Shown piece by piece: positions 1 to 37,378 of a stretch of DNA of 37,378 bases (position 1 is the stretch's first letter; every line of letters begins with the position of its first letter). Under the pieces are notes generated by a model. It was given only the letters and a program-made list of their open reading frames with translations, did no database searches and had not been told where the DNA came from. The translations under genes were made by a program, and so were the position numbers. Origin of the DNA: a virus; the IMG/VR virus record IMGVR_UViG_3300033153_001710, positions 1-37,378 of that record; one strand, 5' to 3'.

Positions 1-1721
1 TAATCTAAAGTCATATCCGCGCCGAACTTATAACCATTACCCTCAAGTCGGTAAGCGGTCCCTAGTCCATCTGCGGTGTCTGTAGGGGTAGGTAAATCAG
101 CAACTTCATTGATTATTTTTATGTTTTTTACTGTATTTTTTAATAGTATCTTCCACCCATAAGTCGTGTCGTATTGAAGTATCACGTTTTCATTTAAGAC
201 CAAAGACAAATCGCTTGCCACACCATTTATGTTGTTACCATTACGCGCAATCGTGCAGGCATACGTTGCATCGATACAGGAGATATTAAATATCTGTCCT
301 TGACCTGGGCTTGCTGGCAATGTGGCCTCAACCGTGTTACTTGTAGCGTCAAGCATAATAGTATAATCTGAAATAAGAACAGTATAATCGGCTGTCTTAG
401 TTGACATGCTTTTCTGTACCCCACCGGTGAATCTATGGGTTAGATCAGTACCACTATATTGATAAGCCGTACCAGTTGGGCTGTTCACTATAAAAAATAA
501 ATCACTAACATTGTCCGGGTTGTATATGAAATGCCCTGAACTATTAACGGTAACTATATCTTCAGCTATGCCATAATGATATAAATTTAATGCTTCACCA
601 GTGGTGGTGTAATATAAACCGTATTTATTCACGCCCTGATCTGACCAAGCAAATTCTGAATATATGTCACCCGCCCATGAGGGTAAATCTAAGGTTAGAG
701 CTCCATCACCAGAACCAGTGATAACCGAGTTTTCCGCAGTAGTGTTTATTCTAAATCTTTCATTTCCAGCCGATTCAAACATCCAGTCTGCGCCATCGTA
801 ATAGAATCTAGCGTCTTTTGTTGCACCTAGCCAATAGCTTACGTTGTCTCTGTCCTGTCCGAGAATCACATCGTCAACCTGGGACACAACAAATTCTCTT
901 GTGCCGACCACAACATTTTTGCCTAGACCAACACAGTTGTTAGAATTGGAAGCCGCAACGTCCCCTTGCGCCCCAATAAGAACAAGATCATCCCCAGTTG
1001 TTAACGTACCTCCTACCTGATGTCCCATAACTATAACTTGGGCTGAACCTGTAGCGTTGATACATGTCCTGTACCCCATCATCAAAGCACCTATGCCGTT
1101 ATTTTTTATCCCGGTACTTGACCCTACATAAACACTCCTTCTTGAACTCCCACTACCTCCAGCGCTGGGCCCGATGAATACAGACTCTTTCTCGATCGTC
1201 TTTGCTCCCGCGCCAGGCCCTACAGCTACGTTACTAGACGCGGTGGTGACTTTCGAAAGGGCATCCCTACCCGCAGCAAAGTTACTGTTACCTGTAGTCA
1301 AGGCAGCTAAGGCTCCCGCGCCAAGACCCATGTTTGTGTCTGCCGCAGCCTCGGCAAGTGGGGCTACGTCTATACCCATAAAAAAGTTATCTGTACCGCC
1401 CCTAAAAGAAAGAAACGTGCTACCGTTAATCGACAACGTATCTTCTTCATCAAGAATGGTCATCTGAAAAGCTGTAACCTTACCCGTGAGCGTGGATATA
1501 TCATCCCCTGCGGTCTTTGGACTTATAGTTGTTCCTACCCTGTCCCAATAAAACGGAGCAATAGTGCCCGCACCAATTTCTTGCAACGCGCCCTCAACGT
1601 CTGTACTGGTGTAATAAGTACCAGCATCATCTATGCGTATTTTATTAGCCTTCGGTTTAGCCGCAAAAGCTGAAAAAGATACAGATAAGATTAATAAAAA
1701 TATTGTAAGTTTTTTTATCAT
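1..1721 (-). CDS. Exported tail-fibre-like protein, cut at left edge
   Basis: About 573 residues are visible; the C-terminus lies beyond the left edge. Residues 1-21 are a textbook Sec signal peptide (Lys-Lys n-region, hydrophobic core, AFA cleavage site). Residues about 125-275 carry Gly/Ala-rich short repeats of the kind found in trimeric adhesin heads and phage fibres (for example SNVAVGPGAG). A later module (starting near YTVLISDYTIMLDATS) is common in phage fibres and ends in a GW motif. I infer a trimeric beta-rich fibre. The ATG overlaps the stop of the preceding gene (ATGA), so the two are probably translationally coupled. A cytoplasmically assembled virion protein should not need a signal peptide, which is the odd point here. 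It could instead be a secreted adhesin-like protein. Confidence 0.75.
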   Translation of the reverse strand, partial: MIKKLTIFLLILSVSFSAFAAKPKANKIRIDDAGTYYTSTDVEGALQEIGAGTIAPFYWDRVGTTISPKTAGDDISTLTGKVTAFQMTILDEEDTLSINGSTFLSFRGGTDNFFMGIDVAPLAEAAADTNMGLGAGALAALTTGNSNFAAGRDALSKVTTASSNVAVGPGAGAKTIEKESVFIGPSAGGSGSSRRSVYVGSSTGIKNNGIGALMMGYRTCINATGSAQVIVMGHQVGGTLTTGDDLVLIGAQGDVAASNSNNCVGLGKNVVVGTREFVVSQVDDVILGQDRDNVSYWLGATKDARFYYDGADWMFESAGNERFRINTTAENSVITGSGDGALTLDLPSWAGDIYSEFAWSDQGVNKYGLYYTTTGEALNLYHYGIAEDIVTVNSSGHFIYNPDNVSDLFFIVNSPTGTAYQYSGTDLTHRFTGGVQKSMSTKTADYTVLISDYTIMLDATSNTVEATLPASPGQGQIFNISCIDATYACTIARNGNNINGVASDLSLVLNENVILQYDTTYGWKILLKNTVKNIKIINEVADLPTPTDTADGLGTAYRLEGNGYKFGADMTLD

Positions 1722-2266
1722 TGTTTTATATAGTTTACTACCAAGGCTTCATCAGCAGCCGGAGCCACTACCATAGTGAAAGTTGTTGGCGTTGTTTCCG
1801 CGTAATCTGTTGTTTGTATTTGCTTTAGTCCGTCAAGAAACGGCTGTAGCGTCCCGGCCACATAAGAATTAACCACCGTGAATACCGTTTGTGCGCCATC
1901 TGTTGCCGGGGTCGGGACTTCATTAAGAATAGTATAATTCGCCACAATACTGGAAGAATTACCTAGCAGCGTCCAATCAGTACCGTTCCACATGATCTGG
2001 TCGTTTGCAACAAAAACTTGACCAGTATTGGTTTTAGTCGGATCATTATCTGTTACATTAACCGTGACAACATACATCCATCCTGATTGTACGGCCGTGG
2101 ACGTTGGAAAGTCACTTGCTGCGGCTATTGTTCCTTTGTACTGCAAAGTAGATTCGAACTGAAGAGGTGTTCCGGTAGGCCATTTCATTACCCTTTCAAT
2201 TGAAGCCGAAGCAGTGCAACTTATGCACAACAACAATAAACATGTGATTAGTTTTTTTATTCTCAT
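1718..2266 (-). CDS. Exported fibre-associated protein, unknown function
   Basis: 182 residues. The N-terminus is a Sec signal peptide with an ASA cleavage site near residue 22. There is a Cys in the h-region (CISC), but not in a convincing lipobox position. The mature part is beta-rich and contains a tail-fibre-style segment (VNVTDNDPTKTNTGQVFVAND, followed by IMWNGTDW) resembling modules that cap phage fibres. The start overlaps the previous stop (TAATG) and the stop overlaps the next start (ATGA), so it sits in a tightly coupled cassette. The family is not recognised. Confidence 0.65.
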   Translation of the reverse strand: MRIKKLITCLLLLCISCTASASIERVMKWPTGTPLQFESTLQYKGTIAAASDFPTSTAVQSGWMYVVTVNVTDNDPTKTNTGQVFVANDQIMWNGTDWTLLGNSSSIVANYTILNEVPTPATDGAQTVFTVVNSYVAGTLQPFLDGLKQIQTTDYAETTPTTFTMVVAPAADEALVVNYIKQ

Positions 2267-2529
2267 TAGAATAAACCCAAGTTATAGATATAGTCGTAAG
2301 AATGTGTTGCTCTAACAGCCCAAGCAACTTCGTAAGACACCTCTACTCCGTCACCTTCATAATACCGAGTAGTCTGAAAATCAACCTCTCGGACTATCAT
2401 AAACGCTCCGCTCGCATGTACCCATCCGTAATATCTCGGACTAGTGGCATCGTCAATATCGTGTATCAAAAACGATATTTCGCCCTGATCGCGGAACCGA
2501 CTACTTATAGATTTTTGCGTTAAATCCAT
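2266..2529 (-). CDS. Small hypothetical protein in fibre cassette
   Basis: 87 residues, no signal peptide or membrane segment. The composition is rich in aromatic and acidic residues with a likely beta fold (FMIVREVDF, VEVSYEVAWAV). The SD AGGAAAA overlaps the end of the upstream coiled-coil gene, and the stop TAA overlaps the next ATG. Its position among fibre genes suggests a minor structural or fibre-assembly role, which is inference only. No family recognised. Confidence 0.6.
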   Translation of the reverse strand: MDLTQKSISSRFRDQGEISFLIHDIDDATSPRYYGWVHASGAFMIVREVDFQTTRYYEGDGVEVSYEVAWAVRATHSYDYIYNLGLF

Positions 2530-2530
2530 A

Positions 2531-2977
2531 TTATTTTCCTACAGATACTTTAAGATTCTTCTGAACGTCTTTTAACACCTGTTCTTTGTAAGTGGCTTTA
2601 TCTTTTTCAAGTTTAGCTTCTCGTTTCTCCAAATCTTTTTCCCTGGAATCAACTATAGCGGTAGCGTCTGAAAGTGAGACTCTTTCTTTCTGCATCTCAT
2701 TGTCCTGTTCTTTTTTCTTCTTCTCCAAAGCTTCTTCTGCCTGTCTAACTTCTGATTTTAAGGCAAGCGCTTCTTCTTTGAGTGCTATCAAAGATGTTAT
2801 CGGCTTGATTTCCTTTTCGCGTGCCTTCATCTGTTTTTTCTGTTCCTTACATTCAAGAACATCTGCATCGGCTTTTACGCCCTTATCCTTTGCGACTTCA
2901 AGCTCGGACACCAACTGTTCCCTCGTTTTTTCCGCTTCTGCAATTACTTCGTTTAGCTTTTTTAGTAACTCTTTCAT
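2531..2977 (-). CDS. Long coiled-coil protein
   Basis: 148 residues, almost entirely Glu/Lys/Ala/Leu-rich heptad sequence, so a long alpha-helical coiled coil is expected. There is no membrane segment or signal peptide. It has a good SD (AAAGGAGAAATT). It lies directly downstream of a small membrane protein. Candidates are a fibre chaperone, a tail-associated rod or a scaffold-like protein. An inner-membrane spanin is less likely because no N-terminal transmembrane helix is present. The function is unknown. Confidence 0.65.
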   Translation of the reverse strand: MKELLKKLNEVIAEAEKTREQLVSELEVAKDKGVKADADVLECKEQKKQMKAREKEIKPITSLIALKEEALALKSEVRQAEEALEKKKKEQDNEMQKERVSLSDATAIVDSREKDLEKREAKLEKDKATYKEQVLKDVQKNLKVSVGK

Positions 2978-2993
2978 AATTTCTCCTTTGTTA

Positions 2994-3320
2994 TTATTCT
3001 ATTCTATAACTTCCTTCCTCTGAAATACACACAACCACTCCACACTCAAACGTAACATCGACATAGTAGACAATAAAGAAATGTCCTATATCACCCTCAA
3101 CCCTAGTTATGATACGTTGTGTGCCGTTTGCGGCACACGTTCCATTTACCTCGACATCACCACCTTTTATAGATAGGTTGCCCACCTGCATAGCTTCGGT
3201 AGTGTCAACTACGAAAAAAATATGGAACACCATCATAAAAGATAAGATGAAAACAACAAACATAGTGATTGCCATCACAAAACTATACTTAATCAGTTTA
3301 AACAGATCATGTTTTTCCAC
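2994..3320 (-). CDS. Small membrane-anchored protein
   Basis: 108 residues starting with GTG, supported by the SD AAGGGAGGTAAGC. Residues about 10-38 form one hydrophobic helix (YSFVMAITMFVVFILSFMMV) preceded by Lys residues, so it is a signal anchor with the C-terminal part probably outside the cytoplasm. The outer part has four Cys (GTCAANGT, FECGVVVC), compatible with disulphides in a periplasm. It overlaps the preceding basic mini-gene by 14 bp. No family recognised. Confidence 0.6.
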   Translation of the reverse strand: MEKHDLFKLIKYSFVMAITMFVVFILSFMMVFHIFFVVDTTEAMQVGNLSIKGGDVEVNGTCAANGTQRIITRVEGDIGHFFIVYYVDVTFECGVVVCISEEGSYRIE

Positions 3321-3414
3321 GCTTACCTCCCTTTGCCTTTCTAGTGATTTTTATAGTCCTCTCTTTAAAGGTTTTAGACTTAACTTTTATCGATTTAAAT
3401 GTCTTTTTAGCCAT
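3307..3414 (-). CDS. Very small, highly basic protein (35 aa)
   Basis: An ORF with a good SD (AAGGAGTACAG) before its ATG, filling the gap between the exported protein at 3456-3779 and the membrane protein at 2994-3320. The product begins MAKKTFKSIKVKSK and ends GGKRGKT; roughly half of its residues are Lys or Arg and there are no Cys. A nucleic-acid-binding or virion-condensing role is possible but unproven. Spacing, SD and frame all fit a real gene. It could also be a chance ORF. Confidence 0.5.
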   Translation of the reverse strand: MAKKTFKSIKVKSKTFKERTIKITRKAKGGKRGKT

Positions 3415-3455
3415 CTGTACTCCTTAATCATGTAAATAGTTTATTGTAAATTTTT

Positions 3456-3779
3456 TCATATTTGAGCCTCAATGCTACGTTTAACAGATTTTAGTTTCTT
3501 CCTCAACCTTTTAAGCACATGTTTGTCTGATGGGTCTTTAAGCTTTTCTCTCACTGTATACCCTTCAGTGTCTACAACTAACTCCACATTCTTATCGTCC
3601 TTATATCGCCGTTTAACGCGTTTTCTTGCATCGGCTATCTCTTTGGCTACAAGTTCGTCCGAAGGGTTGTCGTACAGCACTAGGACGAGTTCTGTAGCGG
3701 TGTCCTGTATCTGGTCAGCCTGTGCAACGCCACTTATCGCAAAACCTATCAATATAAGCAAAATTAATACTTTTTTCAT
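3456..3779 (-). CDS. Small exported helical protein
   Basis: 107 residues. Residues 1-21 form a clear Sec signal peptide ending AQA before DQIQD. The mature part is charged and helical, with a strongly basic C-terminus (KRLRKKLKSVKRS). The family is not recognised. It lies between the LamG fibre gene and the basic mini-gene. With the neighbouring signal-peptide genes it forms an exported cluster. A periplasmic helper of the fibres or an antimicrobial-like peptide are guesses. Confidence 0.6.
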   Translation of the reverse strand: MKKVLILLILIGFAISGVAQADQIQDTATELVLVLYDNPSDELVAKEIADARKRVKRRYKDDKNVELVVDTEGYTVREKLKDPSDKHVLKRLRKKLKSVKRSIEAQI

Positions 3780-3788
3780 AATCCCCCT

Positions 3789-5921
3789 TTAAGAAATATT
3801 ATCCTGTTCGTTAAGTCTCCATGCACCTTTCATAAATTCTTTCCATTCATCATTTGCGGATAGTTCTGCGCTATCGATAGGAAGCCCAGAAGCCATATTG
3901 CCTTGAAAGAATTCGTCTATTGCTGCTGTTCCTGTTTCTGCACCTACAAAAACATCTGTGGCTAAATCCTCCATAGCAACGTAGGCTCCATCGTTAGTCG
4001 CTGTACTCGCTACTGCCAAACCGTCCACATAGATAACACAATTAGCACCATCAAGAGCAGTTGCCCCGCCGGAACCATCGTAGGTTATAGACCAGTGATG
4101 TACTCCAACGGCTAAAGCGGCATCTGTAACCCTATATGTTACTACGTTGGCGGATTCATCATATAGAGATATTTGTAATTTTTCGTCACTTGTGAGTTCG
4201 ATTTTCCATTCTCTAAGTTCTGCCGCGTTAGTTTCATCCCATTTCGAAATAACAACTTGCGAAACCGCTGTTGCTACCACTTCAAACCATCCAGACCATG
4301 TTACCGCCTCGCCTGAACTATCATCAAACGAAAGGTTAGCCGCATCTGCTATGCTTAAATAATCGTCTGTAGCGTCAAAATCAAGTGCGTTTACCATGCC
4401 TTTGTTTATCTTGTCGCCACTCGCCCAACTTCCACTTGCCTCGTAAGTAGCATCGTTATTCGTACCTGACAGGTCGTATTCAGTCGTTCCGCTTCCTGGT
4501 GTACCGTAGAAAGCTAAGAGTAAGCGTGGGTCTGTCATGTCTCCGAATATGTCGGATGCTAGATTGCCTGATCTTTGGTCGTTCCATGTTGCTCCATAAA
4601 CTTCTTCGGTTACGGCATCTACTACAAAAGCTTTCGCGCTAATTGTGCTATAAAAAGACAAATCCAAATCTTTCTGCGCGGCATTTAATATAATATCGCC
4701 TTGACCGACATTAGAGCCGTCGTATCCATCAAGCGTTATTACTTCTGACAAAGAATCGTCCACTCGTATTTTTAAACGAATAGAACTTGCTTCGTCTCCG
4801 GCTGTAGTATCTTCTTCAACAAAAGCTATTTCCGAGTATTGTAATTGGGAATGACCCGAATCAAGTCCAAATTGTCTAAACTTTCCGATTGTTGTGTTGT
4901 CACCTACGCCTCCCGTGTCAACCTTATCAAAATCAAAATTAACTCCATCACCGTCTGTATTTGTATTTTGAAGCGTCAAGGATGGTCTTTGGTTTAATCC
5001 ACTAGAAACCACCATAGTGTCAGCCCCGGCATCTATAACAAAAAATCCTGGCGTATTTGCGGTCTCCCAACGATGGTTTACATCTGCACCAGCTTCATTA
5101 TAAACTCTCTCTGTGATGCCTGTATAGTCGTCCGATATAGCACTTCCCGAGAAGGTTTGAGAAAGTATGTCGCCGTTTTCTGTTACTGTATAGGTATTGT
5201 CTACGGCGTTAGCAAGAAGTACACCATTTTCGAGCGCCAAACTCGTACTTGTTGCCGCTCCGAGTACAGGTGTTACAAATGTAGGGCTAGTCGCAAACAC
5301 CAACGAACCTGTTCCCGTTTCATCGGTAACAGCGGCTATCAAGTTCGCACTCGATGGTGTAGCTAGCCATGTAGCTATATTAACGGCCAGTCCTGCAACA
5401 CCTGTACTAATTGGTAAACCGGTGCAACTTGTAAGCGTTCCCGCGGAGGGTGTGCCTATGTTGGGTGTGGTAAATGCTGGGTTTGTCGAATACACCACAA
5501 CCCCTGTTCCTGTCTCGTCAGAAATAACCCCCGCCAATTCTGCGGAACTTGTTGAGGCGAATACAGATAGCTTGTCGTTTACCGTAGGAACATTAACCCC
5601 ACCCTCTGTAAGTGTTGCGCCTTCGATTGTGCCTGAAGAAGTCACATTTACTGCGGTAAGCGTATCTGTAGCCTTATCGTATTCAAAGCCAGCTTCAGCA
5701 CCTATCACACTCCCGCCGTCATTAAACTGCACTTCCTTGTCTGACCCCGCCGCCGGAACTGTTGACCCCGCCGCAAATACTACCGTAAGGGCCGAGTTGA
5801 TAGAATCGTACACGCTATTAAGTATCTTTTGTACTGATAGCAACGCCGCATCTGCCGTCTGAAACCCTGCAAATACCATTGCCACCAACAAAAGCCCTAC
5901 GATAAATTTCTTTTTCATCAT
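3789..5921 (-). CDS. Exported LamG-domain tail-fibre/adhesin protein
   Basis: 710 residues. A Sec signal peptide (MKKKFIVGL... cleaved after ADA) is followed by a conserved N-terminal motif ALLSVQKILNSVYDS. Two copies of a roughly 38-residue phage-fibre repeat occur at residues 121-158 and 186-223 (core DETGTG...TNPAFTTP and DETGTG...TSPTFVTP). Residues about 465-690 resemble a LamG/concanavalin-A-like lectin domain (LLLAFYG, VNALDFDATDDYLSI, HHWSITYDGSG, VIYVDGL). This suggests a carbohydrate-binding appendage. Two ATGs stand in tandem; the second fits the SD GGAGGA better. The signal peptide on a fibre-like protein is the notable oddity. Confidence 0.75.
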   Translation of the reverse strand: MMKKKFIVGLLLVAMVFAGFQTADAALLSVQKILNSVYDSINSALTVVFAAGSTVPAAGSDKEVQFNDGGSVIGAEAGFEYDKATDTLTAVNVTSSGTIEGATLTEGGVNVPTVNDKLSVFASTSSAELAGVISDETGTGVVVYSTNPAFTTPNIGTPSAGTLTSCTGLPISTGVAGLAVNIATWLATPSSANLIAAVTDETGTGSLVFATSPTFVTPVLGAATSTSLALENGVLLANAVDNTYTVTENGDILSQTFSGSAISDDYTGITERVYNEAGADVNHRWETANTPGFFVIDAGADTMVVSSGLNQRPSLTLQNTNTDGDGVNFDFDKVDTGGVGDNTTIGKFRQFGLDSGHSQLQYSEIAFVEEDTTAGDEASSIRLKIRVDDSLSEVITLDGYDGSNVGQGDIILNAAQKDLDLSFYSTISAKAFVVDAVTEEVYGATWNDQRSGNLASDIFGDMTDPRLLLAFYGTPGSGTTEYDLSGTNNDATYEASGSWASGDKINKGMVNALDFDATDDYLSIADAANLSFDDSSGEAVTWSGWFEVVATAVSQVVISKWDETNAAELREWKIELTSDEKLQISLYDESANVVTYRVTDAALAVGVHHWSITYDGSGGATALDGANCVIYVDGLAVASTATNDGAYVAMEDLATDVFVGAETGTAAIDEFFQGNMASGLPIDSAELSANDEWKEFMKGAWRLNEQDNIS

Positions 5922-5926
5922 TCCTC

Positions 5927-6073
5927 CTATGCCGTGATTATTTTCAATGCAGTATTGCCCGCATCGTACGCATTATTAAATATTACCTGTTCGCTCAAAA
6001 GTGCCGCATGCGCTATCTTTGCGATAAACCCAAGCACAAACGCTACTATTAAAAATACAATAAGTTTTTTCAT
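5927..6073 (-). CDS. 48-aa exported peptide, N-terminal mini-paralogue of the LamG fibre
   Basis: A small ORF with SD AGGAGGACAAT, 5 bp upstream of the 710-residue fibre gene. The product has a signal peptide (MKKLIVFLIVAFVLGF... AHA) followed by ALLSEQVIFNNAYDAGNTA. This aligns with the fibre's ALLSVQKILNSVYDSINSA just after its own signal peptide: A-L-L-S-x-Q-x-I-x-N-x-x-Y-D-x-x-N-x-A. It therefore looks like a truncated duplication of the fibre N-terminus, or a partner using the same docking motif. The shared motif argues that it is real. Confidence 0.65.
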   Translation of the reverse strand: MKKLIVFLIVAFVLGFIAKIAHAALLSEQVIFNNAYDAGNTALKIITA

Positions 6074-6082
6074 ATTGTCCTC

Positions 6083-6730
6083 CTATGCTGTTTTAGCTGT
6101 ACCGTAAACGTCAACAGTGCAGGTACATGCAACACCTGCCGCAGTAGTTACGTCTATTACGAATATTTCGGCTGCGTTATATTCCACGACTACAGGTGGA
6201 AACGGCGTTAATTTGAGAACCCTTACCCTGACTGTTCCCGAAGCCAGATTAATAGCGCCACCCGTATTATTGGCAAGCACACAAGTTACCACGTTAGATG
6301 TCGTTACCTGTGCATCAAGAATCAAATCAGTTACATCATTACTGAACGAGGCTATAGCAAAATCGCCCATTTCTGCGCCCGTCAAGGCAACATCCTTGGC
6401 TTCTTCATCGCCATCGGGAATGGCTGCTGGATCCCATGTGTCAGAACCATACAAATCTCCATCTTTCGGATAAAGTATCATCGCCTTGCCTGCGGCTGTT
6501 AGGTTCTCTCCTACGTCTTGTGTGTTAAGAAAATCAGTCTTCGCACCCGATTGCCCTAACGTAAGCTGGCAAAGAGCCGCATCCGCCGATAAATCCCTGA
6601 TAACTACATGTGTAACTATCGCTTTTTCCAGTGCCGGAATAGTATAAAGATTCGTACTCGCCACTGCATTAAGGTCAACACTTTCCACTCTCGCTAGTCT
6701 TGCTATTGCTGTCTTTTTTAAATCTGCCAT
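6083..6730 (-). CDS. Putative minor structural protein
   Basis: 215 residues, beta-rich, no signal peptide. The N-terminal part (LYTIPALEKAIVTHVVIRD) is of a type I associate with phage structural proteins next to fibres, where small jelly-roll-like domains bind the tail or fibre. It has its own SD (AGGAAGAA) and sits between the gp17-like fibre and the exported mini-paralogue. The family assignment is uncertain; a virion-surface or fibre-tip protein is inferred from position. Confidence 0.55.
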   Translation of the reverse strand: MADLKKTAIARLARVESVDLNAVASTNLYTIPALEKAIVTHVVIRDLSADAALCQLTLGQSGAKTDFLNTQDVGENLTAAGKAMILYPKDGDLYGSDTWDPAAIPDGDEEAKDVALTGAEMGDFAIASFSNDVTDLILDAQVTTSNVVTCVLANNTGGAINLASGTVRVRVLKLTPFPPVVVEYNAAEIFVIDVTTAAGVACTCTVDVYGTAKTA

Positions 6731-6739
6731 TTCTTCCTC

Positions 6740-8248
6740 CTATTGGTTATAAACAACTTCATTTTCATAAGAAACTATGTCATTTTCGTAAAAAACTATG
6801 TCTGTCGTACTTGCTATCACTTCTACTCCCGCTTGATTTATTACTATTCCTGTTGTCGAACTTAGAGCCGCCAAGACTGGCTTGGCGAAAGACCCCACAG
6901 TTGTTGGTTTTGTTGCCGTAATATCACCGGCGGTTGCGGTATCTAAATAGTAAAGACTTCCAGCCACCAATGAAGATAATCCATCAATAACTCCGCCCAT
7001 AACAATGTCGATAAACGTATAATAGCTTACCGCGTTTACTGTTTCTACTATTCCTATAAAACTTTTCGAGTTAGCTTCTGAATCTGCTTGGGCTTTTTCG
7101 AAAGCCGCAGAACTACTTACCTTCACCGCGTCACCTACAACGAAAGATCCACTATACAGTTTAATGGTTAAATCTTCGTCAAACCTAGTGCCTACCTGAT
7201 TGATCCATTCTTCGTCAGGCATAGAATCTACAGGTGAATGACTTAATCTTGGATTGTTAGTTGTAACTACCTCTTGTATTTTAAACCAATATTTTGTGGC
7301 TTTCTCTAAGAAAATGGTTTGTCCAAAATCTAGCGCATGCCAAGCGGCTGTATTCGGAAGCGACACATCTGCCGTAGAGGAACCGTCTGCTCTTGTTCCA
7401 GATGGAGCATCCGCATTGTCTGTTTCTATTGAGATTCGAACTGTTGATACACCATTCAAGGGTGCGGTTCTTTCAAGTTCAACCACAGAAACATACATGT
7501 CTCTTAGGGGTGTAAATGATTGGTACTGTGCATTGTTTCCTAGACTGTATACTCCCCCTCCAACGGTTTGCGTAAGGCTCATTGTTTGTATAACATTTTT
7601 ATTCACTATATCTTGATTATAATCAACCCACGATCCCGCCGTAAAACAAATATAAAGTATCTCTGTGTCTGTGGCAACGTGTATATCTCCCACAGCGGGA
7701 CTTGCGCTTTTACTTGCATCAGTTCCGCGCGTAATCTCCCCTGGGTAATCTCCTGTAGCTGTTATCGCTGTTACAAAATCGTATGCCGATCCATCCCAAT
7801 AAGGATATCCCGCGTCAGTTCCAGGCGCAACCATTTCCCTTGAAACGCTATCGCTTGTTCCTACAGGATATCTCAAACATCTAGCGGCAAGCTCCGCAAC
7901 GTCTTGAACCAAAGCCGTGACTTTATCAAAACTGTTTTCGACTACCTTTGCCGGAAACCCAGAACTCGTTTTATAGACTACTTCCTGTGTTTCTGAAATA
8001 TCCCTAGCTATAATAACATTATATCCAGTAGACGGTGCGTCCGTGAACTCTATAGATCCACCGTTCGCATCCCACCCAGAAACTACGTTGAAGTCAGAAC
8101 CTAGGACTTGCGCTGTCTGTACAAGCGTAGTGGCATTTTCAAGATAAACCCTAATATTCGCTTCGGCTAATATAGCCCAACCAAACGAAAAGGTTGGTGT
8201 TGTTCCATTGCCTGCATATTTCTCTGGTACATAGTTGTCTGATAACAT
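6740..8248 (-). CDS. Tail fibre / tailspike with T7 gp17-like N-terminus
   Basis: 502 residues. Residues 1-120 match the virion-binding N-terminal domain of podovirus fibres: an early YxGNGTTPTFSF segment, then IEFTDAPSTGYNVIIARD, ISETQ and a helix ending AELAARCLRYP. The rest is beta-rich and lacks an enzymatic motif that I can see. It carries no signal peptide, unlike the other fibre-like genes, so it is the best candidate for the true adaptor fibre on the virion. Its place directly after the gp16-like gene equals gp17 in T7. Confidence 0.75.
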   Translation of the reverse strand: MLSDNYVPEKYAGNGTTPTFSFGWAILAEANIRVYLENATTLVQTAQVLGSDFNVVSGWDANGGSIEFTDAPSTGYNVIIARDISETQEVVYKTSSGFPAKVVENSFDKVTALVQDVAELAARCLRYPVGTSDSVSREMVAPGTDAGYPYWDGSAYDFVTAITATGDYPGEITRGTDASKSASPAVGDIHVATDTEILYICFTAGSWVDYNQDIVNKNVIQTMSLTQTVGGGVYSLGNNAQYQSFTPLRDMYVSVVELERTAPLNGVSTVRISIETDNADAPSGTRADGSSTADVSLPNTAAWHALDFGQTIFLEKATKYWFKIQEVVTTNNPRLSHSPVDSMPDEEWINQVGTRFDEDLTIKLYSGSFVVGDAVKVSSSAAFEKAQADSEANSKSFIGIVETVNAVSYYTFIDIVMGGVIDGLSSLVAGSLYYLDTATAGDITATKPTTVGSFAKPVLAALSSTTGIVINQAGVEVIASTTDIVFYENDIVSYENEVVYNQ

Positions 8249-8263
8249 AAATGTCTCCTTTTG

Positions 8264-11200
8264 TTACAATCTTGACTTATCGCCATCGCCAAACCTTTTT
8301 TCGTATATTCTTCTGTATGTTGCTACAGGCGCACCCGTGCCAACCTCTAATCCAAGTGAAACTAATTCGGTCATAACCTCGGCTATCGTTACGTCTTCTT
8401 TGAGCATACCCCTAGCAGCTTTGGCAATATCATCTAACAATGGCATACTTAAAATCTTCCAGACGTTTTTACCTTGCACGCTTCGCATTCCCGCTTTAGC
8501 TAAGTCATTAATTACAGGAATAGCGTTAAACGGATTTGTAGCTATAGCCTCTAACATGGCAGAGAAATATTTGCCTTCGTCGTCATCGTCAGTACCTCCG
8601 TATAAAAGGCTTCTCATGGCCACGCCAGCCACTCCGAATAGAGCAGGCTGTATAATGCCATAAATAGTCAACGTCTTTACAAGTTGCTTTGCGGATATAT
8701 CTCCCTGTGCGTAACTTATCATGGCGTTTGCTTGTTTTCTTAGGTACTGTGTAGGCGTGTTCTTGAACGCTAAAAATAGTTTTGCCAATGGTTGTTTGCT
8801 ATTCTGAAACTGTGAACGGCTAGATTTCAGTCCTGACTGCTGCGCCCTAAGCGTTGCCTGGTTAAAAACTTCAATAGCCTTTTTCATATCTCCATGCTTA
8901 TTAAGTTCGGATTGTATTACGGGATATCCACCGTAAACGATAGCTCCTATATCGCCAGTTCTTACTAAAAATGTCATAGCATTTGTCCAGGCCTGTTTTT
9001 TGCTTTTCATTCGTCCGGCCTCGTCCATTACTCTCTCGATAGCTTCCGAATATCCTTTATGGAAACGTGCCTCTAAATCAGGTATGTTGTCCCACATATA
9101 TTGAAATGTGTCTATGGGATTCTTTACACCTTCAGCAAAATATTTGCCCCATTCAACACTGTCCATGTCCTCCATGTAGTTGCCTACAGATATTAGCTGT
9201 TTGGCAAATACGGACGGATTCAAGGCAATTTTAGCCACTACCCAATTATTGAGACCCTTACCCATCATTCCCGTAACTGCGTCAAGTTCAGCTTCCATTC
9301 TATTCAAGGATATATTTTCTATCTGGCTCATAAGTGTTTTGTAAACTCTTTCTCCGAACTTCTTCTCAAAATCTGCTTTTACCCCTGAATTGGAAAACAG
9401 TTTTTTAAGCTCGGCGTATTTTCTTGTCAGATGTCTAACGTGTTCTGTTTCTGATATTGTTCTCATATACTTTAAATAAGCATTTGTCGGTACAGGCGTA
9501 ACCGCGCCGGTGGCTCTCCTCTTCATTGACGATAAAGTTTCCCCTTGCATCCTCATGCCTTCGTACATATCAAGAGGTTTTTCGCTTGTTGCCGGCCAGT
9601 AATCTTTGGTCTGTCCCAAGTCCATGTTGTTGGTTTCAATAAATCTTTCGTTTCTTACGTCCCAATCGCCCTGGATATCTTCCATCATTCCATCAGCCAC
9701 GTCCTTTTCTTGCGGTGTGAGCTTCTCCACGAAAGTATCGACTTGTTCTTGTCCGTAAACTCGGTAATAGTTTTCTCTGGTTCTTTCGTTCTTTATGGCA
9801 TTGTAAATGTCGATTATATCCCATCTGGTTATTTCTTTTGGAATATCCTTGAACTCGTCAGGTCTGACGAGTGTATACGTGTCTTCTTCCATGTTGCTGA
9901 AAACATCTGTCAATCTTTTCGGGTTTATTTGCAAATTTTCAGCAATGGAAAGTGCGCCGTCTCTTGACCTCTGGTATATGGCTGTTTGTTTTGCCAGTTC
10001 CGAAAGTTCAGTATTATGTTTTTCGGCAAGATTCTTTCCTACGGTAGAATTAAGCATTGAATATATATCAAAGAACCCCCTGCGAAACGCATTAACTATT
10101 TTTGTTCTTATTCCGGCTTTTGACTTTCCGCGTATATTCTCAATGCCTGTTCTTATCTCTTCGACGTTCTCCTGTCGATTGATAGCTTTCAGCATACTGG
10201 CTTCGTCTTGTGTCTCCGTTCCTAGCCTTTTCATTGTCTGTATATCATCAAGCACCTTTTTAGCCATAGCAGGAGATACTTTGCTACCGTTCGCCTGCAA
10301 AGATAAAAACCTCTTTTTCATTGCATCAAATTCGGTTTCTGTTTCTGCTGGAATAGCATCAAACAGCTCTTGGGCTTTATCTTGCGTAAGCTTAGAATGT
10401 TCTCGTAATTCCGTGAAAACCTTATTTGTCTCATAATCGTACTTGCCTTTACGGGTTGCGGCCTGTTTAGGCGGCTTTGTGTATTTGAGTTGCTTATTGA
10501 TTTTTGCCCGAGTTACTTTTACTTCTTGTGCCTGTTCCAATGCGGCTACGCGTTCCTGTATTCTGGGTATAATCTTCTCCGCTTGGCGAACAGTTTGTGT
10601 GTTTTTTATCCGAGATATGAATTTGGCTTTGTCTTTAGCGATTAAGTTGGAGGCTTTGAGAGTTTCTATAATTCCTTCCTGAACCGCTTTTGTCTCGCTC
10701 TTAACCTGTCCGCGTATAGTTTTGTATTCTTTCTTGATTTCTGAAACCCTTACTTTCAATTGCTTAACTGTACTTGGCTTAGCAGTTATCTCTATGGGCT
10801 TCCCCTCCTTGTCTCTGACTATCCTATCTTCTTCACCAGGTTCTAACTTGTCCAATTCCGCGGCATCTTTTACGTCGTTGACGAAATCAAGGCTTTCGTT
10901 GACATCTCCATTTATTTCGATGTCTATAACATTGCGCTTATTCACAAAAGCTTTCTCCGTAGCTAAAACGTACTGGTCTACATCGATCCCGGCGGCTTCA
11001 GCTTCCTTCAACACTTTCTCAAACTTGGATATCTTGTTTTTAACAACTTTGTTCCTTTTTGCTTTGTCTACAGCCGAAAATGCCATAGTAGCCATACCGC
11101 CTCCGCCAAATCCACCTATAAAACTCTCTATTATACCGGCAAACAAATCTTGCGCTCTGTCTATCCCCATCTTAACAATAGCGTTATTCCATACTTCTTG

Positions 11201-12181
11201 TGAACTTTCAGTTGTACCCTCGCCTACTGCGCCCATCAAGATACCACCTATGCGCTCAACGAGCGGTGCTTTTGTCATTCTCTTGGTAATATGTTTAGTT
11301 ATAACGCTCCGAGTACGCCTTCCAACGGTTTCCATTGCCTTTTTAATGACATTATCTACAGGAAGTTTCGTTGCCAACTTTCCGGCTCCGCCTTTTATAA
11401 GCTTCAAACCTCCATATTCCAGTAACGCGGAACCCGAAGTACCTAAAGCAAACAAAGCCAAAGCATCTGTGTCGGATCCTCCGGCTTCCTTTTTCCTATA
11501 GTACAGATCATTACTTTCTACTGCTCCCAATAGCACCGCCGCCACTCCTACCGTTCCCCCTGTGGCCGCACTTACCAGCCCTGCTGCAACAAGTGAAGGA
11601 ACCGCGCCAAACGCCACAGAGAAGCCACGAACAAAACTAGGATTCTCTAAAAACGTGCCTTTGAATATCTCTGGGTCTGGGGCTTCCCACCCCCTCATGG
11701 ACTCTTCCTCGAAGAAATCCTTACCCTTTTTTCCCCACTCCGATAATACGGGTGATAATTTCTGCATCATATCAAGTGCTGCGGGGCTTGACATGTTCGT
11801 TCTTTTAAGCATCTCTATGCGATCTTTGTTCATTACGCCTATTGAACCCAAAATACCTGCAAGACCACTCATCCCTCCTAAAAATTGTTCCGTAGACCGC
11901 GCTACAGCTTTGGGTATTTCTTTAAGCTTTTCTGGTTTGTCTGCAATTTCTTTAGATAGACCGCGACCGGCAAAAGTAGCGGCTTTCTCGACACTTCCAA
12001 AATCGCGTATGATTTGCCCTAAATTGAATACTTTTTTAGGTGTTTCTGCGTTTTCTCCGATCTCATTAGGCATAAAGTCATCCGTATCAAAGTTAGGTTG
12101 TTGTACGTCCTCACTCGGCTTATCCCAGGGGTTTACCTGTACTTCTGTGGTTCCTTCTGGTTTGTCCCACGGATTAGGCAT
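8264..12181 (-). CDS. Large internal virion (DNA ejection) protein, T7 gp16-like
   Basis: 1305 residues from the ATG at 12181, which follows SD GGGAG and overlaps the previous stop as TAATG; an in-frame TTG five codons upstream is less likely. The N-terminus has two NPWDKP motifs about 16 residues apart. Residues about 180-250 and 340-375 are Gly/Ala-rich hydrophobic stretches that could insert in membranes. The C-terminal third (from QATLRAQQSGLKSSRSQFQ through FLAFKNTPTQYLRKQ) resembles the LPD38-type domain of large polyvalent phage proteins. Length and position match T7 gp16, which helps carry DNA across the envelope. I see no lytic transglycosylase signature, unlike T7 gp16. Confidence 0.75.
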   Translation of the reverse strand: MPNPWDKPEGTTEVQVNPWDKPSEDVQQPNFDTDDFMPNEIGENAETPKKVFNLGQIIRDFGSVEKAATFAGRGLSKEIADKPEKLKEIPKAVARSTEQFLGGMSGLAGILGSIGVMNKDRIEMLKRTNMSSPAALDMMQKLSPVLSEWGKKGKDFFEEESMRGWEAPDPEIFKGTFLENPSFVRGFSVAFGAVPSLVAAGLVSAATGGTVGVAAVLLGAVESNDLYYRKKEAGGSDTDALALFALGTSGSALLEYGGLKLIKGGAGKLATKLPVDNVIKKAMETVGRRTRSVITKHITKRMTKAPLVERIGGILMGAVGEGTTESSQEVWNNAIVKMGIDRAQDLFAGIIESFIGGFGGGGMATMAFSAVDKAKRNKVVKNKISKFEKVLKEAEAAGIDVDQYVLATEKAFVNKRNVIDIEINGDVNESLDFVNDVKDAAELDKLEPGEEDRIVRDKEGKPIEITAKPSTVKQLKVRVSEIKKEYKTIRGQVKSETKAVQEGIIETLKASNLIAKDKAKFISRIKNTQTVRQAEKIIPRIQERVAALEQAQEVKVTRAKINKQLKYTKPPKQAATRKGKYDYETNKVFTELREHSKLTQDKAQELFDAIPAETETEFDAMKKRFLSLQANGSKVSPAMAKKVLDDIQTMKRLGTETQDEASMLKAINRQENVEEIRTGIENIRGKSKAGIRTKIVNAFRRGFFDIYSMLNSTVGKNLAEKHNTELSELAKQTAIYQRSRDGALSIAENLQINPKRLTDVFSNMEEDTYTLVRPDEFKDIPKEITRWDIIDIYNAIKNERTRENYYRVYGQEQVDTFVEKLTPQEKDVADGMMEDIQGDWDVRNERFIETNNMDLGQTKDYWPATSEKPLDMYEGMRMQGETLSSMKRRATGAVTPVPTNAYLKYMRTISETEHVRHLTRKYAELKKLFSNSGVKADFEKKFGERVYKTLMSQIENISLNRMEAELDAVTGMMGKGLNNWVVAKIALNPSVFAKQLISVGNYMEDMDSVEWGKYFAEGVKNPIDTFQYMWDNIPDLEARFHKGYSEAIERVMDEAGRMKSKKQAWTNAMTFLVRTGDIGAIVYGGYPVIQSELNKHGDMKKAIEVFNQATLRAQQSGLKSSRSQFQNSKQPLAKLFLAFKNTPTQYLRKQANAMISYAQGDISAKQLVKTLTIYGIIQPALFGVAGVAMRSLLYGGTDDDDEGKYFSAMLEAIATNPFNAIPVINDLAKAGMRSVQGKNVWKILSMPLLDDIAKAARGMLKEDVTIAEVMTELVSLGLEVGTGAPVATYRRIYEKRFGDGDKSRL

Positions 12182-13665
12182 TAAATTTTCTCCCAATTTT
12201 TACTATCGTATCTATCTCCGCCCTTAAATCTATAAGTACCTTTCTCCCCTGTTTGTTCTGTTCCTATTTCTAGTTCTGCTGTTGTATCTGAAACAGGTTC
12301 AGCCAATATTTTTTTGTTTATTTTGCTTATTATCTGTTGTGCAGTATCTTTGTTTTCTTCGTCCGTAAAATCTTTCCCGTCTGTAGCATAAAAATAGTCT
12401 CTCACGGCCTGGTTTCTATGTAGTTGACTTGTGAGATTCTTTTTGAAAAGCTTATCCGCATCGGCTTCGTCAAATCTCATCCACTTGCCTTTGCTTGCAA
12501 CTTTACCTGTAGCTTTAGCAACTGTAGCATTTAAACCTGCCAATATCTTTTCTGCTCTCGCTGTTTGCACCTTACCATCGGCTTCATACTTAGCGGTAAG
12601 TTTGTTGAAATCTGCGTACATCCTTAAATACTTTTTACTTGATTCCACTCCGGGTTTCTTTCCTAGCATGGATTTCATGTTTGCCGCCAAACTTATAAGT
12701 TCAGCCTCTTGTGGGGTATCTGCCGGAGCCTTAAACGACTCCTTACTCGTCAACACAGTTCTCGCCAATTCCGCGTATTCAGGTGATATGTCTTCGTTAA
12801 GCTCACCCTCGTTAATCTTGGCCATCTTCTCTACCATAGGAATCTCTGTATCAAACAAAAATTCCGTAGTCTCTGCCTCATTGTTCACCTGAACTTCATA
12901 AAAAGCGTCATCCATTTCAATCTGTCTCTTTTCAGCAAGATCACTCAATGTCTTGGTTCTTTCTTTGCTTTGAAGAGAATCTTTAACGTCTTGTCTGCCT
13001 AAAAGTTCCTTTGCACCCTCTGGATCAGTTGAAAGTTGTCCACCTATGAAGGCTTCCATAAAATCTGATTCGTAGTCGTCCATCAACTCTGTAAGCTTTT
13101 CTTCGCTAAATATACCCTCACCAAACGCTGAAAGTCCGGCTTTCGAGTCTTTAAATAATTGTAGTGCTTGGTCAATATTCCCAACGGTTCCCAACTGTGT
13201 TGCTACGGTCAAATTGTTTGCCCGGCTATTGTTAATACTGTTTTCGGCATTGACTATCTCCTGATTAATCCCCCAGGCCACGTTTTGCTCTTTCGCGCGA
13301 CCGATCATCTTTTGAGATAATTCCGTCCATTTACCGCGCCCATTCATGCTGACACTATCAGAATACTGTCCATATATCTTACGGTACGACTGGTCAAGCT
13401 TTGCCAACGATTCTGGATCCCGGGGCCTGCCTTCGTTCTCAACTCGCCACGTCTGCGTTGCTTCCGCCATCTGTATGTTGGCTTCGCTCATAGATTCGTT
13501 CATAGTAGCCATATCGCCCTTCTCTTGCGCTCTCTCGGCTATACCCTGAACCGTAGTACCCAATCTCTTTGCCTCTCTTCCAACAGCTTTATATAGTTCT
13601 GCGCTACTGTGAGGCTTGACGGCTGTATCTAATAGTCTTTTTTCTGCTCGTTGTCTTTTTGCCAT
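12181..13665 (-). CDS. Internal virion protein, T7 gp15-like
   Basis: 494 residues, almost all helical, rich in Glu, Lys, Ala and Gln with no Cys. It lies between the gp14-like and gp16-like genes, the exact slot of gp15 in T7-type phages, where this protein forms part of the ejected inner core. Sequence identity to T7 gp15 is not obvious by eye and the protein is shorter (T7 gp15 is about 750 residues). The call rests mainly on order, size and helical character. SD AAGGACATT precedes the ATG. Confidence 0.65.
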   Translation of the reverse strand: MAKRQRAEKRLLDTAVKPHSSAELYKAVGREAKRLGTTVQGIAERAQEKGDMATMNESMSEANIQMAEATQTWRVENEGRPRDPESLAKLDQSYRKIYGQYSDSVSMNGRGKWTELSQKMIGRAKEQNVAWGINQEIVNAENSINNSRANNLTVATQLGTVGNIDQALQLFKDSKAGLSAFGEGIFSEEKLTELMDDYESDFMEAFIGGQLSTDPEGAKELLGRQDVKDSLQSKERTKTLSDLAEKRQIEMDDAFYEVQVNNEAETTEFLFDTEIPMVEKMAKINEGELNEDISPEYAELARTVLTSKESFKAPADTPQEAELISLAANMKSMLGKKPGVESSKKYLRMYADFNKLTAKYEADGKVQTARAEKILAGLNATVAKATGKVASKGKWMRFDEADADKLFKKNLTSQLHRNQAVRDYFYATDGKDFTDEENKDTAQQIISKINKKILAEPVSDTTAELEIGTEQTGEKGTYRFKGGDRYDSKNWEKI

Positions 13666-13672
13666 AATGTCC

Positions 13673-14170
13673 TTATCTTCTTAAAGAACTTGCACTTGCA
13701 CCTGAATTTGTTGAGACTACCTGTTCTTTTCCCTTATAAGGCGCAGCTTGTGTTTTACCCGCACCCATAGCTACGCTCGTTGAAACCCCGCTTACAGCCC
13801 CCAAAAGCCCCAAATTATAATCAGTTCGGCCTTTTGCTAAAACATTTTCTTGCTGTTTGCTGTAGTATTCGCCAATATTCTGAACTTCTTCTTTACCAAA
13901 GTCATAAGTCTCACCCAACATGGCCTCTGCCGTACCTTCACCGGTCAAGGAAATACCACTCGCCAAGAAAGATGCCCTTTGTTTTCCGGCAAGCTTTTTA
14001 GTCTTCCTGGCGCGTTCCTTTTGTCGCATACGCTTATCTGACTCTAACATGGCCGATTGACGTTTGGATTGTTTCTTTGCCTCTTGCCCGGCATAGTATG
14101 AACTTGCCGCCGCTACCGATGCGGCTACGACCATAGCCACCACCATTACTATACTACTTACTAATGCCAT
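13673..14170 (-). CDS. Internal virion protein, T7 gp14-like
   Basis: 165 residues from the ATG at 14170 (a TTG one codon upstream is possible). The N-terminal hydrophobic Ala/Val-rich helix (IVMVVAMVVAASVAAA) is followed by a basic helix and the segment RASFLASGISLTGEGTAE, with a later DYNLG motif. This layout is typical of gp14-like core proteins that insert in the outer membrane during ejection. It overlaps the upstream gp13-like gene by 17 bp. Family knowledge supports this call better than it does the gp15-like call. Confidence 0.75.
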   Translation of the reverse strand: MALVSSIVMVVAMVVAASVAAASSYYAGQEAKKQSKRQSAMLESDKRMRQKERARKTKKLAGKQRASFLASGISLTGEGTAEAMLGETYDFGKEEVQNIGEYYSKQQENVLAKGRTDYNLGLLGAVSGVSTSVAMGAGKTQAAPYKGKEQVVSTNSGASASSLRR

Positions 14171-14564
14171 CAACCCACCCCCACACGTTATAGTCTACAT
14201 CATCTAAATAGTTCCGCTTTGTACCTTCTAATTCGAAACCAAAAAATCTATGAAATCTATCATTCTTCTCGTTTGCTATACTTATGGTTTCAATGCGAAT
14301 AGGATTAATTGTCTCTATCCCTTTGAGCCATAAACGTTTAGCTTCCTTCATTTCTTTAAGGCCTAAACCTTCAGAACCTTCTACATAAACCGTATATCTG
14401 CTTTTCGCATATGCTTTATACGAAAATATCAACATGACGTTGCCCTTTGTTTCTATCGTATAATTCTCTCTATTCTCAAAATCCTTTACCCATTTCGTGC
14501 GCTCTCTTAAAAATTCATTACCTTTCAATAACTCCAAATCACCTTTACGATAATCTCTTATCAT
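14154..14564 (-). CDS. GNAT-like protein in the T7 gp13 position
   Basis: 136 residues, close to the length of T7 gp13. The N-terminus MIRDYRKGDLELL and the C-terminal RFHRFFGFELEGT segment, which resembles the GFE motif at the end of acetyltransferase folds, suggest a GNAT-like fold. The canonical acetyl-CoA loop (R/QxxGxG/A) is not evident, so catalysis is doubtful. It sits between the tail nozzle gene and the gp14-like gene, as gp13 does. It overlaps the nozzle gene by 4 bp (ATGA). Confidence 0.65.
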   Translation of the reverse strand: MIRDYRKGDLELLKGNEFLRERTKWVKDFENRENYTIETKGNVMLIFSYKAYAKSRYTVYVEGSEGLGLKEMKEAKRLWLKGIETINPIRIETISIANEKNDRFHRFFGFELEGTKRNYLDDVDYNVWGWVDGISK

Positions 14565-16591
14565 AATTTGTCTCCAAACTTTACGTCCAAAGTAATAGAT
14601 GTTATGTTTAGAGGTAACGGTTTCGACTGTTTAACAGTAAACCTTTTATCTAGCGCTGTGCCATCTGAATACGTTATCTGTTTCGTTCCATCCATCGGCA
14701 ACGGCGGAAGGTCTAAAATTGCCCCTTCTGTGGCGTAATTCTGTATATCGACCATCCTGTAGGGTGTCGTGCCGAACTCGCCACCAGCGGAGAATACGAA
14801 CTGTAGATAGGCTCCCGCGACACTCTTTGGCAACAATTGTGTATTAAGTAGCTGAATCAACATACCGATCGGGTAGCTTTGAATGATGCCTTCGTATTTC
14901 TCGCCTATTACCGCGTGTGTGATTTGTCTGTCAAAATCTACTCTCCCGCCTGCGTCCACATCAAAATCACCAAGATAACCACCGTCTGCTACTACTCCTA
15001 CAGTTTTCCCGGCAAGATGCGACAACCCGCCTATTCCGTCTGTTGATAAATACCAGCTAGAATATTCGTCATCTGTTATGTCGCTTAACGCTGTCACCTC
15101 TACAATGCTTGATGAAACATACGCCGTAATCTCGAAATAACCATATTCCATGCCCGTTTCTGTCTTGTACACTATGTTTTTACCAACATCACCAGGAAGA
15201 AATAAACCACCGCTTATTGTTCCTGCCACAGAATCATAGGTAATCGTGCTTGTTCTGTAATCACTCCAAACCAAATGTGAATCCAGATATCTACATTCTT
15301 TTAGTTTTTCTGCAACAATCCTATTGTAAGCTTCTCTGTCGGATGTTTCGTTGCCAGAACCCGTGAAGTAGTCTTCAAAAAGCGGAAACTCTATAATCTT
15401 ACTCAACCTTTCAACATAAATGCCGTTTGTACGCTCAATGAGAGCAAATAAATTATGCTCCTTGTTCTGGTCGTACATTCTACAGATGTCTATAATTCTC
15501 CCCTCTGTGGAATGTCTATGCCATCCAGCTATGCGCTCTTTTAGGTTGAAGTTTAAACTTAAAAAGTCGCCTTCTTCAGACAAAGCAAAGATCAGATCGT
15601 TTTTGTCTTTAATGTGGTATAGCTGCTTGATATTGCCTTCGGTTATATCGTAGCTTACCGCGTTGGCATCTTCCGAATCAAAAGTCTCTGAAAGCAAATC
15701 AAATTTAAAATATTTTACGTTTCTTTGGTCATCCTTGATATAGAACAACAATCCGTCCTTATGAATCGGTATAGTATTGTCGCTACCATCTGTATGGGAC
15801 ATGTGTGCCGTGATCGTACTCGGCGTGATAGGTTCTGTTTCTGAACCTCCGTTTATAGGCACAATCCCTTCAGCAGAACCACACACAAGGCTTTTCTGTC
15901 CGTTTTTTAGCCAGGTAATCTTTTCGGTTAAGTCCGACAAGGTTATTTCTAACCCATCATCATCATTCGCACCTGTTGTCATATCGTCATAATCGCCGCT
16001 CTTAGAGCCATAAACTGTAGTGTACTTCAGTGTAGGCGCACCGTAGTAAAGCCTGCCCTGGAAGAACGTAACGCTTGCAGGCCAGCCTACTGTACCTATA
16101 CTGGGATCGTCGAATGGATCCGCTGTTCTTATAAACGTAGCGAACGTGAAACTTGTAGCGCTTACCCTTGTGAGCTTATATGGTTCGTGTTGTGGATGAA
16201 CCACATACATAACGTCTGCATTCTGTGTGAACTGAATCTCTTTAGCTTCTGCAAGTGAATACGGACTTGCTACTTCCAGGTCTGCACCAGCCGACTGAAC
16301 AAATCCAAAATTCCCAGCTATATCATAACTCAAAAACTTTATCTTGCTATCATAGAACAAGGCTATATAATCCTGTGTTTGAGAGAATTTGAACTCTACC
16401 ATGTTACAATCTTCGAACTCCACCATCATTTCAAAGCCCGGCCTGAACATTGCGTTACCCTTGAAATTACTCCAAAAGTTACGAAACCGTTCAGATCCGT
16501 TCTTATAAATAGGCAAATCGTTACGACCCATTAAGTCGTGATCTGTTTCCCCTCGAGAGAGGTTATTGTATATTGATATGATTTTCTGCAT
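14561..16591 (-). CDS. Tail nozzle protein (tail tubular protein B, T7 gp12-like)
   Basis: 676 residues, beta-rich throughout. The N-terminus (IYNNLSRGETDHDLMGR) and the segments FRPGFEMMVEFE, TFFQGRLYYGAP and TEKITWLKNGQKSLVCGSAEG are typical of podovirus tail tubular protein B, which forms the beta-propeller nozzle at the end of the short tail. It starts on a TAATG overlap with the adaptor gene. The gp11-gp12-gp13 order is conserved. Confidence 0.85.
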   Translation of the reverse strand: MQKIISIYNNLSRGETDHDLMGRNDLPIYKNGSERFRNFWSNFKGNAMFRPGFEMMVEFEDCNMVEFKFSQTQDYIALFYDSKIKFLSYDIAGNFGFVQSAGADLEVASPYSLAEAKEIQFTQNADVMYVVHPQHEPYKLTRVSATSFTFATFIRTADPFDDPSIGTVGWPASVTFFQGRLYYGAPTLKYTTVYGSKSGDYDDMTTGANDDDGLEITLSDLTEKITWLKNGQKSLVCGSAEGIVPINGGSETEPITPSTITAHMSHTDGSDNTIPIHKDGLLFYIKDDQRNVKYFKFDLLSETFDSEDANAVSYDITEGNIKQLYHIKDKNDLIFALSEEGDFLSLNFNLKERIAGWHRHSTEGRIIDICRMYDQNKEHNLFALIERTNGIYVERLSKIIEFPLFEDYFTGSGNETSDREAYNRIVAEKLKECRYLDSHLVWSDYRTSTITYDSVAGTISGGLFLPGDVGKNIVYKTETGMEYGYFEITAYVSSSIVEVTALSDITDDEYSSWYLSTDGIGGLSHLAGKTVGVVADGGYLGDFDVDAGGRVDFDRQITHAVIGEKYEGIIQSYPIGMLIQLLNTQLLPKSVAGAYLQFVFSAGGEFGTTPYRMVDIQNYATEGAILDLPPLPMDGTKQITYSDGTALDKRFTVKQSKPLPLNITSITLDVKFGDKL

Positions 16592-17220
16592 TAATATTTC
16601 ACATGGTTTGTTGGTGAATTAACAGTACGTGATTTAAAAAATTTAGAATTATTTATCCTTATCGGCCTGTTCTCTTGTGAGTCTACCGCGCCCATTTCAG
16701 AACGTTTTCTAGGCAATATCTGTTCCATGTACGTCAATCGCTCCATATCTTTGGTTATTCCCATACAAGTAGCATAGGCAAGTTCCCATGACATTAACGT
16801 AACAAAGTCGTCCGTGAACTTAGATACGTCCGTTTCGTCTTTAATGTATCTTATCGGAAGTCCATCCGAACCGTCTTCTTCTGTCATTATAGCTTTCTTC
16901 CCGCTGGGCAACTGTTCAATGGCGTAGTTGTTCTCTTTGTATTGAACTTCTCCTATGCCTAACATTTTTAAACAGTCGTCCGGGTATTCAAACGCTTGGC
17001 TCCATCCAAACGCGGGCGCTTCTGCGTGTAGGGATACTCGTTTCCGGGCTGCTGCAAAACTCGGAATAAGCATCTTTAGGGTTTTTCTTCGTATTGGATC
17101 CCACCATTTAGAGAATATACGCTCTATATCAGTCTCCGGAGTGTCTATATCGCTGACACTTCCGTAATCTCCCAATCTGCCTAAAGCTAGATCACATACG
17201 CTCGATTTTGTGTTTGACAT
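16591..17220 (-). CDS. Tail adaptor protein (tail tubular protein A, T7 gp11-like)
   Basis: 209 residues. The N-terminus (VCDLALGRLGDYGSVSDID) and the later WDPIRRKTLKM and FEYPDDCLKML segments are hallmarks of the gp11-like head-to-tail adaptor that sits below the portal ring. The length is close to T7 gp11 (about 196 residues). It is followed immediately by the nozzle gene, to which it is translationally coupled. Confidence is high from motif and context together. Confidence 0.85.
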   Translation of the reverse strand: MSNTKSSVCDLALGRLGDYGSVSDIDTPETDIERIFSKWWDPIRRKTLKMLIPSFAAARKRVSLHAEAPAFGWSQAFEYPDDCLKMLGIGEVQYKENNYAIEQLPSGKKAIMTEEDGSDGLPIRYIKDETDVSKFTDDFVTLMSWELAYATCMGITKDMERLTYMEQILPRKRSEMGAVDSQENRPIRINNSKFFKSRTVNSPTNHVKY

Positions 17221-17221
17221 T

Positions 17222-17440
17222 TTACCTGCCTATATTATGTATCATTGTTTTTAAGTTCTGTAACGAGTCTTTATATGATAGCGCCGCCACCATTGCATCG
17301 TTGAAATAATCCGTTACGGCCTGATCTGATACGTCCTCGAATATAAAAAATACCTTACGGCCTTTACGTTCCGTTCCTTCTATCGGTGTTCCTGTGGCTT
17401 TTAAGTACGCCGCTAAATATAAATCTGAAGTTTTATACAT
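17222..17440 (-). CDS. DUF5659-like small protein
   Basis: 72 residues with the pattern TSDLYLAAYLKATG near the start, a central KVFFIFED strand and a C-terminal helix (YKDSLQNLKTMI). This resembles DUF5659-type phage proteins often found next to tail or head genes; the assignment is from memory of the pattern. It overlaps the end of the O-antigen-ligase-like gene by 8 bp and precedes the adaptor gene by 1 bp. The function is unknown. Confidence 0.6.
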   Translation of the reverse strand: MYKTSDLYLAAYLKATGTPIEGTERKGRKVFFIFEDVSDQAVTDYFNDAMVAALSYKDSLQNLKTMIHNIGR

Positions 17441-18542
17441 TTTCTCTTGCCTTTTTTTCGCAGTAAGCGATAAAACACACCATCATAAGCATGGTCTGTG
17501 TCATTCGTGTAGGGAATGCAGAAAACATATTCACGCCCATACACACAAGTCCGCTTACCAACAATGGGTTTTTTCTCAATCTTCTCATTAAATTAAAATA
17601 ATATGCCGATACGATAGTTAATCCTACAAGTCCTATCTCCCACCATATCTGTAACCAACAGTTATGAGCCTGTGGGAAGGGGTTCAGATCGTGCTTATAT
17701 ATCGGGAATAGCGGTAGAAACGTGTCTAATCCTCTCCCGAACAATATAGCTTTCCAGTCTATCTCTCCGGCAAGAGGCAATACCCATTCTCCTGAAGTGT
17801 CCATAACAACCGTTCTCACAATATCTTGCCATACTTTCCAGCGTCCACATGTCAAGGCTACACTTATTGAAGTCCAATCCCATATACAATATAAAGCCAA
17901 ACAAGCCGCACCAGAGAGTAAAATAACCGCCCTGTACCTCTTTGCCCTTAAAATGAAATAAGTCGTCAGCCCGGCTATTACAGCAAGCCCAAAGGACGAT
18001 GATTGCGATAGTATCGCCATTGTTATCACAAGAAAGATGAATTTCTTGTTTTTGAGTACCACTATCGGTGACATTATAGCCAGCAATGATGAAAACCTCA
18101 TGTACTGCATCACAGTTCCAACAAATACCGGATCAGTCCTATTGAAGTTCATCAATTTGTCTATACCGAAAAGCTGTGTAATTGTGGCTGAACACTGCAT
18201 AAAGAACGCGGCACACACCATATTAAGAGTGTACTTAAAGTCGCTTTCCATAAACCACAAGAAACAATACAACGCTCCTATGCACAACATGTAAGCATTA
18301 AACGAGGCGTAAGGCGCTTCACTTATGAAACATCCGGCAAACAAATATATTCCCAGAACTTTCAAGGCTGTTGGTAATTTGGTAAAGAGCAAGTAGAACG
18401 CCAATAAAGCCATAACCACAAAGGAATATAGCCATGTGTAGCTATTTACCATTACTGGTATAGAGTAGCCTATCGGTGGGGCTACTGCAAGCAACCCTAC
18501 CGATAGACCTAGAATATACGATAATGCTTTTTTTATATCCAT
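17433..18542 (-). CDS. O-antigen ligase/polymerase-like membrane protein
   Basis: 369 residues from the ATG at 18542, chosen because SD AAGGAG lies 4 bp upstream; a longer frame start lacks one. About ten hydrophobic helices span the protein. A large loop near residues 269-308 holds GRGLDTFLPLF, PQAHNCWLQIWWE and IGLVGL, the typical arrangement of the WaaL/Wzy family (G-x-G, then HN with the likely catalytic His293, then E-x-G). In bacteria these enzymes join or polymerise O-antigen at the outer face of the inner membrane. In a phage this could change the host surface (seroconversion or exclusion). Its place inside the structural operon, between capsid and tail genes, is unusual. Confidence 0.75.
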   Translation of the reverse strand: MDIKKALSYILGLSVGLLAVAPPIGYSIPVMVNSYTWLYSFVVMALLAFYLLFTKLPTALKVLGIYLFAGCFISEAPYASFNAYMLCIGALYCFLWFMESDFKYTLNMVCAAFFMQCSATITQLFGIDKLMNFNRTDPVFVGTVMQYMRFSSLLAIMSPIVVLKNKKFIFLVITMAILSQSSSFGLAVIAGLTTYFILRAKRYRAVILLSGAACLALYCIWDWTSISVALTCGRWKVWQDIVRTVVMDTSGEWVLPLAGEIDWKAILFGRGLDTFLPLFPIYKHDLNPFPQAHNCWLQIWWEIGLVGLTIVSAYYFNLMRRLRKNPLLVSGLVCMGVNMFSAFPTRMTQTMLMMVCFIAYCEKKARENV

Positions 18543-18549
18543 TGGCTCC

Positions 18550-19173
18550 TTATTGTGTGAAATCTGTAACAATAGGATCTACTGTCGTTCCTTCACTCGC
18601 CCACACTATCCAGCCTACTGTGTCGTCAACATAGAACAGGGTAGTAGTTTCCCCTACAGCATCGAATGTTAAGGTATTAAATGTCAGCGAAGTATTAGGA
18701 GTTACTATCCATGTTCCTGTTCCTTCAACCGTAATTGCCAGCAATACCAACATCTGACCTGGTGTACCATTCTGCAATCTCGTTCCACCGTCTGTCTCGT
18801 CAAGCCCACCTGAACCACCAATACACTTACGAACTACGGTGTATGGCAATGAAGCGGGAGCCAAGGCAGTCGAAGAAGACGATACCGTACTCGCTCCGCC
18901 TTTTCTGCCTGTAGCAAGCAGATTTTCGCGGAATATCACATCTTCGCTATAAGTTACGCCGCCTGTTATGGCCTGCGAACCTATATCCATAGTCTTGCCT
19001 TTCTTGGCGGAAGTATCATAGACTAGCAACTTATCGTCACTGGCCGCTGTTGATAGCGTGTCCATTTCCCCAAGCCCCAACTGTGCAAAATCGAGATCAT
19101 CTGCCATAGCTAAAGGCGCGGAGAATAGAAACGCCGCCAAGACCAACAAAGCTAGTATTTTTTTGAACTTCAT
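18550..19173 (-). CDS. Exported fibre-like/structural protein
   Basis: 207 residues. Residues 1-24 are a textbook Sec signal peptide (KFKK, long hydrophobic core, AMA before DDLD). The mature part begins with an acidic LDFAQLGLGEMDTL segment and ends with a Gly/Thr-rich beta module (IVTPNTSLTFNTLTFDA, VDDTVGWIVWAS) often found in phage fibre proteins. It lies just upstream of the O-antigen-ligase-like gene and just after the decoration-like gene. Together with that ligase it makes an envelope-directed pair. The function is unknown. Confidence 0.65.
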   Translation of the reverse strand: MKFKKILALLVLAAFLFSAPLAMADDLDFAQLGLGEMDTLSTAASDDKLLVYDTSAKKGKTMDIGSQAITGGVTYSEDVIFRENLLATGRKGGASTVSSSSTALAPASLPYTVVRKCIGGSGGLDETDGGTRLQNGTPGQMLVLLAITVEGTGTWIVTPNTSLTFNTLTFDAVGETTTLFYVDDTVGWIVWASEGTTVDPIVTDFTQ

Positions 19174-19224
19174 CTGTCCTCCTTATGAATGGGGAGCCTC
19201 CGAAAAGACCCCCCAGATTGTTCG

Positions 19225-19731
19225 TTATCCCGCCGGATCGATCTTAACTTCCATGTCAAGAGTTCCATCCGCTGTACCTGCCGTATTCAGCGTCATCACA
19301 AGATGAACACCTCCTACAGGCGCTTCGCCTTCGCTTGTGTAACCAAGCAATTCGCCGATAGTCTTAGTCTTGTCGAAAGTCAAGCCCTGTCCGAGTAGAT
19401 CGGTTCCAAGCGCAACTCCCGCGTCAAAATCAAGACCATCTGCAATGATGTCCGCGTCCAATACATCGCCAAGTTCATCACCATCGTTACCGTCTGCACG
19501 ATAAAAACCTATATCGTAGTCGGTAGCCGCTGTGATCGAACCAGCCGTTAGCAAAGGAATACTGGATATCCTTGCAGCTATTGGAAGGTTGCGAGCCAGT
19601 ATAACTGTATCGCCATCATTCCAAGCAGTCAATACAGCAACCTGTGCCTGTACTGTCTGTATCTTGCTTCCCTGGTTATACAACGGTGCTTTTGGCACTG
19701 CTGTGTAACCAACTGTTAGTCTGTTAGACAT
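19225..19731 (-). CDS. Putative head decoration/structural protein
   Basis: 168 residues, beta-rich and acidic, no signal peptide. It follows the major capsid gene directly, the position where podoviruses often encode a capsid decoration or stabilising protein. Segments TAATDYDIGFYRADG and PVGGVHLVMTLNTAG suggest a jelly-roll or Ig-like fold. It has its own SD (GGAGGTGATTTGAA). The family name is not certain. Confidence 0.6.
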   Translation of the reverse strand: MSNRLTVGYTAVPKAPLYNQGSKIQTVQAQVAVLTAWNDGDTVILARNLPIAARISSIPLLTAGSITAATDYDIGFYRADGNDGDELGDVLDADIIADGLDFDAGVALGTDLLGQGLTFDKTKTIGELLGYTSEGEAPVGGVHLVMTLNTAGTADGTLDMEVKIDPAG

Positions 19732-19748
19732 TTCAAATCACCTCCACT

Positions 19749-20672
19749 TTATATAGTTGTTGTTAATAGCTGTACTTTTTCGCCTTCAGTTCTCATTGAG
19801 TTGATCCAAAAATCAACCGTTATGTCTGTAGAGTTTACCTTCGTTGCCGATGGTTCTACTCTGACATCGCCTATTTCCATGCTTACAGCAAGAGAATTAG
19901 GTGCAAGAACTACACACGTTCTATTCGTCACGCCCTCGGTCAAGATCGGGTTAGTAACAGTAATTCCACCACTCACAGAACCAGCGAAGAACACTGTTGA
20001 ATATACACCCATCTTGCTCATAACGCTTTCATCTACCGGTTTCGCGGCAATGTAATCGTTATTGATGAACTGCGATATTGACATAAGATCGGTGTTCTCT
20101 TTACCTGTCAAGCAGATTAAAGAACCCCTGAACTCTTCAACAGGTATATCGTTGTTGATGAAATTCTGGGTTATGTCTTTGATGTCGTCATAATCCATAC
20201 CGCCAGTAGCAGTAATAGTTATAACTCCATCATCAGACGCACTGGTTGATGTTGGCGAAGCATCCGGCGCACCGGTAAGAACTGCTCCTGAAGCAGAAGA
20301 TAACAACACTCTGTCGATTACCCTCTCTTTAGCGGCCAAGAGTTGCGCGAGAATATCACTTGTTGGATCTGCGATAAGCTCGTTTATGTCATAGAGATTG
20401 TCGATCTGGATGGTCTTAGTAAATCGTCTCTTTGTAAGCTGACGATTATCTAAGTTGTAATCACCATACTGCTTGTTGGGATTACGGGTCGAAACTTCGG
20501 TAAGTTCTACCTTACCAATTCTCGCTAGGTTCTGTGTCTTGCCTTTAGATGGAAGAAACGTAACCGCGCTAGAGCTACCCACTCTAGATTTTGTTTGCTG
20601 TGCCAATTGATAAAAACTATCTTTGAAAGATAGTAATGCTCCTTGGTCTAAGCTCGGACTGATTATAGGCAT
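19749..20672 (-). CDS. Major capsid protein
   Basis: 307 residues. The N-terminal half contains VELTEVSTRNPNKQYGDY and TKRRFTKTIQIDNLYDIN, then a helix rich in Ala/Leu (ILAQLLAAKERVIDRVLL), followed by beta-rich segments ending VDFWINSMRTEGEKVQLL. This is the pattern of HK97-fold podovirus coat proteins. It lies downstream of the terminase, portal and scaffold-candidate genes and has a very strong SD (AAGGAGGTGCAGT). The SD lies in a leader that could be regulated. High confidence from motif and position. Confidence 0.85.
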   Translation of the reverse strand: MPIISPSLDQGALLSFKDSFYQLAQQTKSRVGSSSAVTFLPSKGKTQNLARIGKVELTEVSTRNPNKQYGDYNLDNRQLTKRRFTKTIQIDNLYDINELIADPTSDILAQLLAAKERVIDRVLLSSASGAVLTGAPDASPTSTSASDDGVITITATGGMDYDDIKDITQNFINNDIPVEEFRGSLICLTGKENTDLMSISQFINNDYIAAKPVDESVMSKMGVYSTVFFAGSVSGGITVTNPILTEGVTNRTCVVLAPNSLAVSMEIGDVRVEPSATKVNSTDITVDFWINSMRTEGEKVQLLTTTI

Positions 20673-20673
20673 A

Positions 20674-20783
20674 CTGCACCTCCTTAAAAGTTGAATAATT
20701 CTAGCGGAACTACCCGAATACTCGGATTCCTAAGTTTCCGCTTGGACTATACCTAAAAAGGTGCAGCTACCCAAGGCTAGGGT
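20674..20783 (-). promoter_or_regulatory. Structured leader of the capsid gene (SD-hiding helix)
   Basis: The 116-bp gap before the capsid gene holds nested inverted repeats. CTGCACCT (20759-20766) can pair perfectly with AGGTGCAG (20674-20681), which includes part of the capsid SD and its spacer. Inside lies a 9-bp stem with one bulge (20733-20742 with 20703-20711), capped by a 6-bp hairpin with loop GTAT (20712-20717 with 20722-20727). CTGCACCT also overlaps a small competing hairpin, ACCT-TTTT-AGGT, and an ACCC/GGGT hairpin lies upstream. This suggests a leader that can mask or expose the start. It is seen in sequence only and has not been folded by software. Confidence 0.5.
20746..20774 (-). 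promoter_or_regulatory. Candidate sigma70 promoter for the capsid gene
   Basis: On the minus strand, TTGGGT (20769-20774) is followed by a 17-bp spacer and TATAGT (20746-20751), a 5/6 match to the -10 consensus. The -35 match is poor (3/6). Predicted initiation near 20739-20741 would place the strong 9-bp leader hairpin at the very 5' end of the mRNA and leave out the anti-SD segment at 20759-20766. It is moderate evidence only. Confidence 0.35.
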
Positions 20784-20788
20784 CGTAC

Positions 20789-21442
20789 TTACTTGCCGTC
20801 TACAAAGAGAGAGGGCAGTTTCGCAAAGTTATAGCTTTTACTCGGGTCGATAGAGTTCTGTGTCATGTTGTGGCACTTTTTAAGCGCCTCTTCAAGCTGA
20901 ACACCTGTAACCTCTGCACCATCCATAAGGTCGCCAAGAGTTACCAGCCTTACAGCTAGCTTCTCTTTGAACTTCCTCATGTCCTGTGCTGTACGAAGAA
21001 CTTGTTTACCGTTGATCTTTTCTTCATACACCGCATAGGCTCTTTCCCTTGCTCTTCTGATATCTCCGCTCTTATATAGCGGTATTTCTCTAAGCTTCTT
21101 GTAACATGCAAGGCTCATGAGTTCCTTCCAGTCCATCTGCTTAATATCTTTACCAATACATGCCGAGATTCCTTCTACTTCTTCGTCATCATCAACATAT
21201 ACTTTTATGTACCCTTCGTAGTTCGTGTCTTTATACTTCTTTGACTTCTCTAACCATATCGGTAACATCCTCTGTGCAAACTGAATATGATAATCGTATG
21301 GAGCAAACTCAACAACACCCGTAATGCTAGCGAAATTACATCTATCCTTATCGCTGCCCGGCTGTGTCTTGAAACTGCCTGATACTGTGAGTTTCATCAT
21401 CTTCACTTTTTCTACCTTCTTCGTTGTTTCTGTGTTTTCCAT
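20789..21442 (-). CDS. Conserved-looking hypothetical protein in head cluster
   Basis: 217 residues, basic, mixed alpha/beta, no membrane segment. The N-terminus is a Lys/Glu-rich tail, then KLTVSGSF..., with a central IQFAQRMLPIWLEKSKKYKD helix and a C-terminal basic helix region. It has a good SD (AGGAGATTGAA). It lies between the HeH-like gene and the capsid gene. I do not recognise the family. A head-assembly or regulatory role is possible given the position. Confidence 0.6.
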   Translation of the reverse strand: MENTETTKKVEKVKMMKLTVSGSFKTQPGSDKDRCNFASITGVVEFAPYDYHIQFAQRMLPIWLEKSKKYKDTNYEGYIKVYVDDDEEVEGISACIGKDIKQMDWKELMSLACYKKLREIPLYKSGDIRRARERAYAVYEEKINGKQVLRTAQDMRKFKEKLAVRLVTLGDLMDGAEVTGVQLEEALKKCHNMTQNSIDPSKSYNFAKLPSLFVDGK

Positions 21443-21458
21443 TTCAATCTCCTATTTG

Positions 21459-21782
21459 TTATATCATTTCAAGTGCTGTTTCTATTGCGTTTCCTATATC
21501 CATGCTCTGTGGCAAAGATCTCCTTATTCGTAGAGGCGAATCGTTCTTTGTGGCGAATATCTTTACCAGCACACAATCCTCTAATCGCTCTGCGGTGATC
21601 TTGTCAATGGCAATCCCGCCCCTTGATGGAGTGGTTCTTGTGGTTGTTTCCTCTGTGGGGCAATTTTCTGCTCCACCCTTTGCGTCTTCAAGCAATTCCT
21701 CGAGAACAGCCTTAACCGCTCGTTGGTCAAATTCAACACCTTTTTCTTTTAGTTCTGCCACTATCTGTGCTTTTGTCGCCAC
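21459..21782 (-). CDS. Small protein with HeH/LEM-like N-terminus
   Basis: 107 residues starting with GTG after SD GGAGGTAATATT. Residues 2-34 (ATKAQIVAELKEKGVEFD, then RAVKAVLEELLED) look like the helix-extended-loop-helix (HeH/LEM/SAP-like) fold, seen at the ends of phage structural and Rho-like proteins. The middle is Thr-rich and probably disordered, and a C-terminal part forms a short alpha/beta segment. It sits between the scaffold candidate and the gene at 20789. A DNA- or head-associated role is inference. Confidence 0.55.
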   Translation of the reverse strand: MATKAQIVAELKEKGVEFDQRAVKAVLEELLEDAKGGAENCPTEETTTRTTPSRGGIAIDKITAERLEDCVLVKIFATKNDSPLRIRRSLPQSMDIGNAIETALEMI

Positions 21783-21796
21783 AATATTACCTCCGG

Positions 21797-22657
21797 TTAT
21801 TTATATGAATCGCTTAGTTCTTTTATCAAAACGTCTTTTTCGGCTTGCGTATGTGGTCTACTGTTAAGGGCAACAATCTTATCTCTAATCACTTTCTGCT
21901 GTGCCGCCTTATCTACCACACCACTCGTACCGGGAGCGGCCGCGCCTGTCCCCGCCTCATTCGCGCCGTAAGCTTTCTTAACATTGTCAATTATCCTGTA
22001 AAAAGCCCCTAAGACTTCATTCGGAGCCGCTTCAATAAGCTTTTGGTCGGCTTCTACAGCGTTTTTCTTGATGAACCCTGTTACTTCCCCACCCTTAGTC
22101 TCGAACTCGTCACCAAAGGACGTTTTAAGTATTTCTTTCCAGCCCTTCTCGCCAAAGGTAGTTTCCTTTGTCTCGTTGTGCTGTGCCTCTAACTTAGCCA
22201 TTAACCTTTTGGCTTTAAATCCACTTATGCCTTCTTCGTGTAGAGCCTTACCGTAGAGTTCTTTTTCAGTGGGCGTAAAGCTTTCTGGCATTTCGTAGTC
22301 TTCCCACTTCTCTGGCCTTGTCGAACTGTTGTAGTCCTCTACCTGTTGCTCGGTCATATCTTCAAACTTTGGCGGCAAACTCTTCTTGCCTATCAGTTCT
22401 TGCGCCCCTTGTAGCTGTTTATACACATCTTCTTCGCTCTTGATGTCTTTAGCCCATGCCTGTTCTCTGTAGGTCTCTGGTACTTGATACGATTCTCCGC
22501 CGCCACCTTCGCCACCAGCACCTTCTCCCGCGCCCTCTCCGGCGCCCGATCCTCCGGCTCCTTCTTCTTCGCCCGCCGCACCTGCCGCTCCACCCTCGCC
22601 TTCTCCGGCAAAAGATAAGAACAAATTAGGCATAAACAAACGTCTCAATAATTTCAT
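21797..22657 (-). CDS. Putative scaffolding protein
   Basis: 286 residues from the ATG at 22657, supported by SD AAGGAG; the longer frame would begin with a TTG lacking an SD. Residues about 20-60 are a Gly/Glu/Ala low-complexity stretch, followed by a charged helical protein (KDIKSEEDVYKQLQGAQEL, with SLPPKF and EMPESFTPTEKE nearby). Low-complexity acidic N-terminus, helical body and position between portal and capsid genes are usual for podovirus scaffolds. The start context AAAATTGATATGA is the same as in the gene just upstream. Confidence 0.7.
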   Translation of the reverse strand: MKLLRRLFMPNLFLSFAGEGEGGAAGAAGEEEGAGGSGAGEGAGEGAGGEGGGGESYQVPETYREQAWAKDIKSEEDVYKQLQGAQELIGKKSLPPKFEDMTEQQVEDYNSSTRPEKWEDYEMPESFTPTEKELYGKALHEEGISGFKAKRLMAKLEAQHNETKETTFGEKGWKEILKTSFGDEFETKGGEVTGFIKKNAVEADQKLIEAAPNEVLGAFYRIIDNVKKAYGANEAGTGAAAPGTSGVVDKAAQQKVIRDKIVALNSRPHTQAEKDVLIKELSDSYK

Positions 22658-22658
22658 A

Positions 22659-22964
22659 TCAATTTTCTCCTTGTGTTGGTCGCTCAATCTCCGCTATCAC
22701 ATCAGGACTACACATCCCTTTTACGAATATCAAATACATTTTAGCCATTCCCCTGTGTTCTCCCATGAGCGCTGGATCCGTTACGTTCTTATTGACGTTG
22801 TAAATACCACTTACACCCATCATGGCCTTTGCTATCTTCTTCCCCGCCGGAGAACCAAAACAAATATCTGCATCTTGTTTCAGTGCCTTCATTTCCTCTT
22901 CAAACGCTTCTTGTGCCTTGGCCTTGTCTTGCTGTCTTTTGAGCGCTCCACTTACCGCGCTCAT
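22659..22964 (-). CDS. Bbp19-like small podovirus protein
   Basis: 101 residues from the ATG at 22964 (start MSAVSGALKRQ). This start is preferred because its context AAGGG-TAAAATTGATATGA mirrors the scaffold start; an ATG seven codons upstream overlaps the portal stop. The segment FGSPAGKKIAKAMMGVSGIY and the later GEHRGMAKMYLIF are reminiscent of the Bbp19 family found between portal and scaffold in podoviruses. The function of that family is unclear, probably head-related. Confidence 0.6.
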   Translation of the reverse strand: MSAVSGALKRQQDKAKAQEAFEEEMKALKQDADICFGSPAGKKIAKAMMGVSGIYNVNKNVTDPALMGEHRGMAKMYLIFVKGMCSPDVIAEIERPTQGEN

Positions 22965-22971
22965 ATCAATT

Positions 22972-24756
22972 TTACCCTTTTCCATCTCCCCCCCCTGCTG
23001 TTTTCTGCATTTCTACTAAGTCTTTACCTGTCGCAGCCATGTCCTTACTGGTTGCCGCATCTTGTGCCTGTGCCTTCGCTTGTGCATCTGCAATTACTAT
23101 CGCCTTGAAAGCATCTGCGTCTATAACATAGTCAAGTCCGAGATTGTCGTTTAAGTCCTGTACGAGCCTGAACCAGTCTATTGCCTGTACGATTATCGGG
23201 TATAACGCCGCCAACGCACCGACAACATTAACAACCTGCAATATATTCTCTACCGCTTCAGTCCTTGAAAGTTTATCTAACTCGTTATTAAAGCGTATCT
23301 TATACCAAGGCTTGCCCTGTCGTTTAAGATCCAAGATAGCCTCGGGGATGATTACATCGCCCCGGTTAAGCTTTTTAAGTTCCTTAACGCCTGCTTTATC
23401 AATGCTGGGGTCTACACCCATCAAATTAACCCTGTCAAGCAAAGATACTGACCTATGTATCAACGGCACAAGCATTTCTACTTTCTGCTGTTGCATCAAA
23501 CTTGATAAGCTCTTACCGCGTATTACAAACCTCTGCAAACTCTCTGTGGCCGTCATTTCTTTAGCCGAGTTAAAGTCAAGCAATAGGTCTACTTTAAAGC
23601 CTGTGGTTATCTTATCGTTGAGATAAGGGACAAGAAACTCTATAATACCCCTTGGATCGCCTACTTCATGCAATGGGAACACGGGGTTTTTCTGTTGACC
23701 GGTCACACCTTCGTTGAATACAACAAGCCCACCTGCTGACGAATCGACTACACTGTCGCCAAATATAGCGTTATTCCATACTCCGAGTGACGGGTCTTCC
23801 ATCTTCTCGAGTATCTTGATAGTCTCGCCTACGATGTAGTTTACACTCTTGATAGTGGATATAAGCAGCGTTCCGGAACTTCTACCCCACACCTGGCCTC
23901 GTATTTTAATCGCCCTGGCCACCGCAACAGGTAACGTGGGATAATCTTCTTGCAAAAGAGTCTTATCGTCTTCCTCGTCCCAATACCAGATGCCCTTGTA
24001 CCTCGTACCTTTCTTGCCCTGTAACTTAGGGTTGAAGTCTTCCCGGGGGAATATGGCCTGTATGATGGTATATTCTTCGTTTATATTCTTGTCTTTATGG
24101 TTCTTCTGTATCTTATCGGGCAACGCCTCAAACAAATCTTGCTGAAACTTACCGTTCTTATAACAAAATTCAGAGATTACACGGTTGACACGCCACTGAT
24201 ATGTAACAAAGATGACATTGATAAGACCATTCTTGCCCTCGTCAATGTCCATATTGTCCACACCATACGACCTGAATATCAATGCGTTGCTCTCTACTCC
24301 GTAGTTCTCGTTAGGATAAGCACCCATCCCACTTGTTCCGAAAGATACTTGGTCATAGGTATACGGCTTTAAATTGGTAGAAAGCCCGGCCTCTGCGTTA
24401 TTCATCTGTCCTAGTAGGCTACCGGTAGCATATTTGAAGAAAGGGGCTAAAGTGGCTTGATCTGCCATTTGTAACGCCTCTTCTGTGGGTTCAAGTTCAA
24501 GTATCTTCTCGCCTGTTCCCCACATGATGCCTAAAAGATAGTCTCCGGCCTGGTTTACGCTAAGTGCCGCGGTTGGATCATCTACAGAAGTATCTAGCGC
24601 CTCGCCTTCTTTGCTAGAGTTCTTACTGTCTTTGAGCCTCGGGTTGACACCTATCCCAACTACCGATGCTATATCGTCCCACAAAGACTGATTCTCGTCA
24701 GACTTCTTTTTAAGCTCGTTATGCCAATCTCTTAACTTCTTATTGTTTGTTGCCAT
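22972..24756 (-). CDS. Portal protein (T7-like head-to-tail connector)
   Basis: 594 residues. Motifs include WDDIASVVGIGVNP, DYLLGIMWGTGEK, the SFGTSGMGAYPNENYG region and RGQVWGRSSGTLLISTIKSV, all typical of the T7-like head-tail connector family that forms the dodecameric portal. The C-terminus is Ala/Gln/Asp-rich and ends with a G-rich tail encoded by a run of eight G (see findings). It lies after the terminase and a 57-residue gene. High confidence. Confidence 0.9.
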   Translation of the reverse strand: MATNNKKLRDWHNELKKKSDENQSLWDDIASVVGIGVNPRLKDSKNSSKEGEALDTSVDDPTAALSVNQAGDYLLGIMWGTGEKILELEPTEEALQMADQATLAPFFKYATGSLLGQMNNAEAGLSTNLKPYTYDQVSFGTSGMGAYPNENYGVESNALIFRSYGVDNMDIDEGKNGLINVIFVTYQWRVNRVISEFCYKNGKFQQDLFEALPDKIQKNHKDKNINEEYTIIQAIFPREDFNPKLQGKKGTRYKGIWYWDEEDDKTLLQEDYPTLPVAVARAIKIRGQVWGRSSGTLLISTIKSVNYIVGETIKILEKMEDPSLGVWNNAIFGDSVVDSSAGGLVVFNEGVTGQQKNPVFPLHEVGDPRGIIEFLVPYLNDKITTGFKVDLLLDFNSAKEMTATESLQRFVIRGKSLSSLMQQQKVEMLVPLIHRSVSLLDRVNLMGVDPSIDKAGVKELKKLNRGDVIIPEAILDLKRQGKPWYKIRFNNELDKLSRTEAVENILQVVNVVGALAALYPIIVQAIDWFRLVQDLNDNLGLDYVIDADAFKAIVIADAQAKAQAQDAATSKDMAATGKDLVEMQKTAGGGDGKG

Positions 24757-24766
24757 ATTCCGCCTA

Positions 24767-24940
24767 TTAGTTGTTGAACAAGCCTCTTCGTTTCTTTACC
24801 CCGCCTTCTTCGATCTCTTCACCCATGATGCCACCCTCTTGCTCTAAGAGAGCGCTCCTAAGTTTCTTGGATTTCTTCTTCTCTTCACCCAGGCCTTCGT
24901 CTCCACCTCTGTCTACTTTTTCCTCTTCGCCGCCACCCAT
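24767..24940 (-). CDS. 57-aa protein between terminase and portal
   Basis: An ORF with SD GGAGGTAGTT before the ATG at 24940, filling the gap between the large terminase and the portal gene. The product is Gly/Glu/Lys-rich (MGGGEEEKVD), has LLEQEGGIMGEE in the middle and ends KKRRGLFNN. Podoviruses often encode a short, charged protein in this slot with a similar basic, LLG-like end. Its function is not established; head or tail assembly has been suggested for such proteins. Spacing and SD support expression. Confidence 0.65.
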   Translation of the reverse strand: MGGGEEEKVDRGGDEGLGEEKKKSKKLRSALLEQEGGIMGEEIEEGGVKKRRGLFNN

Positions 24941-24942
24941 AA

Positions 24943-26307
24943 CTACCTCCGTTTAGGTTTATTAGTTCGTATCGGTTTATTGCTCTTTTTCTCGCTATCC
25001 GTAGCCATCTTGCCTAAATAGTACCGAATAGCATATACACCCATCATTAAAGCATCCACTCTATCAGGAGAAGCACCGTTATTGTCTATCCTGATTTGTT
25101 TCTTGTCTTGTATATATATTTTACCGTTGACATGGTATTTCTTTTTTATCCATTCACACTCGTTAATCGTGTACTGGCTCTTACATATCAACCACTCTCT
25201 ATCAAAATACTCTTTCAAACTAAAAAAGCCGTCTGCCCTAGCGTTCCCTGTGTTTGGTTGTCTCGATGCGCTTGCTCCGTCAAACCCTATAACGTCTTTA
25301 ATCGTCTTGCTTATCGTGATAAACATGGGGTAGCCTAATCCCCCGGCATCTACAATCAACACATCTGGTTGCCATTCCCCATATAGGGATATTGTCTTGC
25401 CTACGCTCAAATCGGTATCTGGGTCGCTCCAACCGACTTCCTTAGTGTTCTCCCAATGTACATTACTTCTGCGTTCTAAGAGCTTCGCCATACATAAATC
25501 CCCACCACCACCTGCGAAATCTACCGCCATTACCTTTTGTTTGTAGAACAAATCACCAAAGGGTTCCAGTGTCTTAGCCTTGTCTAGTTTGGAGAAATTG
25601 AATAAGAACTCTTCAGTAACGTCTAAAGGCTGACCAAGCCAAATATGATTGTAGTCTTTCTCGTTGCGATTCTTACAGCTTTCGGCCTGGTTCTTTAGTG
25701 ACAGCGTGCAATGCTTGTTCTCAAAGTGATCTATGTGTATGTGTAGGCAATCTTTCTGTCCCACAAGACTCATAACAGGGTCATTTCGCACATATCTGTT
25801 GAGGGTGAAGAACAGTTTAGCGTTATTCTTACGAATAGTAGGCAAAAGTATGTCCAAAGTGCCTTTACTCGCGCTCTGTGCCTCTTCGAACCAGACGATA
25901 TCAACATTCTCCATACCCTTAATGTTGACCGCGCCTTGCTCGCGCATGCCCTTAAATCCAATCGTAGAGCCTGTAGCCCTATGACTTATCTTAGTTTTGG
26001 GTGTATCAAAGAACAATTTGTACTTATGTATCAAATCAGAAAATACCGCGTATACTGAATCCTCTATGCTGTTCTGCTGTTCCCGGGCGGCTACTATCCT
26101 TAAAGAATACTGTTCGGCCAAATACAAGAGAAATCTAGCTACGCTCTGTGTCTTTCCCGAACCCCTGCCGCCTTCTATAACGAAATACGTGTACTTATTA
26201 AAAACATCCGGGTCTAACAATGGTAACAGCTTATCTGGAAAATCCAGAAATTCAGGAAAGCTTAACTTAGACATAAAGCCTTTTTTTGCTGAAGAACCGA
26301 TAACCAT
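24943..26307 (-). CDS. terL: Terminase large subunit
   Basis: 454 residues. Walker A GGRGSGKT at residues 46-53, Walker B region VDIVWFEEA at 135-143 with the catalytic Glu, and a C-terminal RNase-H-like nuclease with VDFAGGGGD, LIVDAGGLG and SPDRVDALMMG supplying acidic metal ligands. The size resembles the Sf6/PBSX-type terminase (Terminase_3 group) rather than T7 gp19. The enzyme translocates and cuts DNA at the portal. The start overlaps the upstream small gene by 46 bp; an internal Met at residue 12 is possible. Confidence 0.92.
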   Translation of the reverse strand: MVIGSSAKKGFMSKLSFPEFLDFPDKLLPLLDPDVFNKYTYFVIEGGRGSGKTQSVARFLLYLAEQYSLRIVAAREQQNSIEDSVYAVFSDLIHKYKLFFDTPKTKISHRATGSTIGFKGMREQGAVNIKGMENVDIVWFEEAQSASKGTLDILLPTIRKNNAKLFFTLNRYVRNDPVMSLVGQKDCLHIHIDHFENKHCTLSLKNQAESCKNRNEKDYNHIWLGQPLDVTEEFLFNFSKLDKAKTLEPFGDLFYKQKVMAVDFAGGGGDLCMAKLLERRSNVHWENTKEVGWSDPDTDLSVGKTISLYGEWQPDVLIVDAGGLGYPMFITISKTIKDVIGFDGASASRQPNTGNARADGFFSLKEYFDREWLICKSQYTINECEWIKKKYHVNGKIYIQDKKQIRIDNNGASPDRVDALMMGVYAIRYYLGKMATDSEKKSNKPIRTNKPKRR

Positions 26308-26453
26308 TTCATCTTCTTTTCTTCGCCTTCACCAACTTCGACCTGAACATGTTTTAATCTATTGTATTTCTTCTTGATCGCCCTGAACTGGCTTTTAGTA
26401 AATCCTCGCTTTACGGCTTCTTTTCTTAGAGCCTTTGCCACTGTTTTTCTCAT
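26262..26453 (-). CDS. Small basic protein between terminase subunits
   Basis: 63 residues, strongly basic (KALRKEAVKRGFTKSQFRAI, then KKKYNRLK). Small genes of this type often lie between the small and large terminase genes in phages; the function is unknown, possibly nucleic-acid-binding. The last 16 codons overlap the terminase start, so translational coupling is likely. It could be weaker than its neighbours because the SD is poor, but it fills an otherwise empty gap. Confidence 0.6.
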   Translation of the reverse strand: MRKTVAKALRKEAVKRGFTKSQFRAIKKKYNRLKHVQVEVGEGEEKKMKWLSVLQQKKALCLS

Positions 26454-26465
26454 ATCATCTCCATT

Positions 26466-26930
26466 TTAATCTTGTTGGTCTCCAACATTAAAGTCGGCCT
26501 TTTCATCGTCTTTGGTTATCCTACCCATCTTTGCAAATTTAACATCCGCATTTATATCTCTCTTTTCCCGGTAGTCATGCTTGTTCTGCAAGACTAAAGC
26601 CTGTATATTTGGGCGTATATCTTTGTCGTAAACTAGTCTATTCTCTAGGGTTACATCAATCGCCGCCTTCAACCCGACGATACTTTCATTATTACTATGT
26701 ATTTTATTAATCCAGGACATAAGCGTTGTTCTGCTTATACTGTGTGTTTTTAAGAGATACAGTTCGACTTCGGTTTTAAGTCTTATAAGAGGTTTTCGGT
26801 CTGTTTCGCTGTCCTCGATCAGGGTTCCGTCATTGTCTTCAACCCATTCAAGGGTCTCTGCGAGTATTTTTATTATATCCTCTTCGGAATATTTCTCGGC
26901 TGCTTTGTTGTTGCGGAACCAAATAGTCAC
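26466..26930 (-). CDS. terS: Terminase small subunit (P22 gp3/Sf6 gp1-like)
   Basis: 154 residues starting with GTG, whose first base is shared with the TAG stop of the mini-ORF upstream (TAGTG). Features are the N-terminal ESEE-type helix region, a long helix (IRLKTEVELYLLKTHSISR) and the C-terminal QALVLQNKHDYREKRDIN motif, which resembles the LKN-x-x-W-R-E-K segment of small terminase proteins that recognise packaging sites. The tail is acidic. Position directly before the large terminase supports the call. Confidence 0.75.
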   Translation of the reverse strand: MTIWFRNNKAAEKYSEEDIIKILAETLEWVEDNDGTLIEDSETDRKPLIRLKTEVELYLLKTHSISRTTLMSWINKIHSNNESIVGLKAAIDVTLENRLVYDKDIRPNIQALVLQNKHDYREKRDINADVKFAKMGRITKDDEKADFNVGDQQD

Positions 26931-26986
26931 TATTTACCCTTTCGGCTAGACTTAGGTTTTTGAGGTCTTCCTTTTTTGCATGGCAT
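26930..26986 (-). CDS. Candidate 18-aa basic leader peptide before terS
   Basis: A mini-ORF with SD AAGGA before its ATG; the product is MPCKKGRPQKPKSSRKGK. Its stop TAG shares a base with the GTG start of the small terminase, so it could couple terminase translation. Nothing else fills this position. The length is too short to prove coding; a chance ORF is possible. The abundance of Lys/Arg resembles other very small basic phage proteins. Confidence 0.35.
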   Translation of the reverse strand: MPCKKGRPQKPKSSRKGK

Positions 26987-27036
26987 GTGGTGTGTCCTTG
27001 GGTTAGCGAGAGCAGAGTTATATTAGTATTGTGTTG

Positions 27037-27056
27037 AAGCCTTAATTTTTAAGACT
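27037..27056 (-). promoter_or_regulatory. Hairpin in the leader downstream of the late promoter
   Basis: On the minus strand, AGTCTTAA pairs with TTAAGGCT (one G-U) around a short A-rich loop; a wider repeat CAGAGT/ACTCTG (27013-27018 and 27054-27059) can form an alternative outer stem. No U-run follows, so a rho-independent terminator is unlikely. The two alternatives overlap at 27054-27056. It could be a 5' stabiliser or antitermination element. It is weak evidence. Confidence 0.3.
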
Positions 27057-27085
27057 CTGTTTTGCAAGTCCCTACTCTCACTATA

Positions 27086-27113
27086 AAGATACTGATTCCC
27101 AAGAAGTTGTCAA
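27086..27113 (-). promoter_or_regulatory. Sigma70-type promoter for the packaging/late region
   Basis: On the minus strand, TTGACA (27108-27113, perfect -35) is followed by 16 bp and TATCTT (27086-27091). Initiation is expected near 27079, giving a leader of about 90 nt before the mini-ORF and small terminase. It is one of the best promoters seen in the window and marks the border between the middle genes and the packaging/structural genes. Host RNA polymerase is implied because no phage polymerase is visible. Confidence 0.65.
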
Positions 27114-27127
27114 CAGGTAATTTGCAT

Positions 27128-27325
27128 TTAGGGATTTTTTATTTCAGCTATCCAATGAAGTCCACATGTGCAGTCTCCCTTATAGAAAGTTTTACCTGCT
27201 ACAACTTTTGTCTTGATACGTTTGTCACAGATACACTCAAACTCTACTGTGTGGTACCCCTCGCCGGGAAAACATTCAGCTACCATGTATGAGTGTTTTA
27301 AACAACCGCCTGCTGTTACTGTCAT
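27128..27325 (-). CDS. Zinc-ribbon-like small protein
   Basis: 65 residues from the ATG at 27325, chosen because of SD AAGGAGTAAGC; an upstream in-frame extension overlaps the better-supported gene at 27328-27537. Two Cys pairs, CIC (31-33) and CTC (52-54), plus nearby Cys/His suggest a zinc ribbon. It has no membrane segment. It is the last gene before the late promoter. The function is unknown, possibly nucleic-acid- or protein-binding. Confidence 0.6.
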   Translation of the reverse strand: MTVTAGGCLKHSYMVAECFPGEGYHTVEFECICDKRIKTKVVAGKTFYKGDCTCGLHWIAEIKNP

Positions 27326-27327
27326 GC

Positions 27328-27537
27328 TTACTCCTTGTTTAATTTCTCGATTAAATATTGCGGATTGAGGTTCACGCCTTCGCAAACCATCTGGAATGAT
27401 GTTGAGTGCAGAAATTTCTTTGATCTCTCTTCTTCTCCGGGGAACTGTCTGTCTACGTATGGTTTCTTGCCGGATGCTACTCGGAGAATGTGTTTTACAA
27501 ATGCTACGGATAGGAGGTGACAGTCTTGTGGTTTCAT
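27328..27537 (-). CDS. Small hypothetical protein
   Basis: 69 residues, helical, with a conserved-looking end (FLHSTSFQMVCEGVNLNPQY). Similar ends occur in small phage proteins near replication or terminase genes, where residues FL-S-SF-x-x-VC-x-L are recurrent; I cannot name the family. It overlaps the exported gene upstream by 4 bp and has a 2-bp gap to the zinc-ribbon gene downstream. The frame is preferred over a longer overlapping frame because it has proper starts and stops at both borders. Confidence 0.6.
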   Translation of the reverse strand: MKPQDCHLLSVAFVKHILRVASGKKPYVDRQFPGEEERSKKFLHSTSFQMVCEGVNLNPQYLIEKLNKE

Positions 27538-27932
27538 TTGCCCTCACAATACTCTTTAATTGCTCTCCACATTTCATAGGTTGCGGCAGAAGCCTTGTCG
27601 AAATTACTGCCTTTATATTTCTCATGCACTTCTATAATTGGGTCATGCTTACTATTGTTCCCCAATAATTGATTATAATATTCCCTGCCTCTGGGATCTT
27701 TTGTTCTTATTGTATGCACTTCTTCTCTCTCTAGCATAGCTTTTAGATAGTAAGTTATAGCCATCATTATGACATCTGTTCTCTGCATCCTACCAGAAGG
27801 GTTGCCTTCCAGCCATTCATCCCCCTTAGCCTTACTCTCTTCCCAGTCCTCTTTCTGAATGCTATCATCCCAAGCCATAACAGTACACGGTGTTGCCAGG
27901 AGCAAGCATAGTATCAGTGCTAATGTTTTCAT
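27534..27932 (-). CDS. Exported helical protein
   Basis: 132 residues. Residues 1-20 are a Sec signal peptide (MKTLALILCLLLATPCTVMA before WDDS). The mature part is hydrophilic and helical with many charged residues (EDWEESKAKGDEWLEG, RGREYYNQLLG). No enzyme motif is seen. It follows two small one-helix membrane genes and a hypothetical gene. A role in lysis or envelope modification is possible by context, but is inference. Confidence 0.6.
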   Translation of the reverse strand: MKTLALILCLLLATPCTVMAWDDSIQKEDWEESKAKGDEWLEGNPSGRMQRTDVIMMAITYYLKAMLEREEVHTIRTKDPRGREYYNQLLGNNSKHDPIIEVHEKYKGSNFDKASAATYEMWRAIKEYCEGK

Positions 27933-28229
27933 TTATCCTCGCTTTCTATGGTTTCTGATTGCTTCTGCCATTTTCTCCCTGAAAGACATCAGCGCAGACC
28001 AGGGGCTATAAATATCTGTATCAAATATAACGCCAAACGAATACCTTTGCTTTTTAACATAGAAAGACTTCTCCATCTTTTCAGCGTTCACCATAACTCT
28101 ACCGTTTAAGTGGACTATGCTTTCTATTATTATCCCATTTGTTTTTGATGGTTCAAGCTTGGAGAGCCTCATGTATTCTCTTTGTCTCCCACTCTGATAA
28201 TATTTTTGTTTAGGGGGCATCAATTCCAC
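27933..28229 (-). CDS. Hypothetical protein
   Basis: 98 residues, basic, mixed alpha/beta (IIIESIVHLNGRVMV, FYVKKQRYSFGVIFD). There is no membrane segment. Starts and stops abut the neighbours (1-bp overlap upstream). It is between the one-helix membrane gene and the exported gene. The family is not recognised; small nucleic-acid-binding proteins can look like this. Confidence 0.5.
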   Translation of the reverse strand: MELMPPKQKYYQSGRQREYMRLSKLEPSKTNGIIIESIVHLNGRVMVNAEKMEKSFYVKKQRYSFGVIFDTDIYSPWSALMSFREKMAEAIRNHRKRG

Positions 28230-28486
28230 TATTCCACCCCCTCCAAATCCAACATGTGACCAATCGCCTTTACTTTTACGCTATCCGTCTTTTCCTCCAT
28301 GTTCACCACTCGGCGAAATTCTTCGATTAACCTGTAACTGTTTTGTCGACCTTTCACATACCCAAACGCCCAGACCATGAACCACGATATAAACAGCATT
28401 AAAAGACATGCTTTCCCGTTCTCCGCGAAAAATAGATCCATCGTGTCTAGTGTTGCGCGAATAAATTCCATAATTTTATCCCCCAT
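28229..28486 (-). CDS. Small one-helix membrane protein (85 aa)
   Basis: 85 residues. A hydrophobic helix at residues about 26-44 (ACLLMLFISWFMVWAFGYV) is followed by a charged cytoplasmic-type tail (KGRQNSYRLIEEFRR). The helix is preceded by a short hydrophilic N-terminus. Small membrane proteins in a middle region next to an exported protein can be holin- or pinholin-like, but there is no clear family match. It overlaps the 53-residue membrane gene upstream by 40 bp. Confidence 0.55.
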   Translation of the reverse strand: MGDKIMEFIRATLDTMDLFFAENGKACLLMLFISWFMVWAFGYVKGRQNSYRLIEEFRRVVNMEEKTDSVKVKAIGHMLDLEGVE

Positions 28487-28608
28487 TCTGCTAGTTGCAC
28501 CAACCCAGCGATTAAAAATAAAACACTACCCGCCAGGCCGATACAGAGTAAGATCCCACACAAGATGGGATTTATTTCTTTTGGTTTGCTTCCTAAGCCC
28601 TTGTTCAT
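28447..28608 (-). CDS. Small one-helix membrane protein (53 aa)
   Basis: An ORF with SD AAGGTGAC before the ATG at 28608, overlapping the HNH gene stop by 4 bp (ATGA). The product is a short hydrophilic N-terminus (MNKGLGSKPKEINP), one long hydrophobic segment (CGILLCIGLAGSVLFLIAGL) and a short tail. The compact coupling with the nuclease gene and SD argue that it is expressed. It overlaps the following membrane gene by 40 bp, a pattern sometimes seen for paired small membrane proteins in lysis cassettes. The role is unknown. Confidence 0.6.
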   Translation of the reverse strand: MNKGLGSKPKEINPILCGILLCIGLAGSVLFLIAGLVQLAEWGIKLWNLFAQH

Positions 28609-28982
28609 ATGTCACCTTTTGTAAACCTTTCTAGCATTTCCGCATAATCATCCGCGTCATACTTACAGATCTGGTTTGATCTCTGCTTGATTTCATAATA
28701 CCTGTCTAACCCTATCCATTTCTCGATCAAGTCGCGCTGTTCATCCCATGTGCTTGACCCATGCCAAAAGTTCCTGTGACAATAGAATCCACACATTACA
28801 ACGACGTTATCCGGCTCAAACATAGCATAAGTTCCCTTAGACCTCGGGACAAGGTGATGCGCGTCAAGCTCTGCTGGCGGCCTGACCTTCCCGCATCTTT
28901 GACAAACCCCTTTGGCTCTCTTGGCTTTAGATAATGCCTGCCAGACTAAGAACTTCCATCTTTTTAGTGTTCGTTTTGCCAT
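28605..28982 (-). CDS. HNH endonuclease
   Basis: 125 residues. A zinc-binding pair C27-x-x-C30 and C64-x3-C68-H69 surround the catalytic core: DAHHLVPRS (His42/His43), PDNVV (Asn59), and CH (68-69). This is a classic ββα-metal HNH domain with structural zinc. In phages such enzymes act in packaging, recombination or as homing nucleases. It is here in the middle region, not next to the terminase, so a packaging-associated role is less certain. Confidence 0.85.
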   Translation of the reverse strand: MAKRTLKRWKFLVWQALSKAKRAKGVCQRCGKVRPPAELDAHHLVPRSKGTYAMFEPDNVVVMCGFYCHRNFWHGSSTWDEQRDLIEKWIGLDRYYEIKQRSNQICKYDADDYAEMLERFTKGDI

Positions 28983-29098
28983 TAATCCTCCAATATCTTG
29001 TTGACCCTCTTAATCAAGTCTCGTTTTTCTTGGTTGTCCCTCTCCAACTCTTTGTTGCGTATCTCTTGTAAATCTGGCATGAAAGCTATTCCTGACAT
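28982..29098 (-). CDS. 38-aa helical peptide
   Basis: A small ORF with a strong SD (AAGGAGGACCC) before the ATG at 29098 and a TAATG overlap with the HNH start. The product MSGIAFMPDLQEI... is highly charged and helical (ELERDNQEKRDLIKRV). It may simply couple the ASCH gene to the HNH gene. Its clean SD makes it more convincing than most ORFs of this length. The family is unknown. Confidence 0.55.
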   Translation of the reverse strand: MSGIAFMPDLQEIRNKELERDNQEKRDLIKRVNKILED

Positions 29099-29358
29099 GG
29101 GTCCTCCTTGATGGGTTGAATTCCTAAAACAACATGATTTTGATTTGTAAGATTTCCCGCATACACATACGTTATTTCATAGGGCGGTATTGGGTTCTTT
29201 ACATCATAACAGTTATACCCTTCGCTGTTCTCAATTGGCAAAAAGCAAATTGTATCTCCAGCCTGATAATCCCTATCGTTCTTTCTTACCTCAAACATCT
29301 TCTTTCCTTCAAGTGTATGTATCAAATAACATTGCTTTACTTTTATTTCGTGTATCAT
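29086..29358 (-). CDS. DUF3850/ASCH-fold protein
   Basis: 90 residues. Residues about 17-43 carry the hallmark pattern G-K-K-x-F-E-V-R-K-N-D-R-x-Y-x-x-G-D (seen as EGKKMFEVRKNDRDYQAGD), which is typical of the DUF3850/ASCH-like PUA-fold family found in phages and proposed to bind RNA or modified nucleotides. It overlaps the 38-residue ORF and, at its start, a small membrane gene. The assignment is solid at the motif level; the biological role is unknown. Confidence 0.85.
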   Translation of the reverse strand: MIHEIKVKQCYLIHTLEGKKMFEVRKNDRDYQAGDTICFLPIENSEGYNCYDVKNPIPPYEITYVYAGNLTNQNHVVLGIQPIKEDPCQE

Positions 29359-29470
29359 ATCTTCCCCAAACTTTGTACGCTACCCACCCACACAATGCAG
29401 CCAACACAGCTACAATGTACTTGGTGATTGTTATGTTGTTTAATACTGTGTCGTAGCTTATTTCTTGCAT
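29309..29470 (-). CDS. Small one-helix membrane protein (53 aa)
   Basis: An ORF from the ATG at 29470 whose product has one hydrophobic helix (YIVAVLAALCGWVAYKV) followed by a basic tail (WGRYDTRNKSK). It overlaps the preceding gene by 13 bp and the DUF3850 gene by 50 bp. The SD is weak (GGTGAC). The helix and the filled position support a real gene, but the large overlaps leave doubt. Confidence 0.45.
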   Translation of the reverse strand: MQEISYDTVLNNITITKYIVAVLAALCGWVAYKVWGRYDTRNKSKAMLFDTYT

Positions 29471-29796
29471 TTGTCACCATGCACCATCTTCATTATTAAA
29501 TTTGCAAGTCCATATTTATCGCCATCGTGAAAAGTTGTATACCTAGTGGAAGCCCATGTCATTATCAAGTTGCTAAGGCTTTCCGTGTTCACTCTGCCAA
29601 GCTTTTCCTTCAAGCTTGCTACTTTTATTTCGTACCTCGTAATTATTTTAGCGTGTTCCTCGGCTACTAAATCTTTCCTCGCCAGGCGTTGCTGGGCTGC
29701 TGCGAGAATATCGATTAAAGCTTCCTTTTTAAATCTTCGCATTTCTTTTTTCCACTCTTTTCCGAATGGTATGTATTTATTCTTAATGTTCTCCAT
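29458..29796 (-). CDS. Hypothetical protein
   Basis: 112 residues, basic and helical (WKKEMRRFKKEALIDILAAAQ, then coil-forming helices). It has SD GGGGAAGCTA. No domain was recognised. It overlaps the zinc-ribbon peptide upstream by 14 bp and the membrane peptide downstream by 13 bp. The length and charge are usual for small middle-region phage proteins. Confidence 0.55.
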   Translation of the reverse strand: MENIKNKYIPFGKEWKKEMRRFKKEALIDILAAAQQRLARKDLVAEEHAKIITRYEIKVASLKEKLGRVNTESLSNLIMTWASTRYTTFHDGDKYGLANLIMKMVHGDKCKK

Positions 29797-29890
29797 TAGC
29801 TTCCCCTTTCCCTCTGCATTGACTGCATTTCCCGCTACATCCTTCCCAATCTCCCTCGTCTATCCTACACCCGCAAATTTCACAGTACAT
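29783..29890 (-). CDS. 35-aa Cys-rich zinc-ribbon peptide
   Basis: A small ORF from the ATG at 29890 with SD GGGGGAAGAG. The product has MYCEICGCRIDEGDWEGC followed by SGKCSQC; seven Cys are spaced as in small zinc ribbons, with the pairs C-x-x-C at both ends. It lies in the gap between 29796 and 29906. The Cys pattern is hard to obtain by chance and supports a real zinc-binding micro-protein. Confidence 0.6.
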   Translation of the reverse strand: MYCEICGCRIDEGDWEGCSGKCSQCRGKGEANGEH

Positions 29891-29905
29891 TGCTCTCTTC
29901 CCCCT

Positions 29906-30199
29906 TTAATCGTCACTATCTAGTTTTATGATGGTTTCTATGTTGTTTGCGAGGAATTCTGCTTGACCTATATAATTTGAAACATCATAAGTCTCTTCGT
30001 ATGTTCTTCCTAGGTGTCCTGCGTCTCTTTGAAATAAAACTCTGGCCATTACCTCAACATCAAGCCGAATCTTCCTCTCCCCGAGTTTGTCGTGGAGTTG
30101 GTTGTGTGCTTGTTTCCCCTGGACTTGTGATTCATATTCACGAAATTCCTTCCTCCCGGGCATTAACCCCTCTATCGATCTCAACTTTATACTTTTCAT
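29906..30199 (-). CDS. Hypothetical protein
   Basis: 97 residues, mixed charge, no membrane segment (EVMARVLFQRDAGHLGRTY, VSNYIGQAEFLANNIETII). SD AAGGAG is about 10 bp before the ATG. It is followed by a small zinc-ribbon peptide. The family is not recognised, and nothing specific can be said about function. Confidence 0.5.
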   Translation of the reverse strand: MKSIKLRSIEGLMPGRKEFREYESQVQGKQAHNQLHDKLGERKIRLDVEVMARVLFQRDAGHLGRTYEETYDVSNYIGQAEFLANNIETIIKLDSDD

Positions 30200-30203
30200 G
30201 GGT

Positions 30204-30389
30204 TTATTTCTCCTTGTAGGTTATTGGTTCAACGTCTACAAACTCATATGAGTCGCACCACCTTTTACATACGGGACAATATATTTGTTTTTCAATAGAA
30301 TCAGAGGCTTCTCTGGTTGCAAGAGCCTCTAAGGCTAGCACCACCCCGCAGGAGTGTACTTTTAATTCTATTTTCCTCTTACTCATCAT
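30204..30389 (-). CDS. Small protein with CxxC zinc motif
   Basis: 61 residues (two tandem ATGs; the second fits the SD GGGGGAT better). It contains HSCGVVLALEAL early and CPVCKRWCDSY at about 38-47, three Cys in the latter, suggesting a small zinc ribbon. It overlaps the preceding Cys-rich gene by 11 bp and lies 4 bp before the next gene. The role is unknown. Confidence 0.5.
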   Translation of the reverse strand: MMSKRKIELKVHSCGVVLALEALATREASDSIEKQIYCPVCKRWCDSYEFVDVEPITYKEK

Positions 30390-30696
30390 ATCCCCCTATC
30401 TTTTCACGCATTACATCAATCGTTAAATTTGTCTTATACTGCTCGCAAGCATCTCTCGCTCCACAAGTATCGCACATGAACCTAACTTCGCTTCTAGCAA
30501 GGCATTTCTTCTCAGGTAAACACTCTTTGACTGCGGTGATGATAGCTTGCTCCATGTTCTGCATCAACTCACAAGTTTTACTCATTTTACAAGACAAGCA
30601 AGCATTATACCCACTTCGAAATTCTGGCAATTTACTCGGACATGTAACCTCTTTATAAAACGCTGTTTGTATCTCTCTTATCTTGTCCTTCAACAT
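30379..30696 (-). CDS. Cys-rich protein with repeated C-x2-C-x5-C motif
   Basis: 105 residues, with at least nine Cys. Two segments share the same spacing C-x2-C-x5-C: CLSCKMSKTC and CDTCGARDAC. Such arrays bind zinc or an iron-sulphur cluster. SD AGGAGGATCGG is strong. No known family was recognised. It belongs to a cluster of Cys-rich small genes downstream of the tRNA-like RNA. Confidence 0.6.
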   Translation of the reverse strand: MLKDKIREIQTAFYKEVTCPSKLPEFRSGYNACLSCKMSKTCELMQNMEQAIITAVKECLPEKKCLARSEVRFMCDTCGARDACEQYKTNLTIDVMREKIGGYDE

Positions 30697-30729
30697 CCGA
30701 TCCTCCTATCTTGTTTAGTTCCTCTATGG

Positions 30730-30951
30730 TTATTTTTTATAGTCTATACAAGATACAAATTTAGAACTTACTTTTGATACAACCTTGTTATCCTTGATTA
30801 GGTTAAACCATACAACCGATGCCATTTCTCCATTTTCTTGATATGGTTCTATTCTATCAAATCCAAAGGGCCCAACATCACAACACATTTCACTTTCGCC
30901 AACACCTACAGTTATTCGTTCTATTTCATTTTCTGTTTCAATTATTAACAT
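30730..30951 (-). CDS. Small beta-rich hypothetical protein
   Basis: 73 residues (MLIIETENEIERITVGVGES...), likely beta-sheet, with a CC pair and one later Cys. It has a strong SD (AGGAGGAAGAT) that lies directly after the tRNA-like RNA candidate, only 19 bp from its 3' end. No family recognised. Confidence 0.55.
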   Translation of the reverse strand: MLIIETENEIERITVGVGESEMCCDVGPFGFDRIEPYQENGEMASVVWFNLIKDNKVVSKVSSKFVSCIDYKK

Positions 30952-30970
30952 ATCTTCCTCCTGTTATGTA

Positions 30971-31154
30971 TTGCGAGGGAGCAGGGATTTGCCGAGATAA
31001 AGGTCTTATCTATCATCAGGCGTCACTCTGAATGCCTTTACAACGCCCACTCGTATAGTCACCCTGCATTAACCGTCCTTGTCTTGGTGTTAGCTCGATT
31101 GACGGTACTATCAGCTAACTCCTTAGTGTCTACCTATTCCACCATCCCTCGCAA
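30971..31154 (-). ncRNA. 184-nt tRNA-like structured RNA (candidate)
   Basis: Read on the minus strand. A perfect 10-bp closing helix TTGCGAGGGA/TCCCTCGCAA (31145-31154 with 30971-30980) starts and ends the element. Next come a D-arm-like segment GGTGGAATAGGTAGACAC, nearly identical to that of tRNA-Leu, and a 6-bp T-like stem GCAGGG/CCCTGC (31062-31067 with 30981-30986) next to the closing helix. In place of the anticodon arm are two interlocking stems, GTTAGCT/AGCTAAC (31113-31119 with 31089-31095) and ACCGTC/GACGGT (31101-31106 with 31072-31077), a pseudoknot. A 6-bp hairpin AGATAA/TTATCT (30995-31011) lies inside an enlarged T-loop. It fits exactly between two genes and contains no tRNA anticodon arm of normal size. 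Confidence 0.6.
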
Positions 31155-31158
31155 CAAT

Positions 31159-31899
31159 CTATAAACTTATCTCAACCTTACAACCATACTTATCTTTCAA
31201 TGCCTCACAAGCTTCTTTTACTCCTATCTTCTTTACCTCTTCGGGGCGTTGCCAGATTAGCTCTTTGTTTTCTCCCGAACAATAGCACCCTGGTACGGTT
31301 CTATATACTTTAATTATATCCCAATCTCCTATGTGGCTCATTTTTAGCCCATCATCATAATATTTTAATCTCTCAAAAGATGTGCTGTTTGATACGATGT
31401 CGCCCTGTGCCGTGTTAAGCATAACCATAAGAGTGCCTCTATTAGCCGTCTCAACCCACATCCCACTCCGTAAATCCTTCTTCGTAAATTCCATGTTACT
31501 CTCCTTTTGTTTGATTAGCATTTCTCTGCTCCATATAAAGGCGTTTTCTTCCACTGTATAGTTTTCTGCGTTTGTATTTCCAGAAATAGTCAGCAAGTCT
31601 CCACCATGCTGTGCCATTTTAGACGTAAATATTATCCTTCTATACATTTTATTAACCACCAAATCCTCCCTCACCATAACCTTATCCCCTACCTTCAACT
31701 CATCCTTTTGTTTTAGATAGGCGGTTAGGGCGGATTTGGCTAGTACATCGCTTTTCCGAAAAATACATCCATCTTTACATTCTATTATGTCGCTACAATT
31801 CATAATTTTTTCTTGGTTTGTACATACGCTGCCCTCGCACTCCCTCTTATCCTCATTCGGTATAAGATATGTTTCACCGGCATAATCGTATTTCTTCAT
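31159..31899 (-). CDS. Hypothetical protein with Cys cluster and SH3-like segments
   Basis: 246 residues from the ATG at 31899, chosen for SD AAAAGGAG; the longer frame start lies inside the previous gene. The N-terminal third has five Cys (CEGSVC..., CSDIIECKDGC). Two later segments begin with KVGDKVMV and DLRSGMWVET, which look like small SH3/KOW-like beta barrels common in phage proteins of unknown role. Its stop lies 4 bp before the tRNA-like RNA. The function is unknown. Confidence 0.6.
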   Translation of the reverse strand: MKKYDYAGETYLIPNEDKRECEGSVCTNQEKIMNCSDIIECKDGCIFRKSDVLAKSALTAYLKQKDELKVGDKVMVREDLVVNKMYRRIIFTSKMAQHGGDLLTISGNTNAENYTVEENAFIWSREMLIKQKESNMEFTKKDLRSGMWVETANRGTLMVMLNTAQGDIVSNSTSFERLKYYDDGLKMSHIGDWDIIKVYRTVPGCYCSGENKELIWQRPEEVKKIGVKEACEALKDKYGCKVEISL

Positions 31900-31912
31900 T
31901 TTTTCTCCTTTT

Positions 31913-32368
31913 TTAAAAATCCAAATTACCTTTTTCCACATTAAAATATAAAAACAAGGCTTTTAAAAAATCCTTTAAATCCCCGGCACGCCAAGAATGC
32001 TTAACATAAGTATGTGCATTTTCAGTATAGTGATAGTGATTAATTTTTAAATGTAATTTTGCGTCTTTTTCGGTCAAAAACATTCCCTTCTCTACCCACA
32101 CCTTTTTAAGGTAAAGTTTAGTTCTTTCTTTCTCTGGCAATTTATCATATTCTTCTTCGGACAAAGTATCGTAGTCTTCATCTCTGTATGTAATTTCGTC
32201 ATAATCTTCATCACAATAGGTGTCTTGCGAATCATCACTATCTCGACCAACACAAACAGAATCCTCGTCTCTGATAATGTAGAAATAAGGAAACGCGGTT
32301 GCCCTATTGTCTTGTTGTGCCATATCGCTTAAAAATTCTTTTATTGTTTTTTCTAGTTGCTCTTTCAT
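31913..32368 (-). CDS. Hypothetical phage protein (acidic-centre type)
   Basis: 151 residues from the ATG at 32368 with SD AAGGGGGAAGAA, which overlaps the upstream stop as ATGA. The centre is very acidic (DSDDSQDTYCDEDYDEITY), and the C-terminal half contains KLYLKKVWVEKGMFLTEKDA and INHYHYTENAHTYVKH, a His-rich segment I have seen conserved in unrelated phage genomes; no function is known. It is likely soluble. Low-complexity acidity may mimic DNA, but that is speculative. Confidence 0.6.
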   Translation of the reverse strand: MKEQLEKTIKEFLSDMAQQDNRATAFPYFYIIRDEDSVCVGRDSDDSQDTYCDEDYDEITYRDEDYDTLSEEEYDKLPEKERTKLYLKKVWVEKGMFLTEKDAKLHLKINHYHYTENAHTYVKHSWRAGDLKDFLKALFLYFNVEKGNLDF

Positions 32369-32760
32369 TTCTTCCCCCTTAAATATTGCCCTTTTTGTAA
32401 ATAATTCATAAGATCGCACGAAAACTCAAACAATCCTAGATACTCCCTTATCTCATTACATTTAATCTCAAACATTGCCTCATTCTTATAATACTGTTTC
32501 ATGTCCGGATTCATATTTTGCCATGTTTCTGGAAGTATGGTTTGTAAGATACCTAGTTTTGTGTTCTCTATTTCATAGTTTGCACTTGGTTCTTTATAGC
32601 CATGTTTCCATGATAAGAATAGCTTTTCTTTGTCTTTTTGCGATAAGGTGGTTACGTCATTTTCGAGTGGATGGCCTAGCCTGCGTTCATACCAACGCCT
32701 GAAAGTGCCTTTTCCTGTCTTATACACACAGTTTTTACTAACGTTATATTCAAGCTTCAT
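32365..32760 (-). CDS. Hypothetical protein downstream of replication gene
   Basis: 131 residues, basic N-terminus (FRRWYERRLGHPLEND) and a helical middle (LSQKDKEKLFLSWKHG). It overlaps the replication gene by 4 bp and the acidic gene by 4 bp, so it belongs to the same operon. Function is unknown; a helper of replication is possible from context only. Confidence 0.55.
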   Translation of the reverse strand: MKLEYNVSKNCVYKTGKGTFRRWYERRLGHPLENDVTTLSQKDKEKLFLSWKHGYKEPSANYEIENTKLGILQTILPETWQNMNPDMKQYYKNEAMFEIKCNEIREYLGLFEFSCDLMNYLQKGQYLRGKK

Positions 32761-33497
32761 ATTAAACCCGCTTCCTTTAGCTGTTTTTGTACTTCATCTC
32801 GTTTACTGTTTTCTGATACCCCGCCATATTTGCCTTCGAGGATTTTAGTGTAGTTCTCGTCGTTCTTTATTAAGAAATCAAAATCTATCTTCCAGTCTCG
32901 ATCGTTCTTGCCTATAAGGAAATCACTCTTTGGTATGCCCTGTATTGCCGCGGTTATGTTTTTAACAAAGTCCTTATTGGTGAACCTCTTTTTTAAATGT
33001 GTCCTCCGTCCCGGGGTTATGCTCCGACATTTTGGTAACATTGGATATTCTTTGCATAGGTTATTCCAAGAATCAAAAACAAGTTTTTCAAAGGGAGGAT
33101 AGGGGTCTTTTTCTCTTTGTTCTTTATTATCTTCTCTCTTCTTCTCTTCTCTTCTCTTCTCTGTCGTGTCAAATGACGTGTCACCACCACCTTTTTCATT
33201 ATTATGTTTTTTTCTATATCTCTTTGATGTTTCACGACTTACGGCTTTTTTGTGTTCAATTCCATCAACATCTTCTAACACTTTCAACAACACTTCATCA
33301 ACAGTGCATGAGTGCTTCATCATAGCCTTCTCTAGCGAGCATAGTGCCCTTATATGTGTGGCTCTCACACGTTCATGGTGTGTTGGTAGTCGTTCCAAGT
33401 GAGCCGTAAGACATAGTAATAGCGTTAAGCATCCTATGTTCCCTATACTATAATCTGTGTATAGAAAATGTTTGGGTTTTATCTTTGTCCATTCCAT
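32757..33497 (-). CDS. Replication protein / helicase-loader-like
   Basis: 246 residues. The N-terminus (MEWTKIKPKHFLYTDYSIG, LTAHLERLPT) is typical of winged-helix phage replication proteins. The middle is a charged linker (about 95-130), and the C-terminal part (WNNLCKEYPMLPKCRSITPGRR, then SDFLIGKNDRDWKIDFDFLIKN and KILEGKYGG) matches the DNA-binding/helicase-interaction end of such proteins (DnaD-like or primosomal group). No SD lies before the ATG; instead a cloverleaf ends 9 bp upstream. No helicase gene is in the window, so a host helicase may be recruited. Confidence 0.75.
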   Translation of the reverse strand: MEWTKIKPKHFLYTDYSIGNIGCLTLLLCLTAHLERLPTHHERVRATHIRALCSLEKAMMKHSCTVDEVLLKVLEDVDGIEHKKAVSRETSKRYRKKHNNEKGGGDTSFDTTEKRREEKKREDNKEQREKDPYPPFEKLVFDSWNNLCKEYPMLPKCRSITPGRRTHLKKRFTNKDFVKNITAAIQGIPKSDFLIGKNDRDWKIDFDFLIKNDENYTKILEGKYGGVSENSKRDEVQKQLKEAGLI

Positions 33498-33506
33498 GAT
33501 AAATAA

Positions 33507-33576
33507 GAGCTAGACGTACTTCGGCCGCGAATCATATGCTCTGAACGAGCGTAAGAAAACCTTTTCCGTCTAGCTT
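33507..33576 (-). promoter_or_regulatory. Cloverleaf leader upstream of the replication gene
   Basis: On the minus strand, AGCTAGACG (33567-33575) pairs perfectly with CGTCTAGCT (33508-33516), extended by a G-U. Three inner arms follow in order: GAAAA/TTTTC (33562-33566 with 33555-33559; tight loop), GCTC-GTTCA-GAGC (33547-33550 with 33538-33541) and TTCG-CGGC-CGAA (33528-33531 with 33520-33523). The whole is about 70 nt, tRNA-sized. It ends 9 bp before the ATG of the replication gene, which has no SD. Regulation of translation or an origin-linked role is inferred. Confidence 0.55.
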
Positions 33577-33628
33577 AAAATTGTGTTTTGTTTTTGAGTT
33601 TTTCATGATTCGCTTTTGTAACAAGCTA

Positions 33629-33656
33629 AGTATAGCACAATCCCGGGAGAAGTCAA
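33629..33656 (-). promoter_or_regulatory. Sigma70-type promoter of the replication operon
   Basis: On the minus strand, TTGACT (33651-33656) is followed by 16 bp and TATACT (33629-33634), with an extended TG at the -10 (TGCTATACT). It is close to consensus. Initiation near 33622 leaves about 125 nt of leader containing a possible 24-codon ORF (ATG at 33599) and the cloverleaf. It would drive the replication gene and downstream genes. Confidence 0.65.
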
Positions 33657-33675
33657 GCAACTTTCTTTTATTTTT

Positions 33676-33783
33676 TCAAGCTTCATTCTCCCCCGCTTTC
33701 TTCTTTTCTTCCTCATCTGTGATCCAGATTGATTGTTTTATGTCTCCCTCTGGAATGCATATGTCTATGTGGATAAAGTTCAC
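33676..33783 (-). CDS. Candidate 35-aa peptide with GTG start
   Basis: A small ORF beginning with GTG, with SD AGGAGGGG close upstream. The product is MNFIHIDICIPEGDIKQSIW (GTG read as Met) followed by ITDEEEKKKAGENEA. It lies in the same frame as the preceding zinc-ribbon gene and follows its stop by 33 bp, so a stop-codon read-through would extend that protein. It ends just upstream of the sigma70 promoter. A chance ORF is possible, but the SD is strong. Confidence 0.45.
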   Translation of the reverse strand: MNFIHIDICIPEGDIKQSIWITDEEEKKKAGENEA

Positions 33784-33816
33784 ATCCCCTCCTATTTTAT
33801 GGTTTGTTGCCAGGTG

Positions 33817-34104
33817 TTACGCTCTGTCTAGTCTATTTAACATTTCATCTGTGCTTTCCCTGCTCATAACTGATTTTCTAACCGCTCTGAATCTACGTCT
33901 ATTTCTTGCTTGATCTTTGGGTGATCCGGCTAAGTTTATAAAACTTGTCTCGCCGCATTTACTGCATGTTTTTTTAGTAATGTCGGCATCCCTGCCCTCT
34001 ATTTCACTTGTTCTACAGTTTATATGTGGTCTACCTGGAATAGTTTCTTTCTTTATGTATGTTCTTTCGAAACAGACACGACACCATTCTTTTTTCTTCT
34101 TCAT
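33817..34104 (-). CDS. Zinc-ribbon phage protein
   Basis: 95 residues with SD GGAGGGGAGGTAGG. Cys pairs CRVC near residues 8-11 and CSKC near 47-50 with an additional C30 indicate a zinc ribbon. The second half is basic (QARNRRRFRAVRKS). I do not recognise the family. It probably binds nucleic acid or protein. It lies just before the replication promoter. Confidence 0.6.
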   Translation of the reverse strand: MKKKKEWCRVCFERTYIKKETIPGRPHINCRTSEIEGRDADITKKTCSKCGETSFINLAGSPKDQARNRRRFRAVRKSVMSRESTDEMLNRLDRA

Positions 34105-34105
34105 C

Positions 34106-34486
34106 CTACCTCCCCTCCTTGCTTATTAGTTCTGGGTTAGAGTGTATGTTGCCGATAATTTCAAAAGTAGCATCACTCATTATATGTTGTATCCAACCCT
34201 CTCTTGCCTTCGGATAAAAGGGAGACATATCAACACACCAAGCGTTAGCGTAGAACTCTACTACGGCTTTTTCATTAAATGGCGGTGTTTGTGGACGTTG
34301 GACTATTACAATATCACCCTCATAAACCTCAACACCGTTCTTGTCTTTTAGGCCTGTGTATTGCATGAGGATAAGTCCGCTAAACTCATCTTTAAATACG
34401 CAATCAATAGATTCGCCATCGAACCAATCCCATTCATACATTTTATTTCGGTCTTTATCCCACGCCCTAAACTTTATCTCTCGCAT
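34106..34486 (-). CDS. YopX-family protein
   Basis: 126 residues with the hallmark start MREIKFRAWDKDRNKMYE, central LMQYTGLKDKNGVEVYEGD segment and C-terminal EIIGNIHSNPELI. This is the YopX family common in phages, of unknown function. SD is GGGAGGGGTT. A second, partial family member lies at the right edge of the window. Confidence 0.88.
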   Translation of the reverse strand: MREIKFRAWDKDRNKMYEWDWFDGESIDCVFKDEFSGLILMQYTGLKDKNGVEVYEGDIVIVQRPQTPPFNEKAVVEFYANAWCVDMSPFYPKAREGWIQHIMSDATFEIIGNIHSNPELISKEGR

Positions 34487-34496
34487 AACCCCTCCC

Positions 34497-34697
34497 TTAC
34501 TTTATCAATCTGTAATACGAACACCGAATGCCGTCTTTCATTTCAATATAATTCACGATATTTAAGCCTTTCTCTCTAAGATCGCTTATTCTCCTTCTGT
34601 AGCTAGCCACGCGTAGGTCTAAGATCATGGGTAAAGTTACTTTCTTGTACCTGGCGAATAGATCGAGTATTCTTTGTTCTTGTGATTTTGTTTTCAT
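34497..34697 (-). CDS. Winged-helix/HTH-like small protein
   Basis: 66 residues with KSQEQRILDLFARYKKVTLP (helix), MILDLRVASYRRRISDLRE (recognition-type helix) and a final beta wing (CSYYRLI). This resembles the small helix-turn-helix proteins commonly seen in phages, where residues L-x-x-L-x-R-x-V-T-L-x-x-I are typical. Possible transcription regulator or replication accessory protein. It overlaps the upstream gene by 4 bp. Confidence 0.7.
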   Translation of the reverse strand: MKTKSQEQRILDLFARYKKVTLPMILDLRVASYRRRISDLREKGLNIVNYIEMKDGIRCSYYRLIK

Positions 34698-34927
34698 TTT
34701 TTCTCCTTGTAGTCTTTTGGGCTAATCGTGAAATTTATATTTACTTGATTGTTGCTTAAGCTGACCGCGCCTTGTCCTATTTCAAACCTATCTTTAGTGC
34801 CTATATCAAAATCCACTAAATGTTCTGCTGCTATTGTTTTCCAGTCGCACCCTTCTTCAAATGAACTCTCCGCATTGTCTAGCACTTTTATTATTCTATC
34901 TATTTCCATCTTTTCGTCCTGTCTCAT
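34694..34927 (-). CDS. Hypothetical protein
   Basis: 77 residues, acidic, with an N-terminal helix and a beta-rich C-terminus (VSLSNNQVNINFTISPKDY). SD AAGGGGGAGAT. It is coupled by 4-bp overlaps on both sides (ATGA). No recognisable family. The SD and start context match those of the ERF gene. Confidence 0.55.
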   Translation of the reverse strand: MRQDEKMEIDRIIKVLDNAESSFEEGCDWKTIAAEHLVDFDIGTKDRFEIGQGAVSLSNNQVNINFTISPKDYKEKK

Positions 34928-35028
34928 ATCTCCCCCTTGTTTAATTTCTTGATGTTTACAAATCCGCTTAGTGCCATTAGTGCGAAGATTAGTATTCCTA
35001 CGCCTGCTATTGCTTGTCCTGTGGTCAT
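34924..35028 (-). CDS. 34-aa single-helix membrane peptide
   Basis: A small ORF from the ATG at 35028 with SD AAAGGAGCAACC. The product is one hydrophobic segment (QAIAGVGILIFALMALSGFV) followed by the basic tail KKLNKGEI. Its stop overlaps the next gene by 4 bp (ATGA). The SD is identical over 10 bp to that of the candidate ORF at 35324, supporting both. A small membrane regulator is plausible. Confidence 0.65.
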   Translation of the reverse strand: MTTGQAIAGVGILIFALMALSGFVNIKKLNKGEI

Positions 35029-35038
35029 GGTTGCTCCT

Positions 35039-35266
35039 TTATCCTTCTTCCCCGTTATCAACAAACTTTAACATAATTTCAACTAAATCTTTTTTTGTAA
35101 AATTCTTGAAAAGACAATCTTTCATTTCTTCTCGGCTATTCGTACCCTCGTCTCTCTTTTCTTCTTGATCGTATTTAATCTTATCAACTTCTAGGGAACT
35201 GCCGTAGTAGCCTAAATACAAAGATACATCTTTATTTTTTATTGAAAAGTCCGAATTTCCACACAT
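35039..35266 (-). CDS. Hypothetical protein
   Basis: 75 residues, acidic and basic mixed, no membrane segment (KIKYDQEEKRDEGTNSREE, FKNFTKKDLVEIMLKFVD). SD TAAGGAGGAAAT. It overlaps a small upstream ORF. No family recognised. Confidence 0.5.
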   Translation of the reverse strand: MCGNSDFSIKNKDVSLYLGYYGSSLEVDKIKYDQEEKRDEGTNSREEMKDCLFKNFTKKDLVEIMLKFVDNGEEG

Positions 35267-35324
35267 ATTTCCTCCTTAGTTTAGATGTTGCGATAAATAT
35301 CCAAAATGAATCGTAGTTTTTCAT
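35232..35324 (-). CDS. Candidate 30-aa peptide
   Basis: A mini-ORF from the ATG at 35324 with SD TTAGGAGCAACC, the same 10 bp (GGAGCAACCA) as before the 34-aa membrane peptide. The product MKNYDSFWIFIATSKLRRKY... is aromatic with a basic tail and no obvious domain. It overlaps the next gene by 35 bp. The duplicated SD is the main support; a chance ORF remains possible. Confidence 0.35.
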   Translation of the reverse strand: MKNYDSFWIFIATSKLRRKYVWKFGLFNKK

Positions 35325-35332
35325 GGTTGCTC

Positions 35333-35767
35333 CTAATTTTTAGCGTAGAAGTCTTGATAATCTTTCCAAAATTCGTCTGTCGGTATCTCAAAAAACGTGG
35401 TCACTAACAAATCTACCTTTTCCATGTAAGCGTGAAATTCCGTTGTGTCGAGTTCCGTTGTAGACTTTTCCCTGATAACCATTATGCCTCGTTGACTTTT
35501 CTCTCGTATCATTAGGAAATGTCCTTTAAGATCGTTGTGAAATTCCTCCGTTGTTACATATCCGGCTTGTTCTCTAAGGTTTCCTTCAGACAATACCCAT
35601 TCAAGATACACCCAGTAGAGGGCGTTAGCGTCCTTGCTTCTTTGCTTTCCCCACCGGATTCGCACAGAATCGCCCACCTTGGGGACTTTATTGCTCATTA
35701 GCACCTTGACTAGGGTATTGTCCTTTCGTGTCTCTACGGCGATTACACGCCCTTGTTTTTCTGGCAT
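35333..35767 (-). CDS. NinB-like recombination protein (putative)
   Basis: 144 residues. The segment KQRSKDANALYWVYLEWVL followed by TEEFHNDLKGHFLMIREKS and the C-terminal TTELDTTEFHAYMEKVDLL resemble NinB-type proteins (lambda Orf family), which assist recombination with single-strand-binding proteins. The fit is by pattern, not certain. It lies directly downstream of the exonuclease and annealing genes, the expected neighbourhood. The start overlaps the stop of the exonuclease gene by 1 bp. Confidence 0.55.
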   Translation of the reverse strand: MPEKQGRVIAVETRKDNTLVKVLMSNKVPKVGDSVRIRWGKQRSKDANALYWVYLEWVLSEGNLREQAGYVTTEEFHNDLKGHFLMIREKSQRGIMVIREKSTTELDTTEFHAYMEKVDLLVTTFFEIPTDEFWKDYQDFYAKN

Positions 35768-36381
35768 TACTTTTGCTCCTTTAGCTTTTTAACTATCTCG
35801 TCAATTTCATTTATTGCTTTCAAGGTTTCTACTCTTAACTTCCCAATCAAGGTTTCGTCCCGTTCTACCTTTAATATCAGTGGACGGAGGTTAGGTGAAT
35901 ATGCCATGAACACCCAATAATCAAAACCTGTCACCATTAGCGAAAACTGAATTTGAGGCACATAGCACGAAGGAACAGTGCCTTTTAATAGATACTCGAT
36001 CATGGTTTTGGGCTTCACGTTTTTAAGTTCAAGCCCGTATTTTTTCTTTTGGCAAATTCCATCAGGCGAGCATAAATATAGTTCTTTGTCATCTGGACAG
36101 ATAATGCCAACTTCCTCAATAGTATCTCCGCTTATCAATTCGTACAAACTGCGGCTTTCTGCTTCTCTCGTGTTCCCGGTTTCCATGTAACTGTTTGTAT
36201 ATCCTTCCTCGCGCTGTCCTGATAAAATCTCGGCCGCTAGAGTATAAACCAAGCCTTTTCTGCTAGTAGACAGCTTTCCTGTGCTAGAAACAAGCTGTGA
36301 GGCACTAGAGGCTCCCATCTTGCCAAGTTTAGCCTCGAACCAGCTATCCGATCCCTGAATTATGTCTTTACGAATGTGCAT
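35767..36381 (-). CDS. YqaJ/lambda-Exo-like recombination exonuclease
   Basis: 204 residues. The PD-(D/E)XK core is visible: METGNTREAESRSLYE (residues 66-81), SPDG with Asp107, then LELK with Glu118 and Lys120, and the QIQ motif near 143-145. This is a typical YqaJ-type viral recombinase that digests one strand from double-strand ends. It works with the annealing protein encoded just upstream. SD AAAGGAGAAATA. Confidence 0.85.
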   Translation of the reverse strand: MHIRKDIIQGSDSWFEAKLGKMGASSASQLVSSTGKLSTSRKGLVYTLAAEILSGQREEGYTNSYMETGNTREAESRSLYELISGDTIEEVGIICPDDKELYLCSPDGICQKKKYGLELKNVKPKTMIEYLLKGTVPSCYVPQIQFSLMVTGFDYWVFMAYSPNLRPLILKVERDETLIGKLRVETLKAINEIDEIVKKLKEQK

Positions 36382-36449
36382 TATTTCTCCTTTTGTTTAA
36401 ACGCTTTAAGTGCCTTGCTATAGCTTTCTCTTGTTGATCCCTTAGCCTT

Positions 36450-37184
36450 TCATTCGGCTTGTTTTTTTGCTGTCTCCATAGCTATAAGAGCTTTGTTAAA
36501 TGCAGATGCCGGAATCTTGTTTAACGATTCAACTTTCAGATGTTTGAGCAGACGCGCTTCAAACCCTTTGTAGTTGTCGGTGTAATCTTTGATCTGACCT
36601 AATTGTTCTTCTGTGAGATATGCAACTTCCTCGCTACCTTGACCATCATCATCCTGGTCGGCAGTCGCAAGCCCTGTTAAGGAAAGTAACGTATATCTCT
36701 GCAAATAGGTGATCGTGCTTCCTATAGCCTGTATCGAGTTCTTAGAGCCTGTTGTGTCTGCTCCGGCTGTAAGCATTGTTTCTTCGCTGTGCCCTAGAGC
36801 ATGTGTAATCTTGCAAGTGACACTTACCGCTCCATCCTGTTTTGTAGTCCAGGCGGCAGAAAGTCCATGTTCACTTAATGACGCGTTGATCTTTTCGGCT
36901 ACGTTAGCAAGTGAAGCGTGACTGTATTCTGTCGTACCCTTGCTTGTTTCGTACTTAACACGTTTATCCTTGTTTATTTGTGGTGGATTGGCTTTAAATG
37001 CCGCCATTGCTACAGTGTACGCCTTCTTAGCTTCGTTGGCTTCATACTTGATCTGTAAATCCCAAAGCCTTTCCAATCCGGCTAAGTCCGTTCCCTTATT
37101 AACCGCTTGGCTGATTAGTTCTGGCGATATTGCCCTTGCCACTTCCTTACCTTCTGTTGTTACTACTTTCTTTTCGTTTTCCAT
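36450..37184 (-). CDS. ERF-family single-strand annealing protein
   Basis: 244 residues. The family signature is at about 155-181: GSTITYLQRYTLLSLTGLA followed by the acidic TADQDDDG. The N-terminal half (FKANPPQINKDKRVKYET, YSHASLANVAEKI) also matches. ERF proteins anneal complementary single strands and pair with an exonuclease (next gene). The C-terminus continues with a charged helix. SD AAGGGGGAGAT. Confidence 0.9.
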   Translation of the reverse strand: MENEKKVVTTEGKEVARAISPELISQAVNKGTDLAGLERLWDLQIKYEANEAKKAYTVAMAAFKANPPQINKDKRVKYETSKGTTEYSHASLANVAEKINASLSEHGLSAAWTTKQDGAVSVTCKITHALGHSEETMLTAGADTTGSKNSIQAIGSTITYLQRYTLLSLTGLATADQDDDGQGSEEVAYLTEEQLGQIKDYTDNYKGFEARLLKHLKVESLNKIPASAFNKALIAMETAKKQAE

Positions 37185-37217
37185 ATCTCCCCCTTGTTAA
37201 TCTCGTTTTTAGATATA

Positions 37218-37378
37218 TTATTTACCTTCTAGTAACTCTGGATTTTCGTGTATATTTCCGATTACTTCACAAGAACCACACATATAAACCCAGTGCCACA
37301 AACTACTGTCGTATTCTCCGTCAACATATACTTGCCACTCTCCGTAAGCAAATTTCACAACCCCCTCAATACCGTCTT
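37218..37378 (-). CDS. YopX-family protein, cut at right edge
   Basis: The last 53 residues of a gene that starts beyond the right edge. The end VYMCGSCEVIGNIHENPELLEG is nearly the same as that of the complete YopX protein in this window (EIIGNIHSNPELI), so it is a second, diverged copy. It lies upstream of the ERF gene and is followed by 33 bp carrying that gene's SD. Confidence 0.85.
   Translation of the reverse strand, partial: DGIEGVVKFAYGEWQVYVDGEYDSSLWHWVYMCGSCEVIGNIHENPELLEGK

Follow-up and report, generated by a model that had tools for sequence, protein, structure and literature searches.

The window, a stretch of 37,378 nucleotides (positions 1 to 37,378 of the IMG/VR virus record IMGVR_UViG_3300033153_001710), carries a tRNA-like RNA at positions 31154-30971 of the minus strand, the orientation of the surrounding phage genes. 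The strand assignment follows from the homologues, which fix it, and from the flanking phage genes, which share it; reading the plus strand (fold z -1.95) was rejected, the homologues sitting on the other strand. Downstream of the RNA lie an HNH gene and then the large terminase gene. The HNH endonuclease gene occupies 28605-28982 (minus strand), upstream of the large terminase gene, and in the phages Sha1 and LP-101 an HNH gene is likewise placed between the RNA and the terminase end. Relatives of the 260-aa neighbor protein of the window were not found in viral contigs. From its 5' to its 3' end, the RNA is composed of the following parts:

31145-31154, minus strand: closing (acceptor-like) helix, 5' strand TTGCGAGGGA; perfect inverted repeat with 30971-30980, covarying in relatives
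31143-31144, minus strand: U8-G9 of the tRNA-like core; UG in 126 of 127 members, none of the search patterns requiring it
31126-31142, minus strand: D-arm of the tRNA-Leu type, GTGGAATAGGTAGACAC; recovered also by a pattern not including the D-arm
31068-31125, minus strand: hypervariable middle of 58 nt replacing the anticodon and variable arms, with U48 at its end; defined by family comparison
31113-31119, minus strand: pseudoknot stem S1, 5' strand GTTAGCT; stem search, extended inverted repeat
31101-31106, minus strand: pseudoknot stem S2, 5' strand ACCGTC, within the S1 loop; stem search
31089-31095, minus strand: pseudoknot stem S1, 3' strand AGCTAAC; stem search
31072-31077, minus strand: pseudoknot stem S2, 3' strand GACGGT; stem search
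31062-31067, minus strand: T-stem of 6 bp, 5' strand GCAGGG; inverted repeat, covariation, members from the T-region pattern
31050-31061, minus strand: conserved box TGACTATACGAG, consisting of U54 and the start of the T-loop insert, its CGAG pairing with CTCG; class A alignment
30997-31049, minus strand: variable interior of the T-loop insert; sequence
30987-30996, minus strand: CTCG closing the insert, then G55-CAAAT as the 3' part of the T-loop; class A alignment, core-residue count
30981-30986, minus strand: T-stem, 3' strand CCCTGC; inverted repeat, covariation
30971-30980, minus strand: closing helix, 3' strand TCCCTCGCAA, CCA not encoded; inverted repeat, covariation

A preceding sequence-only reading of this DNA had pointed out the 10-bp terminal inverted repeat (TTGCGAGGGA/TCCCTCGCAA), the tRNA-Leu-like D-arm, the 6-bp T-stem (GCAGGG/CCCTGC), and two interlocking stems of 7 bp (GTTAGCT/AGCTAAC) and 6 bp (ACCGTC/GACGGT), and all of these are present at the positions given above, each of the two interlocking stems with p ~0.01 against shuffles. 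It had also held the element to be neither a normal tRNA nor a tmRNA, in agreement with ARAGORN, which finds nothing at the RNA; Rfam searches at gathering as well as permissive thresholds returned no family match there. The strand, the family size, the insert-free class B, the copies in cultivated phages, and the cassette exchange described below were not part of that reading. The D-arm of the window consists of a 3-bp stem and an 11-nt loop with A14, A15, G18, and G19, while the T-loop reads TGACTATACGAG...CTCGGCAAAT between the T-stem strands. A possible second pseudoknot, likewise absent from that reading, lies in the T-loop insert (GGGCGT/ACGCCT with TAAAGG/CCTTTA); separate family support for a fold of this insert was not found, nested folds giving a mean z of -1.1 and the window -0.1. 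The nested fold of the window RNA taken alone is mildly unusual (z -2.25 against shuffles).

For the definition of a family, a first pattern combining the D-loop box with GGCAAATCC, spaced as in the window, was scanned over viral contigs, yielding 20 contigs with an identical architecture in all 20. Further patterns paired the D-box with GGTGACT or were limited to the T-region, and bacterial and archaeal assemblies were scanned in addition. The resulting aligned set, termed class A, comprises 53 distinct members including the window. Assemblies with class A copies carry the labels Pseudolabrys, Saccharibacteria, Kocuria, Pirellulales, and Nitrososphaeraceae; these contigs, taken by bin label, may represent phages or prophages. 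The class A members follow a common plan of a closing helix with 7 bp or more, often extending further, U8-G9, a D-arm of the tRNA-Leu type, a hypervariable middle, and a 6-bp T-stem. In place of the 7-nt T-loop and 12-bp acceptor/T arm of a tRNA, the 6-bp T-stem carries a loop of 40-107 nt, interrupted by TGACTATACGAG...CTCG.

The covariation analysis of homologues, which had been proposed along with the initial observation, was passed in both classes. In the class A alignment, the 22 helix pairs are paired in 97.2% and show 259 doubly changed cells compared with 61 in shuffles (0 of 500), with the pairing counts favored by the extraction, which accepted only sequences whose T-stem was paired and whose acceptor was paired in part. 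Sliding the partner columns by one lowers the pairing to 39-45%. The seven acceptor-like pairs beside U8 are built from 48 different 5' heptamers among the 53 sequences and are paired in 96-100%. Among the 44 distinct members obtained by the T-region pattern alone, all six T-stem pairs form in 42, two or three of the six being fixed by the pattern itself; the D-arm lies within three changes in 37 and at least six of the seven acceptor pairs are present in 41 of these 44. A sequence profile built from the 52 relatives with the window excluded matched the window only at 31149-30976 (minus strand, E=2.1e-20) and had no match in 20 shuffled windows. That the window RNA is more than chance we regard as settled by homology, which is the decisive evidence. 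No match to the class A consensus boxes was obtained among isolated phages or plasmids. Two kinds of match from other scans were rejected: many plasmid matches rest on the D-arm only, and the match in MT121960 is an ordinary tRNA-Leu. Relatives of the window by TerL (L001-L010, 40-49% identity) had no copy of the RNA in the stretches examined.

A second and commoner form, class B, was first seen via weak model matches in a Clostridia assembly and corresponds to the class A body with an uninterrupted 7-nt T-loop, TGCAAAT. Comparison of the two places the class A insert inside the TG-CAAAT loop, around positions 54-56; the T-stem has 6 bp in both. The class B search yielded at least 120 viral contigs, with 74 distinct sequences among those fetched. 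Class B covaries strongly as well, in an alignment that left out members with poor acceptor pairing (10 of the 74 do not reach six contiguous acceptor pairs). Matches occur in cultivated phages of Lactobacillus, Leuconostoc, Weissella, Listeria, Enterococcus, Brochothrix, and Bacillus, and model R1 or R2 confirms copies including those of SPP1, phi3T, LP65, phiJL-1, B054, LP-101, LN34, PWc, Sha1, VEsP-1, and EFDG1; in total, 124 phage records gave matches to the class B query, in some cases through the D-arm alone. None of the cultivated-phage records holds an RNA annotation at the class B sites, a few having an overlapping short hypothetical ORF, and a text search of the 2018 re-annotation of SPP1 for tRNA gave no mention. 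In sampled cellular genomes copies are rare: model R1 gave a single clear case among 380 genomes from one phylum, and model R2 gave four among 398 from a second, seeds included in both counts. Most weak model matches in cellular genomes (29-47 bits, 85-90 nt) have the size of tRNA-Leu and were rejected, and E. coli genomes had no match to a Lactobacillus copy.

Single genomes can carry two or three copies lying apart. The virus record IMGVR_UViG_3300021057_000003 holds three copies within 50 kb (L119, L120), one of them on the opposite strand, while two further records have two copies (G040) and one of each class (G041), respectively. A phage-like contig of a Clostridia MAG (L121, G015:C99) combines two class B copies with an RtcB-like RNA ligase. 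In SPP1 (L255, X89721.1), a possible shorter second tRNA-like element, ACGGAC...CGGGTTCAATTCCCG...GTCCGT, directly follows the class B RNA just downstream of 2605. A different tRNA-like RNA, noticed at ~130-242 of L117 (virus record G035), shares the D-arm type but has two plain hairpins in the middle and the T-loop TATCGAAT.

Evaluation of 127 members revealed positions 8, 9, 14, 15, 18, 19, 48, 54, 56, and 58 to be nearly invariant. Most of these residues lay in one or another search pattern; U8, G9, and U48 lay in none, and U8 is kept in 126 and G9 as well as U48 in all 127 members. The residues for the core contacts U8-A14, A15-U48, G19-C56, and U54-A58 are present, read here at the level of sequence only. 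Since A15-U48 and U8-A14 belong to the classic core pairs of tRNA, we infer with good reason a tRNA-like elbow, the core folding as in tRNA. The anticodon arm (5-bp stem, 7-nt loop) is absent, with a pseudoknot or an unrelated fold in all members inspected.

The D-arm and core of tRNA-Leu, together with a 7-bp acceptor and A73 in 42 of 62 members in class B and the position abutting the tmRNA in EFDG1, would be in line with a charged, tmRNA-like RNA, to which LeuRS, not reading the anticodon, adds leucine for ribosome rescue or a non-ribosomal transfer. Leucine charging requires A73, as established for E. coli tRNA-Leu. However, A73 is only enriched, being found in 29 of 53 class A members, and is replaced by U in SPP1 and by G in Leuconostoc phages; no encoded CCA was seen, the T-stem has 6 bp, many class A helices are longer than 7 bp, and a tag frame has no room. 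As position 73 is not fixed and CCA is not encoded, charging with leucine is doubtful, and we consider a charged RNA improbable.

The middle region is hypervariable. In the window, S1 and S2 interlock. On family level, the stem anchored by a 3' strand that stops 2-4 nt short of the T-stem exceeds the shuffles in strength (Fisher p ~1e-10 for class A and 6e-10 for class B), and a stem crossing it, given the first one, is enriched (8e-5 and 7e-4, respectively), although the simple stem search did not give a clear pseudoknot for every member. In many members the middle is predicted to fold as an H-type pseudoknot, a fold that is strong in the window and statistically supported overall. Most middles cannot be aligned to one another. 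Identical cassettes are nevertheless found on different acceptors (L165 with L161 and with L164, 100%), the acceptor GTGCTTG, which includes Lactobacillus phages, is combined with seven unrelated cassettes, and one cassette is common to the 147-kb EFDG1 (Herelleviridae) and the 39-kb VEsP-1. As judged by these comparisons, the middle is swapped as a unit between unrelated phages while the body is kept. The extreme sequence change of the middle may also point to near neutrality. A minimal copy in phiFL2B (L258, GQ478085.1, ~2979-3030) has lost the middle and retains acceptor, D-arm, and T-arm only.

Regarding the genomic setting, no neighbor gene family recurs in more than 4 of 53 loci (mechanical ORFs, BLAST E 1e-5), which speaks against a phage protein partner; RtcB was rejected as a partner, being present in 1 of 40 class A records. 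Several siphophages place the RNA between a late regulator (ArpU/RinA) and the terminase genes, a site at which a cis-acting or a processing role would also fit. As a processing signal, the tRNA-like shape would be a substrate of RNase P and a 3' tRNA nuclease, whose cuts would set late or early mRNAs apart, with the middle being irrelevant. In 41 of 51 loci the nearest downstream ORF has the orientation of the RNA, A73-U74 is frequent in class B, and the middle is exchanged or lost, all as such a signal would allow. Yet it needs neither the near-invariant tRNA-Leu D-loop nor G55 nor the pseudoknot, and the long closing helices of class A should hinder cutting at tRNA ends, leaving this explanation with little probability. 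We likewise regard as unlikely a cis-acting leader or regulator of late genes, for which the location next to ArpU/RinA and terminase genes would argue: the SPP1 copy lies between genes 9 and 11 inside the head operon, copies of the large phages EFDG1, LP65, and P100 lie within tRNA clusters, a genome can hold two or three separate copies, and no terminator-like site was found beside the RNA in the window.

The copy in P100 has degenerate loops. The tRNA cluster of this phage (L261, NC_007610.1, 31571-39373) has a gene for an "RNA-binding protein", a tRNA splicing ligase, and an RNA ligase nearby and contains several odd T-arm-like sequences between the annotated tRNAs. In EFDG1 (L253, NC_029009.1), the RNA follows the phage tmRNA without a gap; this tmRNA, detected by ARAGORN at 4476-4823 with the tag AKNEELLAVA and absent from the annotation table of the record, ends one base before the class B RNA. 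A Y RNA partnering a Ro60 (TROVE/Rsr) protein would share the tRNA mimicry, and an "RNA-binding protein" gene lies close to the cluster in both P100 and EFDG1. In the P100-like Listeria phage CKA15, abundant unannotated non-coding transcripts from highly transcribed loci near tRNA genes were tentatively assigned as Y RNAs (PMC12282133), their link to the RNA described here being putative. Considering phage-encoded partners, a TROVE gene is found in 0 of 40 class A records, including that of the window, and Rfam, Y RNA models included, has no family match at the RNA, which makes a Y RNA very improbable. Least probable of all is the intron-bearing or eroded tRNA: excision of the insert would leave the class B T-loop TGCAAAT, but the anticodon arm is absent in both classes, so that the intron-containing tRNA suggested earlier is not supported, and the strong covariation excludes simple erosion.

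As the best reading, to which we give about an even chance, we propose an RNA that acts in trans, mimics the body of a tRNA without decoding, and would occupy a host factor recognizing tRNAs; the label "tRNA mimic", already offered by the sequence-only reading, fits the RNA, and the regulatory RNA named there as another option may hold as well. It would be made as a stable transcript folding like the body of tRNA-Leu, with an acceptor-like helix, D-arm, and T-arm as well as their contacts. The loop of the hairpin at the anticodon position would pair with the variable region, forming a pseudoknot that makes decoding impossible, and in class A, including the window, an additional arm would grow from the T-loop. 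Acting in trans, the RNA may occupy a host factor that reads tRNAs by elbow and D-arm, serving as competitor, decoy, or scaffold held by this factor. A trans-acting mimic is favored by the constant body, the absence of the decoding part, the lack of a fixed partner gene, the exchangeable middle, and positions resembling those of tRNA genes. Covariation in both classes, also among the members of the T-region pattern, the conservation of the unselected U8, G9, and U48, the anchored and crossing stems of the middle, and copies lying in tRNA clusters of large phages or immediately after a phage tmRNA argue for it, whereas a crossing stem that is not found in every member, the phiFL2B copy without a middle, and a middle that may be nearly neutral argue against it. 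Sequence comparison shows a family with its helices and near-invariant core residues as well as the swapping of middle cassettes.

More tentatively, and with less than an even chance, the trans-acting mimic may represent an undescribed and very widespread class of phage RNA, in which a tRNA body with an exchangeable pseudoknot cassette, and in class A an elbow arm, serves as decoy or handle for host machinery recognizing the tRNA body. If so, cassette swapping among unrelated phages that infect one host would be a sign of an arms race, and a role as decoy or handle of host factors that bind tRNA would add an unexplored layer to the contest between phage and host over tRNA. As the two classes show, the T-loop can take up an inserted arm and still keep the elbow residues. 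A conserved structured RNA of many unrelated phages has apparently escaped annotation, being rejected by tRNA and tmRNA finders and lacking an Rfam model. Its occurrence in SPP1, phi3T, LP65, phiJL-1, and phages of Enterococcus, Leuconostoc, and Listeria makes its function testable in laboratory systems. An earlier description was not found in the open-access full text searched.

Compared with known systems, the RNA shares with bacterial tRNA-Leu the D-arm sequence, U8, A14-A15, U48, G18-G19, U54, C56, A58, and the acceptor-like helix, and differs by a pseudoknot instead of the anticodon arm, a 6-bp T-stem, G55 or an interrupted T-loop, the lack of an encoded CCA, and a discriminator base that is not fixed. 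The tRNA-like ends and the pseudoknot at the place of the anticodon arm recall tmRNA, from which it is distinguished by the absence of a tag reading frame, a complete D-stem of the tRNA-Leu type, a far shorter length, and its ARAGORN-negative status. The T4 RNAs rnaC and rnaD (species 1 and 2) are likewise small phage RNAs in a tRNA cluster, stability being a feature of the T4 RNAs, and rnaC has a T-arm-like 3' end, whereas both lack the tRNA-Leu D-arm; they were rejected as homologues, model R1 having no match at these genes and only 13.4 bits elsewhere in the stretch. Bacterial Y RNAs of the YrlA type also mimic tRNA, with phage occurrence reported, but are bound by Ro60-type proteins, for which genes are lacking in the class A genomes, and the arrangement of their parts differs. 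For the tRNA-like part of a Y RNA, competition for a tRNA nuclease has been suggested (PMC7790460). The tRNA-Other of B. cereus, a pseudo-tRNA within longer RNAs of a chromosomal island, is a tRNA-like element not working in translation (PMC3399842) and resembles the phage RNA in being tRNA-like yet non-translational, a likeness by description and not by sequence. Mimics of tRNA are a known kind of RNA, while the present architecture matches no Rfam family and has apparently never been annotated; a categorically new function is possible.
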